A DNA stretch of 64,000 nucleotides from Methanosarcina sp. MSH10X1 (GTDB lineage Archaea > Halobacteriota > Methanosarcinia > Methanosarcinales > Methanosarcinaceae). Shown piece after piece: positions 1-64,000 of this stretch (positions within the stretch are counted from its first letter, which is position 1; each line of letters begins with the position of its first letter). The notes under the pieces were generated by a model that had not been told where the DNA came from, did not search any database, and worked only from the letters and a program-made list of their open reading frames with translations. The stretch spans positions 124,001 through 188,000 of the forward strand of contig NZ_SCHL01000005.1 in assembly GCF_004099695.1 (NCBI RefSeq). The letters run 5' to 3'. The position numbers and the translations under genes are program-made.

Positions 1-115
1 TTCCTGACTTTATCTTTAAGAATTCCTTATTCGTTCTCAGAAAACCTTGATTTTGTTTCTGGAATTATTTTATTTTTCATAAGCCTGGAGTCGGGATGTA
101 AGGCTGGAGCCGGTA

Positions 116-1309
116 TTAATGTTTGACGATATCCCCTGGATACGTAAATCTTCCTTTTTCCATAATCACGCCGGTATTAATGCTTGAATTGATACCGGTG
201 TGCACGTCATCTCCCATAATAACTCCGAGTTTTCTCCTGCCTGAGTCAAGAATCCTGCCTTTTACCATTACTTTTATATTTTTTCCATCATGTCGGAGAT
301 TTGCAACTTTCGTACCCGCCCCGAAGTTGCAGCGGCGCCCGATAATGCTGTCTCCTATATAACTCAGATGACCCACATGGGTATGTTCCATGATGATAGT
401 ATTTTTTATTTCGACGGCGTTTCCTACCCTGACATGGTTCCCGATTGCAGAGAAAGGGCGGATAAAACAGTTAGGCCCGATATCACAGTTCTCCCCTATT
501 ATCACAGGGCCTTCTATATAAGAACCGCTCCTGATAAGAGTGCCTTTTCCGATTACAACCTCCCCTTTTATGGTTGCATTCGGTTCCACGGTACCCTCAC
601 ACCTGCCCTGAAGACCTTTAAGGAGATGTTCCTCTGCTTTTAGGAGGTCCCAGGGATACCCTATATCTATCCACCTGCCGTCAAGAGGGCTGTAACCCAC
701 AGCTGATCCATTGTCGATCAGCATCTGGAGTGAATCCGTAATCTCAAATTCGTTTCTCACGGATGCCCCTGTTCTATCAATGAGGTCAAAAATGGATTCC
801 CTGAAGAGGTATACTCCGGCGTTTGCAAGGTTAGTGGGAGGATTTTTAGGTTTTTCTATTATCCTGACAACTCTATTATTCTCAGTTTCAAGCACTCCGA
901 AATCCGAAGGGTTTTCTACTTCCTTTACGCAAATGACTGCTTCCTCTGTCCTTGAGACAAGGGCTTTCAGGTCTTCCTGTCCTATCAGCATATCCCCATT
1001 AAGTACAAGGAAGGCTCCATCAACATAGCCTTTAGCACAGCCTATAGCATTTGCAGTTCCTAGTTGCTCTTTTTGCCGTACGTATTCTACGCTCGTCCCC
1101 CATTTGCTTCCGTCCTCGAAATACTCCTTTATCTGCTCTTCAAGATAACCGGTAATGAAAACAAAGCCTTCAATGCCTGCTTCTATGGCTGAATTGAGTA
1201 TATGTTCAAGAATGGGCTTATTCGCAACCTGGAGCATGACCTTGGGGCAGTCGGAAGTCAGAGGTTCCATCCTTGTGCCTTTGCCTGCCACAAGGACAAC
1301 AGCCTTCAT
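116..1309 (-). CDS. bifunctional sugar-1-phosphate nucleotidylyltransferase/acetyltransferase, GlmU-like (copy 1)
   Basis: A 397-residue protein likely making UDP-GlcNAc: acetylation of GlcN-1-P and uridylyl transfer. Residues 1-235 are a nucleotidyltransferase fold, shown by [14 protein letters not shown] at the N-terminus, LNGDML near 105 and EKPKNPP near 152. Residues 245-397 are a left-handed beta-helix of hexapeptide repeats ([20 protein letters not shown]). This order is that of the archaeal MJ1101-type enzymes. The start ATG overlaps the stop of glmM by four bases (ATGA), so it is the last gene of the glm operon. A second GlmU-like protein begins the same operon. Sugar specificity (GlcNAc or a glucose/thymidylyl activity) cannot be read from the sequence and may differ between the two copies. 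Confidence 0.9.
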
Positions 1310-2610
1310 TCAAGCGCCTCCTTTACTATCTTTTCAGCCATCTCGAAAATCTCATCAACATTTTCCCGGGCTTCAGCCGTGATTCTCACTTTTGCCTCCG
1401 TTCCCGAAGGGCGGACAAGTACCCAACCGTTATTCATTTCCACACGAATGCCGTCGATATCAAGGACTTTTCCCAGAGGCTCGAGTTTAACCTTTACATT
1501 TTCCATAAACTCTGCTTTCTTTTCGTTTGCACAGGCGAGAGCTCCTCTCTTTGTGGCATATCTGGGAAGCTCTTCTCGAAGCTCGCTTAATTTCTTTTCC
1601 TTCACGATCTCCACAAGCTTTGCAGCTGCGTAGATTCCATCCGGGCAGTAGGAGATCTTCGGGAAAATCCAGCTTCCTGATGGCTCGCCTCCGTAAATAG
1701 CGCCGCACTGTTTTATGCCCTCTGCGACATAGACATCTCCCACTCTTGTCCTCACGATTTTCGATCCCTTAAGACAATCATCAACCATCAAAGAGGTGTC
1801 AACAGGCACGACAACCGTACCTTTGCTGCCGTTGCATTCATAGAGCCCGAAGATTGCAAGCAATTCGTCGCCAGAGACAAAATTGCCTTTTTCGTCCACT
1901 GCCATCATCCTGTCTGCGTCACCATCGTGCGCTATCCCGAGATCGGCTCCGAAATCCACAACAGCTTTTTTGAGCATGGAAAGGTTTTCATCGTTCGGCT
2001 CCGGGTTTCTCGCAGGGAAGTGGCCGTCAGGCTGGGCATTCAGGGTTATCACCTCACAGCCCAGCTCCTGAAGAAGATAAGGGCTAATTGTCCCTCCTGC
2101 TCCGCATCCGCAGTCCAGTACTACCTTCAGGCTGGAACTTCCTACAAGCTTTTTAATCATATTTATATGGGCACGGATAGCGCTTCCGTCCTCTTCGAAT
2201 TTTCCTATCTTGTTCCAGGGAACTCTGGAAAAATCCGCATCCTCAATGGCTCTCTCAATTTCATCCTGCTGCGCCGAGTCGAAGGCCATGCCGTCAGGAT
2301 TCCAGAGTTTGATCCCCACGTACTCGGATGGGTTGTGGGAAGCCGTAACCATTACACCGCATTCGTATTCTCTGGCTGCGTATGCCAGGGTCGGGGTAGT
2401 AACAAGACCGATCTCCGTGACAGTACAGCCTGCTGCAGTCATTCCTGCAATCAGGGCATGCTCAATCATAGGGGCCGAAACTCTTGGGTCCCTCCCGATA
2501 ACTGCAGTCTTCTTCCGACTTCCCAATACAAGCCCTACATTCAGCGCAAGCTCGGGCGTGACTTCTTTGTTTGCTATTCCTCTTATTCCTGAAGATCCGA
2601 AGAGTTTCAT
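1306..2610 (-). CDS. glmM: phosphoglucosamine mutase
   Basis: A 434-residue phosphohexomutase that converts glucosamine-6-phosphate to glucosamine-1-phosphate. The catalytic phosphoserine loop is TASHNPSEY (about residue 90), the metal-binding loop is DGDADRM (about 230), the sugar-binding loop is GGEPSG and the phosphate-binding loop near the C-terminus is RPSGTEAK. All four landmarks are intact and the length is normal. I prefer the ATG at 2610 to the GTG at 2619 because a GGAGTGGG Shine-Dalgarno sits just upstream of it. Archaeal proteins of this family may also accept glucose or mannose phosphates, but the position directly downstream of glmS supports the glucosamine role. Confidence 0.92.
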
Positions 2611-2688
2611 ATATCCCACTCCGAAATTTCCTGAAGTGTATTTTCTTTAGTTCTCTTGATTCTTTATTTTAAATTTTCAGTCTTTCAA

Positions 2689-4542
2689 TTATTCCACGGT
2701 GACACTTTTTGCAAGATTACGAGGTTTGTCAATCGAGCAGCCCCGAGCAAGAGCAGTATAATAAGCAAGCAATTGGAGGACTACAACACTGAGCAGCGGA
2801 GAAAGAAGTTCGCTACTCTGGGGAACCGTAAGGACAACATCCGCATACTTTCCGATCTCGGTGTCTTTATTATCGGCTACTGCTATAACCGTCGCATCCC
2901 TGGCTTTCACTTCTTTTATATTGCTCAGTACCTTATCGTAGGTCTGCCCTCTTGTTGCAATGGTAACTACAGGAGTTCCTTTCTCAAGCAGGGCAATCGG
3001 CCCGTGTTTAAGTTCGCCTGCAGCGAAACCTTCAGCGTGCAGGTATGAAATCTCTTTTAGCTTGAGAGCCCCTTCAAGGGCAATCGGATAATTAAGGTGC
3101 CTGCCGAGGAAAAAATAGCTCTTTGCATGAGCAAAAAGCTCTGCACATTCCTTCACTGTCTCCTTCTGGTTAAGGATCTGCTGAATCTGGCCCGGTACCT
3201 TTCTTAAATCCGTGATGAATCCTTTGACATAATTAGGGCTTAGCTTGCCTCTTGCCAGAGCAAACTTTACGGCAAGCAGATACAGTAGTGTGAGCTGGGT
3301 ACTGAAAGTCTTGGTTGCGGCAACCCCTATCTCAGGCCCTGCTCTTGTATATAGTACACAGTTAGCTTCTCTTGTAATGGTGCTTCCTACAACGTTTGTA
3401 ATCGCAAGCGTAGGGCAGTTATAAGACATGACTTCCCTCACAGCTGCGAGGGTATCCGCAGTTTCTCCTGACTGGGTAATCGCAATGGCAAAAGTCCCCT
3501 CACTCATAACCGGACTTCTGTACCTGTATTCCGAGCAGATATCTATATCGCAATGGATTCCTGCCAGCTGCTCAAAAAGATATTTTCCAAGCAGCCCTGC
3601 ATGCCAGGAAGTTCCACATGCCAGAATCTGAACCCTTGAAAGCTTTCTTATCTCATCCTCAGTCATATTAAATTCGTTTAGAGATATGGTTCCTTCAAGC
3701 TCAGAGACCTTACCTGCAAGTGTGTTATGAATCGCACTCACCTGCTCGTGAATTTCCTTTAGCATGAAATGTTCGTAGCCGGCTTTTTCAGCAGCTTCAA
3801 AATCCCACTCGATCTTTTCTATCTTCTTTTCGCGGGCTTTTCCTTCTCTGTCGAAGATCTCCACACTTGTAGGAGTCATAACTGCGGTTTCAAAATCATT
3901 TACAAAAATAACATCCCTTGTATAATTCAAAAAAGCAGTTACATCCGATGCGGCAAAGTTTTCCCCTTTTCCTAGTCCAATAACAAGCGGGCTGTCTTTC
4001 CGCGCAAGTACGAGTTTTCCCTGTTCGTCAGAACAGAGAATTGCAAGGGCATAAGAACCTTCAATCTCTTTTAGCGCTTCCCTGAGTCCTGTAAGAAGTT
4101 CGCACTTTGCTTCTTTTCCGTCGGGCTTCCCGTAGAGATGTTTGTGCAGGAGATGTGCAATCACTTCTGTATCAGTTTCAGACTTAAATTCGTATCCTTC
4201 TGCAGTCAGTCGCTCTTTCAACGCCATGTAGTTTTCTATGATTCCATTATGCACAACCGAGATCTTGCACGGATTTCCTGAGTTGTGCGGGTGAGCATTT
4301 ATAGTGCTTGGTCTTCCGTGGGTTGCCCAGCGGGTATGCCCTATTCCTATATTGCCACCTATATTGTTAGGGATTGTGGTTTCAAGGTTTACGATTTTAC
4401 CTACTGATTTGTAAGTATCGACTCCGCTGCCCAGAACCGAAATCCCGGCAGAATCATATCCACGATACTCGAGTTTTTTCAGGGATTCTATAATAACAGA
4501 TGCAGCAGAATTTTCCCCTGCATACCCTACGATTCCACACAT
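2689..4542 (-). CDS. glmS: glutamine--fructose-6-phosphate aminotransferase (isomerizing)
   Basis: A 617-residue GlmS, full length. It uses glutamine to aminate and isomerise fructose-6-phosphate to glucosamine-6-phosphate. The N-terminal Ntn glutaminase has the catalytic cysteine at position 2 (MCGIVGYAG), with HTRWATHG and the NGIIEN substrate loop. Two SIS domains follow: CGTSWHAG and AITQSGETADT in the first, LKEISYLHAEGF and GELKHGPIAL in the second. The C-terminus is the conserved KSVTVE. GAGGTGA precedes the ATG. Eighteen bases separate it from the upstream GlmU-like gene, so the two are probably cotranscribed. Confidence 0.96.
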   Translation of the reverse strand: MCGIVGYAGENSAASVIIESLKKLEYRGYDSAGISVLGSGVDTYKSVGKIVNLETTIPNNIGGNIGIGHTRWATHGRPSTINAHPHNSGNPCKISVVHNGIIENYMALKERLTAEGYEFKSETDTEVIAHLLHKHLYGKPDGKEAKCELLTGLREALKEIEGSYALAILCSDEQGKLVLARKDSPLVIGLGKGENFAASDVTAFLNYTRDVIFVNDFETAVMTPTSVEIFDREGKAREKKIEKIEWDFEAAEKAGYEHFMLKEIHEQVSAIHNTLAGKVSELEGTISLNEFNMTEDEIRKLSRVQILACGTSWHAGLLGKYLFEQLAGIHCDIDICSEYRYRSPVMSEGTFAIAITQSGETADTLAAVREVMSYNCPTLAITNVVGSTITREANCVLYTRAGPEIGVAATKTFSTQLTLLYLLAVKFALARGKLSPNYVKGFITDLRKVPGQIQQILNQKETVKECAELFAHAKSYFFLGRHLNYPIALEGALKLKEISYLHAEGFAAGELKHGPIALLEKGTPVVTIATRGQTYDKVLSNIKEVKARDATVIAVADNKDTEIGKYADVVLTVPQSSELLSPLLSVVVLQLLAYYTALARGCSIDKPRNLAKSVTVE

Positions 4543-4560
4543 TTTTTCACCTCTCTGGGG

Positions 4561-5778
4561 TTAAAGAACCACCGAATGACGGGACAGGTCCCTGTATATA
4601 GTATTTCCAGATTCAACCTGGCAGTCGACAGCTATTGTAACTCCTGCCTTCACAAGTACGCTGTTCCCAATCCGGTTGTCATCTCCAAAGATGGTACCCA
4701 GTTTGGGGGCTCGATGAATAGTTCCGTTCATAATAATCGATAGGCCTTCTTTTTCCTCAACAAAGAAACCTGAACCAATTGTATTGTTACTTCCAATTAT
4801 GGAATTCGAGATCTGCCCGTGCGAGTATATCCTGCAGTCGTTCATTATTATACTATTCTGGATTTCTGTAAATGATCTGATCGATACATTATTTCCTATC
4901 GTCGTTGAGGGCAGAATAACTACATTGGGGCCAATATCACAATTATCTCCTATGACAACAGGGCCTACAATGTAAGTTCCGGAACGGATTCTTGTATTCT
5001 TTCCTATGGCTACCTTACCCCGCATAACAACTCCCTCTTCCACTTCTCCCTCGGGATTCAGATTTCTGGCGGAATTCAAGACTATGGCGTTTGCTTTCAG
5101 TAAATCCCAGGCGTGGACAGCATCGAGCCATTTTGATTCCGTGGGAACGGAAGTAACAATTTTTCCTTCGTCAATCATAAGCTGGAGAGTGTCGGTTATT
5201 GCATATTCCCCGTTTTCGGATATCGGGGTCTTCTCGATGGTTTCAAAGACCTGCGGCGTAAAAACATAAATTCCGGTATTTACGATACGGCTCAGGTCAC
5301 CAGGTCTTTTTTCCAGAATCCTTGTAACTCTTTTCCTTTCCTTAAGAACCACGCCATAGCCTGCAGTTTCTTCCATCCTTACTGTCAGAAGGCTTGCATC
5401 CCCCTCATAATTATTTAAAAGGTCCGCTATTGTTTTCGGCTCCACCAGGTTATCTCCATTCAGTACGAGAAACTCCGAGTCCTCGGGGCCGATCAAATTT
5501 TTTGCCTGCTCGATTGCATGTGCAGTACCAAGCTGAGCTTTCTGTTCGATGTACTTTATTCTCACTCCAAAGTTCAGTCCATCTTCAAAATAGTCCATTA
5601 TGCGTTCTTTTTTATATCCAACAATCAATACAATATCAGTTATTCCATTCTTCTCAAGCGAATCTATTACATGCTCCAGAATAGGCCTGTTGGCGATAGG
5701 AAGCATTACTTTTGAACGAGTAAGAGTAAGAGGTCTGCAACGCAGCCCTTCTCCTGCTGCAAGGATAATGGCTTTCAT
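4561..5778 (-). CDS. bifunctional sugar-1-phosphate nucleotidylyltransferase/acetyltransferase, GlmU-like (copy 2)
   Basis: A 405-residue paralogue of the protein encoded at the end of this operon. The nucleotidyltransferase signature is ILAAGEGLRCRPLT, followed by LNGDNLV near 110 and a long left-handed beta-helix (IGKNTRIRSG, IGDNCDIGPN, IGSNNTIGSG). Compared with copy 1, the GxGxR loop has Leu in place of Thr (GEGLRCRP versus GKGTRMEP), and the C-terminal helix tail differs. It is the first gene of the operon and begins just downstream of a TATA-like element. Likely role: GlcN-1-P acetylation and/or uridylylation. The retention of two copies around glmS and glmM suggests they divided the two reactions or act on different sugars; this is inference. 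Confidence 0.88.
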   Translation of the reverse strand: MKAIILAAGEGLRCRPLTLTRSKVMLPIANRPILEHVIDSLEKNGITDIVLIVGYKKERIMDYFEDGLNFGVRIKYIEQKAQLGTAHAIEQAKNLIGPEDSEFLVLNGDNLVEPKTIADLLNNYEGDASLLTVRMEETAGYGVVLKERKRVTRILEKRPGDLSRIVNTGIYVFTPQVFETIEKTPISENGEYAITDTLQLMIDEGKIVTSVPTESKWLDAVHAWDLLKANAIVLNSARNLNPEGEVEEGVVMRGKVAIGKNTRIRSGTYIVGPVVIGDNCDIGPNVVILPSTTIGNNVSIRSFTEIQNSIIMNDCRIYSHGQISNSIIGSNNTIGSGFFVEEKEGLSIIMNGTIHRAPKLGTIFGDDNRIGNSVLVKAGVTIAVDCQVESGNTIYRDLSRHSVVL

Positions 5779-5844
5779 AGATTTAAAGAACCTTCTTTAG
5801 AATTTATACATTACCTTTGAAAGTTTTACGGAAAATAACTTTGT

Positions 5845-5858
5845 CTAAATATATGTAA
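5845..5858 (-). promoter_or_regulatory. TATA-like element for the glm operon
   Basis: Read on the minus strand this is TTACATATATTTAG, an archaeal TATA-box-like sequence about 70 bases upstream of the first glm gene. Transcription would be expected to begin about 25 bases further on, leaving a leader of roughly 40 bases. Confidence 0.4.
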
Positions 5859-5862
5859 AATG

Positions 5863-6555
5863 TTATACCTGTATAAGGGATAGCTAACAATAAAAAAGTA
5901 ATCCCTCTTTAATTCATAAATAAGTCCTCCTCACAGGATAAATGTTTTCGAGAATATAAACCTGATAATTCTAATGGAATTCTACCTGGATTTTTGTTTT
6001 TATAGCGTACTTTAACTTTTTGAAAGTGTAGAAAAATATTTATCTAACAACTCAGATATATACTTCCTACTTTTTATGTTTTATGCTTCTTTAAGCCAGA
6101 GATTAAGGGTAGATTTTGAAGAGTTACTTAATTAAAATTTTCCATTAAATGTTGCACATCTGGTAGATAGTTATGATGACTCACGGGAAACAGTGGTAAC
6201 ATTTTCAGAATCGTTTTGAGCACTCTATAGTTTTCTATACAGCTACAAAACAATAAAATTTAAACACTTTTTGCATGTATATGCGCAAATCCTTTAAAAT
6301 AAAACATAGTTTATTAATAACTGTATTTTGAGAAGTTTAGTGCCGGTTCAGATCTACGGATTGTCAGGATACTGGTGATTCAATGCATGTTTTACTAATC
6401 TATTCTATTCTGCCATAGCTTAATCTGCTCTGGAAGGAAACTTTTACGGCAAGCCTTGAAATTCTCACTTACAACCTTAATTTTCCAGTGATATCCTGTA
6501 AAAATGCGGGTTCCCATGACATATTTAGATACCTCCCTTCTTTTGTCCTCGGCGA
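5863..6555. other. AT-rich divergent intergenic region
   Basis: This is most of a 910-base gap between the divergent glm operon and the osmoprotectant transporter. I see no convincing gene or long inverted repeat. Its size leaves room for regulation of both operons. Confidence 0.5.
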
Positions 6556-6556
6556 T

Positions 6557-6568
6557 CTTTATAAAAAG
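6557..6568 (+). promoter_or_regulatory. TATA-like element for the osmoprotectant transporter operon
   Basis: The sequence CTTTATAAAAAG matches an archaeal TATA box. A start near 6593 would give a leader of about 95 bases before the substrate-binding protein gene. Confidence 0.4.
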
Positions 6569-6688
6569 TTGAAAAATAATAAGTTATAACTAGTATCGAT
6601 AGTAAATTTAGTCAATGTATTAGAAAAGGCATTAACCGGTCAAAAGGGTAAGGATTATTCCGGGGGGATTGAAATTAAATTTCGTGTT

Positions 6689-7594
6689 ATGGGATTTTTA
6701 ATGCTTGCAGCTTTGCTTGTGGTAAGTGGCTGTATTGAAAATGCTCCGAACGGGCAAAATTCTACACAGGCTCAGGGAACAGTTGTGATTGGAACAAAAC
6801 TCTTTCAGGAATCCTATATTACGGCTCATATGGTTTCGCTTTTGCTTGAAGAAGAAGGATATGAAACTGAGGTAAAAGAAAATCTCGGGGGTACGCTTGT
6901 AAACTATGAAGCCCTGAAGAAAGGGGATATTCATTCCTATGTCGAGTACACGGGAACCATATACAGCCAGATTTTAAAAAAGCCGCCTCTAGAAGAATGG
7001 GATTCTGCTGTAGTGTACAATGAATCCGAACACGGTATGCTTAACAGCGATGGAATTGCTATTGCAGCTAGCCTTGGCTTTGAGAACGCTTACGCTATTG
7101 CTATTGACAGGAACTGGGCTGAAGCTAATGGAATTTCTAAGATCAGCGATCTAGCCCCTTATGCATCTGATCTGGTAATGGGAACCGACCCCGAATTTGC
7201 CACAAGGGAAGACGGGCTTCCACAGCTTGCCAGGGTTTACGGATTCACATTTAAAAGCTATAACTCGATGGCTCCTGGTATCATGTATGAAGCCTTCAAA
7301 AATAAGGAAGTGGATGCGATCAGTGCTTATACCACAGACACCCGCAATGACCTGTACGGGCTGAAGGTGCTTGAGGATGACAGGAATGCACTTCCTCCCT
7401 ACGACGCTGTTGTTCTTGTTTCCGGTACTTTTGCTCAGGAAAACCCACAGGCTCTGAAAGCTCTGGCAAAGCTTGATGGCAGGATTGACCAGGAAACCAT
7501 GAGGCGCCTTAATGCAGAATATGATATGGGCGGCAGGGAAGCAAGGGATATTGCTCATGATTTTCTGGCGAATGAAAGTCTGATTCCAGTCTGA
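6689..7594 (+). CDS. osmoprotectant (glycine betaine/choline-type) ABC transporter substrate-binding lipoprotein
   Basis: A 301-residue OpuCC/OsmF-type solute-binding protein. The N-terminus is hydrophobic and ends in a lipobox (LLVVSGC), so the mature protein is likely lipid-anchored outside the membrane. The body follows the family: VIGTKLFQESYITAHMV near the start, the GGTLVNYEALKKGDI ligand-binding region and YVEYTGT. With the ATG at 6689 the signal peptide lacks the usual basic n-region. The frame stays open upstream and would add Lys and Arg (IEIKFRV) from an ATT behind GGGGGG at 6662-6667, so the true start may be slightly upstream. First gene of a four-gene operon with an ATPase and two permeases. 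Substrate is inferred from family, not seen. Confidence 0.87.
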   Translation: MGFLMLAALLVVSGCIENAPNGQNSTQAQGTVVIGTKLFQESYITAHMVSLLLEEEGYETEVKENLGGTLVNYEALKKGDIHSYVEYTGTIYSQILKKPPLEEWDSAVVYNESEHGMLNSDGIAIAASLGFENAYAIAIDRNWAEANGISKISDLAPYASDLVMGTDPEFATREDGLPQLARVYGFTFKSYNSMAPGIMYEAFKNKEVDAISAYTTDTRNDLYGLKVLEDDRNALPPYDAVVLVSGTFAQENPQALKALAKLDGRIDQETMRRLNAEYDMGGREARDIAHDFLANESLIPV

Positions 7595-7621
7595 GCTCTC
7601 CAGGCTGATTTATTAACGCAT

Positions 7622-8749
7622 ATGATATCCGGAAAGCTTTTCGAGCGGATCGAATCCCTCCGGCTTGAAAATGTAACGAAAAAGTATGGAGAGAATTTTG
7701 CCGTCAGAAACCTGAACCTTGAAATTAAGGGAGGGGAACTTCTCATCCTTATTGGGAAAAGCGGTTCAGGAAAAACGACTGTTCTCAGGATGATGAATCG
7801 CCTGATAGAACCTGATTCCGGGAGCATCTCGATAAACGGCATAGATATCAGGAAATTTGATCCGATCCGGCTTAGAAGAAATACAGGTTATGTGATTCAG
7901 AATATCGGGCTTCTCCCTCACCTGCGGGTTTCAGGAAATATCGGGCTCATTCCAAAACTCGAAGGCTGGAAGGAAGAGAAAATTCAGGAGAGGATACAGG
8001 ATTTGCTTAATTTCGTTTCCCTCCCTCCGCAGGTTTTTACGGACCGTTATCCGCATGAGCTGAGTGGAGGCCAGCAACAGAGGGTCGGGCTTGCAAGAGC
8101 TATGGTTATGAGCCCTCCCCTCTTTCTAATGGATGAGCCTTTCGGGGCGCTTGACTCGCTCCTTCGGGCACAACTCCAGGATGAGTTTTACAGAATCAAA
8201 AAAGAACTTGGAAGAACCATTGTATTTGTTACGCATGATATCAATGAAGCTTTCAGGCTTGGCGATAGGATCGCGATTATAGATAACTCCGAGCTTGTTC
8301 AGGTAGGAACGCCACAGGAGTTGATTTTTTCGCCATCCAGCAACCTGGTTGCCGAAATTGTAGATTCAAAACGGAAATACAGGCATATAGATGCCCTGAA
8401 GGTGAAGGATCTGGCTCAGCCCCTTGATAAAAGGTACATTCTCGATTCAGGACTATCTGCAGCATCGGTTCTTGACCATATGTCCGCTGAAGGGCTTGAA
8501 ATCGCGCTTGTCTTTGACAGCCCCGAAAATTCGGGGCGTGTCGGCTTAACTGATGTCATGAAAGCAGTATCCTCGGGAAAAAGCCTTGATGAAGCTTTAA
8601 AACCCCTGCCGTTATTTTCTCCCGAAACTCCATTACTTGAAGCACTTTTAAGGCTCAAGACCGGCGGGGGATCTATAGGGCTTGTCCTTGAAAATGATAA
8701 ACCGGGAGGAATTCTTTTTTCGGACAGAATTCTCCAGAATCTTGTTTAA
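7622..8749 (+). CDS. osmoprotectant ABC transporter ATP-binding protein with CBS-type tail
   Basis: A 375-residue ATPase of the ProV/OpuCA type. Walker A is GKSGSGKT at about residues 45-52, the signature is LSGGQQQRVGLARA, and Walker B is LFLMDEPFGALD, followed by a switch histidine in IVFVTHDINEA. After about residue 240 comes a tail resembling a pair of CBS modules, which in OpuA-type transporters sense ionic strength or cyclic nucleotides. The spacing in the operon is 27 bases after the binding protein and 14 bases before the first permease. It should power uptake of a compatible solute such as glycine betaine. Confidence 0.9.
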   Translation: MISGKLFERIESLRLENVTKKYGENFAVRNLNLEIKGGELLILIGKSGSGKTTVLRMMNRLIEPDSGSISINGIDIRKFDPIRLRRNTGYVIQNIGLLPHLRVSGNIGLIPKLEGWKEEKIQERIQDLLNFVSLPPQVFTDRYPHELSGGQQQRVGLARAMVMSPPLFLMDEPFGALDSLLRAQLQDEFYRIKKELGRTIVFVTHDINEAFRLGDRIAIIDNSELVQVGTPQELIFSPSSNLVAEIVDSKRKYRHIDALKVKDLAQPLDKRYILDSGLSAASVLDHMSAEGLEIALVFDSPENSGRVGLTDVMKAVSSGKSLDEALKPLPLFSPETPLLEALLRLKTGGGSIGLVLENDKPGGILFSDRILQNLV

Positions 8750-8763
8750 GCGAATTTTAAGCC

Positions 8764-9435
8764 TTGAAAGGTGATAAACTGACAGCCTGGAGTTTTAATG
8801 AGATTTTCGCGGAAATCCAGCGAGTCTGGACTTCCCAATTGCTCTCCCAGCGCACACTTGAGCATCTTTATATGTTTGCAATTGCTCTTTTTTTCTCGTT
8901 TCTTGCCGGTGTGCTTATTGGAGTTTTAACCTACAGGAACCCGAGATTTGCAGATCCCATCTTTAATAGTTTAAATATTGTGGAAACCATTCCTGACATT
9001 GCTCTACTTGTGCTCCTGCTTCCGGTATTCGGAATCGGGAAAACGCCAACAATTGTAGCATCTATTCTCTATTCCATTCTCCCGATTGCCCGAAACACCT
9101 ATACAGGCCTTTCCAACGTGCCCGGAGAGCACATTGAAATTGCGGAGGCTCTGGGGCTGACACGACGGGAAATCCTGTTTAAAATCCGTTTTCCTCTGTC
9201 ACTGCCTCTAATCGCAGGTGGCATCAGGATCGCAGTGGTATTTACAATGGGAGTTGTAACCCTCGGAGGGCTCATTGCCGCAGGCGGTCTCGGGGCAGCC
9301 CTTCAGAACGGAATCCAGCTCTATGATATGGGGACAATCCTTGTCACAGGCATCTGGATAGGAATACTTGCGGTACTTCTTGACGGGGCTGCAGGTCTAA
9401 TAGAACATATTCTCCAGGTGAGGTACGGGAAATGA
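8764..9435 (+). CDS. osmoprotectant ABC transporter permease 1
   Basis: A 223-residue inner-membrane permease with five or six hydrophobic segments. The EAA loop that contacts the ATPase is recognisable in EIAEALGLTRREILFKI. The predicted start is TTG at 8764. Its stop overlaps the start of the second permease by four bases (ATGA), which suggests translational coupling. OpuC-type importers commonly carry two such permeases, one on each side of the ATPase gene or in tandem as here. Confidence 0.87.
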   Translation: MKGDKLTAWSFNEIFAEIQRVWTSQLLSQRTLEHLYMFAIALFFSFLAGVLIGVLTYRNPRFADPIFNSLNIVETIPDIALLVLLLPVFGIGKTPTIVASILYSILPIARNTYTGLSNVPGEHIEIAEALGLTRREILFKIRFPLSLPLIAGGIRIAVVFTMGVVTLGGLIAAGGLGAALQNGIQLYDMGTILVTGIWIGILAVLLDGAAGLIEHILQVRYGK

Positions 9436-10046
9436 TCTTAACCGCAGAGCTTTTGCAGGCTACGCTTGAACATCTGGTTCTAACTTATACGGCGCTTACT
9501 GCAGGAATTCTTGTTACAATTCCGCTGATATTCCTTTCCCTGTACAGTGCGCGGTTAGCTTCGATGATAATGCGATTTGCAAGCCTTGTCCAGGCGGTTC
9601 CCAGTTTTGCGGTCGTGGCTTTTATTGTGCCTCTGATAGGAATCGGTTTTATGCCTGCAGTTCTTGCCATAATGCTGAGGGTACTGCTTCCGACTATCAA
9701 AAATACTTATATCGGGCTTTTCAATGTTGATTCTACACTCATCGAAGCCTCAAAAGGTATCGGACTGACCGATTTCCAGATCTTGAAACATATAAGGCTT
9801 CCAAACGCATATCCTGCCATATTTGCCGGAATAAAATTTGCTGCGATTCTTGCAAACAGTATTGCAGTCCTGACGGCTCTTATAGGAGGTGGAGGGCTCG
9901 GACCCATAATTTTTGAAGGGCTTACGAATTTCAATACGGTTAAGATCTTGACAGGAGTTCTGCCTGTCATAGGCATAGCACTTTTCCTTGATTTTTCCTT
10001 CTCAAGGATAGAGCAACGGTTAACTCCGGAATATCTTCGAAAATGA
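9432..10046 (+). CDS. osmoprotectant ABC transporter permease 2
   Basis: A 204-residue permease paralogous to the preceding one, with the EAA-type loop LIEASKGIGLTDFQILKHI and several transmembrane segments. The two probably form a heterodimeric channel. It ends the four-gene transporter operon. About 245 bases without a convincing gene follow before the antiporter; a 72-codon reading frame there has no family features and I do not call it. Confidence 0.87.
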   Translation: MILTAELLQATLEHLVLTYTALTAGILVTIPLIFLSLYSARLASMIMRFASLVQAVPSFAVVAFIVPLIGIGFMPAVLAIMLRVLLPTIKNTYIGLFNVDSTLIEASKGIGLTDFQILKHIRLPNAYPAIFAGIKFAAILANSIAVLTALIGGGGLGPIIFEGLTNFNTVKILTGVLPVIGIALFLDFSFSRIEQRLTPEYLRK

Positions 10047-10291
10047 ACTGCACACCTTTTTATGGTTTTTGACCTGTTCCATGCCCCTGAAACGGCTTTA
10101 TTCGATTACACAGTTTCGTTTTTCAGGTTCATATCCTGTATAATTTTAATAAGGAGATTTACTCGCTTTTCATTCATCTTTTTCAGCAAATTAGCCTTTA
10201 CATATGAGGTTTTCATAATTCTTACGTTCAAAGCAGCTGACGCTCACACTAAACTTTTTAATGAAGAGACACATAATTGATAGGGAACCTC

Positions 10292-12130
10292 ATGCTTGAT
10301 TCAATAAATTTCCTGGGGCTGGCTGTCACTGTACTGGTCATGTCACTTCTGGCACAGGCTCTAAGCCGTTATTTCCAGATTCCTTTTATCATTTTTCTCT
10401 TAATTGAAGGAATAATAGTAGGACCCGAAGTTCTCAACCTGTTAAATCCTGCCGTGTATTTCGAGGCACTGCTTACCATAGTGGCAATCTCAGTATCCGT
10501 GATCGTTTTTGACGGAGGGCTTCAGATTGATATGAAGCAACTGAGAGGATATCAGGAAAGCGTCCTTAAACTAACCACAATCGGGGTATTCATTACCTTT
10601 TTTGGAATAACCGCGCTTACGTATTTGCTTATAGATGTACCTCTTCAGATTGCTGCTCTTTTCGGGGCTCTGGTTACTGCAACCGGTCCAACCGTGGTCG
10701 GTCCAATTATAAGAAACATCCAGGTTTGCCATAAAGTCGGCAAGGTTCTGGAACTTGAGAGTGTCCTTAACGATGCTGCAAGTGTAATCCTTACTGCGGT
10801 AGTTTTCGAATGGATTGTGGCTGAACTTTCGGGGATGGGTGCAGTCTTTTTTATCCTCCAAAGGCTTGCAATCGGTCTGCTCATAGGAGGAATCTGTGGG
10901 TTCACCCTTCGCTGGTTCTTTACCAGGGGTATACTTATCAGCAAACAGACTGCCAGAATGGTTACTCTCACCTCGGTGTTTGCCTGCTTTGTATTATCAG
11001 AATCTCTGGGCAATGAATCCGGAATCCTTGCGCTGGCGATCTTTGGAATTATTATAGGGACTTCCGAGTTTCCTTACAAAGAAACCATAAAAGAGTTCAA
11101 GGGTGACCTGGTGACTGTAATGATTTCTCTACTTTTTATCCTGTTAGCAGCAATGCTCAAGTTCGAATATATTTTAGGGATCGGGTTGAGAGGGATTGCC
11201 CTGGTCTTGCTGATGATCTTTCTCATCCGTCCTATCTCTGTTTTTGCCTCTATGTGGAATTCAAAGTTCCGCACCAATGAAAAGTTATTCATCTCATTTG
11301 TAGGACCAAGAGGGGTCGTTCCGACTTCGGTTGCAACTTACTTTGCGATCAAACTGGATGAACTGGGTGTTCCGGGGGGGCAGACTATTGTGGGCCTGGT
11401 ATTCCTGACTGTCATTACCACAGTCTTTCTTACAGGAAGCATGTCAAAAAAAGTGGCTCATATACTGGAGGTAATTCCTATGGAAATTTTGATTCTTGGA
11501 GGGGGAAAAGTAGGTCGGATCCTTGCTGAACGCTTTGACAGGCGGGGAGAAAACGTAGTGGTTGTAGATAATTCCGAAGAAGCGTGTAACAAATGCCTGG
11601 ATCTGGGGGTCAGGACTGTGCAGGGAGATGCAGGAGATATAAATACTCTGAAGAAAGCCGGGATCGAGAATACCAAATACGTTGTTGCAACCACAAACAA
11701 AGATGATACGAATTTGCTCTTCTGCCAGATTGCAAAGGCACATTTCGGGCTTAGAGGAGATCAGATGGTTGCCAGGGTAAATCATACGGAGAACCTTCAG
11801 GCTTTCTGGGACCTTGGAATCCGCGCCATGAGCCCTGCCATAACAACCGCAGCAGTTATTGACAATATGATAGGAAGACCTCATCTTTTCTCCATGTGTG
11901 AAGTGGGTGGAGGAGGCAATATTACGGAAGTCAAGGTCACCAATCCGAGAGTAATGGGAAGGGCAATTAAAGAAATTAACTTCCCGGAAAAAAGCCTTGT
12001 AGTCATGGTACAGCGGGGGACAAGATCGATTATCGCATATAGTAATCTGATACTTGAATACGGTGATATCGTAACGATTATTGGGGAGGGTGATGTGGGA
12101 AAGCATGCTTCTGATATTCTCAACAAATAA
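10292..12130 (+). CDS. cation/proton antiporter (CPA family) with TrkA-N/TrkA-C regulatory domains
   Basis: A 612-residue membrane protein. About 400 residues at the N-terminus form roughly twelve transmembrane segments typical of NhaP/Kef-like sodium or potassium/proton exchangers, including ESVLNDAASVILTAV with the conserved Asp and GPRGVVPTSVATYF. From about 400 the soluble part begins with a Rossmann NAD-binding motif (ILILGGGKVGRILAERF), an RCK/TrkA-N domain, and then a TrkA-C domain from about 530. I prefer ATG 10292 over TTG 10277 because the protein then begins at a normal position for the first helix and has AGGGA upstream. The neighbouring osmoprotectant importer suggests a shared role in salt and turgor control. 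Confidence 0.88.
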   Translation: MLDSINFLGLAVTVLVMSLLAQALSRYFQIPFIIFLLIEGIIVGPEVLNLLNPAVYFEALLTIVAISVSVIVFDGGLQIDMKQLRGYQESVLKLTTIGVFITFFGITALTYLLIDVPLQIAALFGALVTATGPTVVGPIIRNIQVCHKVGKVLELESVLNDAASVILTAVVFEWIVAELSGMGAVFFILQRLAIGLLIGGICGFTLRWFFTRGILISKQTARMVTLTSVFACFVLSESLGNESGILALAIFGIIIGTSEFPYKETIKEFKGDLVTVMISLLFILLAAMLKFEYILGIGLRGIALVLLMIFLIRPISVFASMWNSKFRTNEKLFISFVGPRGVVPTSVATYFAIKLDELGVPGGQTIVGLVFLTVITTVFLTGSMSKKVAHILEVIPMEILILGGGKVGRILAERFDRRGENVVVVDNSEEACNKCLDLGVRTVQGDAGDINTLKKAGIENTKYVVATTNKDDTNLLFCQIAKAHFGLRGDQMVARVNHTENLQAFWDLGIRAMSPAITTAAVIDNMIGRPHLFSMCEVGGGGNITEVKVTNPRVMGRAIKEINFPEKSLVVMVQRGTRSIIAYSNLILEYGDIVTIIGEGDVGKHASDILNK

Positions 12131-12465
12131 GTTTAAGTACACATTTGGATGATATATCTATCAAAAAAAAATCATAATGAAAAACTGAAGTAATTTCGAA
12201 GTTGAACTCAAGCAAGAAACAGATATTATTCTTGCCGGGAATTCAAAAACGTTTCCAAAAAAGTGATATTTCCCTGCATAAGAGTAACCTCAGGAGCCAA
12301 TTTTTCAGGATTTCTCAGTCCTCAAGACTGACTCTCCCATATATTGGCTGCGGGTCTGGGGTGAATACTTTCACTCCGCTTTCCTTAACTTTATATGCTG
12401 TGGCGTTGTACTTTAGAACGCCTCTCTATATAATAAAGATAAACCAGAGGCTTGAGGTAGAAAAT

Positions 12466-13737
12466 ATGAAACAAACAGCCGAATCTATTCGAGATCGATT
12501 TTTGAAGCTTGGCGTCGATGTGCCTGTAGAGGATGTCGAAAGCAGACTTGACGAACTGATTAACAAATTTAAAGTCCCTTCAAACGAAGCCCAGCGCAGC
12601 GTGACCAATTACTTTTTGAAGAAATATTCTATTCCTAAGAATGAATTTTATGTAAGGCAGGCTGAGCCCCAGCTTACGAAGATTGTGGATATCTCGGAAA
12701 ACGGGCAGTGGGCAAATCTTAAGGCAAAAGTTGTCCAGCTCTGGGAAAACACTCATGAGTCAATCTCTCAGGTAGGACTGCTGGGGGATGAAACAGGAAT
12801 TATAAAGTTTACCGAATGGAAAAATGCCGAACTGCCCAGGCTTGAGCAGGGAGAGAGTTATCTTCTCCGGAGTGTTGTCGTAGGGGAGTACAATGGCAGG
12901 TTCCAGGTTCAGCTCAACAAGAACAGTTCAGTAGAAAAGCTTGATGAGCCCATTGCAGTTGGAGGCGGAGATTTCACACCGGCTGCCAGAGAGTCCGAAC
13001 TCAGGAATATCTCTGACCTTGCAGGAGGACAGTGGGCTACAGTCAAAGGGAAAGTGGTTCAGCTCTGGGAAAACTCTCACGAGTCAATTGAGCAGGCAGG
13101 GCTTCTGGGGGACCACACAGGCGTTATCAAATTCACTAACTGGGCCAGTTCCGAACTTCCTGACATGGAAGAAGGCAAGAGCTATCTTTTGAAAAATGTA
13201 GTTGTCAATGAATGGGGCGGCAAAGCCCAGATCCAGCTTAACAGGTCAAGTTCCATAGAAGAGCTTGATGAAAATATCGAAGTCGGGTCCTCAACTTCCA
13301 CATACTTCGGAGCAATGGTGGATATCCAGACCGGTTCAGGCCTCATAAAACGCTGCCCTGAGTGTAAAAGGGCTCTGGTTAAGGGTGCCTGTGCAGAACA
13401 CGGTAAAGTCAAAGGGGAATATGACCTGAGGATAAAAGCGGTTCTGGATTCCGGAACTTCCACTCAGGATGCCCTCATTAACAGGGAACTTACCGAAGAG
13501 CTTGCAGGGATTTCTCTTGATACTGCGATTGCAATGGCTGCAGATGCCCTTGATCCGGGAGTTGTGCTGGATAAACTAAAGCACGAACTGGTAGGCAGGT
13601 ACTATACCGTGACCGGTCACAAGCTTGATCGCTATATCCTTGTCGACTCAATTACTCAAAAGACTTCTCTGGATAGAGAGAAGCTTGACGAGATGCTTAC
13701 CCTTAATGAAACACTTAACAAGCCGGAGGTGCAGTAA
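12466..13737 (+). CDS. rpa: replication protein A (single-stranded DNA-binding), OB-fold plus zinc finger
   Basis: A 423-residue archaeal RPA. After an N-terminal helical region there are two closely similar OB folds (about residues 75-170 and 185-285). Each carries the near-identical strand QLWENTHES/QLWENSHES followed by GLLGDETGIIKFT or GLLGDHTGVIKFT, so the second arose by internal duplication. A zinc finger follows (CPECKRALVKGACAEH, about 295-312). It should coat single-stranded DNA in replication and repair. The ATG at 12466 is preceded by GAGGT; the frame is open further upstream, but that stretch looks non-coding. GGAGGTG near its end serves the following gene, which begins immediately after its stop codon. 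Confidence 0.93.
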   Translation: MKQTAESIRDRFLKLGVDVPVEDVESRLDELINKFKVPSNEAQRSVTNYFLKKYSIPKNEFYVRQAEPQLTKIVDISENGQWANLKAKVVQLWENTHESISQVGLLGDETGIIKFTEWKNAELPRLEQGESYLLRSVVVGEYNGRFQVQLNKNSSVEKLDEPIAVGGGDFTPAARESELRNISDLAGGQWATVKGKVVQLWENSHESIEQAGLLGDHTGVIKFTNWASSELPDMEEGKSYLLKNVVVNEWGGKAQIQLNRSSSIEELDENIEVGSSTSTYFGAMVDIQTGSGLIKRCPECKRALVKGACAEHGKVKGEYDLRIKAVLDSGTSTQDALINRELTEELAGISLDTAIAMAADALDPGVVLDKLKHELVGRYYTVTGHKLDRYILVDSITQKTSLDREKLDEMLTLNETLNKPEVQ

Positions 13738-14307
13738 ATGCCAGGCTTTTTCAGAGAAGCTGCCCGCAGGGTTTTTGCCCAGGAACTGAAGGATTCGAAC
13801 CTGACCTCAAGGGATGAGAGTGACCAGTATGCTCCGCAGTATGTCCTCACTCCCACAGGGGCTAAGGTAAACCGCATCTTCCTTGTTGGCACACTTATCG
13901 AAAAGGAAGACATCGGCACGGACTCCGAGTACTGGAGGGGAAGGGTTTCAGACCCGACCGGCTCTTTCCTGGTCTATGCAGGACAGTATCAGCCCGAAGC
14001 AGCCCAATTCCTTTCGGAATGCGAACTGCCGGCTTTTGTGGCAGTTGTGGGAAAGACCAGCACCTATACTACAGATGACGGAAATGTCCTTACTTCCATC
14101 CGCCCCGAGTCCATCCAGCAGGTAGACGAACTTACCCGGAATCTCTGGGTACTCGATACCGCAAAACAAACGCTTGAGAGGATAAGGGCAGTTGAGGCAG
14201 AGGAAGACCAAAACTCAAAACTTGCAAAAGAACACTACTCGACTGACACGGATTCCTACCGCACAATGGTCAAAAAAGCCCTTGAATCTCTCGAAGAAAG
14301 GAAATGA
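13738..14307 (+). CDS. RPA-associated protein (COG3390-type)
   Basis: A 189-residue protein with one OB-like domain (IFLVGTLIEKED through VAVVGKTSTYTT) and a charged C-terminal tail. It starts on the base after the rpa stop codon, with GGAGGTG inside the end of rpa, so the two are translated together. Archaeal RPA genes of the Euryarchaeota are commonly paired with a small partner of this type that forms a complex with RPA on single-stranded DNA. Name by family and context. Confidence 0.85.
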   Translation: MPGFFREAARRVFAQELKDSNLTSRDESDQYAPQYVLTPTGAKVNRIFLVGTLIEKEDIGTDSEYWRGRVSDPTGSFLVYAGQYQPEAAQFLSECELPAFVAVVGKTSTYTTDDGNVLTSIRPESIQQVDELTRNLWVLDTAKQTLERIRAVEAEEDQNSKLAKEHYSTDTDSYRTMVKKALESLEERK

Positions 14308-14340
14308 AACAAAAATAATAGAAATCATACTATCAAAATC

Positions 14341-14371
14341 GGGGGTAAATGCCCCTTAATCTTTTTTTATT
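14341..14371 (+). terminator. possible terminator of the RPA operon
   Basis: A short GC hairpin (GGGG and CCCC around GTAAATG) is followed by TTAATCTTTTTTTATT. The stem is short, but the T-run fits archaeal termination. Confidence 0.4.
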
Positions 14372-14490
14372 CAGAAAATAAGCTTTTATTTTTCCTTTCT
14401 ATCTATTTTCTATTTTCAGAGTTTTAGGTGCTCCCTCATTAATCAGTTGACGTTTTTAAGACTCCTGTAGTTTAACAACTCTGTTAATTT

Positions 14491-14935
14491 CTATTTCTTA
14501 TTAGTAATTTTACACTCTTGTGCAGGTATTTTCTTTTCCAAAACTCCCTTTTCCTTTTCATCTTTTAATCCTCTATGCTCCCTGAAAAAGTTAAAATGAG
14601 TACAGTAAAGCCTCATTTGGTTGTATAGTTCTTTAACTTTCTTTGAAAATCCTATTGTTTTTCTTGAAATTCTGTTATTATCTTGTCTAAAAGTCAAATT
14701 TTGTCTTTCAAGTAAACTTGTTGAGATTTAATTTTAATCTATATTTTGACCAAGATTACTCTTCTTTCAACTTTATGGAGCCTTCCTCCCTGTTTGCTTT
14801 TGACAATCTGAGCATATTTCAAATCTTTATCATGTATTATTACTGGTTTCTTAGGTCTTCCTTTCTTTCCTATTTTTGGAAACTCTACCCATTCTCCGTA
14901 TTTTTTCAAAAGAAAGTTTTTTTCTGATAATTCCC
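14491..14935 (-). pseudogene. decayed transposase C-terminal part (IS1-like)
   Basis: Read on the minus strand the region encodes transposase-like pieces: KYGEWVEFPKIGKKGRPKKP and YAQIVKSKQGGRLHKVERR, then after a frame change and two TAA codons ISTSLLERQNLTFRQDNN, then SRKTIGFSKKVKELYNQM ending in YCTHFNFFREHRGL. The order and the LLERQN...RLSRKTI-like pattern recall the C-terminal half of IS1-type DDE transposases. The N-terminal part and the terminal inverted repeats are not visible. Stops and a frameshift make it inactive. Family name is from motif memory and should be confirmed by search. Confidence 0.6.
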
Positions 14936-14954
14936 TAGACTTGCTTTGTGATAA

Positions 14955-15500
14955 GCAAAACTCCGAAAAAACCGAGCCAGAATTAAAAACGAGAGCGAAA
15001 GGCAGTATGAACCTTTAGAGAACCTTAAACGTGCTGGTCCTGAACGTCTTGAAGCTCTGCTTAAACTTAACAGAATTCAAAGTTTTGGACATTTTGAAGA
15101 TCAGGACTGGATCAAACACAACAAAGTTGAGGATGAAGTCAAAACCTTATGCATGGAATACCGTACCTGCACCAAACAAGAGCGCTTGAAATGTCCTATT
15201 CTCCCTCTGGAAGTCCTGTATTCCGTGAAGACTACACTATGAAATACCAGGACCCGTTTTACTGATGAAGACCGCCAGCAGGACAATACCAACGGCTTTA
15301 GATCTGCCTGGAACGCAGCAAGCAGGCGGCACTATGTAGCCTCTGAACTCATTTTAACTGCCCGCTCCTACGGTTATAAGTCCCTCAAGGAGTGCAACGA
15401 TAAAACCCTTGAAGCTCTTGAAAAATTCCTTGACTCTATGCGTTATCATCTTCCGGATCATGTCGAATATATCCGTCTGGGAATTCCAGAAAAACGGTAG
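14955..15500 (+). pseudogene. broken gene of unknown function (at least two frameshifts)
   Basis: Coding-like sequence runs through three frames. The first piece reads KLRKNRARIKNESERQYEPL then LKRAGPERLEALLKLNRIQS; the frame shifts near 15190 to MSYSPSGSPVFREDYTMKYQ; it shifts again near 15260 to FTDEDRQQDNTNGFRSAWNA then RRHYVASELILTARSYGYKS, ending in YIRLGIPEKR and TAG at 15498. The codon use looks like that of neighbouring genes. I do not recognise the family. Confidence 0.5.
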
Positions 15501-15533
15501 AATTCATTTTCATTTAACCTTTTTTGGTCTCAA

Positions 15534-15714
15534 TTGGTTTGGTTAATGCACAAATCCGCCATTCAATACATATGGAGTGGCTACGGGGGCGGTGAAATCC
15601 TTGATATTCATACGGCGCAGGGGTTCGTCCTGGCACTGGTCCCGCAGTAGACTCGAAGAAGCAACAGAGGTTGCGCCTTATGATTATCTCCGGAAATTCT
15701 TGAAAAAAGCATGA
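15534..15714 (+). pseudogene. small gene remnant
   Basis: A coding-like piece (MHKSAIQYIWSGYGGGEILD then IHTAQGFVLALVPQ) ends at TAG 15648, and a plausible continuation in the next frame reads LEEATEVAPYDYLRKFLKKA with TGA at 15712. The two look like one short ORF with one frameshift and one stop. No family recognised. Confidence 0.35.
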
Positions 15715-15885
15715 GTCCCGAAGAGGGGTTTATGTTCTGGGCTATGGGCTGCCGGAACTGGACCTGTTCTTTATCCTTCTTACCCAAAAAAGAAAAAAAA
15801 TAAGAAAACACAAACAAAACGTTTTTTAAAAGGTATTGTCAGCAAAATAACCGGGTATAGGGTTTCTCATAGATCAGACTCTAAC

Positions 15886-16176
15886 GCTTTTTTTCTGGGG
15901 TTCTGGAACACGTTCGTGAGGTCTTGAAGCCTAAGCTGAAGGATAAGCTGAAGGAAAAAGAAAGGCTTTTCACGAGCTTTAGAAGAGCATGTGAACTTAC
16001 ATACGAATCTTAAAAAATTGGTAAAACTGTAGACGAATTCTAACAAGTACCTGAATTTTGATACACTTTTGAAAGAAGAAATCGAAGAATTCGATAATAT
16101 TTTAACAGAACTAAAAAATCATTTAAGAAAATTGAATTTTTCAGTACATCTAGTGATTTCGGTTCTAGATAAATAA
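15886..16176 (+). pseudogene. helical gene remnant
   Basis: Charged helical fragments lie in two frames: GVLEHVREVLKPKLKDKLKE, then ALEEHVNLHTNLKKLVKL followed by an in-frame TAG, and FDTLLKEEIEEFDNILTELK up to TAA at 16174. It looks like the decayed 3' part of a helix-rich gene. The 320 bases from 16177 to 16496 are AT-rich and hold only the upstream region of the next gene. Confidence 0.3.
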
Positions 16177-16496
16177 ATTGTTACTCTTTTCTCATATGAA
16201 GTAATGTAAAAACAGCCTCATTAGCTACATTGTCAATATAATATTAAATTATTATGTTAATTTCTAATTAAGTTGTAATATTATTTATCTATTGATTAAA
16301 TGATTTTTTAGTAAAGTTTATGTTGAGAAAGTTACTATTCTTATATGACAGTAAAAAAAAGTTAATACAGATTTGAACTGAACTTGCAGAATCAGTTTGA
16401 ACTCTTAAACGTCCAAAGGTAAAGGTATAGTTGACTTTGGTGTTCAAAGTTTGTATAATCTTGCCTCTGGAGTAAATCGAATGAGGTAAATAGGAA

Positions 16497-17189
16497 ATGA
16501 GCAGAAAAAGAATGAATTTAAAATTATATATAATTTGCGTATTGTTACTTTTGTTTGCTGCACCAGCTTCTGCGGATCCAGATGCTATGTTAGATAGAAG
16601 CCGAACCCAATTTGGAGATCTTTCAACGTCTTCAATTAATTACATCAATGCAAGATGTAATGAAGTTAGAAATGATCTTATTTTAATTCCTGATATAACT
16701 ATAATTGCAGATTATACCTACGGAACTGCGAGTGATCAAGGTTTTATAAACGGTATTAATTCACTTGATGATGCAACTGATGAGAATGTTGTTTTAATCC
16801 ATACTCATGGTGGAACATCTCTTCTTTCATCTTTTTTAAAATTCAAAGATGAAAGCTGTCTATATAGTTTGGACGTGAACAGTTGGATGGACGAAAGAGA
16901 CGGAGGGTTCATTTTTGCAGGTGCATGTGAATCTGCAAAATACACAGATTTAGGAAACGCGTTTATTAACAACGGTTTTGATACCTACTTTGGGTATAAA
17001 GTCAGTGTTAACACCTTACATAATGCCCGCTTCTATTCTGCATTATTTGATGTGGCTACTTTCACCGATGTCACTGTTTCTGAAGCAGCCAGATATGCAG
17101 CAGACGAAGTAAAAGAGGAGTTTGGAGATGCAACAGACGTTGGCAATAATCTGTTTATAGGAAACTCAAACTTGTGTTTAAGAACTTAA
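16497..17189 (+). CDS. secreted caspase-fold (clan CD, C25/CHAT-like) cysteine peptidase-like protein
   Basis: A 230-residue protein with a signal peptide (RKRMNLKLYIICVLLLLF, cleavage after about residue 26, APASA|DP). The body has the landmarks of a caspase/gingipain-type fold: strand VVLIHTHGG with His102 and His104 followed by Gly-Gly, then strand FIFAGACESA with Cys144, then the later helix-strand pattern GFDTYFGYK and FTDVTVSEAARYA, which in CHAT and related peptidases closes the fold. A His-Gly and Ala-Cys dyad in this spacing is the usual clan CD active site. The gene is AT-rich and sits downstream of a gene graveyard. Thirteen bases separate its stop from the next ATG region, so it is cotranscribed with the PepSY-like gene. 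Peptidase activity is inferred; I do not know of a named family. Confidence 0.6.
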   Translation: MSRKRMNLKLYIICVLLLLFAAPASADPDAMLDRSRTQFGDLSTSSINYINARCNEVRNDLILIPDITIIADYTYGTASDQGFINGINSLDDATDENVVLIHTHGGTSLLSSFLKFKDESCLYSLDVNSWMDERDGGFIFAGACESAKYTDLGNAFINNGFDTYFGYKVSVNTLHNARFYSALFDVATFTDVTVSEAARYAADEVKEEFGDATDVGNNLFIGNSNLCLRT

Positions 17190-17202
17190 GGGGGTGAAGA
17201 TT

Positions 17203-18117
17203 ATGAAACTTAAGCTAATTTGTATATTAGGTTTGATACTATCGTGTGCAATATTTGTGGCTTTTGCTTCTGATGAGGGAGGAATAATCTTTACGAAAGA
17301 AGACGTAAAGCAAACAAAATACCTTGATCCGTCAACTGCAGACGTAAATATTAGTTTTGAGGATGCAAAAAACAAGCTAATCTCAGAAAATCCGGAAGTA
17401 ATCAATGAATCTATCCATGGAGAATTGATTGATGATGAAAATTTCGGGATAATCTGGCGAGTAAGCTCAAAAACAACTAATGGAAAAAGCATCTTTGCAG
17501 GAATAAATGCCTCTAATGGAGAGCAACTTTTTGTATACGATGGATCAAAGAATGTACAGGGCAGAGACAGTATAAGCAAAGATGATGCTTTGATAATAGC
17601 AGAAAAATATATTCAATCCAAAGTTTCATTTGAAAAAATTAGTGAAATTAAACTTGAATCAGTCAATTATATAGAACCTCCTGCGGATGATCTACCAGGA
17701 AATTATCATGTAAGTTACGCAAGAATTATCAGGGGAATACCTTCTCTTTCCGATGGAATACTGCTTGATGTTAATGCAGAAACAGGCGAAGTTTCAAGCT
17801 ATCGCAAAAGATGGTCTATGTCTGAGGAAGAGATAGCACTCATTGATACTGAACCAAGCATTACGGATGAAAAAGCAGTTGAGATTCTCAGAGAATACAT
17901 GAGTAACGAACCTTCTATAGGAGAAGAAAAAGCAAGTACTGTAAAAGTTATTTCGTCGAACCTTGTCTGGAAAGAGGACGATGAAGATAAAACTCGTCTG
18001 GCATGGTGGATCCGATTCATGGATTCAAGTTTTGCAAAGGACGATGACTATCCTGCTTCAGTATGGATTGACGCACATTCAGGAGAAATGTTGCTGTTTG
18101 ATTATTATAGAGATTAA
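17203..18117 (+). CDS. secreted PepSY/YcdB-like repeat protein
   Basis: A 304-residue exported protein. GGGGGTGA lies just upstream of ATG 17203, which I prefer to the GTG at 17194. The signal sequence MKLKLICILGLILSCAIFVA contains ILSC, which could be a lipobox, or it may be cut after FAS. The mature part contains about three repeats of the PepSY/YcdB kind: a helix (SFEDAKNKLISENP; SKDDALIIAEKYIQSK; TDEKAVEILREYMSN) followed by strands, each ending near a GEQLFVYD, TGEVSSYRKRW or SGEMLLFDYY motif. Proteins of this sort act as peptidase propeptides or inhibitors. Encoded directly after a caspase-like protein, it may chaperone or restrain it. That link is inference. Confidence 0.6.
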   Translation: MKLKLICILGLILSCAIFVAFASDEGGIIFTKEDVKQTKYLDPSTADVNISFEDAKNKLISENPEVINESIHGELIDDENFGIIWRVSSKTTNGKSIFAGINASNGEQLFVYDGSKNVQGRDSISKDDALIIAEKYIQSKVSFEKISEIKLESVNYIEPPADDLPGNYHVSYARIIRGIPSLSDGILLDVNAETGEVSSYRKRWSMSEEEIALIDTEPSITDEKAVEILREYMSNEPSIGEEKASTVKVISSNLVWKEDDEDKTRLAWWIRFMDSSFAKDDDYPASVWIDAHSGEMLLFDYYRD

Positions 18118-18158
18118 GTTCGTAAGAGTTCTAACTTTCCATTCCTCTTTGGCATGAA

Positions 18159-18195
18159 AGTACGTGATTATTTATTTTTCACGTACTCTCTCTTT
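18159..18195 (+). terminator. terminator after the caspase-like/PepSY pair
   Basis: A perfect nine-base stem (AGTACGTGA with TCACGTACT) around an eleven-base AT loop is followed by a pyrimidine-rich run with several T tracts, about 40 bases past the PepSY-like stop. Confidence 0.6.
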
Positions 18196-19360
18196 CTTTT
18201 TCCCATAACTAAGATTATCCCGCTGATAATTGTTATCCGTTCATCAACTGAGAATATCTGGCCTCCACAATCTTCCTCTTTTTAACTTCTCCCTTTCATA
18301 TCCTGTTTCATTTTGTGCATCTATCGTTTATGATCAGATGTCTTATTAGTGTTGCAATTTTTCCTTGCCAAGACAATAATTGCCCTTGCATGTCCGATAG
18401 TCTTCTTTTTTCTGTTAAAAAAACCCTTTTTTTAAACTCTTAACTTATTGTGTAAAAACTTACTCTTTTTTAGCTACTTAGGGTTCTTGAATATGCGTAT
18501 TCAATAATTCTTAAGCTTTTTATGTGGGGTCATGGAATTGAGAAACTACATTATCATCAATGGTTACCGGGGAAGTTTTCCATCCCCGCAGCAAGCTAGC
18601 GGAGTATTCGACTGAAATAAAATAGAAATAATCTTTTTTCAAAAGAATATATAACTTGTTTGATTTGCTTAGGAATTTTTGAGGTAATCTGACCTAGGAT
18701 ATTTTTTCCAAAGAATTATCTATCAAATCAAATACATAGGTTATGTTTAAACATGAGTATTTTTGAAGATTGAGGAAAGGAATAAACTAGAAAGAGCAAA
18801 AAAAAGGTGAAATTGCACAGGTTTTAACTTAAAACCTGTACATCGTTATTTTTTAGAGGGAAATTTCTGTTATTAGCTTCTGCTCAAACTAAATTATTTA
18901 GGGTTATTATTTCCTTTAACGGAATTTTTCTTTCTCCATGTATCTTTTTTCAAGGATTTTACTTCTTTCTCTCTCTTTTCCTCTTTTCTTGAGTTTTTAT
19001 TTAATTTCAAACTTCCATTGCAATAAATAAACATTTATTCCTAATTTGACAGATTCTGTTAATTAATACAATATATTCTTACAAAAAACACATTTCATTG
19101 ACACATTCCTTGTGGTAAAATGAAATATGCCAAAAATCAATAAACATGCCAAAAATCAATAAACACAAGAGATAAATTTAAATTTTATGGAGAAAACAGA
19201 AGCTTAAGTACATTTATACACTATAAAATATATGTTTCTGTCAAATTAAGGATTTATTATTGTTAACGGTCTCAAAGCCAGAAGAGGCAAAATATAGATA
19301 AATAAACGAGACATGGTATAAAATGAGTAATGTGTTTGAGTGAAACTCAATGGTAAGATA
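18196..19360. other. AT-rich intergenic region with small repeats
   Basis: No gene is supported here. It holds a degenerate hairpin near 18583 (CCCCGCAGCAAGCTAGCGG), which looks like sequence found beside archaeal insertion elements, a separate perfect hairpin at 18817, and a 19-base direct repeat (ATGCCAAAAATCAATAAAC) at 19127-19164. Confidence 0.45.
18817..18846. terminator. perfect hairpin followed by T-run
   Basis: Ten-base arms (ACAGGTTTTA and TAAAACCTGT) flank a three-base loop; a T-rich stretch (TTATTTTTTAG) follows within a few bases. Without an upstream gene it might end a small transcript or be an insertion-element remnant. Confidence 0.4.
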
Positions 19361-19382
19361 AAAGTTGATAAGAGATGATCCT

Positions 19383-19604
19383 GTGAAAACCTATCTTCTG
19401 GTCTGGTTCAGCAGTGAAGGAGTCCGCCCATCAGAAGTCAATCAAAGATTGATGTCTCTGGGCTTCGAACCCATGCAGGGTAGCTACGATTTCGTATACA
19501 ACTGGAACAGCAATGTCAGTGTCGACAAAGTTCTCGAATTCGGGGATAAGGTATACCTGAGCCTTCAGGGCACAGGTGTTATGTTCAAACTTGAAACAAT
19601 GTAA
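19383..19604 (+). CDS. conserved small protein, unknown function
   Basis: A 73-residue protein beginning at GTG 19383, with GAGATG upstream; a TTG at 19365 is an alternative start. Sequence: VKTYLLVWFSSEGVRPSEVN, then QRLMSLGFEPMQGSYDFVYN, then an acidic/aromatic C-terminal half ending in VYLSLQGTGVMFKLETM. The alternating strands and helix look like a small ferredoxin-like fold. It reads as a genuine gene by its composition, but I do not recognise it. It stands alone, with AT-rich sequence upstream and a convergent phosphodiesterase downstream. Confidence 0.6.
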   Translation: MKTYLLVWFSSEGVRPSEVNQRLMSLGFEPMQGSYDFVYNWNSNVSVDKVLEFGDKVYLSLQGTGVMFKLETM

Positions 19605-19768
19605 ACCGCGAGCTCGCGAGACTGGATTCCAGTGACCCGCTTAGCAAGGCATGTGCCGGATTTCAGGCAGCAAATAGGCGACTATTGAGGGCTGTTGTAC
19701 AGATAGTCCAGATTATGACTTCCTTCAGCCTATTCCTCTCCTGTTCAAGCCTTTTTTTCTTTTGCGTC

Positions 19769-20305
19769 TTATTCCTGCGTACGATTTTTCAGCGCATCCC
19801 GGAACTTTATATATTCACAGGTATCTCCCTCAAGCGCAACTACTCTGCCGTTAACATTTCCTTTTTCGATTACGAGTTCCACAACACTGGGGTTTGACAT
19901 TCTGGGTTTGGTAGGCGATCCGGGGCAGACAAGTACGACATCTCTTTTTTCTATCAGAGGGCGGTGCAGGTGCCCGAAAATCAAGACATCTACCTCCATT
20001 TCTTTTGCGAGGTAACCCTGCGCAGTTGTATCGGTAACCGAAAGCCCTCCTTCGTGTATAACTCCGATTTTTACCCCCTCAACTTCGAACTTCAGCCTTT
20101 CGGGAAGGAGCCTTTTTAGTTCGGGTGCATCATCATTGCCAAAAACGGCCTTTAATTTGCCTCCGGCATTAAAAGCCTGATATGCCTCTACAGTACTGAA
20201 ATCTCCTGCATGGACTATAAGATCGCACTCCTCAAGGAGCGTTTGAAGTTGCAAAGGAATTTCTCCGGTTTTCAGATGAGTATCGGAAAGTGCAATCAGC
20301 TTCAT
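19769..20305 (-). CDS. metallophosphoesterase (YfcE/MJ0936-type phosphodiesterase)
   Basis: A 178-residue calcineurin-like phosphoesterase. The metal-binding motifs are in order: SDTHLKTG (Asp-x-His), HAGDFS, GNDD, HEGG and GHLHRP near residue 115. This set and length match the YfcE/MJ0936 group of manganese- or nickel-dependent phosphodiesterases. The cellular substrate is not known for most of these. GGTGAT precedes the ATG. It is transcribed away from a hairpin-rich repeat block that separates it from the next minus-strand gene. Confidence 0.9.
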   Translation of the reverse strand: MKLIALSDTHLKTGEIPLQLQTLLEECDLIVHAGDFSTVEAYQAFNAGGKLKAVFGNDDAPELKRLLPERLKFEVEGVKIGVIHEGGLSVTDTTAQGYLAKEMEVDVLIFGHLHRPLIEKRDVVLVCPGSPTKPRMSNPSVVELVIEKGNVNGRVVALEGDTCEYIKFRDALKNRTQE

Positions 20306-20359
20306 AGGAAATCACCTGATTATATAAAATCTCCATTTAAAGATAAATCTATGCGCAAA

Positions 20360-20632
20360 CTTTTAAAAACAACCTTTTCAAAAAATGCTTGCCCGCAAGC
20401 CTTTTCAAAAAATAGCTTGATCGCAAGCCTTTTCAAAAAAGGCTTGAGCGAAAACCCCCAGGAAACGGCGTGATCAACCGGCGCAACGCAAGCCTTTTGC
20501 AAAAAGGCTTGAGCGAAAACTTTTTCAAAAAAAGTTTTATCAAAAACCATGCTTTATCTAGACCGGTGTAACCGGAGCGTGATCGACCGGCGCAACGGTC
20601 GCGGCACAACGGCCGCAGCACCACGCTTGCGA
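20360..20632. repeat. hairpin-rich dispersed repeat, copy A
   Basis: A block of short palindromic modules: AAGCCTTTTCAAAAAAGGCT followed by TGAGCGAAAAC, plus a longer segment containing ACCGGTGTAACCGGAGCGTG and ATCGACCGGCGCAACGG. Related blocks lie at 48819-49083 and, inverted, at 54838-55040. Short open frames across it are a by-product of the repeats. Confidence 0.7.
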
Positions 20633-20650
20633 TCTAAAAGATAAGATTGG

Positions 20651-21442
20651 TTATTCGAGTGTCAGGTCTACTAGTTCGTACTCCAGATTTTCGGTCTCCA
20701 GCCTGTTAAGAAGGGAAGAGACCTGCTCATCAACCGAGACTACGAGCGAGGATAAACCGTGATATGCAGCTTCAATAACCGATTCATTGGTTCCAAACAT
20801 AACATTAGGGGTTATCCCTATCTTGCGCAGGGCAATAAGCGCTTCCACGCCTATAGCTGCTATATAGGGTTTTGAGCTTGCCAGGGACTTAAGGCGTTCT
20901 ATATCCACCTTTCTTGACCCTCCACGCTCAATCCTGGGAACCTTGCAGATTGTAATTGTCGCATTTTCCAGGTCAATCAGGCCTTTAAGGCTCGTTACTC
21001 CTACATCTTCCCCTGCGGCTGCGTCGGAGATGACATTACCTGATGCGCCTGTGACCTCCGTGCTGCTTACGTACAGGAGTCCCCTTTCCATTTTCAGGTA
21101 TACCTGCTGGCCTTCCTTAACATCCTCTTTTGTGATGGCTGTCCAGGTTGAAACATGGCTGATTATATCCTCCATGACAAAGCGGGCGTACCGCTTCATT
21201 TCAGCGGCATTTTCCAGAACCCATTCTACGCCTTCTTTTGTAATCCTGTACCGGACCCGGCCCTCAGTAACTATCAGCCCATCATTTACAAGTTCTTTAA
21301 TATATTCGGAAACTGCCTGGGGAGTTATTCCTATCTTTGCGGCAATTTCCTTTTGCCTTACATTCGGCTGGTGGGCTGCGATCTCAATAAGGACCTGAAA
21401 CTTGGTTACTCCGCTTTTAGTCTGGAGGATTTTTATCATCAA
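20651..21442 (-). CDS. winged-helix transcriptional regulator (MarR-like N-terminus)
   Basis: A 263-residue regulator. Residues 15-75 are a winged helix (VRQKEIAAKIGITPQAVSEY then IKELVNDGLI). A central region with beta character follows, then a C-terminal domain of about 100 residues (AAIGVEALIALRKIGITPNV, VSVDEQVSSLLNRL) that may bind a small ligand. Its start overlaps the stop of the upstream regulator gene by four bases, so the two are an operon. Ligand and targets are unknown. Confidence 0.75.
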   Translation of the reverse strand: MMIKILQTKSGVTKFQVLIEIAAHQPNVRQKEIAAKIGITPQAVSEYIKELVNDGLIVTEGRVRYRITKEGVEWVLENAAEMKRYARFVMEDIISHVSTWTAITKEDVKEGQQVYLKMERGLLYVSSTEVTGASGNVISDAAAGEDVGVTSLKGLIDLENATITICKVPRIERGGSRKVDIERLKSLASSKPYIAAIGVEALIALRKIGITPNVMFGTNESVIEAAYHGLSSLVVSVDEQVSSLLNRLETENLEYELVDLTLE

Positions 21443-21960
21443 TCGTAGTTCTCCTCTACATCTTCAATTACTTTTAACCTCTGCCCCATTACTGAAAGCC
21501 TTTCGGATCTGCGAGCAACCGCACAGATATAAAACGGATTTTTATTCAGGGTTCGCGTGAGGTTGCTCATGGAGGTATTGCCTTCCTCAACCAGCCTCTC
21601 CAGTTCTTCCATTGCATCCTTAACCTCCTCGTACGGCTTGAAGGTAAGCATGATAATATCACTCAGATCTTCAAACGAACACTGGAAGTTAACCTGTACC
21701 TTGGAATAGGAGCTGTGGTATTCTTTGGAGGGTTTTTGTCCTGCCTCAGGAACTCTCCACTGGCTCTCAAGGAGTCCGGCTTTTTTCAGAATATGAAGGC
21801 TTTTTGACGAATCTGAACCTATGAACTCGTCAATTTCTGCTCTGGTCATCCACTTGTTTGAAAGTGCATCGAATATCTTTTTGTGAGTTCTTGACCCAAA
21901 AGTCCTGAGTAATGGTACTAAATAGGAAGGATCGTTAATTATTCGAGTTCTTTTACCCAT
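21439..21960 (-). CDS. ArsR-like winged-helix regulator
   Basis: A 173-residue protein with an ArsR-type winged helix near the N-terminus (YLVPLLRTFGSRTHKKIFDA then LSNKWMTRAEIDEF) followed by a helix-rich C-terminal part. It has no CxC metal site of the classic ArsR/SmtB sensors. GGAGAGG precedes the ATG. It is followed, with overlap, by the gene for a second winged-helix regulator, so the pair may control each other or act as a complex; that is inference. Confidence 0.8.
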   Translation of the reverse strand: MGKRTRIINDPSYLVPLLRTFGSRTHKKIFDALSNKWMTRAEIDEFIGSDSSKSLHILKKAGLLESQWRVPEAGQKPSKEYHSSYSKVQVNFQCSFEDLSDIIMLTFKPYEEVKDAMEELERLVEEGNTSMSNLTRTLNKNPFYICAVARRSERLSVMGQRLKVIEDVEENYD

Positions 21961-22023
21961 TTACTCCTCTCCTTCTCGTCTTACGTTATAAGCTTTCAAA
22001 TATAATAAACATTTGTAATTTGA

Positions 22024-23061
22024 TTATTCTTTATAATCAATACCAAGCCCTTCGGGCCCTTCCCAGTCAAAGATCGGGAAATTCCGCTTCATTCCGTGAC
22101 ATTTTTCACGCAGTGCATGGGCAACAATAGGGAGAGCGATAGTAGCATCCACAAAAACCTGGACTTTTTTTGCCTGGGCTGCAATCTTTCCCCAGGAAAC
22201 GGCTTCGTCAAAAGTACAGCCTGAAAGTCCTCCCCAGTGAGGAGCATCAGCAGTATACTGAATAGCATAATCATGCCCTCCTACATCCATTCCAAGGATA
22301 GAAGCTACTACTTCGGTCTGCTGGATGAAATTCTTCGGGACTCCGCCTCCAACATAAACAACGCCGGTCTTTCCGGATTTTTCCACAATCTGCGTAACCT
22401 CGTCAACATCTTTTATCTGGTCGATCTCGAGTTTCAAGCCTCTTCTTCTTGCAATTGTAAGTCCGATCCCAATTGAACTATCCGAAAGCGCAGGAACAAA
22501 GATAGGTATATTGTGCCTGTATGCACTTACAATTATGGAATCCTCTGCAGCTCCGCGTCTTACCAGTTCCTTTCCGAGAAGGTGCATGAACTCCCTTGAT
22601 GAACAGGAGATTTCTCCTATCTCTTCTGCAAAATCCGCAATCAGGTTATCCGCGGTCCTGAACTCCTCCTCTACTGCAAAAACATCGTAAATCCTGTCCA
22701 CGCCGTGATCAAAGAGCTTTTCGTCATCAGCCAGATGTGAGCCTACATAATGTTTCTTGCCAAGCGCTTCGTGTGAATCATGGAACAGGTTCGCCCCTGT
22801 GCTTACAAGGCAGTCTATCATCCTTTCCCGGATCATATAGGAAATGACTCTGCGCATACCAGCAGGTACCATAGCTCCGGAAAGCCCCATAAGCACGGTC
22901 ATATTCTTTTCTTTTAGCATGTTGTGCCAGGCCTGGACGGATTCGGCCAGCTTTCTTCCCTGGAAGCCAGTTTTGAGCATCCCGTCCATCAGTTCGCTTA
23001 CAGACCTGTCTTTTACATCTATCGGAACGGTCGGGTTATCTGTGAATACATTAAGACGCAT
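22024..23061 (-). CDS. dys: deoxyhypusine synthase
   Basis: A 345-residue NAD-dependent enzyme that transfers the aminobutyl group of spermidine to a lysine of aIF5A. The conserved catalytic region is CTFDEAVSWGKI, where the lysine (about residue 291) forms the enzyme-intermediate bond, and NAD-binding features such as STGANLFHD and VYVGGGVPKNF are present. I take the start as ATG 23061 because GGAGAAT sits directly upstream and the longer frame adds no family sequence. The arginine decarboxylase gene lies just upstream on the same strand, and its product starts the pathway to the spermidine used here. Confidence 0.94.
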   Translation of the reverse strand: MRLNVFTDNPTVPIDVKDRSVSELMDGMLKTGFQGRKLAESVQAWHNMLKEKNMTVLMGLSGAMVPAGMRRVISYMIRERMIDCLVSTGANLFHDSHEALGKKHYVGSHLADDEKLFDHGVDRIYDVFAVEEEFRTADNLIADFAEEIGEISCSSREFMHLLGKELVRRGAAEDSIIVSAYRHNIPIFVPALSDSSIGIGLTIARRRGLKLEIDQIKDVDEVTQIVEKSGKTGVVYVGGGVPKNFIQQTEVVASILGMDVGGHDYAIQYTADAPHWGGLSGCTFDEAVSWGKIAAQAKKVQVFVDATIALPIVAHALREKCHGMKRNFPIFDWEGPEGLGIDYKE

Positions 23062-23367
23062 ACCATTCTCCTGATAAGCAGATAAACATAGTTTGCATGT
23101 GATTTCCAATACCTGAAGGCATTCGGCAACAGGCGGTAAGAAATCCAAGTAGCGGTAAATAATTATATATTTTTTATTAAATATCAATATATGCGGACTC
23201 TTTCACTGGATGATAACCGGCAGCGGTGAATTTTCTTAAGGAAAACTAATTTGCCAGGTTTGATCAGGAGCAGAGAACCTGAAATGGACACCATGAAGAG
23301 TAATTTAATATTCCCTCAATGGTATCCGTAATTATCCCGGTAGTGACTTACATCTAACTGTTTATGT
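23062..23367 (-). other. intergenic region between dys and the arginine decarboxylase gene
   Basis: About 306 bases. The part nearest dys is AT-rich (AATTATATATTTTTTATT near 23160), which may serve as its promoter. Nothing else stands out. Confidence 0.45.
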
Positions 23368-23865
23368 TCAGATAGCGAAAACTGCTGCAGAAATCACGGT
23401 CATCCAGTCTCCACTTTCGCCTACTGAATATGACCTGGGAAAACTGAGAGTCCTGAGAGGTGCTTCATTTGCCCATGTGCTGTACATGCTTCTGGCAAGC
23501 TTCTCCGCATGATCCCCAACGTCCTGTGCGGTTTCTTCATAGGCGTGATACTCCGAAATATAACCATGGGTGTTTATTTTTTGCGGGAGTGCACACCCTA
23601 CCGATGCGCTAAGCAATCTCCCTGGCTCATTGGAAGAGACCCTGGACATTACGCAAAACACGATTTCTCCGGGACTCAACTCTTTAAGGCCATCTTCCCT
23701 GGATACGATCTCACAGTTAGGAGGCAGGATAGAACTTACAGTTACAAGATTAAATTTTTCAATACCAGCGTCCCGGAGTGCAACTTCAAATGATTCAAGA
23801 TGTTCGGGGTGTATACCAACTCCACTTGTAAAGAATACTTTTCTGGGAATCAACTTCGTAATCAT
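23368..23865 (-). CDS. pdaD: pyruvoyl-dependent arginine decarboxylase
   Basis: A 165-residue proenzyme that cleaves itself to form a pyruvoyl group and then decarboxylates arginine to agmatine, the first step of archaeal polyamine synthesis. The self-cleavage site is VTVSSILPPN, between Ser44 and Ser45, by analogy with the Methanocaldococcus enzyme. Other landmarks are TSGVGIHPEHLESFEVALRD at the N-terminus, SRVSSNEPGRLLSASVGCAL in the middle and HAYEET. AAGGATG precedes the ATG. Together with dys it places agmatine and spermidine synthesis near each other. Confidence 0.93.
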   Translation of the reverse strand: MITKLIPRKVFFTSGVGIHPEHLESFEVALRDAGIEKFNLVTVSSILPPNCEIVSREDGLKELSPGEIVFCVMSRVSSNEPGRLLSASVGCALPQKINTHGYISEYHAYEETAQDVGDHAEKLARSMYSTWANEAPLRTLSFPRSYSVGESGDWMTVISAAVFAI

Positions 23866-24410
23866 TTTTGCATCCTTAAAAACTACTCAATTTAAACTTA
23901 ATCCAGATGGCAATTATCATTTTTAAGCGTTGCCCTTTAGCTCTGCTGGAAAATCTCTCAGCTTTCCTTTATTTAGATAACAATGAGCATAAGAAGCTCA
24001 CACTCACTACATTATTTCAGGCACTTTCTTCCCAGGGAGTTACTATTTACGTTAGCCTGACACCTGCATTTTACGTGATTCACTGTTTACTTTTCTCAGG
24101 CTAAACTCTCCTGAGTTTTATCTATACAGCTTGACTAATCTCTCTTATTTAAGTCTGCCAGTTACTTCGCAAACTCTCTGTATTCCGCCTTGCAGGCTCT
24201 CTCATAAGCTTTATATTATGCAGGATAATTACATCGTGTATTACTCCCTGCAATTTTCTTGCTTAATTGCCTCTTAGACAAAAAATGGTGAGGTTTTTCA
24301 AAGGTTCAGGAGAAATAAAGGGCTTATTTGCCCGGTTGCCCCGGAAAGGCAGGTTTTTCCGGCCTGAGCTCCGGTGAATTAATTAACAGCAATAAAAGTA
24401 ATAAAACGTG
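23866..24410. other. divergent intergenic region
   Basis: A gap of about 545 bases. A TATA-like CTTTATATTA at 24209 and a GC-rich segment of short inverted repeats between 24310 and 24375 (around TTTTTCCGGCCTGAG) precede the next plus-strand gene. No gene supported. Confidence 0.4.
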
Positions 24411-25073
24411 ATGTCGGTACAGATGGAAGAAAAACTCAATTTTAAACTTCTGGAACTACTTGAAGGCAGGCAGCTCTCGATTAGCGGGCTTTCCAGAGAA
24501 CTGAAAGCCAGAGGCATAGATGAACACCGCCTGGTTCTTACAGGCTATCTGAGAGCGCTCAGGGATCTTGAAATTCTGGAAGAAAGAGAAGTTCCCCCAT
24601 CGAAAATTTATTCCCTGCCTGAAAAAGCCGCAGAGCCTATGTCGGAAAAAAGCAGGGGTCCCAGGTCTCCCGGATTTTCCGATCCCGAAGAAATATATTC
24701 CATTCTCAGGATCCAGCTTCTTAAAATCAACCTGGATTCAAGAATTCCTGTGGGAGTATATGTTGTCTCAAGATTGTTTGAAAGACCCTGTTTCCGCAGG
24801 GAGTTGAAGCTTATAGGGATTACTCAAAAACATCTTGAGCAGTACCTGGAAAAGCCCGGCATAGTCTGTGAAGCACAGGATGCGCATCTGAAGAAAGCCA
24901 GAACCGATATTACAAAGATTGAGATCCCTGCCGATGACCCCGCGTATGAAATGCGGGAAAGCAGGGAAGAGATAACCAGGTTTGCAAACGAAGTGCTTGC
25001 AGGGCTGATTAAGAACAGGATCGACCTTGAGGGTCTGGTTGCAAAGAGTAAGCAAACTACCCTGCTCCCCTAA
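24411..25073 (+). CDS. winged-helix protein, unknown target
   Basis: A 220-residue protein. The first 65 residues form a likely winged helix (LNFKLLELLEGRQLSISGLS, then RELKARGIDEHRLVL and LRALRDLEILEEREV). A proline and charge-rich linker follows (about 70-95) and then a helical domain ending in EVLAGLIKNRIDLEGLVAKS. I do not recognise the family; it looks like an archaeal regulator or a small DNA-binding protein. ATG 24411 is preferred over GTG 24408, and the ATG at 24423 is also possible. No strong Shine-Dalgarno is visible. Confidence 0.7.
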   Translation: MSVQMEEKLNFKLLELLEGRQLSISGLSRELKARGIDEHRLVLTGYLRALRDLEILEEREVPPSKIYSLPEKAAEPMSEKSRGPRSPGFSDPEEIYSILRIQLLKINLDSRIPVGVYVVSRLFERPCFRRELKLIGITQKHLEQYLEKPGIVCEAQDAHLKKARTDITKIEIPADDPAYEMRESREEITRFANEVLAGLIKNRIDLEGLVAKSKQTTLLP

Positions 25074-25224
25074 AATTTTCAGTTAATTTAATTGTAATTA
25101 GTTTCTCAAATTCATTTCTGGAAACTCATTTCCGTAAAATCATTTTGTAAATTCATCGCTTTAGATTTGGAATACTATGCCAGCAGGGCTCAAGCTGTTT
25201 GCTGGTACTGGCTGGTGGTTCGAC

Positions 25225-26067
25225 ATGAAAGTTGCCTGTATCCAGATGGATGTGCTGCACTGCAGGAAGCAGAAAAACTTTGAAAAAGCCCTCTATATGG
25301 CTCTTGAAGCCGTCAGACAAGGAGCCGAATTTATAGTTTTTCCTGAAGTCTTTTCAACGGGCTTTTGCTACGAACATTTTGAACATGCAGCAGAAACCCT
25401 TCCTTCCCCGATTCTCGAAAACCTGGCATGTTTTTCCGAAGCCAACGACTGCATTATCCTTGGCTCCTTAATTGAAAAAGTTCTTTCGGAAGAAGTTTCC
25501 TGCAGCAGGCAGCCTGCGGATTCTGAGAAATTCACTCCTTCCGGCTCCGGGAATTCAACATCTTACTACAATCTCGGCTTTTGCTTTGAATCGGGAACCT
25601 TAGCAGGCAGCTATCGGAAAACTCATCCTTTCAAGGCTGAAAACAGGTATTTTTCCACGGGAGATTCAATCGAGCCCATAACCCTGAAAAAAAGAAACCT
25701 GAAAATCGGTTTTCAGATCTGTTACGAACTTCGTTTTCCCGAAATTGCAAGAAAACTCGCTCTTGCCGGCTCCGATCTCCTTGTAACGGCTGCAGCTTTC
25801 CCGAATCCCAGATCCGAGCACTGGAAAATACTTGCAAAGGCAAGAGCAATCGAAAACCAGATCCCGCATATTGCCTGCAACCGCACAGGTTCGGCTCCTG
25901 ACTGCACCTATTTCGGAAACTCAATGATAATCAACGCCTGGGGTGAGGTAAAAGCCGATGCAGGTAGTAAAGAGTGCGTAATAGTTTACGATCTTGACCT
26001 TCCCGAAAAAGACGAGATTAGAAAAGCTATTCCTGTTTTTGACGACAGGAGACCTGAGCTTTATTGA
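25225..26067 (+). CDS. nitrilase-superfamily carbon-nitrogen hydrolase
   Basis: A 280-residue amidase. The Glu-Lys-Cys catalytic triad is intact: Glu41 in FPEVFSTGF, Lys132 in YRKTHPF and Cys166 in QICYELRFPE. The start ATG 25225 is preceded by GGTGGT; a longer frame from 25177 adds sixteen residues that do not look like family sequence. This group includes omega-amidases, N-carbamoylputrescine amidases and others. Nearby genes for arginine decarboxylase and deoxyhypusine synthase make a polyamine-related amide plausible, but the substrate cannot be assigned. Confidence 0.85.
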   Translation: MKVACIQMDVLHCRKQKNFEKALYMALEAVRQGAEFIVFPEVFSTGFCYEHFEHAAETLPSPILENLACFSEANDCIILGSLIEKVLSEEVSCSRQPADSEKFTPSGSGNSTSYYNLGFCFESGTLAGSYRKTHPFKAENRYFSTGDSIEPITLKKRNLKIGFQICYELRFPEIARKLALAGSDLLVTAAAFPNPRSEHWKILAKARAIENQIPHIACNRTGSAPDCTYFGNSMIINAWGEVKADAGSKECVIVYDLDLPEKDEIRKAIPVFDDRRPELY

Positions 26068-26159
26068 TTTCCGGATTTGTTTTTTGCGGGTTTCATGCCA
26101 CTGAGGATATAGAAAACTCATTCAAGCTTTAGTAACCACTAAAAGCCCTGAAAACGGAA

Positions 26160-26196
26160 AAAAATTGTTCGGGGGATTCTATCCAGGTTCCCCCGA
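26160..26196 (-). terminator. terminator of leuS
   Basis: An eight-base stem (TCGGGGGA at 26169-26176 with TTCCCCCGA at 26188-26196) is followed on the minus strand by a run of seven T, the classic shape for a stop after leuS. On the plus strand the T-run is absent, so it belongs to the minus-strand gene. Confidence 0.65.
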
Positions 26197-26253
26197 TATA
26201 AGATAAGCCGATTTTACGGGACATCCGGCCTTTTAAGTAGTTTGTTCCTTATT

Positions 26254-29157
26254 TCATTCTTCTTTTTTTGCCTGCTCGATATAGATTGCAGGTCTCAGAG
26301 GCTCGGCAAACCTTGACTTCTTCTCAGGGTCAAAGGCAGGTGAGTCGGCACTGTGAACCTCTACCGGACAGCCGATTTCCTTTTCCAGGAAGGAGGCGGA
26401 TTCTTTCAGTAGAGCCTGTTCATCAAGTCCGGGACCTGCAAAGATTTCGTACCTGTCTGCGCCGCCGCTTTTGAATTCAGGGACAAGCTTCTGTACAAAT
26501 TTAGGGATCTCCTTACCGAAACGTTTGAGTTCGGGATTTGCCATCAGGGTTTTTATAAGGGTACCTACCTCAAGGGAACCTTCAAGCTGCATCTCGCAGG
26601 CACACTGAATGGCTTCGGCTTTCCAGGCAGGAGCCGTATACAGATGAACCGTCTGCGGGGTCATCTTTGTTACCCTTATAATTTCCTCAACATCTTCCAG
26701 GGTACCCTTTATCATTTCTTCGGCAAGCTCCGCGCCGTCATCTATCAGGTCTTCATTATAGAGCGGGTACTGGGCAAGGGAGATCGGGTCTTCGTGCCCC
26801 ATCGCTTCCCAGATTTCTTCACAGAGGTGCGGGGTGAAAGGGGACATAAGCCTGACCCAGTTGTCCAGCACATAGTAAAGCAGGGTTTCCCCACCTCTTC
26901 TCTGGTACCACTTGACATCGTTTATCAGCAGGAAGAAAGAATTCTGGATTGCTTCCCTTGTCTGGATGGAGTCAAGGGCAGAGTTAGTTTCCCGGATATA
27001 GTTCTGCATTCTGGAAAGTATCCAGCGGTCAATTTGTTTCAGCTCCGTGCTGAGACTTGCGCGTTTTCCGCTTTCTATAACATCCTTTGCAAAGGAGTAG
27101 AACCTTTCCACCTGCCTTCTGGCAGATTCGATCCCTGTCTTCTGCCAGTCTGCATCCTGTGTCTGCTCGGCTGTGGAAAGAATGTACATTCTTGTTATAT
27201 CCGCACCGTAATTGCTGACTGCGCTTTCCATTGTGAGGATCGGGCCTTTGGATTTGCTCATTTTCTGCCCTTCAAGGGAAACAAAGCCGTTTACTGCAAG
27301 AGCTTTCGGCCACTTTTCCTCTTCAAAGAGGGCTACATGGTGAAAGAGGAAAAAGAGCAGGTGGTTCGGGACAAGGTCTTTTCCTGAAGAGCGCAGGTCA
27401 ACCGGATACCAGTAATTGAAATGCCTGCGGATTTCTTCAAGCAGCTCTGGACTAAGCCCGGTCTCTTCACTGACTGTCGCCGGGTCGCCCTTTCCAAGCA
27501 GTACGTAATCGAAGAATGGGAGGGTAAGCTGTTCGAGCTCCAGTTCACCACTTTCGATAAACCTGGCAATGATATAATAGCTCATGTAAATTGTCGAATC
27601 CCCAAGGGATTCAATCAACCATTCCTTATCAAAGGGAAGGCGGGTTCCAAGCCCTTTCCTGCGGGCACAGGCTTTATCCTTGAGCCAGTCAACCTTGTTT
27701 TCAAACTCTACCCTGTACTCTGCGGGAATGATCCGCATCTCACTCAGGCATCTGTAAACCTTTGCCTTCCATTCGGGATTCGAATAATTAAGGAACCACT
27801 GACCTTTCACCATATTTACTACACAGGGTGTGCCGCAGCGGCAAACTACAGGTTCGCTGAATTCGTAAAAGACCTCCCCTGAATTTGAGCTGATGAAGTC
27901 CCTGGTAAGAATATCCTTAATTTTGGAAACAGGATGCCCCTCATATTTTCCTGTAATCTCCTTAAGAACCCCTCCGTGGAACTCCCGCCTGTAGACAATC
28001 TTTGTAGCTTCCTCAGCTCTCGGGTCTTTCTGGCTTTCAATCCCCATATTTTCAACGATTTCCTTTGCAGGGAACTCCCCGAACTCAGGCACTTTGATAA
28101 GGGAAACCAGTCTGATATTCCTTAGATCGTCGGTAATCCCGTATTCGTTCAGGTCAACATCGTAAAGGTCGCGAAGAGCTAGATAATCAAAAGGAGCGTG
28201 GGCAGGCACACTCATTACTATTCCGCTTCCGTTTTCAGGCTTGACGAAAGCTGCGGGAAGGGAGATTACCTCATCGCCGGTAACCGGGTTTGTGAGTTTT
28301 ATTCCTATTATGGATTTTGCAGGTACGTCCTCAATATACTCTACTGTCCGGTCCGTAAAGGTCAGTTTCCTGAAAGCTTCCTTGCTGACCACCCAGAATT
28401 CCTCGTTTCCGTTCTGCGTAACTTTCGCTTTTACATAAGTCACGTCGGGGTTGACCCACAGGTTAGTTACCCCGTATGTCGTTTCCGGCCTGAGGGTTGC
28501 ACAGGGCAGAACCAGGTCTTTACATCGGAACTTGATCAGGGTATACTCGACAATGGTTGCTTCTTCCCCGTGCAGGATATCGTGATCTTCTACGGGGTTA
28601 TTATCATTCGGACACCATTTTACCGGATGGGAACCTTTTACTATGAGGTCTTTTTCTTCAAGCCTGATATACTGCCACTCAATGAACTTTTTATATGTCG
28701 GGTCAGTCGTGGTAAATTTGCGCCTCCAGTCAATAGAGTACCCGATATTACGCATGGCTTTCTCGGATTCACGCTTGAAGTAGTCAACAATCTTTTCCGG
28801 CGTATCAAGCGCTGGCAGAATGTCTCCGGGAATCCCGTGAAGGCGTTCGTAAACGTCCATAGTCTGGGGATCCCGGTTTGCAATCAGTTCGGCAAGCCCC
28901 ACAATGGGCGTGCCTGTGACGTGAAAGCCCATGGGGTAGAGCACATTATACCCGAGCATCCGCTTGTGTCTTGCAACAACATCTCCTATGGTAAAGGTCC
29001 GGGTATGTCCTGCATGCAGATTCCCGTTCAGGTAGGGGTAGGGGATGGTTATAAAAATTTTTTCTCGTTTGTCGGGCTCGGCCTGGAAAATCTGGCTTTC
29101 ATTCCACCTTTTCTGCCATTTCTTTTCGACCTCGTGAGGCTTATAATCCTGCTCCAT
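26254..29157 (-). CDS. leuS: leucyl-tRNA synthetase
   Basis: A 967-residue class I synthetase that charges tRNA-Leu. The HIGH motif is in PYPYLNGNLHAGHTRTF (about residue 40-50), KMSKS is in GQKMSKSKG (about 632), and the large CP1 editing insertion lies between. Length and layout match archaeal-type LeuRS. The C-terminal region continues past KMSKS with the anticodon-binding and C-terminal extension (AQYPLYNEDLIDDGAELAEE). The threonine synthase gene lies 36 bases upstream on the same strand, so the two may share a transcript. Long open frames on the other strand across this gene are coincidental. Confidence 0.97.
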   Translation of the reverse strand: MEQDYKPHEVEKKWQKRWNESQIFQAEPDKREKIFITIPYPYLNGNLHAGHTRTFTIGDVVARHKRMLGYNVLYPMGFHVTGTPIVGLAELIANRDPQTMDVYERLHGIPGDILPALDTPEKIVDYFKRESEKAMRNIGYSIDWRRKFTTTDPTYKKFIEWQYIRLEEKDLIVKGSHPVKWCPNDNNPVEDHDILHGEEATIVEYTLIKFRCKDLVLPCATLRPETTYGVTNLWVNPDVTYVKAKVTQNGNEEFWVVSKEAFRKLTFTDRTVEYIEDVPAKSIIGIKLTNPVTGDEVISLPAAFVKPENGSGIVMSVPAHAPFDYLALRDLYDVDLNEYGITDDLRNIRLVSLIKVPEFGEFPAKEIVENMGIESQKDPRAEEATKIVYRREFHGGVLKEITGKYEGHPVSKIKDILTRDFISSNSGEVFYEFSEPVVCRCGTPCVVNMVKGQWFLNYSNPEWKAKVYRCLSEMRIIPAEYRVEFENKVDWLKDKACARRKGLGTRLPFDKEWLIESLGDSTIYMSYYIIARFIESGELELEQLTLPFFDYVLLGKGDPATVSEETGLSPELLEEIRRHFNYWYPVDLRSSGKDLVPNHLLFFLFHHVALFEEEKWPKALAVNGFVSLEGQKMSKSKGPILTMESAVSNYGADITRMYILSTAEQTQDADWQKTGIESARRQVERFYSFAKDVIESGKRASLSTELKQIDRWILSRMQNYIRETNSALDSIQTREAIQNSFFLLINDVKWYQRRGGETLLYYVLDNWVRLMSPFTPHLCEEIWEAMGHEDPISLAQYPLYNEDLIDDGAELAEEMIKGTLEDVEEIIRVTKMTPQTVHLYTAPAWKAEAIQCACEMQLEGSLEVGTLIKTLMANPELKRFGKEIPKFVQKLVPEFKSGGADRYEIFAGPGLDEQALLKESASFLEKEIGCPVEVHSADSPAFDPEKKSRFAEPLRPAIYIEQAKKEE

Positions 29158-29193
29158 TCGTGTTCACGCCTATCGATTATTGTTTTTCAGGTT

Positions 29194-30411
29194 TTATTCC
29201 GCCTTTCCGAAGATAGCTTTCCGGATGGCTTCTATACTGGCATCCACTACAATCGGCTCTTCGCAGACGTCAATTACGGTCTGTGGGTCTTTAAGCAGGT
29301 GTCCTGTGGTGATACAGACAACGGTTTCATCCCTGCCTATAACGCCGAGATCAACCAGTTTCTTGAGCCCTGCAACCGAGGCTGCACTTGCAGGCTCGAC
29401 ACCTATGCCCTCAAGCCTTGCAAGGTCTTTCTGGGCTGCAAGGATCTCTTCGTCGGTAACAGATTCCGCAGTCCCGCCGGATTCCCTGATCGCGCTCAGG
29501 GCTTTTTTCGCGTTAACCGGATTCCCGATCCTTATTGCAGTTGCAACGGTCTCGGGGTTTTCCTCGGGAGTAATTTCCGGAGCTTCGTCCTTTATGGCTT
29601 TTACAATGGGGCAGGAGCCTTCGGCCTGAATTCCGGTCATCTTCGGGAGCGAATCGGTTATGCCGAGCAGCTTAAACTCCCTGAAGCCCTTATAAATAGC
29701 TGTAATATTTCCTGCGTTTCCTACGGGGAGCACAATCCTGTCAGGTACCTTAAAGCCGAGCTGGTCTGCAATTTCAAAACCGATAGTCTTCTGGCCTTCA
29801 AGCCTGTAGGGGTTGATCGAGTTCAGAAGATAAATTTTTTCCTGGGAGCAGAGGGTGCGTACAAGGGCAAGCGCGTCGTCAAAATTCCCACGAATACTGA
29901 GCACCTTTGCCCCATGCATAAGGGCTTGAGCCACTTTTCCGAGAGCGACTTTTCCTGCAGGCAAAAGTACAACTACGGGAATCCCGGCTTTTGCTCCATA
30001 GATTGCAAGGGCTGCAGAGGTGTTTCCGGTAGACGCACAGGCAACCGTATTCATGCCAAGCTCAAGGGCTTTCGTAACTCCTACAGTCATTCCCCTGTCC
30101 TTAAATGAGCCTGTAGGGTTCATGCCTTCGTGCTTTATATAGAGCTCTTTAATCCCTATCTTCTCAGCCAGGCGGTCGCATTTATAGAGAGGAGTCCCGC
30201 CTTCCCTGATAGTTACGGGTTCCCTTTCTACAGGAAGAAGTTTTGCATACTTCCAGACCGAAGGGCATTCGGTCTTTAATTTTTCCATGTCAACTTCAAT
30301 TGAGGAATAGTCATAAATTACATCAAGCAGCCCGTCACATTTGCTGCATGTATAGATTATTTCATCTTTTGAATACTCTGCACCGCATTCGATACATTTC
30401 AGGTGATACAT
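29194..30411 (-). CDS. thrC: threonine synthase
   Basis: A 405-residue PLP enzyme converting O-phosphohomoserine to threonine. The PLP lysine is Lys104 in TGSFKDRGMTV. The glycine-rich phosphate loop is seen at PVGNAGNIT. At the N-terminus there is a zinc ribbon (CIECGAEY and CSKCDGLL, two CxxC pairs), common among archaeal versions. AGGAGC precedes the ATG. It is upstream of leuS on the same strand. The family is close to cysteate synthase of methanogens, but the overall motif set favours threonine synthase; the call between the two is not absolute. Confidence 0.85.
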   Translation of the reverse strand: MYHLKCIECGAEYSKDEIIYTCSKCDGLLDVIYDYSSIEVDMEKLKTECPSVWKYAKLLPVEREPVTIREGGTPLYKCDRLAEKIGIKELYIKHEGMNPTGSFKDRGMTVGVTKALELGMNTVACASTGNTSAALAIYGAKAGIPVVVLLPAGKVALGKVAQALMHGAKVLSIRGNFDDALALVRTLCSQEKIYLLNSINPYRLEGQKTIGFEIADQLGFKVPDRIVLPVGNAGNITAIYKGFREFKLLGITDSLPKMTGIQAEGSCPIVKAIKDEAPEITPEENPETVATAIRIGNPVNAKKALSAIRESGGTAESVTDEEILAAQKDLARLEGIGVEPASAASVAGLKKLVDLGVIGRDETVVCITTGHLLKDPQTVIDVCEEPIVVDASIEAIRKAIFGKAE

Positions 30412-30831
30412 TAAATTGCTCCTGTTTCTGATAATTTAGAATTGTTCCTATATCGGGCTTTATATTGCGCCCGCTTCAGGTTAGCATAACCTGAGGTTTA
30501 ATTCGGCATAATCTGGATTTCGGACTAGTATAATTCTGAATTTCGGACTAGTATAATATTAGAGTTTAATAATATTTTGTATCCTTAACATCCTACTTGC
30601 TTTTAAATTATACTGTTTCTGGCTTTAGAGCATATTATAAAAATCTGCTTTTTATGTAATTACTCAAGCCCTGAAGTATTGAAAGAAATTCAAAAGACGA
30701 CTTCTGGAACAGGTTTGCTCCATAAGTAAAATAACAGCCATGAATTCGGTTTAAGTGCCCGAAAAGGCTAAATTTAATTCAGATCAATTTCAATTAGTTT
30801 TAGCTTTTAACTGGAACTTAAAAATCCGGTA
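30412..30831. other. intergenic region with a short tandem repeat
   Basis: Holds a 23-base repeat in two copies at 30512-30534 and 30535-30557 (TCTGAATTTCGGACTAGTAT then AAT), upstream of thrC; the second copy differs by one base. A shorter CGGCATAAT piece just before the first may be a third, decayed copy. No gene supported. Confidence 0.55.
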
Positions 30832-31167
30832 TTATTCTCCAAACCTGTATTCTTTCATTTCTTTGCTCAAAAAGTAGCCAAGCACAGTTCTGATAAGGAC
30901 AATACTACTCAGAAGTAAAAGCTCCTCTCTGGAAGGGTCTCTCAAAGTTCCAAGAATGGCAACTACAATATAAAATTCAAGCCCGAAGAGAATTTTGTTT
31001 GTAAGTTCTTTTCTAATTTTTTCCAGATTGTATGTCCTCTTAAATACTTCGTGAAGGAAAATCTGAACTGTTGCCTTCAAGCCTCCATAGATTATAATAA
31101 CCGTTCCTATTGCCTCAAAAAACAGTTCAAAGACCAGCAGGAATGTCTCTATGTGTTCTGAGACCAT
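30832..31167 (-). CDS. DUF1622 family membrane protein (copy 1)
   Basis: A 111-residue protein with three hydrophobic segments (LVFELFFEAIGTVIIIYGGL, ILFGLEFYIVVAILGTL and ELLLLSSIVLIRTVLGYFL) around a central basic segment with the RKELTNKI pattern. It belongs to a family of small membrane proteins of unknown function found in bacteria and archaea. The next gene upstream on the same strand encodes a paralogue. GAGGTGCAAG precedes the ATG. Confidence 0.75.
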   Translation of the reverse strand: MVSEHIETFLLVFELFFEAIGTVIIIYGGLKATVQIFLHEVFKRTYNLEKIRKELTNKILFGLEFYIVVAILGTLRDPSREELLLLSSIVLIRTVLGYFLSKEMKEYRFGE

Positions 31168-31202
31168 CTTGCACCTCTCACATTATTTCTCAATTTTCAG
31201 CT

Positions 31203-31535
31203 TCAGTCAAAGTTATATTCCTCTTCTTCTTTACTGAGGAAATGGCTAAGAAGAATCCGAATTAAAATAATAGCCCCAAGCAGCAGGATATCATCCAGTG
31301 AGCGTCTTCTAAGGGTTTCAAGCACATCTGCAATAATAAGGAGTTCAAGTCCGAGCAATATCCTGTCTGTAAATTCCTTTCTTATTCTCTGATAACTTCC
31401 AGGCTTTTTAAATACCTCTATACGTAAGATTCTAAATATAGTTCTCAGCCCCCCATATATTATAATGAGTGCGCTGACAAGCTCGAAGTACTGCACGAAG
31501 ATCTCCAGAACTACGTTAATAAATTCCAGTATCAT
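31203..31535 (-). CDS. DUF1622 family membrane protein (copy 2)
   Basis: A 110-residue protein of the same plan as its neighbour: LVSALIIIYGGLRTI, RKEFTDRILLGLELL and ILLGAIILIRILLSHFL in the same order. The two genes are 35 bases apart and likely cotranscribed, so the products could form a heteromer. About half the residues match between them at the segments shown. Function unknown. GGGGAAGT precedes the ATG. Confidence 0.75.
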   Translation of the reverse strand: MILEFINVVLEIFVQYFELVSALIIIYGGLRTIFRILRIEVFKKPGSYQRIRKEFTDRILLGLELLIIADVLETLRRRSLDDILLLGAIILIRILLSHFLSKEEEEYNFD

Positions 31536-31956
31536 ACTTCCCCTTCCAGAAATGCGGAGTCTAAGTTACAGAGTTTCAGGTACGGAGTCTTAAATCATAG
31601 AATCTTAAGGTATGGGGTCCTGACATTATAGAGGCTTAAGATTAAACCCGGGTCCAGCATAAAAGCCTCGATTAAGGAAGTTCTGCACGCAGCTTTGAGA
31701 ATTTCCCCTGAGCTTTTTATTTATATTCGCTCTAATAAAATATCTGCCTATTCTTCTGGAAATCTGGTTTTTCAGGTAATATTCCCGGCATATGAACCTC
31801 TATGCAAAAGATTTAGAAAAAGCGGTTCATGTGAGTTTACGCATGAGGTAAAACTTTTTCCGGCATTTATTGTTTCCGGAGCAGGAAATTTGCTCCGGGT
31901 TTTTATTCTTCCCGGAGCAGAAAAACGGCTTTGAATAAAAGGTTCTAATTTAAGGT
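31536..31956. other. intergenic region with a GC hairpin
   Basis: Repeated short motifs around 31560-31640 (such as TCTTAAGGTATGGGGTCC and GGAGTCTTAAATCATAG) and a hairpin at 31875-31899 with CCGGAGCA and TGCTCCGG arms. The copies of CCGGAGCA recur at 31910. A 79-codon open frame on the plus strand (31695-31934) has no coding character. Confidence 0.4.
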
Positions 31957-34830
31957 TTATTCCCTGTCAGCGTTTCCCAATTGCAGACCCGAAATTTCTC
32001 CGTGCTCTATACTGTAGGTTTTGACAGCTTTAGGAGCTCCAAGCAGGAGTTTTCGGATTCTATTATACACGCTCGGGTATTTTTGAGGGTCAAGTTCTCC
32101 TAGAAGGTCTGCCAGGATTTTTACCAGTGGGATATGGTATTTTGTCTCCATGAGGTCGATGTTTGCAAAGGCATTTAGCAGGTTGACTGTACTGTATTCG
32201 TTTACGGGAGCAAGCTTTTTCAAGATTTCCGCAAAGAGAGCCCTGCCCTCTTCGGTCTGGAGCGATTTTTTCCTATTTCGCGCAAAGCTGCCATAAAGAG
32301 CACGCTGGTCATTTGTCTGCTCGATCCTGAAAGCTTCCGACCTTTCCATTTCCCTTACCAGTTCCACGGCATCAATGCTGCTGTTGCTTCCTATTGCGGA
32401 AAGGAAAGCTTCCCAGGCAACAAGGTTTTTCTTTGATTCCGCTTCAAAGGCTCTCAAAATCTTAACCTTGTCAGGTGCCGAGCTGTTCAGGTACGCAGAA
32501 AACGCGCTCAACCGGTCCGTTGTACAGGTTGCGGTCTCGAACTGCTGTTTTATCATGGCATGAATGTCAGGAGTGTCGAGGGTTGCAAGAATGCCAAGAC
32601 AGACGTTTTTAGCCTGCCTGCTCTTGATCGCTCTTGCTACCTCTTCGAGAGTCGAATCCCTCGACGCCGAGACGTTTTCAAAGAAGCGGTAGGCAGAGAT
32701 CACAGAGTTCCTGTACTTCCAGGCAACGGCTTTCAGGAGGGTTTGCCTTACATCATAAAGCGCCTGGTACCTGTGGGCAAATTCTTCATCCTCTACGGAC
32801 TCGAAAATGGTCAGGAACTGCCCACCGGCTTTTTCGAGAAGCTGCCGGTCGTTCAGAAGTCTGTAGTAAAGCTCGATAAACTCTTCAGAAGGCTTTGACT
32901 CGGGGTTTTTGAGGAGCCTGAGCTTTTCCCTGTCAACCAGGGTATAAAATGCCGTAAACCTGCTTATGGTATCCCGGTCTCTTCGAACCTGCATCAGGAG
33001 TTCGTCCTGGCTTGCCCTGTATACAAGTTTTCCGTAGAAAGTATAGCCCCTGTTGAGGGAAAGGAATGCGGGCATATCCACATTTTCAATCACAAGTTCG
33101 GCAGTTTCCCCACTGATACGTTCCAGGATTTCAGCAAGATCGTTTCCGTTCTCGTCCACAAGGGCTGCCCTGAATGGGAATTCCCATGGTTTTCCTCCGG
33201 CTGGGAACTTTTGTTTGAGGAGGAATTTGAATCTCCGCGCAGCTCTGTCATATTCGGCTGAAACCTCGATTACAGGGAACTTTGTCTGTTTCAGCCAGGT
33301 TTCGGACATTTCTTTTAAGGGCTGTCCGCTTTCTTCTTCCATAGCTTCGATCCAGTCCTGAGTGCTTGCGTTGGAGTGCTGGAACCTTTTGAAGTACCTG
33401 TCCAGACCCCTGACAAAGGTCTGCTGCCCTATAAGGGACTCGACCATGCGCACGTATTCAGGGGCTTTTACGTAAGTGACTGAAGTGATCAGGTCGTTAG
33501 GGTCGTTGAAACCATCAGGAATGATCGGCATGGAAGCCGCACCCGAATCCAGGGCAAATGTGCCGGAGACAGGCGCAAGCAGTTCAAGTACCCTGCCGAG
33601 CCTCTGGTAATCCTCGCCAAAGAAAAAGGCATGGTGCTGTTCTTCGACATGGACGGTTACAGCTTCATTCAGCCAGATCTCAAAGGGGCTTCTTCCTGTG
33701 ACCTCGGACCCATTCTGGTTATGGTGATATTCGTGCACCTTGACCCTTACCATATATTCGAAAGCGGAATCCGTCATCTGCGGGAAGGGCATTATCTTGT
33801 TCGTGGTAATCGTGGTATTCCCGACGTTTTCCATGCCTCCGAAGTCCGAATTCTGCATCCCGATTTCCCTGTATACCGTGCCTGTGTACCTGTATCCCGG
33901 AGCGATAGTCCCGTCAAGTTCGGCAAGCCTGTACCTGAGCTCTTCAAGTTCTTCCAGCGCAGCGTCAGGCTTTGCCTCAAGTTTCATTTTCTCCCGCCTG
34001 CGGACAAGCTCCCAGATCTCTTTCCTGACAGGCAGCTTGTCCTCATCAAACTGCTCGGGCCCCGTGAAAAGATATACCCACATCACCGCATCGTGCAGGA
34101 TATCAAGTGCTTTTTCGGCTGCGGCTGCCTCGGACGCCGGCGGCGCGAGCAGTTCCAGCATGAAAGTGCCGCCGTCAGGGTACTCAAACTCCCTCTTAAA
34201 TGTCGCATAAGTTCCCACTCCAAGGAAAAAGAGATATGTCGCCATCGGCGTGACCGAGTTGTCGTAAACGATCCTGTCCCGCCCCGGCTTTACGGTATGC
34301 CTCTCAACAACGACATCACCGTTCGTAATCAGGTTCGTGTACCGCGAATCCGCAATAATGGCAGTTGTATATGTGCATTTTGCAGCCATATCGTCAATGC
34401 ACGGCACAATCCTCTGGAACCCCCATTGCTGGCACTGCGTGATCTGCTGCGGAGGCGCCCCTGCCGGCGTCTCATCATAGTACAGCCCCTCAAGGATATT
34501 TTTAGTCGGCCTGCAAACCGTATCCGTAACAACCGCAACCTCAGTAAGCGGCGGAATCTCATCCCTGAAATTAATCTCAAGAATCGCATCATCCTTCCGG
34601 TACCTGTAAGAAACCTCACACTGTATGCAGCTCACAGCCCGAATCTCAAGGTCCCTGCAGTTCAATTCCAGCCTTTCGATAGGCTTATCCTTTGTCCTCA
34701 CCCTGAGTACGGACTTCACATTCGTCCTGTCATCATAAACATCAAACACCAGATCCATATGCAAAACGTCAACCGTAAGTTCCCCGAAATCCTCAGGATA
34801 ATATTTGCAAAGCTTGCATTTCATTTCCAT
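31957..34830 (-). CDS. M1 family metallo-aminopeptidase
   Basis: A 957-residue gluzincin aminopeptidase. The GxMEN substrate motif is GGMENVG (about residue 335), the zinc site is HEYHH (365-369) and the third zinc ligand is in WLNEAVTVHVEE (about 388). The N-terminal beta domain starts with KCKLCKYYPEDF, which carries a CxxC pair. The C-terminal part is helical, of HEAT-like repeats, as in ERAP/PepN-type enzymes. It would trim free amino termini in the cytosol; no signal peptide. GGTGAC precedes ATG 34830. Long open frames on the plus strand here (up to 405 codons) are antisense shadows. Confidence 0.93.
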   Translation of the reverse strand: MEMKCKLCKYYPEDFGELTVDVLHMDLVFDVYDDRTNVKSVLRVRTKDKPIERLELNCRDLEIRAVSCIQCEVSYRYRKDDAILEINFRDEIPPLTEVAVVTDTVCRPTKNILEGLYYDETPAGAPPQQITQCQQWGFQRIVPCIDDMAAKCTYTTAIIADSRYTNLITNGDVVVERHTVKPGRDRIVYDNSVTPMATYLFFLGVGTYATFKREFEYPDGGTFMLELLAPPASEAAAAEKALDILHDAVMWVYLFTGPEQFDEDKLPVRKEIWELVRRREKMKLEAKPDAALEELEELRYRLAELDGTIAPGYRYTGTVYREIGMQNSDFGGMENVGNTTITTNKIMPFPQMTDSAFEYMVRVKVHEYHHNQNGSEVTGRSPFEIWLNEAVTVHVEEQHHAFFFGEDYQRLGRVLELLAPVSGTFALDSGAASMPIIPDGFNDPNDLITSVTYVKAPEYVRMVESLIGQQTFVRGLDRYFKRFQHSNASTQDWIEAMEEESGQPLKEMSETWLKQTKFPVIEVSAEYDRAARRFKFLLKQKFPAGGKPWEFPFRAALVDENGNDLAEILERISGETAELVIENVDMPAFLSLNRGYTFYGKLVYRASQDELLMQVRRDRDTISRFTAFYTLVDREKLRLLKNPESKPSEEFIELYYRLLNDRQLLEKAGGQFLTIFESVEDEEFAHRYQALYDVRQTLLKAVAWKYRNSVISAYRFFENVSASRDSTLEEVARAIKSRQAKNVCLGILATLDTPDIHAMIKQQFETATCTTDRLSAFSAYLNSSAPDKVKILRAFEAESKKNLVAWEAFLSAIGSNSSIDAVELVREMERSEAFRIEQTNDQRALYGSFARNRKKSLQTEEGRALFAEILKKLAPVNEYSTVNLLNAFANIDLMETKYHIPLVKILADLLGELDPQKYPSVYNRIRKLLLGAPKAVKTYSIEHGEISGLQLGNADRE

Positions 34831-35115
34831 ATAAAAGTCACCGAATAAGTTATGAGAGTTATGTATGGGATAGAAAAGGTAGGGATGGGATTTAAAGATG
34901 TAGTTTTGAAGAGGGAAAATTGTCTCTAGTTTGCAAAATTATTTTAGGCAATCTGCCGCAAATTAATACACGTTTTAATAAATCAATTTCTGAACTAAAA
35001 ATAGTTGCTTGATGGCTTTTTAGTTTTTATGATATAATTAATTCTCGATTCTCCGGTTACTCTAGATTATATCCCTTTTCGTTATCTTACAAACTTAAAA
35101 AAGGATAAAAGAGAC

Positions 35116-35140
35116 AACTATTTATTACTCAAAAATAGTT
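35116..35140. promoter_or_regulatory. inverted repeat upstream of the McrBC-like pair
   Basis: Perfect eight-base arms (AACTATTT and AAATAGTT) with a nine-base spacer lie about 40 bases before the mcrB-like start. The same AAAATAGTT motif recurs near 35000. It may be an operator; no family regulator gene is next to it. Confidence 0.35.
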
Positions 35141-35181
35141 AAACTTAAAATTATCTTTCAAGGCTTTTGGTCTAAGATGAT

Positions 35182-36576
35182 ATGATGAGCAAAATTGAAA
35201 CTACTATCAAATTTGTCAAAGAATTGGCCGAGTATTATGGGGCAAAAAATAAAGATAATTTTAATGATTACATATTTAGGAGTAACACAAAAGAAGAGGC
35301 TCTCAGTCAAGGTGGAGCGTTTTTTGGTCTAATTTCCCCCGAAGAAGAACCATCTGGTCCTTATCATGATTTGTCTCTGGTAATTTTTCCAGATAAAGAG
35401 GATAAACCTTGGTTAATCTCAATTATCGTTGGCTCGCTTGGGTTTAAAAATGACTATGAACTTGCAAGCTTACCCGGTGTGAGAAGATTATTTTCTTCAA
35501 TTGTAAGTGAAAATGGTTTCTGCAAAACCTCTTTTTTAGATATAGAATCAAGCTTACCAAAACAATTAACATCAAAAATTCCAAACTTATGGAAAACTTT
35601 AAAGAGCTATTCAAAACTTCAATTGGCTACCGAAATTATTTGGAATCCTGAGTCTGAAGCAGGTAAAAAGATAATAGCTGGATTTATTGCGGCTTATGCC
35701 CAATTGAGAAATTTTCCAGGAAATGCAGAACAAAGAAAAAACGTCTCTAGAGCAATAACTGAGATTTCACGAGGTAAAATAATAAATGATGAAGAAGAAG
35801 CATTAAATCTTGTTTTAAAAAGAAAGTTTGTGATTCTGCAAGGGGCTCCTGGAACTGGAAAAACGAGATTAGCAAAGATAATTTCACAAAAGCTTGATGC
35901 AGAAACTTTCTTTACACAATTTCATGCAGAAACGAGCTACAGTGATTTTATCTATGGTATAAGACCAGATCTAGAATCTGGGAAGGTTTCTTATGTAGAG
36001 CAGAGAGGTATATTTTACGAATCATTAAAAACAGCGGTGGATAACCCTAAGATAAAAGTTGCTCTTATTATAGATGAAATTAATAGGGCAAATTTATCGA
36101 ACGTTTTAGGTCCAATTTTTTACCTTTTTGAATATCAGTTAAATGACAATTCAGTAGAGATTGATATCGGCGGTAAGTACTGGGTAACTAACATACCTTC
36201 TAATTACTATGTTATTTGCACAATGAACACTGCGGACCGCAGTCTGGCTGTTGTTGATTTTGCTTTAAGACGGAGATTTGCATGGTATACACTAAAACCT
36301 CATATGATTGAATCTACAGAAACTAACAAGTTTTTCAAAGAAGATTTTTTGGCGTTCAATGAAATCTTTAATTGGTATGCAAATAGTGAGGAGTTATCCC
36401 TACAACCAGGACAAGCCTATTTTCTCGCTAAGGACAAAGAGGAGATGAAAAATCGGATTAGGTATGAACTGCTTCCTCTTATTAGAGAGTACCTTGCTGA
36501 AGGTCTACTCTTAAATGCAAGAGATGAGTTTGCCAAGTATTTTTACGACCAAATAGAAGAGGTTTTGTTTGAATGA
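35182..36576 (+). CDS. McrB-like AAA+ GTPase subunit with an unrecognised N-terminal domain
   Basis: A 464-residue protein. About 200 residues at the N-terminus (DYIFRSNTKEEALSQGGAFF, DLSLVIFPDKEDKPWLISII) do not match the DNA-binding domain of E. coli McrB that I know. The C-terminal AAA+ part has Walker A GAPGTGKT (221-228), Walker B ALIIDEINRAN (about 294-303) and the McrB signature MNTADRS (348-354), followed by ALRRRFAW. It should couple nucleotide hydrolysis to DNA cleavage by the partner. It overlaps the McrC-like gene by four bases (ATGA). The AT-rich composition, unlike nearby housekeeping genes, suggests acquisition. Target modification unknown. Confidence 0.83.
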   Translation: MMSKIETTIKFVKELAEYYGAKNKDNFNDYIFRSNTKEEALSQGGAFFGLISPEEEPSGPYHDLSLVIFPDKEDKPWLISIIVGSLGFKNDYELASLPGVRRLFSSIVSENGFCKTSFLDIESSLPKQLTSKIPNLWKTLKSYSKLQLATEIIWNPESEAGKKIIAGFIAAYAQLRNFPGNAEQRKNVSRAITEISRGKIINDEEEALNLVLKRKFVILQGAPGTGKTRLAKIISQKLDAETFFTQFHAETSYSDFIYGIRPDLESGKVSYVEQRGIFYESLKTAVDNPKIKVALIIDEINRANLSNVLGPIFYLFEYQLNDNSVEIDIGGKYWVTNIPSNYYVICTMNTADRSLAVVDFALRRRFAWYTLKPHMIESTETNKFFKEDFLAFNEIFNWYANSEELSLQPGQAYFLAKDKEEMKNRIRYELLPLIREYLAEGLLLNARDEFAKYFYDQIEEVLFE

Positions 36577-37946
36577 ATTCTCAGGAAAACGTCTTTTTTG
36601 AGATTCCTTGCCTTGCTGACAGATCTCCATCTATTTCAGGGATATTACTCGTTAAAAAGTGGTTTAAGAAAGCTGATAAGAGATATTTATCTGAATATTT
36701 ACAGAAATTTATTGATTATAACAAAGACTCTTTTGATTTCCTTCAGGTCATCCCTAAAATTGAGGGGAGCGGAAAGGAAGTTTCTTTAAGCTTTAAAACG
36801 GATCGTTTTATTGGTGCGATTCCACTAAGATCACCAGATACTGGAAAGCAAATAGGAGATTTTGCAGTTAAACCTCGGTATACCTCTGCAACTGGCCAAT
36901 TTTCGGAATATGTTGAAATTATAAATATACTAGAAAGTGAAATACTTCCTGAATTCAAGCATTCAATTCCTCTTTTATCGCAGAATAATATGAGGCCTCC
37001 TCTATATTTGGAGGCTATAAAGTTTGTAAAATTATTCGAAAAAGCAGTAAAAATAAAATGGAATAAATTCCAAACGATCAAGAGAGTATATAGATATCCA
37101 AAATCTCAGGTTGATTGGAAGGACTATATTGAAAAAGAATTTGATCCTGCGAAAAGGCTGCTTTTTCCCTGTCATGACAATGTTCTAAACAGTTTCCATA
37201 GTGATTTTTTTGAACTGAAATACGTTTATAGCATTGCAAAGGGAGAAATTATCTCGTTCAAGACTCCTCTGAGTATTAAATATCAATATCGTGACGTTCT
37301 TACTCATTTAGATAATGTATTATATGAGTTTCCTGAAAAACAGACTAGTGATCTGAAAATACATCTTTCAGATCCCGTTCTTATTAAAAGGCTAAAGGAT
37401 CAAGGGAACAAAATTCTGAAAAGAAACTTTGAAGAGATTACTTCATGGAGAATTGATTTTTCTCTTCTCTTTGAGAAATATGTTCAATTTGTGTTCAAAC
37501 AAGTTTCTTTAGAAATCGGAGCAACCCAGTTAAACAATTATAAAATTAGACGCTCTTCACATTTTAGTCCACTCTGGGGTCTCAGTTATCTAGAACCTGA
37601 TATAATTTTAATGAAGAGTAACCTGGATGTCGTAATAGATGCTAAATACAAATCTCATCTCTTTAACTTAAAAAGCGGTACTGAAGAGTTAAAAGAAGAA
37701 CACAGAAAAGACGTACACCAGTTACTTGCATACGCTGCTTTTACAAAATATGAAAACAAAATTGGAATTTTATGTTATCCTTACGGTGAACCCTATATCT
37801 CAGAATTAGATTATATTTTCCCCTTTTCAAATACTAAAAGCAGGATAATTTTATTGGGAGTTCCTTTGAATAAAACGAAATTGAATGATCTGAGAAGATT
37901 AATTGTTACCTATCTCTCTGAAATTGAACGACAATGTCCAATTTAA
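36573..37946 (+). CDS. McrC-like PD-(D/E)xK nuclease subunit
   Basis: A 457-residue partner of the McrB-like protein. The nuclease core is complete: Glu301 in LFEKYVQF, Asp343 in YLEPDIIL, Asp356 and Lys358 in VVIDAKYK, and Gln383 in HQLLAYAAF. The N-terminal 280 residues carry the McrC middle and N-terminal regions (RPPLYLEAIKFVKLFEKAVK). Together the pair makes a type IV-like restriction system, which would cut invading DNA carrying a particular feature. The gene ends cleanly at TAA near 37944. No methylase gene is nearby, in line with modification-dependent restriction. Confidence 0.85.
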   Translation: MNSQENVFFEIPCLADRSPSISGILLVKKWFKKADKRYLSEYLQKFIDYNKDSFDFLQVIPKIEGSGKEVSLSFKTDRFIGAIPLRSPDTGKQIGDFAVKPRYTSATGQFSEYVEIINILESEILPEFKHSIPLLSQNNMRPPLYLEAIKFVKLFEKAVKIKWNKFQTIKRVYRYPKSQVDWKDYIEKEFDPAKRLLFPCHDNVLNSFHSDFFELKYVYSIAKGEIISFKTPLSIKYQYRDVLTHLDNVLYEFPEKQTSDLKIHLSDPVLIKRLKDQGNKILKRNFEEITSWRIDFSLLFEKYVQFVFKQVSLEIGATQLNNYKIRRSSHFSPLWGLSYLEPDIILMKSNLDVVIDAKYKSHLFNLKSGTEELKEEHRKDVHQLLAYAAFTKYENKIGILCYPYGEPYISELDYIFPFSNTKSRIILLGVPLNKTKLNDLRRLIVTYLSEIERQCPI

Positions 37947-38077
37947 ACATAGAATTTGTTTGAATTTCTCTCAATCTCTGTTTTTCTAATTACTTCAACC
38001 TTTTATCTTCACCGTTTATAAACCTAGTGCATTTTCAAGCTTCTGACCTCAGAGATATTCTTTATTAAGGAAAAGAT

Positions 38078-38132
38078 AATGTTCCAATTATCTTATTATA
38101 GAAAAATCCAATGTCCTAATTATCTTATTATA
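38078..38132. repeat. direct repeat upstream of the small-protein pseudogene
   Basis: Two 23-base copies, 38078-38100 and 38110-38132, sharing CAATGTCCTAATTATCTTAT with two changed bases. They end about 35 bases before the start codon and may have held promoter elements (ATTATCTTATTATA). Confidence 0.5.
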
Positions 38133-38166
38133 AAATGAAGCACAATTTGTATTTGGTGACAGAAAT

Positions 38167-38404
38167 ATGACTCTCTCTATGAGTATAAAAGGTGATTTCA
38201 CACCTAAGGAGGTAAGTGAGGTCATCCATGAAGCACTTATTTACAACGAGCGTGTTGTTAAATACAAAATAAAAAAGTACTCGGATATTTGTGAGAGTTT
38301 TGAACAAAGATACGGGATGAACTCAGAACTTTTTATGGAAAAATTCAATTCCGGAGAACTTGGAGATGACAACGATTTTTTTTGATTGGTGTGCAGCAAA
38401 ATGA
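38167..38404 (+). pseudogene. broken copy of the small helical protein family (see 39763 and 44843)
   Basis: The first 72 codons read like the intact paralogues: SEVIHEALIYNERVVKYKIK, DICESFEQRYGMNSELFMEK and FNSGELGDDNDFF. After a run of eight T (38376-38383) the frame ends. If one T is removed, the reading continues as DWCAAK and then meets TGA where the paralogue has CGA in AAKRGLD. Two lesions, a homopolymer frameshift and a nonsense change, therefore remove the C-terminal third. GGTGAC precedes the ATG. The rest of the gap to 38865 holds a TATA-like CTATATATAC near 38521 for the next gene and nothing else clear. Confidence 0.7.
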
Positions 38405-38865
38405 GTCCTCAATATATCGAGCAAAACCCTAAAAATTACATCAGCAATTGACATCTAACCCAAAACTTCAACTTAAAAATCACTATCATCCTCCTCAATC
38501 CCCCTCCCTCCTTCGCAAACTATATATACCATCCTTCACAAATAAGAATACTGTATAAAAGTCTCTAATTCGGAGAGTGTTTTTTCAAATAATGCTGCAC
38601 CAGGGGATCAATGTAGAACTGAACCTTCAGATGCATCCATTGAAGTTTTCAGCTTTTTGTCTCATTTTAGGAGCTCCGTAATAAGCCAGCTTCCACGCTC
38701 TTGCTGGGGACTCCATTTAATTTTGAGCCGGTTGAAAGCTGCCAACAGTAAAGCCTGATTGACAAAACACAAAAACAAATTAGGGCAATTAAAAAATAAA
38801 ACAACAGAAAAACGAGCGAAATAAAGAGTACTTTTAGCACCTTTATTTGCGAGGTTTGAAACGAA
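38405..38865. other. intergenic region, promoter-like element and possible gene fragment
   Basis: A TATA-like CTATATATACC near 38520 fits the membrane protein gene. On the minus strand an open piece near 38660-38760 reads AALLAAFNRLKIKW-like (FNRLKIKWSPQQERGSWLIT). It resembles a decayed coding fragment, but I cannot assign it. Confidence 0.3.
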
Positions 38866-39108
38866 ATGTCAGAAGAATCCGATGATCCAGATAGTAGTGA
38901 TAGTAGTAGCCGTCAGAAAATGCTCACAGTAGCCGGAATGGTCCTGTGTGCGGTACAGTTTGCGTTCTTCGTGTACATGATTTTAAAGTTTGTAGAGCTG
39001 GACTTTATCCAGGGCTTTAAATTCATGCTGCTTGCATACGCTTCGGCGTTCATTTACAAGAACCTGGAGAATTCCGGGAAAATCCCCGTTGTAGCAGCCG
39101 AGAACTGA
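38866..39108 (+). CDS. small membrane protein, unknown function
   Basis: An 80-residue protein: an acidic, serine-rich N-terminus (SEESDDPDSSDSSS) followed by two hydrophobic segments, TVAGMVLCAVQFAFFVYMIL and FKFMLLAYASAFIY, with a short charged tail. It could be a membrane-anchored accessory or regulatory peptide. GAGGT lies ten bases upstream of the ATG. No recognised family. Its upstream neighbour is a broken small-protein gene and its downstream region is repeat-rich. Confidence 0.6.
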   Translation: MSEESDDPDSSDSSSRQKMLTVAGMVLCAVQFAFFVYMILKFVELDFIQGFKFMLLAYASAFIYKNLENSGKIPVVAAEN

Positions 39109-39762
39109 TGACTGTGTGGCTTTGATTTAAAGTTCCACACCTTCTACAAAAACTATCTGTTCTGAATTTTTTCCTTTTTTTATTTCTTTTATCTTTTTCG
39201 ATTTTCTCCTTTCCTTATCCTTTCTCGTTTCTTTATCCTCCCCTATTCCTTTTTGCGCATTCTAACTCTTTTCAATTCCTTTTATCTCTTTAAACCATGC
39301 CAATTCTTCCTATTTCACTGGCTTTTTTTCATTCTATTTATTTCCCTCGATTTCTTTCACTTAATTTATTTCCCTGATTTCTTTCATTCAATTTATTTCC
39401 CTGATTTCTTTCATTCAATTTATTTCCCTGATTTCTTTCATTCAATTATTTTCTGATTATTATACCCCTTCCATCTCTTTCATCCTGACTGTTTTTGCTA
39501 TTCTTTGCCGTTCCTTACTTTCCTTTGCTTTTAATGGTTCTAATTTAAAACAAAGGTCAATGCAAACCTTTTAATGGTATTTTCTCTCAAAGGAGGTAAA
39601 AGGTTATTAGTTTGTGAATACATACGGAGAAAATAAGCTCCGGACTCGAAAAAAAGAATTAATCGGGATTTTCTTACCGGAAGGAAATCTCTGATTCACA
39701 AATAGAAAAAGAAATATAGGATCATTTTTTAGTACCAGCAATAACTCTTCTACGGGATACAT
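39109..39762. other. pyrimidine-rich intergenic region
   Basis: Dominated by T and C (for example TTTATTTCTTTTATCTTTTT), with the tandem array listed separately. Near 39590 an AAAGGAGGTAAAAGG sequence looks like a Shine-Dalgarno, followed by a 23-codon open frame from GTG 39614; this is too short to call. No gene supported. Confidence 0.4.
39349..39450. repeat. tandem array of a 27-base pyrimidine-rich unit
   Basis: About four copies of a 27-base unit (ATTTCTTTCATTCAATTTAT then TTCCCTG), the first diverged and the last shortened. Because 27 is a multiple of three, an open frame of PDFFHSIYF repeats runs through it, but it is not a gene. Confidence 0.8.
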
Positions 39763-40053
39763 ATGGATGTTACCTTGCAGATTGATAACGATTACTCGCT
39801 TCAGGAAGCAAGCGAGATTATTCGCTCGGCTCTAGAACATGAGAAACATCTCGCGAAGTACAAGATAGATCGCTACTCCATGATTTGCGATGAATTTGAG
39901 GACCAGTACGACCTGATCTCCACGGAATTTATACAAAAATTCGAAGCCGGCGAACTTTTTGGCGATGATAAATATTTTGAGTGGTATGCTGCAAAGCGAG
40001 GGCTTGACCACTGGAAGAAAAAACTGGCTCTACTCAAATGTATTAAGCTCTGA
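39763..40053 (+). CDS. small helical protein, antitoxin-like family (copy 2, intact)
   Basis: A 96-residue protein: an acidic start (DVTLQIDNDY), a helix with ASEIIRSALEHEKHLAKYKI, DRYSMICDEFEDQYDLISTE, an acidic FEAGELFGDDKYFEWY and a C-terminal RGLDHWKKKLALLK. Two related genes lie nearby, a broken one at 38167 and an intact one at 44843. Archaeal proteins of this size and shape are often found beside small toxin-like genes; none is visible within this window next to this copy. I therefore call it only antitoxin-like, by resemblance. GGGATAC lies just upstream of the ATG. Confidence 0.6.
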   Translation: MDVTLQIDNDYSLQEASEIIRSALEHEKHLAKYKIDRYSMICDEFEDQYDLISTEFIQKFEAGELFGDDKYFEWYAAKRGLDHWKKKLALLKCIKL

Positions 40054-40509
40054 CCGCTCGGGCTATGGTCATGCGAAAAATTAATCTAAAAATAGTCAAA
40101 AAATTAGTCGAAAAGACAACCTAATAACGAATTTAAAAAGCAATCTTAAAGTCGCTTGAAGCCCCTTCCCCTTTCTCAACTCTATTTTTGGAATCTATTA
40201 TTCTTTATAACACACTTATATATACTTTTCAGGTTATTGAAGATTTTAAGAGTAATATAAGGATATCTTAAGATTATTCCAGAATATCCCGGGATTACTT
40301 TAAGATTATTCTAAGACCAATATATGATTATTATACAGTTATATATATCTGATTTACTTAAAGAAGGTCACTAGCATCTGTTTTTGTCTCGAGCTAACCT
40401 CTTAAGTGTATATATTTAATGGAAATGTATATATAACTGCCATACCATCTTCGCTTTGTAAACTTTTTTAGGCGGTTTTAGGATAGGCACAAAAATCGGG
40501 TTAACAGAA
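40054..40509. other. AT-rich intergenic region with repeated TTAAGATTATT
   Basis: Between 40225 and 40330 the motif TTAAGATTATT recurs (near 40267 and 40300, plus a variant near 40238), interspersed with GGATATC. It may be a regulatory stretch before the next gene. No gene supported. Confidence 0.4.
40426..40437 (+). promoter_or_regulatory. TATA-like element for the Msr-type regulator
   Basis: TGTATATATAAC fits an archaeal TATA box. A start near 40462 would leave a leader of about 48 bases before TTG 40510. Confidence 0.4.
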
Positions 40510-41274
40510 TTGATCTTTCGGTCTGAGAAGCGCAGGGACCTTCTTATTTTTCTCAAAGATAAGCCCAGGTCCATAGATGAAATCCAGGAACATTTGCGTG
40601 TAGATTCCATTTCGATTCTGCCTCAGCTTAAAAAACTTAAGGACAGGAAATTGGTCCTGCAGAAAAACCATACCTATGAGCTCTCGATCATGGGGAAAGC
40701 AATTGTGGACAGGATGCCACCTCTCCTAGAAACTCTCAAAGTACTCGAAGATAATTTTGATTACTGGTCACGGCGAAACCTCGAAGGAATTCCTTCGGTT
40801 TTGCAAGGTCGAATAGGGGAACTGAAAAACTGCAAACTTATACGTCCGGACCTGAGCCATATGTTTGAACTGGACCCTGAATACGTGGAAAACCTCCTCC
40901 TTTCAAGGCAGGTCCTGGGCTTCAGTTCTTATTTCCATCCCTCTTTTATCCCGCTTTACCTGGAAATTGCAAAAAAAGAGGCTGAAGTTTCCATAATGCT
41001 CACCGAGCCCGTGCTAAAAAGATTTAAAACCGATTTCCCCGAAGATCTGCGGGCCCTTATAGAGTTTGAACATGTCAACCTAACCCTTTTCCCGAAAGAC
41101 CCGAAACTTGCAGGCTTTACGGTTACAGACAGATTCTTCCTGCTTACCATTCTTCCCCAGGTGAAGTTTTTTGAACACGAAAGCCTGTTTAGCTCCAGGC
41201 CTGAAGCCCTAAAATGGGGTACAGACCTTTTTTTGCATCTACAAAAGGAAGCTGTTCAGGTAAAAGAGATCTAA
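40510..41274 (+). CDS. winged-helix regulator of the Msr/DUF1724 family (copy 1)
   Basis: A 254-residue regulator with a winged helix at the N-terminus (LLIFLKDKPRSIDEIQEHLR, DSISILPQLKKLKDRKLVLQ) and a C-terminal DUF1724-type domain (EDNFDYWSRRNLEGIPSVLQ to GFTVTDRFFLL). Methanosarcina acetivorans proteins of this plan, Msr and MreA, control methanol methyltransferase and other methanogenesis genes. The nearest upstream stop is at 40459 and no ATG lies between it and 40510, so the start is TTG 40510. Compared with copy 2 it lacks about 25 N-terminal residues. Likely target genes cannot be told from this window. Paralogue at 47903. Confidence 0.85.
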   Translation: MIFRSEKRRDLLIFLKDKPRSIDEIQEHLRVDSISILPQLKKLKDRKLVLQKNHTYELSIMGKAIVDRMPPLLETLKVLEDNFDYWSRRNLEGIPSVLQGRIGELKNCKLIRPDLSHMFELDPEYVENLLLSRQVLGFSSYFHPSFIPLYLEIAKKEAEVSIMLTEPVLKRFKTDFPEDLRALIEFEHVNLTLFPKDPKLAGFTVTDRFFLLTILPQVKFFEHESLFSSRPEALKWGTDLFLHLQKEAVQVKEI

Positions 41275-41321
41275 TTTTCCGGATTTCGAAGGTTTTTAAG
41301 ATTCTTTTTAATTATTGATTT

Positions 41322-41350
41322 TGCAGTATTCCAGCCTGAAAAATACTGCA
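41322..41350. terminator. perfect hairpin after the first Msr-type gene
   Basis: Nine-base arms (TGCAGTATT and AATACTGCA) with an eleven-base loop, 48 bases past the stop codon. No T-run follows directly, so it may be an RNA-processing or attenuation structure rather than a simple terminator. Confidence 0.35.
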
Positions 41351-41817
41351 GAAATCAGACCGAAACTTCGGACAAAACTGCTTGCCTGAGATGCCTCTGT
41401 AAAAGAAGAGTTCCGGAATAACTCAAGATTTCAGGCTTCAGGAAATATTCTTTCGAATTTTATCAAATCAAAAAGTTTAATATTTCCTATAGCAATTCCC
41501 TTCTACAGTTATAGTCCATTCAGGTAAGGATAAGGATAAGATACTGTAGGAGAAGACTACATTATCTCTTTCTATAAACCTTATAACTTTTTACTAAAAC
41601 GAGTTTGAAGTGAAATGAATTTAATAATTGTCGAGATTTGCCTTCATCCGCAGTTAAATACACAGAAATACTGTGTCTTTAACAGTTAGATAATTTTAAA
41701 AAACGTTCTTTCAGACATCCGGCTAAGCGAACCTGAAAAGGGAGCCGGGATCTTACATGGGGGAGCGAGATTTCAGCAAAATTTCAGCAAGAGCAGAAAA
41801 TAAGCAGGGTGTATGAA

Positions 41818-44676
41818 TTGAAAAAAACAATTACGATATTAATACTTCTTGGCTTAGTATTCCTGGCTTCGGCTTCAGCTTATGCAAGCCCGTCTGAGGA
41901 TTCAGGCACAAATAACACAAACCTATCCGAAGAACCCGCAGACCCGGACAATTCAGGAGATGAGAACGCTACTTTCATTGCGGATTTTACTGCTTTTCCT
42001 GTGTCAGGAATGGCCCCTCTTACAGTGAATTTTCAGGACAGTTCAAGCAGTGATGCCACAACCTGGGAATGGGATTTTGATTCGGATGGGACTATCGACT
42101 CAAGCGAAAAGAATCCTGTTTATGAATTTCCTGCCGCCGGAAACTACGATGTTACTCTGAGAGCAGGCAACGGCGTCGTACAGGATAATATTGTAAAATC
42201 AAATTATATTACAGTCGAAGAAAACACTGCCGGAGAAGTGCCCGATGCCAGTTTTAGTGCCTTCCCGACAGAAGGAAAGGCTCCTCTTAATGTTCAGTTC
42301 ACTGATACTTCGACTGGCAATGTAACCTCCTGGTTGTGGGACTTCGGAGACGGCGAAACCTCTGCATCCAGGAATCCGGGCCATACATATGTAGAAGCCG
42401 GAATTTATAAAGTGAGCCTGACAGTATCGAATGAATATGGTTCCGATAGTCCGGAGAATCCCTTTTTCGTTAACGTAAGTTCCAGTCCTGCTCCTGCCGT
42501 TGACTTTAAATCCGACGTAACTTCAGGCAAAGCTCCGCTTAAAGTTCAATTCAGTGACCTCACTACAGGCAGCCCTACAGCCTGGGAGTGGGATTTCAAT
42601 TCTGACGGAAAAGTCGATTCGAACGAACGGAACCCTGTCTATGAGTTTGAAAATCCCGGAACCTATACCGTTACCCTGAAAGCGGGCAACGACAATGGGT
42701 GGAGCGATATTAAAAAGGAGAATTATATTACTGTTGGAGGCGCCGATCTCCGGGCAGGTTTTACGTTTTCCCCCAGAAAAGGACAAGCCCCTTTGACCGT
42801 TCAGTTTACTGATACTTCCACAGGAGGTGTAACTGCCTGGTCATGGGATTTTGGAGATGGGGCTACCTCGACTTCGCGGAACCCAAATCACATCTATTCC
42901 AGAACAGGAACTTATACAGTGAAGCTGACAGTAACCGATGGGTCAAGCTCGAATACCCTGAAAGCCCCTTCTCCAATTAACGTGCTCCCCAGGAATGATC
43001 CACCTGTCGATCCTCCAAATGATCCAGCTGATCCGGAGAATCCACCTGTAAATCCTCCTGCTGATCCTCCAAATGATCCAGCTGATCCGGAGAATCCACC
43101 TGTAAATCCTCCTGCTGATCCTCCAAATGATCCAGTTGATCCTGTTGACCCACCGGTCGATTCCCCAGCTGATCCGGAGAATCCACCTGCAAATCCTCCA
43201 GTTGATCCGGATGATCCGGTGGATCCTCCTGTAGATTCTCCGGTTGTTAACCCTCCTGTAGTCAATCCGCCGGTTGTTAATCCTCCTGTAGATCCGGTTG
43301 ATCCTCCAGTAATTGATTCTCCGGTTGTTAACTCCCCTGTAGATCCTCCGGTTGTTAACCCTCCATCAAATCCTCCTGTAGTCAATTCTCCTGTGGACGA
43401 TACATCAGGAATCGATTTTAAATCCGACATAACCTCAGGCAAAGCTCCGCTTACGGTTCATTTTAAGGACAATTCCGGTGGAAATCCGGTAGCCTGGGAG
43501 TGGGATTTTAACTCGGACGGGCAGGTAGATTCAAACGAACGAAACCCTGTTTACGAATTTAAACATCCTGGTACTTACAGCGTTACCCTCAGAGCAGGCA
43601 GTGGCATCTCCTGGAGAAATATTATAAAAACCGGTTATATCACAGTAGAAGATAGCTTTCAGGCCGGTTTTACGGCTTTTCCCATACAAGGAGAAGCTCC
43701 CTTGACCGTTCAGTTCACCGATATGTCTACAGGCAATATCACTTCATGGTTCTGGGACTTCGGGGACGGCAATATATCTACTTTCCAGAACCCGATTCAC
43801 ACGTATTATGAGATCGGCAATTACTCCGTAACACTTAACGTCAGTAATGCGTACGAGAATAATGCTTTCGCCTGGACAGAATATATTACTGTCACTGAGG
43901 AAGGCGAGGGCAGTGGAAGCAATAGCCGGGTTTCGGGTACAGAAGGCTGGAGTTTCGGTGAGACCGGCTCCGCTCCTGGCGGAGGTGGTTCCCCTGAGCC
44001 AGCAAGCAACATTTATACCAGCGTATTAAGTCAAAAGTTCGTTACAGCCGGGAACCGCATAAGGTTCGATTTTATACAGAACGCCACCAGCATTGATTTT
44101 GTGGAGTTCGATGCAAAAAAGACCCTGGGAAAGACAACAACAATAGTTGAACAGCTAAAGGACAGGTCAGTTCTGGCTCCGATAGAGCCTGGAGGAATAG
44201 TTTACAAATATATGAATATCTGGGTAGGTAATGAAAATTTTGCAAACCCGGAAAATATAGAAAACGCTGTCATAGGTTTCAAAATTAGCAAAGCTGAAAT
44301 CCCGGTAAATGAAACCGAAAACTCAACTGTTTTCCTTCAGAGGTATTCAAATGGAGGGTGGAACGCTCTTAATACCCAGAAAACAGGAGAAGATAACCGG
44401 TATATCTACTACCGGGCCAGAACTCCGGGTTTCTCTCCATTCGCAATCACTTTTGGCAGGACAACCACAGTTGAGCCTGATGAAGTAAATGAAAGTATCC
44501 GGGAAAGCCCTGAGTCCCCGGTAGAGAATGAATCGGTAGAAAAACCTGAAAATCTTATCACCAGAGGACTGGTATCTGAAGAAGACTGGCCAGGTTTCTC
44601 AAGTGCAATAGGACCCTTTATCGGGTTGATGCTAATACTCTTCATAGCTCTTGCCATAAGAGAAAAAATAAAATAA
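41818..44676 (+). CDS. PKD-domain surface protein with PGF-pre-PGF region and C-terminal anchor
   Basis: A 952-residue exported protein. The start is taken as TTG 41818 with AGCAGGG upstream. Signal peptide LKKTITILILLGLVFLASAS and likely cleavage after AYA. Then four PKD domains (each with TWEWDFDSDG- or SWLWDFGDGE-like turns and ending in ITVEE-like strands), a Pro/Asn/Asp linker (about 395-525), two more PKD domains, a PGF-pre-PGF domain (KFVTAGNRIRFDFIQN to ARTPGFSPFAITFG) and a final membrane segment (IGPFIGLMLILFIALAIREK). Such proteins sit on the S-layer or cell surface. The linker DNA repeats with a strong bias for CCT, GAT and AAT, so it also gives a long open frame on the other strand, which is not a gene. 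Confidence 0.9.
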   Translation: MKKTITILILLGLVFLASASAYASPSEDSGTNNTNLSEEPADPDNSGDENATFIADFTAFPVSGMAPLTVNFQDSSSSDATTWEWDFDSDGTIDSSEKNPVYEFPAAGNYDVTLRAGNGVVQDNIVKSNYITVEENTAGEVPDASFSAFPTEGKAPLNVQFTDTSTGNVTSWLWDFGDGETSASRNPGHTYVEAGIYKVSLTVSNEYGSDSPENPFFVNVSSSPAPAVDFKSDVTSGKAPLKVQFSDLTTGSPTAWEWDFNSDGKVDSNERNPVYEFENPGTYTVTLKAGNDNGWSDIKKENYITVGGADLRAGFTFSPRKGQAPLTVQFTDTSTGGVTAWSWDFGDGATSTSRNPNHIYSRTGTYTVKLTVTDGSSSNTLKAPSPINVLPRNDPPVDPPNDPADPENPPVNPPADPPNDPADPENPPVNPPADPPNDPVDPVDPPVDSPADPENPPANPPVDPDDPVDPPVDSPVVNPPVVNPPVVNPPVDPVDPPVIDSPVVNSPVDPPVVNPPSNPPVVNSPVDDTSGIDFKSDITSGKAPLTVHFKDNSGGNPVAWEWDFNSDGQVDSNERNPVYEFKHPGTYSVTLRAGSGISWRNIIKTGYITVEDSFQAGFTAFPIQGEAPLTVQFTDMSTGNITSWFWDFGDGNISTFQNPIHTYYEIGNYSVTLNVSNAYENNAFAWTEYITVTEEGEGSGSNSRVSGTEGWSFGETGSAPGGGGSPEPASNIYTSVLSQKFVTAGNRIRFDFIQNATSIDFVEFDAKKTLGKTTTIVEQLKDRSVLAPIEPGGIVYKYMNIWVGNENFANPENIENAVIGFKISKAEIPVNETENSTVFLQRYSNGGWNALNTQKTGEDNRYIYYRARTPGFSPFAITFGRTTTVEPDEVNESIRESPESPVENESVEKPENLITRGLVSEEDWPGFSSAIGPFIGLMLILFIALAIREKIK

Positions 44677-44842
44677 ACACACAGGAAGGCTTGAAGATAG
44701 GAATGTTTGAGAGATGAAAAAGATTGACACCTGAGGCTCCAGGAAAGATAAACGTTCCAAATTTAAAATGCCTAACTTGAACAATTAGTTATTTACAATA
44801 ACTATTTAATGGAATAATCGTCTAGTATTAAAGGGGATAGGT

Positions 44843-45136
44843 ATGAGTTTCACGCTTAATATCGAAACTGACTTCTCATCTGAAGAAGTTACTGAGGCTA
44901 TCCGCTCGGCTATTGAGCACGAAAAGCATGTTGCCAGGTACAAGATTAAAAGTTACTCTACAATTTGCAGGGATTTCGAGGCGAAATTCGGGCTCAGTTC
45001 TGCTGAACTTCGAACAAAGCTCGAAACCGAAAAGATGATTAAAGAAAGCAGTTTCCTTGATTGGTATGAGGCAAAAAAAGGGCTGGATCACTGGAGCAAG
45101 AGGCTTGAAATTCTTTCGGGGGTATCTTTTAAATAG
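44843..45136 (+). CDS. small helical protein, antitoxin-like family (copy 3, intact)
   Basis: A 97-residue paralogue of the genes at 38167 (broken) and 39763. It shows the same blocks: FSSEEVTEAIRSAIEHEKHV, ARYKIKSYSTICRDFEAKFG, then an acidic segment and LDWYEAKKGLDHWSKRLEIL. GGGGATAGG precedes the ATG. Like the other copies it has no obvious partner gene on either side: the PKD protein is upstream and fae is downstream. Function not known; antitoxin-like by resemblance only. Confidence 0.62.
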   Translation: MSFTLNIETDFSSEEVTEAIRSAIEHEKHVARYKIKSYSTICRDFEAKFGLSSAELRTKLETEKMIKESSFLDWYEAKKGLDHWSKRLEILSGVSFK

Positions 45137-45327
45137 CAAGTTTAAAGGTCCAGCCTTTTATTCCATAATCGGATAACTTTGCCTCTGGAAGCTCTGTTAG
45201 AGCATTTCCGATTTTTCTATTAGATTCACTTATGTTTTTTGCCTTTAACCGGATCTATCTTCCCTTTACTGTCAAAACAGCTGGTAAATTATTTATGTGT
45301 GTATAAGGATTAAACAGGCTAACTGTT

Positions 45328-45384
45328 CTTCATAGAGGAAACAATTCTTCATAGAGGAAACAATTCTTCATAGAGGAAACAATT
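45328..45384. repeat. three tandem copies of a 19-base unit upstream of fae
   Basis: CTTCATAGAGGAAACAATT occurs three times with no spacers (45328-45346, 45347-45365, 45366-45384). They lie about 140 bases before the fae coding start, so they may be binding sites, or a simple duplication. Confidence 0.8.
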
Positions 45385-45523
45385 GTGCTTGATACCTGAT
45401 TTGCTCTTATTTATATAAAAATCAATATAAAATCAATTCCTTTCTCACCGGTGATATTGGGTATCGGTTTTTCCGTTGAAGATAAGTGAGGTGTTTAATC
45501 TGGTTAAAAATATTCTAAAAAGT

Positions 45524-46006
45524 ATGGTAGGGGAAGCTCTCATAGGTTCTGGCCCGGAAATTGCACATATAGACCTGGTCATCGGGCCCAGAGGAGGGCC
45601 AGTCGAAGCAGCGTTTATGAACTCGCTTGCAATGCCCAGGCAGGGTCATACACCACTTCTTGCAGTCCTTGAACCGAATCTCCAGCCCAAACCCGTAACC
45701 CTGCTCGTAAACAAGGTGACAATAAAGAATGTATCACAGGCTGCCCTCATGTTCGGGCCGGCTCAGGCCGCAGTCGCAAAGGCGGTTATGGATTCTGTGG
45801 CTGATGGCGTGCTCCCTGAAGAACAGGCTGATGATATTTTTATTATCGTTTCCGTTTTTATTGAATGGGATGCAAAAGACAAAGACAAAGTTTACGAATA
45901 CAACTATGAAGCAACAAAGCTTGCAATAGCAAGGGCAATGGAAGGCAGGCCGACTGTCGGAGAAGCGCTTGTTAAAAAAGATTCTGCAAAGCATCCGTTT
46001 GCCTGA
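45524..46006 (+). CDS. fae: formaldehyde-activating enzyme
   Basis: A 160-residue Fae that speeds condensation of formaldehyde with tetrahydromethanopterin (here sarcinapterin). Conserved blocks are GEALIGSGPEIAHIDLVIGP, GHTPLLAVLEPNL, VTIKN, FGPAQAAVAKAVMDSVADG and YNYEATKLAIARA, ending in KHPFA. The frame runs upstream to a TTG at 45476, but the Methylorubrum and archaeal proteins begin near MVGEALIG, so I choose ATG 45524. A Shine-Dalgarno-like GTGAGGTG at 45486-45493 is upstream of either choice, so the exact start is uncertain. In Methanosarcina it could handle free formaldehyde from C1 chemistry. Confidence 0.9.
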   Translation: MVGEALIGSGPEIAHIDLVIGPRGGPVEAAFMNSLAMPRQGHTPLLAVLEPNLQPKPVTLLVNKVTIKNVSQAALMFGPAQAAVAKAVMDSVADGVLPEEQADDIFIIVSVFIEWDAKDKDKVYEYNYEATKLAIARAMEGRPTVGEALVKKDSAKHPFA

Positions 46007-46050
46007 GTTTATTGTTCAGTACAATTTAAATTTTAAAAGAATTTGTTTTG

Positions 46051-46085
46051 GGTTGAAATGTTATTCAACCTTTCTTCTTTTCTAT
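46051..46085 (+). terminator. terminator of fae
   Basis: A perfect seven-base stem (GGTTGAA and TTCAACC) around ATGTTA is followed by TTTCTTCTTTTC. It lies about 45 bases after the fae stop. Confidence 0.6.
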
Positions 46086-47144
46086 GTAGCAGATACGGAA
46101 CGGTAAGAGTTACGGATTTTTAACTGGAGTTTTCCGGGTAGATAATGTCGCAGAGTCACGAAAGTTCTGATGTGGGCCATGATGGCAGGTTATACTTCTG
46201 TTTCCGGGTTTGAGCAACCGGTATTAAACTATCTTCAAGAAAATTTTCAGTGAAAATGGGCCCTATAGGTAAAGTTTCTTTCAAAGTCTCTGCTACTAAT
46301 TAACCGGAAAAGGACACTTGCAGCAGGCATGTTTCCCTGCTTTTCCATTATGGGGGGATTTCGGGTACTTATTCTTTCCTCTTTTGAGTACTCTTTGGGG
46401 TAATTTCGAAAATTGAAACCATCACTCTTCCAAAGTTATTTCCCGTGTCGCGGTTTCAATTTCTGATTTTCTTCTGGTTCTTTTTTTGAAGTGAAAGCTG
46501 CCAGAGGCCTGACGTTAAGTATTATATAATAGCATAGGGCTTTCCTTTCCAGGTTCGTGATATTGAAGGTTATACCTATTACCCTTTATTGCCAGAATCT
46601 CTCAATTTCCCGGTATTTTAACAGGCTCAGGAGTATCCTCAGGACAGGTTTATTTCTCTGCACTCTTGAGGTCGGGTACCCATTATCAAATTCAGAATAT
46701 TACTGCCTGCCAGGAGATTATGGGTACTGTAGTAAGCTCTATCTAATCGGTTTCTCACATTAAGTGCCAGGGTTATTCTCTATGACCGGCAGACTGTAAG
46801 ATTATTACAGGTTGAAAGGCGAATTTCGGAAAAAGACCCGGGAATGAGTGGATTACAGAAACGATAGTTTCTTAAGATTTTATACGTTCTTTCCCTGATA
46901 CTTTCTTCCTTAGATTTCTTTGCCGGGAAAGTTACTGCGGGAACTAAAATTTCTGAATTATGATAATATTGCACGTTTTATCCTTTCTGCACTCTTTCTA
47001 GCATTTGAAAGGATCAGACTGCAGATTGAAGGCGGAAATACTGTATAAAAAATAAAAGTGCTGGCAGATAAATATTTATAATAAGTATAAGTAGTTTATA
47101 TTGAGGTAAAAACATAAGAACTTTACAGTGGGGGAATTACATAC
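46086..47144. other. long intergenic region
   Basis: More than 1 kb with no supported gene; the 68-codon frame near 46557 has no coding character. TATA-like sequences at 47068 (ATAAATATTTATAAT) and near 47094 (GTTTATATT) precede the DUF1699 gene. Confidence 0.4.
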
Positions 47145-47552
47145 ATGAAAATTAGAGTAGTTAGTTCCAGAGAGGAAATATTTACTCTCAATCCTAATGA
47201 ACGTGTTGTTCATCTGGCTTTCAGGCCTTCGAACAAGGATATATTTGCACTGGTTGAAACCTGCCCGAAAATTGAGGTCATACAGCTTCCTAAATCTTAC
47301 AGGCGCACGGTTTCAAAATCCATAGAGATGTTCCTTGAAATGCAGAGAATCCAGCTCATTGAAGGCGATGTATGGGGGCACAGGAAGGATATTAACGAGT
47401 ATTACAGTATTCCTTCTTCAGTAATTGAGAAGATAAGGGAACTGAAATCAGAGGGCACACCTGCTGAGAGAATTGAGGAAAAGGTCTCAAGGGAGAGCAA
47501 ACTCAACCCTGAAATGGTTGCTTATATCTTGACCAAGGAAGCTTCTGCCTGA
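47145..47552 (+). CDS. DUF1699 family protein
   Basis: A 135-residue archaeal protein (KIRVVSSREEIFTLNPNERV, DIFALVETCPKIEVIQLPKS, LIEGDVWGHRKDINEYYSIP) with a C-terminal helical part (IEKIRELKSEGTPAERIEEK). It belongs to DUF1699, a family largely limited to Methanosarcina-like methanogens. The function is not known; an RNA- or DNA-binding regulator is possible given the helical C-terminus. GTGGGGGAATT precedes the ATG. Confidence 0.8.
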   Translation: MKIRVVSSREEIFTLNPNERVVHLAFRPSNKDIFALVETCPKIEVIQLPKSYRRTVSKSIEMFLEMQRIQLIEGDVWGHRKDINEYYSIPSSVIEKIRELKSEGTPAERIEEKVSRESKLNPEMVAYILTKEASA

Positions 47553-47601
47553 ATAAATCTCATACGTGGATTTCCACTAAACTCTTGAGTGCAGGTAAAA
47601 C

Positions 47602-47611
47602 CATATAAATA
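47602..47611 (+). promoter_or_regulatory. TATA-like element for the candidate small RNA
   Basis: CATATAAATA fits an archaeal TATA box, about 50 bases after the DUF1699 stop. A start near 47635 would place the structured element just inside the transcript. Confidence 0.45.
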
Positions 47612-47634
47612 GTATCAAATCTCCGAGATATCTC

Positions 47635-47740
47635 TATTATCCAGATTCCAGCTTAAACATTAAACGGAGCCTGAAAAGGCTCCCTAGCCCTGGACAGTAG
47701 CGTAAGCTTCCCAGGACAGGGAGACTTCATACGTTTTTTA
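47635..47740 (+). ncRNA. candidate structured small RNA
   Basis: Two stems follow each other: GGAGCC-TGAAAA-GGCTCC (47666-47683) and a longer one closed by CCTGG (47689-47693) and CCAGG (47711-47715), capped by AGC-GTAA-GCT, a GNRA tetraloop. CCCTG and CAGGG around it offer an alternative pairing. A run of six T ends the element (47734-47739), and a TATA-like box lies just before it. There is no convincing ORF inside. It might also be a leader of the Msr-type gene downstream, whose start is 160 bases further on. Evidence is structural only. Confidence 0.45.
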
Positions 47741-47902
47741 ATTATAGATTTTTCTGTCCTGTCACTTTTATATGATAAGTAATTTTTTGCTTATTCCTCA
47801 TTTCCTGCTCCATTCCCTGTACCGAAGCATAATCTCGGGAAATAAGGTCAGCACTCTATTTAAACAAAAAAGTAGGAAACAGTAGTAACTTATATACCTT
47901 TG

Positions 47903-48748
47903 ATGGCTCTAATCTCTTTAGCCACAAAAACTCAAGAGGAGACTGAAGGGTTGCAATTAGAACTTCTAGAGCTGATTTTTCTTTCCGATAAACGAAAGCA
48001 GCTATTACTCTTTCTAAAGGACGGACCGAAAAACATGGATGAAATCAGGGAAGCCCTTGACGTAACATCCACTGCTATTCTGCCTCAGATAAAAAAACTA
48101 AAAGAAAAATCTCTTGTTGTTCAGGAAGATAAAAACTATAAACTTTCGCTGATAGGAAAAGTCCTTGTTGAAAAAATGCAGCCTCTTGTCAGTATAGTTG
48201 AAGTCTTTGAGGACAATTTTGACTACTGGGCTGAGAGAAACCTTCAGGGAATTCCCCCGGCTTTCCGAAAGCGGCTTGGAGAGCTAAGGAATTGTAAATT
48301 GATTCAGCCCGACCTGGACCGGATGTTTGAGCTTGACCCGGAAATTGTTGACAACCTCTCTAAATCGAATCGTATTTTTGAATGCATAGCCTACTTCGAT
48401 CCTTCACTTATTTCCTTGTGCCAGGAACTTGCAAAAGGTGGAGTGGAGTTTTCTTTTCTTATGTCCGAACCTGTTTTTCAACGCTATTACCAGGACTATC
48501 TCGAGGACTTCCGGAGTATGCTTGCACTTGAAAACATAAGATTTTTCCTCTACTCAGGAGAACTAAGAATCGCAAATCTTACAGTAACCGACAGATTTGT
48601 CATGATTTCCCTTTTCCCTCAAAATCAGAAGCATTTCGATAGGGAAAGCCTGATCAGCTATGATCCCTCAGCTCTTAAGTTCGGAGACGAGCTCTTTAAC
48701 GAACTGCTCAGAAATTCTACCCGGATTACTCAAGTACCACAAAAATAA
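47903..48748 (+). CDS. winged-helix regulator of the Msr/DUF1724 family (copy 2)
   Basis: A 281-residue paralogue of the protein at 40510, with the same order: an N-terminal winged helix (KQLLLFLKDGPKNMDEIREA, TSTAILPQIKKLKEKSLVVQ) and the DUF1724-type domain (EDNFDYWAERNLQGIPPAFR, NLTVTDRFVMISLF). It differs from copy 1 by a longer N-terminus (ALISLATKTQEETEGLQLEL). The homologues known from M. acetivorans (MsrA-F, MreA) control methyltransferase operons. I take ATG 47903 over the TTG at 47900. No strong ribosome-binding site precedes it. Confidence 0.86.
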   Translation: MALISLATKTQEETEGLQLELLELIFLSDKRKQLLLFLKDGPKNMDEIREALDVTSTAILPQIKKLKEKSLVVQEDKNYKLSLIGKVLVEKMQPLVSIVEVFEDNFDYWAERNLQGIPPAFRKRLGELRNCKLIQPDLDRMFELDPEIVDNLSKSNRIFECIAYFDPSLISLCQELAKGGVEFSFLMSEPVFQRYYQDYLEDFRSMLALENIRFFLYSGELRIANLTVTDRFVMISLFPQNQKHFDRESLISYDPSALKFGDELFNELLRNSTRITQVPQK

Positions 48749-48818
48749 ACTGGTAATTAAAAATCAGGAACCAGCAATCTCATCTCAAAAATCCCGCAAA
48801 CATCTAACAAATATTTAG

Positions 48819-49083
48819 TCCCAGGCCTTTTTGTAGAGGCTCGACCGCAAGCCTTTTCAAAACATCTTTGACCGCAAGCCTTTTCAAAAAAGGCTTGAGC
48901 GAAAACCTTTTCTCAAAAGGTTTTATCGCAAACTTTTTCAAAAAAGTTTGATCAAAAACTAATGCTTTATCGAAACCGGTGTAACCGGAGCGTGATCGAC
49001 CGGCGCAACGCAAGCCTTTTCAAAAAAGGCTTGAGCGAAAATCCCCACGTAACGGCGTGATAAACCGGAGCAACGGTCGTGTT
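48819..49083. repeat. hairpin-rich dispersed repeat, copy B
   Basis: Related to the block at 20360-20632 and in the same orientation: AAGCCTTTTCAAAAAAGGCT modules, AACCTTTTCTCAAAAGGTTT, and ACCGGTGTAACCGGAGCGTG then ATCGACCGGCGCAACG. It sits in a convergent gap between an Msr-type gene and a flavodoxin gene. The remaining 270 bases to 49354 hold no gene. Confidence 0.7.
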
Positions 49084-49354
49084 CAAGAAAGGCTGATCCT
49101 AGAAGGTGTGAATTTTCATATATCCCTTTTCTTGTTACTAGTTTTTGTTATCAGGAATCTGAGGTTAATCAGGGCCACCGAAGGTCGGGGAAAACGGACT
49201 GGATAAACAGGGGACATGTTTTCCGGTGTTTTCCGGTGTTTTCCTTGTTTCCGGTGGCTCGTATGGTTTAGGTTATTTTCTCCCTCCATTTTTTGGTGAT
49301 TAAGTGTCTTGAAATAAACTGTGATATTAAGCTCCTCTTACGTTCAGAATATGG

Positions 49355-49822
49355 TTAACCAGGTGCCCCCTGTGGTTGTGGCGCTTTGCTTCTCTGCTTC
49401 ATCTTTTCAGCGATGTCGACACCAAGCCTTTTGCATTCCTGCACATCCTTATCTGTAGGTTTGTGAAGGATCCTGAGCACGGGATCTATAACGGTCATTC
49501 CCATCTCTCGCATTTTTTCGGCTATCAATATAGGTGCTTCTCCACTCCATCCATATGACCCGAAAGCGGCTCCCAGCTTCCCCTTTGGGTTTGTGGAAGC
49601 GAGAGTCTCATTCATGAATTTCTCCATGGGCTGCAGCATCCTGTAGTAAAAAGTGGATGAACCAACCGCGACTGCATCGGCTTCATTAAGATCTTCGATT
49701 TTTACATCATAAAAGCTAACAGCCTTTACATCTATATGTTTTGATTCGATTCCGCTAGCGATTGCCTCTGCCATAATTTTCGTATTCCCCGAAGTACTGA
49801 GATAAACAACTATTGCTTTCAT
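49355..49822 (-). CDS. flavodoxin-family protein
   Basis: A 155-residue flavodoxin. The FMN phosphate loop is YLSTSGNTKIMAEAI near the N-terminus, followed by GSSTFYYRMLQPME and GAAFGSYGWSGEAP, the isoalloxazine-binding loops. ATG 49822 has GGGGG seven bases upstream and is preferred over the ATG at 49828. It could carry electrons in redox steps or protect against oxidative stress. It stands alone, next to a convergent repeat block and upstream of the PAS-GAF gene. Confidence 0.88.
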   Translation of the reverse strand: MKAIVVYLSTSGNTKIMAEAIASGIESKHIDVKAVSFYDVKIEDLNEADAVAVGSSTFYYRMLQPMEKFMNETLASTNPKGKLGAAFGSYGWSGEAPILIAEKMREMGMTVIDPVLRILHKPTDKDVQECKRLGVDIAEKMKQRSKAPQPQGAPG

Positions 49823-50026
49823 TTGCATCCCCCATCCTGCATAAGATCTTTATTAACGACAGTGACGGACAAAAAGCGAGTAAAATAAGCCTGCACTCTT
49901 TCCATAGTCAGGGTAGAATAAGGCGAGACCCTAGATATTCTCACTTTTCAATCCTATATTAATTATAAAAATTATTTTTAATAAGGATTTCGTCCGGACT
50001 GGGTTAATTTAAGGTAAATAAGAATC

Positions 50027-51790
50027 TTATCCAAGATCTGCCGCAATCCGGATAGGAGCTATATAATTAACTACCTGGAGGGCTACACTCTCAAGGAAAT
50101 TGCGCACGCTCTGGGGAATTCGGTCTGTAGTATGAGAAGCAAAGTTAAGGCTGCCTATAATTTCTCCCCGATGTTTTATAGGTATCACGGCTACTGCAGT
50201 GATCTTTTCCTTCTTGATCAGATCTGCCATTTTGTCTGAGAAAAAATCCATCCTGTAAACCGGCTTTTCAGTCCAGATCTGGCGCGCTTCAGGGGAATCT
50301 GCCCTATATGTAGAAATACTCTTCACGAACTCGGGAGACAGTCCTCGATGTGCAACCAGATTAATCTGGTCCAGGAGCTCGTCCTTCAAATATATGCCTG
50401 CGGCATCTATCTCTTCTATATCCAGGCAGGCATCAAGGATCTGGTTAAGCATAGTTTGAAGATTCCAGGTAGTACTGAGGGATACTCCCAGCTCCCTCTG
50501 GATATCAAGCATTTTCTGCGCCTCTTTTCTCTCTGTGACGTCTATAACTATCCCCTGAAGATGAGTAACTCCGCCTTTAATGTCTCGCTGGATAAACGTT
50601 CGTTCTTCAACCCAGCGTATATTGCCGTCCCCTGTAAAAATTCTATATTCCATTTCAAAAGAATCGTATCCTTCCCTTACCGAACGTGCCAGGCTTTCGA
50701 TAACTGCCTGTATATCCTCTCTATGGATTATATTCCCATAAAGTATATTCCCTGAAAGGAAATCTTCTACTGTGTACCCGAACTGAGTTACGTTTTCAGA
50801 AACAAAATCTACAGGCCAGTTTTCCGTATTTTTCCATCGAAAAGCTACTGCAGGACTTTTGTTAATTATTGTCTTCAGCATTCTCTGCGTTTCAAGTGAT
50901 TTTCTCAGTGCTTTCTCAACTTTCTTTCTACGGGTTATATCCAGTACTATTCCCTGAAAGCGGGTTACTTTGCCATCCCTTTCTCTCTGGATAAAGGTTC
51001 TTTCGTTTACCCATAGCATGTCTCCGGCCTTTGTAAAAATCCTGTATTCCGAATTGAAACTTACCTCTCCTTTCTGGATGCTCCTGTCCAGTTCTTCTTC
51101 TACTCTTTTCAGGTCATCAGGATGAATAATTTTTCCATACTTAACTGTCTGTGATAGAAAATCATCAACCGTATACCCGAACTGTATTACATTATCCGAA
51201 ACAAAAATTGCAGGCCAGTACTTCTCATTTTTCCACAGAAAGATAACTGCAGGGCTATTATTAATTGCTGCAGTCAGCACCTGTTGCATCTTAAGAGTCT
51301 TTTGCAACTCTTCTTCGCTTTTCTTCCGCTTGGTGATATCGAGCACCACTCCCTGAAAGTGGGTCGCCTTTCCGGCCGTACCTCTCTGGATGAAGGTTCT
51401 GTCGTTTATCCATCGCACATCGCCTGCTTTCGTAACAATCCTGTACTCCACACCGAATGCAGAAGTTCTGCCTTTTGCTCTTTTCTCAAATTCCTGTTCA
51501 ACCTTCCTGAGATCATCGGGGTATATTATATCTTTATACATCACCCTGCCAGAAGTGAAATCCTCTGCCGTATACCCGAATTTCCCCACATTTTCGGAGA
51601 CAAATTCTACAGGCCATTTATCTTCATTTTTCCAGAGAAAAAGCACTACATGGCTGTTATTTATCATCATTTTCAGAGTTTCTTCTTTCTCCAGAGTTGC
51701 CTGGAGAGCTTCTCCTCTCAAGTTGTTTTTATTGCCTGCGGTCTGGAAGTCCACATTTAAAGCTCCCTTATCCTCAGAACCCTCATCCAT
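50027..51790 (-). CDS. PAS-PAS-PAS-GAF sensor protein without kinase domain
   Basis: A 587-residue sensor. Three PAS domains with PAC motifs follow one another (roughly residues 50-165, 175-295 and 300-420), each ending in the FQGVVLDIT/FQGIVLDIT/LQGIVIDVT pattern, and then a GAF domain (about 435-575, ARQIWTEKPV and EIIGSLNFASHT). No histidine kinase or HATPase motifs are visible. I choose ATG 51790, which has AGGTGG upstream; an alternative ATG at 51853 lies upstream of the likely transcription start. Acting without a kinase, it could be a signal-binding partner of another protein, or its kinase may be elsewhere. Confidence 0.82.
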   Translation of the reverse strand: MDEGSEDKGALNVDFQTAGNKNNLRGEALQATLEKEETLKMMINNSHVVLFLWKNEDKWPVEFVSENVGKFGYTAEDFTSGRVMYKDIIYPDDLRKVEQEFEKRAKGRTSAFGVEYRIVTKAGDVRWINDRTFIQRGTAGKATHFQGVVLDITKRKKSEEELQKTLKMQQVLTAAINNSPAVIFLWKNEKYWPAIFVSDNVIQFGYTVDDFLSQTVKYGKIIHPDDLKRVEEELDRSIQKGEVSFNSEYRIFTKAGDMLWVNERTFIQRERDGKVTRFQGIVLDITRRKKVEKALRKSLETQRMLKTIINKSPAVAFRWKNTENWPVDFVSENVTQFGYTVEDFLSGNILYGNIIHREDIQAVIESLARSVREGYDSFEMEYRIFTGDGNIRWVEERTFIQRDIKGGVTHLQGIVIDVTERKEAQKMLDIQRELGVSLSTTWNLQTMLNQILDACLDIEEIDAAGIYLKDELLDQINLVAHRGLSPEFVKSISTYRADSPEARQIWTEKPVYRMDFFSDKMADLIKKEKITAVAVIPIKHRGEIIGSLNFASHTTDRIPQSVRNFLESVALQVVNYIAPIRIAADLG

Positions 51791-51862
51791 TCTACAACCA
51801 CCTGTACAGGAATCTTTAATATCTCCCCTGTTCCTGTGTTCTTGCTTTCTCATCTGTATTTC

Positions 51863-51875
51863 ATTTATATAATTA
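51863..51875 (-). promoter_or_regulatory. TATA-like element for the PAS-GAF gene
   Basis: Read on the minus strand: TAATTATATAAAT. A start about 25 bases further on, near 51840, rules out the ATG at 51853 as the start codon and supports 51790. Confidence 0.4.
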
Positions 51876-53057
51876 TATTTCGATCAGGCATCAGTTTCTT
51901 TAATTATTGTATGTATTCCCCTGTTCTTATCTATGCCAATAACCGATAATACATCGCAGACGTATCGCTGGATAAGTTTCAAACTTCGAATATCTATAAT
52001 GAACCCCGTAAGTTATTTGACACTAAATAAGCAAGTATATTAAAAGGAGATCTTTCATTGACTAGCATGAAGCTAAAATGGACTTCTAGAGACGATACAG
52101 TAATTCCATATACCAGTAATATTAACTGCAAAAAATGACAAAATCCAGAAATGGCAAAAACTCTGAGATACCATAAAACCTCCATGAAGAAACTTAAGAA
52201 GGGTATTACGGAGACCCTGTTTAGCTACTTTGCTTGTTTATTTATTTTGATCGATTTTAAGATTTATTTCTCAGAATAAGCTCAATTTCCAGTCTCATGA
52301 TCTGGATGGAGATTTCTTTTTCCTATCAGGAGGATTAATTTTTACAAACAACTTCTGGGTTCGCTTATAAGATTATCTCTCACCCTTTGAGGAATTAATT
52401 TTATACATTCGCCACAATTCTGGACCTCAGCATAAGCAAAAGTAATCTGTTTTATTCAGGAATAATGCTTCCGTTCTGGCGAGATACCGGTAATTCCAAA
52501 ATTACTTAGTAAAAAATCATCAAATAGTATTCAAGTGAAGTAAATAGAATATATTGTGAACGGGTATAATCCTGTCATGGTTAATTTTCTATTTAATTCG
52601 TTTTTTCGGGTGTGATCTTGTAGATGTGGTCCAGAGCAGGCCCGTTCACCATGCTATTGATTCAAGACTCGGATTGATTATATAAATATTTGTATACTAT
52701 TATATTACGTTACCTTTTTGTGCAAAAAGTTGAAGTTTTCATGGTTTAAAAACGGTTTTTTATCCGGTCCTGGCCTGTCTTGTTCTAAATCAGGTTCTTC
52801 TCTTCAGGCTTTCTCTTCAAGTTTTTCAACTGCCAAATTCTTTACCCGGTCTTCCAGGCCAGCTTTCTGTCCTTGCCGGGTTGCAAAGCTATACTAACTA
52901 TCTTTCAACCGGTTTTCCTATCATTTTTCTCGAACTTTCCAGTATCTTCTCTTTCCTTTTTTGTAGCTTTTTCTTCCCCAACCTGTTTATACTATGAGGT
53001 TTTTTCCTACCTATACACTATAATTAACTTCATTATGAAATTTTAAGGAGATTTGCA
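51876..53057. other. long divergent intergenic region
   Basis: About 1.2 kb between the PAS-GAF gene and ilvD with no supported gene. It contains AT-rich stretches near 52530-52560 and 52680-52700 and a pyrimidine-rich stretch from 52780 to 52990. The sequence CACTATAATTAACT near 53017 may be the ilvD promoter. Confidence 0.45.
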
Positions 53058-54719
53058 ATGAGAAGCGCTATTATCAAAGAAGGACCGGAACGTGCTCCCA
53101 ACCGTTCACTTCTGAAAGCTACAGGGGTCACAGATTCCGAAATGAGGAAGCCATTCATCGCAGTTGTAAATTCCTGGAACGATATAATTCCCGGCCATAT
53201 CCATCTGAATAAACTTGCAGAGGCTGTGAAAGCCGGAATCAGGAACGCCGGGGGGGTTCCTTTTGAGTTCCATACTATAGGGGTCTGCGACGGAATTGCA
53301 ATGGGACATGAGGGTATGAGGTATTCTCTACCCAGCAGAGAGGTTATCGAGGACACAATAGAGCTTATGGTTAAAGCCCACCAGTTTGACGGTATTGTCC
53401 TGATCCCTTCCTGCGACAAAATCGTGCCAGGACACCTTATGGCAGCAGGCAGACTTGATATCCCTGCAATCGTTGTAACCGGAGGGCCTATGCTTCCGGG
53501 TTATGTAGATGACCAATATACAGACCTTATCTCGGTTTTCGAAGGGGTGGGAGCTTACAGGGCAGGTAAACTCTCGGAAACTGACCTTAAAAGGCTTGAA
53601 AACCTTTCCTGTGCAGGAGCCGGGTCATGTGCAGGGATGTTTACCGCAAACACTATGGCCTGCATGACCGAAGCCCTGGGGCTGAGCCTTCCGGGCTGTG
53701 CAACTGCACATGCCGTGGATGCTAAAAAGGCCCGCATTGCCAAGGAATCCGGAGAGCGGATAGTTGAGATGGTCCGGGAGAACCTGACTCCCAGAAAGCT
53801 TGTCAATTTTAAATCCCTGGAAAATGCCATAATGGTTGATATGGCAATAGGTGGAAGCACCAATACAACCCTGCACCTTCCTGCCCTTGCCCATGAATTC
53901 GGGCTGAATCTCCCTCTTGAGAAATTTGATGAACTCAGCAGGACAACGCCCCATCTGATTTCACTACGTCCTGGCGGCCCGAATTTCATGCTGCATTTTG
54001 ACAGGGCAGGCGGGGTTCAGGCGGTCATGCAGAGGCTTTCCTCCAAACTTTATCTGGATCAGCTCACAGTGAATGGCAAAACTATCGGGGAAAATCTGAG
54101 CGAGCTTGAGATTGTTAACCCGAAACTCAACAGGGAGATAATTGCAACTCTCGAAACGCCTATCCATGCCGAAGGTGGAATAGCGGTCCTTAAAGGCAGC
54201 CTTGCCCCTGACGGCTCGGTTGTGAAACAGGCAGCCGTTGATCCGAAAATGCACGTACATACAGGACCTGCGAGGGTTTATGACTGTGAAGAGGACGCTA
54301 TGGAAAGTATCCTTGCAGGCAATGTAAAACCCGGAGACATTGTGGTCATCCGCTACGAAGGCCCTAAAGGTGGCCCTGGTATGCGGGAAATGCTTGCAGC
54401 TACAGCCGCAATCGGAGGCATGGGCTTGCTGGAATCGGTAGCTTTGATAACTGACGGGCGCTTCTCAGGCGGGACCCGCGGGCCATGTATAGGACACATC
54501 TCTCCCGAGGCTAGTGAAGGAGGGCCAATTGCCCTGGTAAAGACCGGGGATATGGTAGAAATCAATATTCCTGAAAGAGTCCTGAACCTGAAAATCTCAG
54601 AAGAAGAGCTTGAGCAGCGGAAGGCAGTTTTCGTACCTCCGAAAAAAGAAGTTACAGGCTATCTTGCCAGATATCAGCGTTCCGTTCATTCCGCAAACAC
54701 AGGCGGAATAGTAGACTGA
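53058..54719 (+). CDS. ilvD: dihydroxy-acid dehydratase
   Basis: A 553-residue Fe-S dehydratase of branched-chain amino acid synthesis, making 2-oxo acids from dihydroxy-acids. Cluster-binding and catalytic motifs are [21 protein letters not shown] and [16 protein letters not shown]. The C-terminal region has the conserved [19 protein letters not shown] and [19 protein letters not shown] sits just before the ATG. A good terminator follows. It is transcribed alone, convergent with the mtx operon across a hairpin-rich repeat. Confidence 0.96.
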
Positions 54720-54751
54720 GCTCCTGATAGTGGTTTAAATACCTTTGTTTC

Positions 54752-54778
54752 AGGAGGGTTTCATCCCTCCTCTTTTTT
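54752..54778 (+). terminator. terminator of ilvD
   Basis: A perfect seven-base stem (AGGAGGG and CCCTCCT) around TTTCAT is followed by CTTTTTTAT. It lies about 30 bases past the stop codon. Confidence 0.75.
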
Positions 54779-54837
54779 ATAACGGTAGAAACTCTGGAAG
54801 TAAAAGGCTTATTGCAATCAGTCAACTTCCTGCAAAC

Positions 54838-55040
54838 CGTTGGCCCGCAAGCGTGGCGTCGCTTGAGCCCGCCCCGGTTACACCGGTTTCGATAAAGCAT
54901 GAGTTTTTGATCAAACTTTTTCAAAAAAAGTTTGCGATAAAACCTTTTCTCAAAAGGTTTTCGCTCAAGCCTTTTTTGAAAAGGCTTGCGATCAAGGATT
55001 TTTTGAAAAGGCTTGCGATCAAGCCCTTTTTGAATAAAGA
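54838..55040. repeat. hairpin-rich dispersed repeat, copy C (inverted)
   Basis: The same modules as in copies A and B, in the other orientation: CCGGTTACACCGGTTTCGAT, then AACTTTTTCAAAAAAAGTTT, AACCTTTTCTCAAAAGGTTT and TTTTTTGAAAAGGCTTGCGA twice. It fills most of the gap between the ilvD terminator and mtxH. Confidence 0.7.
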
Positions 55041-55094
55041 TTGTGAAAATTCTACATATTCAGGCTGCAGAGTTATAACTTTGCAGGTAAACTA

Positions 55095-56027
55095 TTATAT
55101 AAGTAAATTTACAGGATGCCGGGCAGCTGGCTCTATATCGAGGTCAGCTACAGCTTCGGAGATCATTATATCACTCATGGCAGCCATGGGAAATACGTAT
55201 GGTGCATACTCTATAGGTCCATAAAGAATGAAATCTCCGGCTGCCGCCTGCTGTAAGCAGGTTGAGCCGACATCGCAAATCTTGTAAAGGATAGGGTCTT
55301 TTTCTCTCTTCTGGTTCAGCCAGTTCCAGGCTGAGGGAGCGTTATGGATTCCTGAGCCAGTTGGATATCCCCATTTTGCTTTTGCGGTAATCGTCATCCT
55401 CAGGGCTACGCCTGCCCCATTCCCCATAGGTGTAATGCTCGGGTCTATAAGCTTGTTAACTATTCCGCATCTCTCTGCAATTGAAAGTAATCCTTCTTCG
55501 AGAATACCTGCCCCATTTTCAAGCAGTTCCATTCTGCCCAGGAGGGATGAGTCCATCGCATTGAAGCCAAGGATAATCGAGCTGTCAATGTCGGATAGGG
55601 TGAGAGCTTCGATTTCGGAAGCATTTATGCTCATATTTATGGAATTGTAGATTGCTTTGTCTGCAAGCCCTATTTCACTGACATATTCTGCGGCATGGGA
55701 ACGTACGGTTCCTTCGGGAGAGTCAATAAGAAAGGGAGCTTCTGAAATCTCAGATACAAAATCAATATAACGGGTGATGCTTTCAGATGTAGTCCCGAAA
55801 ATATGGACAATATGCGGATTTCCTGTTTCCTCCGCACTTGCTTCCTGCAGATTTATCAGCTTTTCGGCAGCAGCCCGATCAAACAGCCCCCGGGAGGCAT
55901 CTTTTACGATCTCATGCTTATCATAAAAAATAGTTCCTGCAAGCACGGTCGGAAGCTCTCCCGGCTGTCCGCCTATTTTCACTCCTGCAACATTAACGAT
56001 CTGCTGTTCTTTCTGGAACTTAAACAT
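55095..56027 (-). CDS. mtxH: MtrH-like methyltransferase subunit of the mtx operon
   Basis: A 310-residue protein homologous to MtrH, the subunit that moves the methyl group from methyl-tetrahydromethanopterin onto a corrinoid. Landmarks include FKFQKEQQIVNVAGVKIGGQ at the start, NPHIVHIFGTTSESITRYID, a TIM-barrel-like body and GIHNAPSAWNWLNQ near the end. It is the last gene of an mtxX-mtxA-mtxH order described from Methanosarcina barkeri. It lies apart from any mtrA-H membrane complex genes, so it should act in the cytoplasm with the MtrA-like protein. GAGGGTG precedes the ATG. Physiological substrate not settled. Confidence 0.87.
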   Translation of the reverse strand: MFKFQKEQQIVNVAGVKIGGQPGELPTVLAGTIFYDKHEIVKDASRGLFDRAAAEKLINLQEASAEETGNPHIVHIFGTTSESITRYIDFVSEISEAPFLIDSPEGTVRSHAAEYVSEIGLADKAIYNSINMSINASEIEALTLSDIDSSIILGFNAMDSSLLGRMELLENGAGILEEGLLSIAERCGIVNKLIDPSITPMGNGAGVALRMTITAKAKWGYPTGSGIHNAPSAWNWLNQKREKDPILYKICDVGSTCLQQAAAGDFILYGPIEYAPYVFPMAAMSDIMISEAVADLDIEPAARHPVNLLI

Positions 56028-56109
56028 TTTTACACCCTCAAATCTACAGGCTAGTATTTTGTTTCAAAGCCTCGTTCTATACACTTGATTTAAGTTTCCT
56101 GGCTGGAAA

Positions 56110-56703
56110 CTAGAAATCTTTTGGCTGGCAGACTGTTCCTGAAGCTGCGTCCATAACCAGTTCTTCGGAGATTATTATATCGCCTGAGAGAGGGACCGCG
56201 AAAGTAGCTTGCCTTTTCTTATGGGAAACAGTTACTACAGGCTCATCCGGATAAGCCTCCCCTCGATACTTATATCTTCTCACGATTTTCATTATTTCAT
56301 CAGGGTCAGTCAATCCTATTCTGTCAAAAAGCACTACCTGTTGCTGGAAGCGTTTAACTGCCTCTCTGGATATATTTTCTATGAAGGGAATTGCTCCCTC
56401 AGAGCCAATAATCCTGCCCTTCTCATCAATCCCGTTTGCGTGAATTGCAAGCAGGGAGTGGCCTGCTAGATGGCCTCTTGATTCCGTCCCGCAGACAAGA
56501 ACATACCGTATATTGGAATTTGAGATAATATTTACGATTATTTTTTCTACTCCTAGATTTTCGGTTTTTGAACTTCCCCATATAGCTGCTTCAGGTGAAG
56601 GATTTATCTGGCTTGCAAGAGTTACGACCGCAATTCGGGATTTGGGATTTCCTACCGTATAGTCGCCTCTTACTACCGGCCATGTCTCTGCAATGGTTAT
56701 CAA
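56110..56703 (-). CDS. mtxA: MtrA-like corrinoid protein lacking a membrane anchor, mtx operon
   Basis: A 197-residue homologue of MtrA, the corrinoid-binding subunit. The central segment with the conserved histidine is CGTESRGHLAGHSLLA, where the GH histidine should coordinate cobalt. The long C-terminal membrane helix of MtrA is absent, so the protein should be soluble. The start is TTG 56703, preceded by AAAGGTGATTC inside the mtxX end; it overlaps the mtxX stop codon. MtxH-like partner lies 82 bases downstream. A soluble methyl acceptor for a non-energy-conserving methyl transfer is a fair guess. Confidence 0.86.
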   Translation of the reverse strand: MITIAETWPVVRGDYTVGNPKSRIAVVTLASQINPSPEAAIWGSSKTENLGVEKIIVNIISNSNIRYVLVCGTESRGHLAGHSLLAIHANGIDEKGRIIGSEGAIPFIENISREAVKRFQQQVVLFDRIGLTDPDEIMKIVRRYKYRGEAYPDEPVVTVSHKKRQATFAVPLSGDIIISEELVMDAASGTVCQPKDF

Positions 56704-57596
56704 AGAATCACCTTTTTTCTTTCCTTGTTCAGGTGAGACAGTGCACTTGCGAGCATTATGGCTTTCGTAAAATGTCCGCCTACTCTTGATGTGTCTACAA
56801 AAACGTAATCGTCCATCAGCACCGGAGCTCCGAGCCCGTCGCCTCCACCCAGGAAAGCAATTGTTCTGAAAATCAGGTTTCCCGAAATTCCATCGGGGGC
56901 AACGATAAAGTTCGATTCTTTTATGGCATCCTCAATAAGAATTGTATGATGCTTGGCATTAATCCCGAGTTCCACAGCTCTCCTTGCCACGAATTCCCCA
57001 TCTGCAAGCGTCCTGTCTACACGTCTATTCCTTCCCACGTCTCCGATCCTGCCTCCGGAAAGCACGCCGACAGCAGGCTCTATCCCGAATCTCCTTATAT
57101 GTTCGGCCCCAAGCGTTATCATCCTGAGCTTATCTCCAATGGTATTTCCCTCATCGATTCCTACAGGGGCGAGAAAGAAAGGTACCCCGTCGACTGTGAG
57201 AAGCAGGGCAAGCCGGCAGATTCTTTTCTTTCCGAGCGCCTCTTTGAGATGGGCAAGAGCTCCTGACGCCTTTGCCGTGCCTCTGATAACTGCATCAACT
57301 TTTCTTGAAATCATAAGTTCTGCAAGAGTTTTTTCGGGATTGTCCGTGTCCACTATCTCAAGTTCTGTACCGATCTCCTCTATTTCTTTCTTTATCCCTA
57401 CCAGGACGACCTGTGCATATCCCATTTCCTGGGCTTTCCAGGCGCTCTCGAGCATTTTAGGATTCGGGTCCCTTATTCCCATAGCTACTCTAGCCCTGTT
57501 TGCTCTGGCCCTCATTTCGATAGCCTCAAGGAGAGCGTCCATATTATTCTTTTCCATATCCATCCGAACTGTTGTGTAAGATTTTAAGTAGTTCAC
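56700..57596 (-). CDS. mtxX: MtxX, methanogenesis marker protein 4 (phosphotransacetylase-like)
   Basis: A 298-residue protein with the fold of phosphate acyltransferases ([20 protein letters not shown] at the start, [19 protein letters not shown] near the end). The family is one of the methanogenesis marker proteins and is called MtxX where it heads the mtx operon. Its biochemical role is not known to me. The start is uncertain: GTG 57596 is used, but the ATG at 57563 is a reasonable alternative, since no strong Shine-Dalgarno is visible. It is the first gene of the operon and is divergent from rfcL. Confidence 0.85.
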
Positions 57597-57626
57597 AGAA
57601 GTAAAACACGATCATTAATTAATTTT

Positions 57627-57722
57627 GTCCCCCGAGTCCCGTCTCGGGAGGACGGCCCGAAATGTGCTCTAAAACTAAGCAGTGCACTGTCCGTTTCGCT
57701 TACTTCGTTCGCTCAAGCGGAC
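57627..57722. promoter_or_regulatory. two GC hairpins between mtxX and rfcL
   Basis: Hairpin 1 is a near-perfect stem (GTCCCCCGAG with CTCGGGAGGAC, one bulged A) at 57627-57653. Hairpin 2 runs from GTCCG at 57689 to CGGAC at 57722, with CGAACGAAGTAAGCG-like sequence inside. They stand out in an AT-rich, divergent, 314-base gap and may be regulatory or part of a small transcript. Confidence 0.4.
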
Positions 57723-57910
57723 TAATGGGAACTAGAAGTTTCTATTTTTATTAGAGCAAAAAGGCTTTAATACATATGGAAGTGTAGTTTTAGTGTTATC
57801 GTTTAAAAATCGGTATCAGAAGATGGCAGGAGTAAAGATTTTCTATATGGTGAAAAGATTAAAATGTATAGAATTAAGAATAAGTTCTTTTTTTATTGGT
57901 ATGGTTTAAG

Positions 57911-59818
57911 ATGACGCTGGCAATTGAATGGGCTGAAAAATACCGCCCCCAGACCCTGAAGGAGATCGTGGGGAATAAGAAGGCGGTGCAGGATTTGCGA
58001 ACCTGGGCTGAGGAATGGCTTTCAGGCATTCCAGAGAGGAGGGCTGTAATCCTCCAGGGACCTGCAGGCGTAGGAAAGACTTCTACTGCTCACGCTCTTG
58101 CCCGTGACCTGGGCTGGGAAGTAATCGAACTTAATGCAAGCGACCAGAGAACTGCAGGTGTTATCGAGAAGGTTGCGGGATCGGCAGCTTCGATGAATAC
58201 ATTCTTTGGAGGAAAACGCCTGATCATTCTGGACGAAGCGGACAACCTTCACGGGACAGCAGATAGGGGCGGAATGCGGGCTATTGCAGGGATTATTAAG
58301 AGCACGCTTCAACCCATAGTGTTGATTGCGAATGATGTTTATGGACTGACTCCCACTATCCGGAATCTCTGTCTGGAAATAAAGTTCGGGTCCGTACAGA
58401 GCCGCTCTATGGTTCCTGCTTTGAAGAAGGTATGTGAGAGTGAGGAAATTTCGTGTAGCCTTGATGCAATCCAGCAGATCGCTGAAAACGCAGGAGGCGA
58501 TCTCAGAAGTGCAATTAATGACCTTCAGGCTGCGGCAAGCGGGAGGAAAGTGCTGGAAGCCGAAGATATCAGCACTTCAGGCAGGGATGTTAAGGAAAAT
58601 ATCTTCAAGGCAATGCAGAGAATCTTTAAAAGCACGGATTGTAAAAAAGCCCTGGAAGCTGCTCGGGGACTTGATGAGAGCCCTGAAGATCTTGTACACT
58701 GGATCGATGAAAATCTGCCTGTCCAGTATGCCTCTAAGGATAGGGATCTGGGAGATATAAGAACCGGCTTTGGTTATCTCTCAAAGGCTGACCTCTACCT
58801 TGGACGCGTAAAGAAACGCCAGAACTACGGCATGTGGAGGTATGCCAGCATGCTAATGGTTTGCGGCGCTGCAATTTCTAAGACAAAACCTTATCCTGGT
58901 TTTATCAAGTATCAGTCGCCTTCGCTGTGGAAACGGATGGGGCAGATACGTTCGAAAAGAGATCTCAGGGATAATATAGCTTCTAAAGTTGGAGAACACA
59001 GCTTTGAGTCAATGCGCTATTCCAGAAATAACCTACTGGAACTTTACTCTCGTATGTTAAAGGAGGAAGAATCTGCAGTTGAAATAACTGCGGGTCTGGG
59101 GCTTGAACTTGAGGAATTGATATATCTCTCGGGAAGTACAAAACCCAGCAAAAAATTACAGAAAATTTACGACAGGGCGCAGGAACTCCTCCTTGAAGGA
59201 AAACAAGAATCTGATGAGACGGAGTTTTTCAGAACTCCGGTTTCCTCGGGTGATAATAAAGAGTTGCTTTCTGGCTGCACAGTTAAAGCTCCTGATGAAA
59301 AAGCCGGGAAATCTTCTGAGGAACCTGGGACTACCGATTCCGGGCCCTCTCAGGAAAGGCAAAAAACCCTTAACTTTGGTTTCGAGCTTTCCCCGGAGAT
59401 CTCCGGGGAAATAAAAAAATCGAGAAGCAATGACTCCGGTACCATTATATCTCAGGATCTTACTGATACCCTCACACCTGGTAGTTTTACTTCCGATGCT
59501 ATTATTCCGGAGCAATACGAAGCAGAGATTGACGGGATCGGATTTACAGATGACAGCCTTATGTCCAGCCCTTCTGAACCTGATAATCTTAATCTTAAGG
59601 ATGTCTCCCTCCGCCCTGAATCCTTTGAGGGGGAAGCCTTTTTTGCTCATGAACCGATAGGAAGTACTATCTCTCCCGAACCTCCACTGCAGGAACCTTT
59701 GAACTGCAAGCCTGCTATCAAAAATACCCGTAATAAGCCTGAAAATCCCGGGGTAGAGTCCAGAGAAACTCCAAAAAAAGCCGAGTCGAAAACGCAAAAA
59801 ACACTTTTCGATTTTTAA
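57911..59818 (+). CDS. rfcL: replication factor C large subunit
   Basis: A 635-residue clamp-loader subunit that opens and loads PCNA. Walker A is [15 protein letters not shown] near residue 50, Walker [11 protein letters not shown] near 108, and the sensor region includes [12 protein letters not shown]. After the AAA+ part and the collar come a long, acidic, low-complexity tail and a C-terminal PCNA-interacting motif, QKTLFDF, as the last residues. A second, similar motif, RQKTLNFGF, lies in the tail near residue 482. ATG 57911 is used, since the longer frame from TTG 57896 adds only five residues. The small subunit gene is not in the window. Confidence 0.94.
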
Positions 59819-59964
59819 TTCTCCTCGTTTTTTTATTTTTCTCGTTCCATGTTTTATTTTGTCAGTTTCCTTTTATTTTTTTCCACCCATTGTACGGAGT
59901 TGAATCTATTGAATCAGTCTTCTTTCCAAGCCTACCCTTATCATGAGATGTTTCTCAGACTTTG

Positions 59965-60042
59965 AAGAACCGGCAAAAAAGAAGCTCTGCTAACATAATT
60001 TACAAGAACCGGCAAGAAAGAAGCTCTGCTAACACAATTTAC
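59965..60042. repeat. two tandem 39-base units after rfcL
   Basis: Two copies with two mismatches, 59965-60003 and 60004-60042, each containing GAAGCTCTGCTAACA and ATTTAC. They stand just before the first G-rich element. Confidence 0.8.
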
Positions 60043-60093
60043 AAAAAGCTTTCCGATCTTCGGGAGACTGGTAAAACGGGAAGAGAAAATTTT

Positions 60094-60184
60094 GTGAGCG
60101 GGTTGGAGAGTTTGGGGAATAGTTGGGGGAAATAGTTGGGGGATATGGGTTTGGGGTTATACTATGGAAAAGAGACCCGCTCAC
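60094..60184. ncRNA. G-rich stem-bounded element 1
   Basis: A ten-base perfect inverted repeat (GTGAGCGGGT and ACCCGCTCAC) bounds a 71-base interior with five G-runs of 4, 5, 5, 3 and 4 bases separated by spacers of 7, 8, 4 and 3 bases, which can form a G-quadruplex. A second, clearly related element lies at 60369. There is no coding frame inside. Whether it acts as RNA or as DNA is not visible; the type is provisional. Confidence 0.5.
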
Positions 60185-60368
60185 TCGACATGAATATCTA
60201 TTCATATTATAAATAGTTTTTCGTAATATATTTTTTATTTTATAATTCCGGGTTTATAAATTCAGGTTCATTTCTCTAGCCGGAAACTCTACATTCTGAT
60301 TTTTTAATTCGGTAATTTATGGGCAGAATTAATACCTACATAAGAGTTTCGATTTCGATTAGAACAGA

Positions 60369-60436
60369 ATGAGCGGGTTGGGAGTATGAATTGGGGTGTT
60401 GGGGGGTTGGGGTTATCAAAAGAGAGACCCGCTCAT
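60369..60436. ncRNA. G-rich stem-bounded element 2
   Basis: Arms ATGAGCGGGT and ACCCGCTCAT surround G-runs of 3, 4, 6 and 4 bases. It shares TTGGGGTTAT and AGACCCGCTCA with element 1. In the outermost pair, G-C of element 1 has become A-T here, while the pairing is kept, a double change that suggests selection on the fold. The sequence between the two elements and up to the tRNA (60437-60921) is AT-rich with no supported gene. Confidence 0.5.
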
Positions 60437-60921
60437 AAATTACAACATGCTGGTCTGATATAAATATATTTTGCTTAACGGTTTTCTCCATTCAGAATAG
60501 TTTTAGACATGCCAGTTAATAGAAAATCTCAAGCTCCTGAAAACAGGCAGGTTTTGTCTCAGCCCTTATCTTCCTGATAGAGCAGGAGCAGGCTGTGAGG
60601 ATAACATATGAGATTCTTTTTATGTACTGGCATTTTAGTTGGATAGATAGGTCTCTCATCCCGGGTGGTATAAATTTTGTCTGATGTGGTAAAGGTTCTG
60701 CTACAGTAAGAGTCTGATTTATTGTGGTAAGAATTTCTCATTTAGCGTTATGACAGTTTCATTTATTGTAGCAGGAGTTTTATCAAAGGGTTAAGAGTTT
60801 AATTTAATGCAGTAAATGTCTCTCAGATAAGCTCTGAAGTCCTTTCCTAACAAAAGAGATATATATAACTAGTGACATTTTGGTCTTGCACTTAGAGCGA
60901 TCCTGCAAATGTAAGCAAAAT

Positions 60922-60995
60922 GGGCTCGTGGTCTAGTCGGTCATGACATCGCCTTTACACGGCGGGGATCCTGAGTTCGAATCTCAGCGGGCCCA
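60922..60995 (+). tRNA. tRNA-Val (anticodon TAC)
   Basis: A 74-base cloverleaf: acceptor stem GGGCTCG with CGGGCCC (one T-G pair), D-arm, anticodon stem CGCC/GGCG with loop TTTACAC giving anticodon TAC, T-arm CTGAG-TTCGAAT-CTCAG and discriminator A. The 3' CCA is not encoded. It lies downstream of a TATA-like TATATATAAC near 60849. No intron. Confidence 0.95.
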
Positions 60996-61395
60996 TAATA
61001 CTCTTCCATTATACCGTTTCTGGTAAAATTAGTTATTATATTTTCCATATTTTTTGACAGTGTAGCTGAATATAAATACTTTTGCGCATCTTTTCAGTTT
61101 TTCTTTTTTATATTTTTAATGTATCTTCTTCGTTAACACTAGAGTTTGTTTCAATAAGTCTAAGCGGGAGCTGTTTCTGATTTTTTCTCTGGCAATTTAC
61201 TTCTTCTTCTAGCCGCAGGCGTGAATTTATCCGTTAAAATTTTTTCCCTTTATAACTTGACATTATATATGACACTGATATTGTTATATAGAAAGGGAAA
61301 CGATAAAGATTTAGAATCTTTGTTACCTACAAAAAGATATGCTTTAATATTTTTAAAGCGTAGCTTCTTGCAAAGATTATTTCAAAATCTACCGT
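60996..61395. other. intergenic region between the tRNA and the small winged-helix gene
   Basis: AT-rich, no gene supported. A 64-codon open frame starting near 61221 has no coding character. TTTTTAAAG near 61345 may be a promoter for the next gene. Confidence 0.4.
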
Positions 61396-61410
61396 GGGGG
61401 AGGAGTCAGT

Positions 61411-61638
61411 ATTAAGAGAAGGAGCAGGACTGATATTGCAGTAGATATTTTAAGAGTAGCTATGAACGGGGCGAAGAAGACTCATATTGTATATGAAGTT
61501 AATCTAAACTTTAATATTGCCCAGAAATACCTTGAAATGTTGAAAGAAAAAGAGCTTATCAGGCATGAAAATGGACTTTTCATCACCACTGATAAAGGAA
61601 AAGTCTTTCAGGAAATGGCTAAAGAACTCAAACTCTAA
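61411..61638 (+). CDS. small winged-helix protein with apparent ATT start
   Basis: A 75-residue protein: KRRSRTDIAVDILRVAMNGA then KKTHIVYEVNLNFNIAQKYL and ENGLFITTDKGKVFQEMAKE, the pattern of small archaeal winged-helix proteins of the HTH_45 type that control nearby or plasmid genes. The frame has no ATG, GTG or TTG in the right place: a strong Shine-Dalgarno, GGGGGAGGAG (61396-61405), is followed five bases later by ATT. The downstream ATG at 61462 would remove the first helix. So ATT initiation, as in bacterial infC, is the best reading. It stops at TAA 61636. Confidence 0.65.
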   Translation: MKRRSRTDIAVDILRVAMNGAKKTHIVYEVNLNFNIAQKYLEMLKEKELIRHENGLFITTDKGKVFQEMAKELKL

Positions 61639-61881
61639 GCAATTTTTAACCTCTATTTAATTTTTTGTTAACTTTTCCCATCTTTTTCTTTTTTCCGGAT
61701 TTCCAGTTTCATTAGGTTTTATCGTCTTTTCTCAACTTCCATTCTTTCTGCTGGCTTTCTCATTGCAAATGGCAGCCGAGAATCCGGTGACGAAAAGCGC
61801 CTGGCGAGTAATTCAGAACCAGAATTTCTGAATTATAATGCGCCTCCGTATAAATAAAAGCAGTTTGGAAACATATATACT

Positions 61882-62532
61882 ATGGCGATGAAGGTACTTT
61901 TTTTGAACTGCACGCTGAAAAAATCGCCTCGGGTATCGAACACTCGTGCTCTTATTGACAAGGCGGCAGCTATCTTTAATGAGCTTGGCGTTGAAAGCGA
62001 AGTGATAAGGGTTGTGGATCATAACGTAGCTTTCGGGGTTTCCTCAGATGAAGGGGGAGAAGATGAATGGCCCTTAATCCTTACAAAGATAAAAGCCTGT
62101 GATATCCTTGTTATAGCAACTCCCATCTGGTTTGGAGTCCTATCCTCTGTGGCGAAGATGGTAATTGAAAGGCTGGATGGGACTTACATGGAAGCAGATC
62201 CCGAAACCGGTCAGTACCCACTTTATGGGAAGGCCGCAGGAGTTATCGTTACCGGCAATGAGGATGGGGCGCATGATGTCTGTTCAACCTTACTCTTTAA
62301 CCTTACCCATCTGGGCTGCACCGTTCCTCCAAATGCAGACTGTTACTGGGTTGGTGATGCAGGACCGGGTCCAAGTTACATAGAAGCTGGAGGAGACAGG
62401 CATCTCTATACAAATCGTACAGCCAGATATATGGCACACAATCTGGTATATTTTGCAAATTTACTCAGAAAAAACCCTATCCCTACAAACTTAAAGAATC
62501 TTGATGAGGAGGCGAAGAAGGTAAGCGATTGA
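61882..62532 (+). CDS. flavodoxin-like NADPH-dependent FMN reductase
   Basis: A 216-residue flavin reductase of the NADPH-dependent FMN reductase family. The flavin-phosphate loop is [20 protein letters not shown], and the family pattern [20 protein letters not shown] follows near residue 80. A late [14 protein letters not shown] is also conserved in the group. ATG 61882 is the start; no strong Shine-Dalgarno is visible. It could supply reduced flavin or reduce quinone-like compounds. It lies between a small regulator and cdc48. Confidence 0.85.
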
Positions 62533-62608
62533 TGCTGACCAGCCTGAAAGCTGCTTATTTTTTACAGAAGTCCTGAACACTTTTACTGATGAGATGGGGG
62601 GTATTAGT

Positions 62609-64000
62609 TTGACTGATAGGGATAAAACAACAGTAAAATTGAAAGTTGCGGAAGCTGATCAACGGGATGTTGGAAAGGGCATTGTCCGGATAGACGAAAG
62701 CTTCCGGGAAAAACTGGGCCTCAAGCCCTTTGATGTTGTGGAGATCAAAGGGGGGAAATCGACTTCAGCCCTGATAGGGCGTCCGTATCCGAGTGATTCG
62801 GGGCTTGATATTATACGTATGGATGGGCTTATCCGCACCAATGCAAAAACCAGCATAGGAGAACATGTTGAGATTCGAAAAGCCGAGTGGAAAGAAGCAA
62901 AGAGTGTAACTCTCGCACCGGTATCCAAAGGTATGCAAATCTACGCTCCTAGTGAAACCCTTAAAGCCGTATTCATGAACCGGACGGTTTCAAAGGGCGA
63001 CTTTATTTCAACTACGAGCTTAAGAAAATCGAGGGAAAGGGAGGCTTTGGGAAAAGGAGTAATGTTCGAAGATTTCTTCCAGGATTTTTTTGGCCAGGGT
63101 TTCGGGCCATCATTCGGGCTTGGAGAAATAAAACTGCAGGTAGTTTCTACCTCTCCGTCAGGAATAGTAAAGATTACAGACTTAACGCAGGTAGAGCTTC
63201 TGCCTGAAGCGACGGAAGTAACCCCTGAGCAGAATATTCCTTCTGTTATGTATGAAGACCTTGGTGGGGTTAAGGAAGCTATCGGCAAAGTCAGGGAAAT
63301 GATAGAGCTGCCTTTGAAGCATCCGGAACTCTTTGACAGGCTCGGGATCGATGCCCCTAAAGGAGTATTGCTCCACGGCCCGCCCGGAACGGGCAAGACA
63401 ATGCTTGCGAAGGCAGTTGCCAATGAATCTGATGCCTATTTCATTTCTATCAACGGCCCGGAAATTATGTCCAAATACTATGGGGAATCCGAAAGGGCTA
63501 TCAGGGAAATCTTCGAGGATGCAGAGAATAATGCTCCTGCGATTATTTTCCTCGACGAAATTGATTCAATTGCTCCCAAGAGAGCCGAGGTAACCGGAGA
63601 AGTCGAAAGAAGGGTAGTCGCTCAACTTCTCTCCCTGATGGACGGACTTAAAGCTCGCAAGAATGTAATCGTTATAGGGTCAACCAACCGTCCTGAAGCC
63701 CTGGATGTAGCACTCCGCCGCCCGGGCAGGTTTGACCGGGAAATTGAACTAAGGGTCCCGGATACAGACGGAAGGCTGGAAATTTTCCAGATCCATACAA
63801 GGGGAATGCCTCTTGCAGACGATGTAAACCTTATGGATTTTGCTCAAATCACGTACGGGTTCGTAGGAGCTGACATCGCTGCCCTGTGCAGGGAAGCCGC
63901 TATGAGCTCTCTGAGACGGGTTCTGCCGAAAATTAATCTCAACGAACCTGAGATTCCGGCTGAGATCCTGGATTCCCTTCAGGTAATAAGGGAAGATTTC
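62609..64000 (+). CDS. Cdc48/VCP-type AAA+ ATPase, 5' part
   Basis: The first 464 residues of a protein that should be near 750, running off the window. TTG 62609 is preceded by TGGGGGG. The N-terminal double-psi barrel ([20 protein letters not shown]) and second N-subdomain lead to the first AAA+ ring: Walker A GPPGTGKT (257-264), Walker [11 protein letters not shown] (about 313-322) and the arginine-finger region [10 protein letters not shown]. It would unfold protein substrates, often for the proteasome. The second ATPase ring is beyond the end. Confidence 0.94.

Follow-up and report, generated by a model that had tools for sequence, protein, structure and literature searches.

Two adjacent genes in a Methanosarcina genome probably encode a secreted caspase-type protease and a PepSY propeptide that acts in trans to fold and restrain it—a reading to which we assign a probability of roughly 60%. 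The pair lies in a 64,000-nucleotide stretch of contig NZ_SCHL01000005.1 from Methanosarcina sp. MSH10X1, which is referred to here, over its whole length, as the window. The features of the locus, in window coordinates, are the following:

16497–17189, + strand: gene 1, putative secreted caspase-fold (clan CD, C25/CHAT-like) cysteine peptidase, 230 aa (profiles, invariant His and Cys)
16497–16574, + strand: signal-peptide-like N-terminus of gene 1, residues 1–26, ending in ...ASA before DPDA (sequence and hydrophobic peak)
16806–16808, + strand: codon of His104, proposed catalytic His of HTHGG (invariant in 27/27 paired homologues)
16926–16928, + strand: codon of Cys144, proposed nucleophile of GAC (invariant in 27/27 paired homologues)
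17190–17202, + strand: 13-base spacer with the ribosome-binding-like GGGGGTGA ahead of the ATG at 17203
17203–18117, + strand: gene 2, putative secreted protein of three PepSY/YcdB units, 304 aa (Pfam, profile, and AF2 model)
18159–18205, + strand: hairpin AGTACGTGA / TCACGTACT and T-rich tail, candidate shared terminator (folding energy)

Both open reading frames are intact and on the same strand, and the coordinates, the 13-base gap, and the 204-residue mature product of gene 1 agree with the initial annotation; gene 2 has an alternative GTG start at 17194. The signal sequences proposed for the two proteins correspond to strongly hydrophobic, signal-peptide-like N-termini (best 12-residue mean hydropathy of 3.17 at residue 10 in gene 1 and 2.92 at residue 8 in gene 2). 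The proposed shared terminator likewise has a counterpart in a hairpin at 18159–18187, 3' of gene 2, with a T-rich tail (−13.3 kcal/mol, z = −5.2). A standard terminator scan returned no site on the + strand, including between the two genes, and probably missed this hairpin because its loop is 11 nt long.

Is the pair a mobile element? It had been described as AT-rich, which is true locally: GC content is 26–37% across the pair and its near flanks, versus 41–51% in most windows further out. The mobility that the initial annotation had suggested is not supported. The pair sits behind an RPA operon, a site shared among five Methanosarcina genomes (the window genome, G003, G004, G026, and one of the G028 loci), the stretch upstream of it is single-copy in the window genome, and no relatives were found among phages, plasmids, or viral contigs. 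We therefore rejected a mobile origin of the window copy, given the conserved chromosomal site and the single-copy upstream stretch. In G005, G006, G014, G016, and G029, the pair site lies between two short-chain-dehydrogenase-like genes.

Does gene 1 belong among the caspase-fold peptidases? It contains two clan CD motifs, NVVLIHTHGG and GGFIFAGAC, in which His-Gly and Ala-Cys each follow a hydrophobic strand. The His-His-Gly-Gly first reported is in fact His-Thr-His-Gly-Gly (H102-T-H104-G-G). The second His of this motif is the conserved one: H102 is replaced by Glu in one intact homologue, and the conserved residues are H104 and C144, 40 residues apart. A permissive His/Cys pattern also matched another open reading frame within the window, and the loose motif alone would be weak evidence; it gains significance because both residues are conserved across homologues, being invariant in the alignment of all 27 paired sequences.

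Profile comparisons extend this picture. Gene 1 itself scored 14.1 bits against Pfam Peptidase_C25 (PF01364; E = 0.027), below the curated cut-off of 23, and its sequence alone had no relevant match in the PDB. Relatives in other archaeal families exceed that cut-off (31.5 bits for L151, which is 51% identical; 27.9 for L130; 23.8 for L129), and CHAT is the second-ranked Pfam match for L129 and L130. Because these relatives pass and gene 1 does not, we regard it as a relative of C25 and do not file it as C25. An alignment of Methanosarcinaceae gene 1 proteins matched one of L130, L129, and L121 at an hhalign probability of 93.5 (E = 2.3e-7) over 150 columns that include both catalytic motifs, and a 15-sequence gene 1 profile matched 8tl0, a CHAT protease of known structure, in a region spanning the His and the Cys (E = 2.7e-5). 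These bridges to C25, CHAT, and 8tl0 support the caspase fold (clan CD) originally claimed for the first protein. The assignment is a profile-based one, since an AF2 model of gene 1 built from five sequences reached a pLDDT of 28.7. Judging from the invariant residues, we infer that gene 1 is a peptidase acting through Cys144 in a dyad with His104.

For gene 2, the PepSY/YcdB-like character first claimed is supported by sequence and by structure prediction. The protein passes the Pfam cut-offs for PepSY (PF03413; 27.4 versus 24 bits) and DUF4901/YcdB (PF16244; 41.7 versus 27 bits), and its profile matches YpeB (5boi; E = 1.7e-6). An AF2 model, of moderate confidence given its pLDDT of 68.8 and pTM of 0.40, has three helix-plus-four-strand units, the arrangement that defines the PepSY fold. 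Its best match in the PDB is YpeB (5boi; E = 4.6e-9), and it also matches the propeptides of vibriolysin (3nqz) and fungalysin (4k90) at E = 1e-4 to 9e-4, with Z scores of 8.9–9.8 and rmsd of 4.7–6.1 over 147–154 residues across the three. Furthermore, the sequence of gene 2 matches the propeptide region of an M4-like peptidase encoded in its own Methanosarcina genome (E = 2.6e-6). The evidence thus supports gene 2 as a predicted propeptide-like protein of three PepSY/YcdB units. In M4 peptidases, propeptides of the PepSY fold both assist folding and inhibit the enzyme.

How often do the two genes occur together? A search for gene 1 homologues across the Methanosarcinaceae, its order, its class, a second class, and a phylum sample yielded 56 non-redundant loci in eleven archaeal families, many of them closely related to each other; a gene 1 scan of genome contigs gave Methanosarcina matches only. 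At 54 of the 56 loci, gene 1 has gene 2 as its same-strand neighbor—a count that takes in one locus cut by a contig end (L197), where gene 2 was recognised by eye—and gene 2 lies downstream, usually after a gap of 3–24 nt. The two exceptions with an intact gene 1 are L152 and L205, in the latter of which a transposase-like gene abuts gene 1. Far from never occurring with gene 2, then, gene 1 almost always does, and it is strongly supported that the pairing is not a local accident. In three of the 54 (L206, L207, and L210, with lengths of 972, 1,204, and 532 aa), the caspase and PepSY domains are fused in the same order within one open reading frame. A weaker relative outside the 56, L215 (447 aa), is a single open reading frame with PepSY ahead of the caspase domain, an order that is zymogen-like. 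No gene 2 was recognised beside the weak, mostly large multidomain gene 1 relatives L216–L220.

The phylogenies of the two genes are also congruent (r = 0.93, a value reached in 0 of 2,000 shuffles), with shared species history accounting for part of the correlation. In both trees, G545, G601, and G425 group with Methanosarcinaceae, whereas G365, which belongs to the same genus as G545, groups with G239. This agreement between the trees suggests that the pair has been inherited and transferred as one unit. A full-text search of the open-licence literature for PepSY, caspase, and archaea together returned no paper, and we found no description of the pair there.

Restraint by a propeptide-type PepSY protein has precedents in metallopeptidases and in SleB. 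In Bacillus, the exported hydrolase SleB is followed by its exported PepSY partner YpeB, the structural match of gene 2, in one operon, an arrangement like that of the present pair if gene 1 is indeed a hydrolase. YpeB stabilises SleB and can inhibit it in vitro, and the two share a conserved operon (PMC6660665). However, the cortex lytic enzyme SleB bears no relationship to the caspase-fold gene 1, and YpeB, a spore protein, has a separate N-terminal region. Because the putative hydrolase here is C25/CHAT-related and not a SleB relative, the pair would work like SleB–YpeB without being a member of that system. The M4/M36 propeptides (vibriolysin and fungalysin) have the same fold as gene 2 but are covalent N-terminal parts of zinc peptidases, whereas gene 2 is separate and stands beside a predicted cysteine peptidase. 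Gene 1 resembles C25 proteases (gingipains) and CHAT proteases in profile and in its His–Cys dyad, and gingipains are also secreted. Unlike gingipains, it lacks a gingipain-type prodomain as well as Ig-like and type IX secretion domains, and unlike C25 and CHAT proteases it is a stand-alone domain of about 200 residues with a trans partner. Two proteins of family f7 archaea (L088 and L089) likewise have a secreted caspase-like domain, with C13 and C14 matches above the Pfam cut-offs, but they are multidomain proteins of 620–660 aa whose N-terminal region is PepSY-like by eye only, with no Pfam match.

We propose that gene 1 would be exported as a caspase-fold cysteine endopeptidase with a His104–Cys144 dyad and that gene 2 would be exported as a free-standing propeptide-like protein that binds it. 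The folding of gene 1 would be assisted by gene 2, which would also keep the enzyme inactive until its own release or degradation. Covalent propeptides play this part in M4/M36 metallopeptidases, and YpeB plays it for SleB. The substrate would probably be an envelope or extracellular protein. Everything found is consistent with gene 2 acting as an inhibitor of gene 1.

What becomes of each gene over time? Eleven Methanosarcina loci retain an intact gene 2, but only two of them (the window and G010) an intact gene 1. Gene 1 carries a premature TGA stop in G028 and a frameshift, possibly an assembly error, in G016; it is split by a transposase insertion in G009 and reduced to a C-terminal stub in G004, G005, G006, G008, G014, and the second G028 locus. 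Other decayed copies are found in G128 (TAA stop), G157 (His region lost), and G390 and G603 (frames broken). The insertion in G009 (L055:3278–4448) is IS630-like by eye, and gene 2 is tandem-duplicated there. We rejected recoding as an explanation of the premature stop in M. spelaei, which is TGA; the stop in G128 is TAA, and neither is the pyrrolysine TAG. Altogether, a decayed gene 1 accompanies an intact gene 2 at 13 loci, while the reverse kind occurs at three (L152, L205, and G025, in which gene 1 is intact and gene 2 is interrupted near residue 235). Where gene 1 has been lost, gene 2 shows purifying selection (dN/dS of 0.28–0.45 versus the window copy). Values for gene 1 between the window and intact copies span 0.11–0.74, with the maximum against G010, which suggests relaxed constraint in that genome.

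Such repeated decay of gene 1 beside a conserved gene 2 is also what would be seen if gene 1 were a protease effector released against competitors or kin, with gene 2 protecting the producer extracellularly and persisting as orphan immunity in genomes without gene 1. Caspase-like domains have been proposed as some of the toxins of polymorphic systems (PMC3482391). Loss of the dangerous member first fits protease restraint and effector–immunity alike, however, and does not separate them. We saw no delivery apparatus, no toxin-delivery repeat domains, and no sign of rapid toxin-type diversification, and having both domains fused in a single chain fits a zymogen better than it fits a toxin with its immunity protein; we consider an effector role unlikely. 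It is similarly improbable that gene 2 mainly serves gene 1 as a steric chaperone or an aid to export, with little inhibition. The folding-aid function of PepSY propeptides and the lack of a large prodomain in gene 1 would favor such a role, as would the requirement of YpeB for SleB stability (PMC6660665), but a pure foldase would be useless in the genomes that keep gene 2 without gene 1. An envelope or sensory function of gene 2 independent of gene 1, as in other PepSY proteins, with no link between the two beyond cotranscription, would account for its paralogues without gene 1 and its conserved orphan copies, yet it is very improbable in view of the paired loci in eleven families, the fusions, and the congruent trees. 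Against trans-acting restraint of a protease, the preferred reading, stand the sub-threshold C25 score of gene 1, the three loci where gene 1 is intact and gene 2 is missing or interrupted, and the persistence of gene 2 where gene 1 has decayed; in view of the last point, gene 2 may have some further function.

In other Methanosarcinaceae, gene 2 paralogues occur near M12 reprolysin-like peptidases (L113, L115, and L117) and near a transglutaminase-like protein (L116); some of the paralogues at these four loci are longer and in tandem. A secreted serpin adjoins the gene 2 locus in two cases (L071:3387–4721 and L120:3754–5031). Together, the paralogue and serpin neighborhoods fit a general association of gene 2-type proteins with proteases. 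Three loci have a gene-1-like third gene after gene 2 (L157:5808–6539, L201:3337–3840, and L204:2019–2561, the last in minus-strand coordinates), whose product keeps the His-Gly and seemingly lacks the Cys nucleophile, giving it the look of a pseudo-protease. At L153:4858–5964, two genes upstream of the pair, is a secreted protein with a C39-like (papain-type) look.

At ten loci (L069, L070, L128, L129, L130, L151, L154, L202, L212, and L213), the pair has a membrane-anchored ArsR-like winged-helix regulator in its vicinity; this regulator was sought and not found in the window and the Methanosarcina loci. More speculatively, the pair may belong to a widespread archaeal module for extracellular proteolysis, composed of a caspase-type peptidase, a PepSY propeptide, and often this adjacent regulator, to which release of the protease at the cell surface possibly signals; decayed protease copies would then leave orphan restraints behind. 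We regard this wider scheme as less likely than not. Were a caspase-fold peptidase to have its own dedicated PepSY protein, conserved throughout methanogens and their relatives, this would add a new pairing to the known forms of protease control and would provide archaeal relatives of caspases with a concrete extracellular function open to test.
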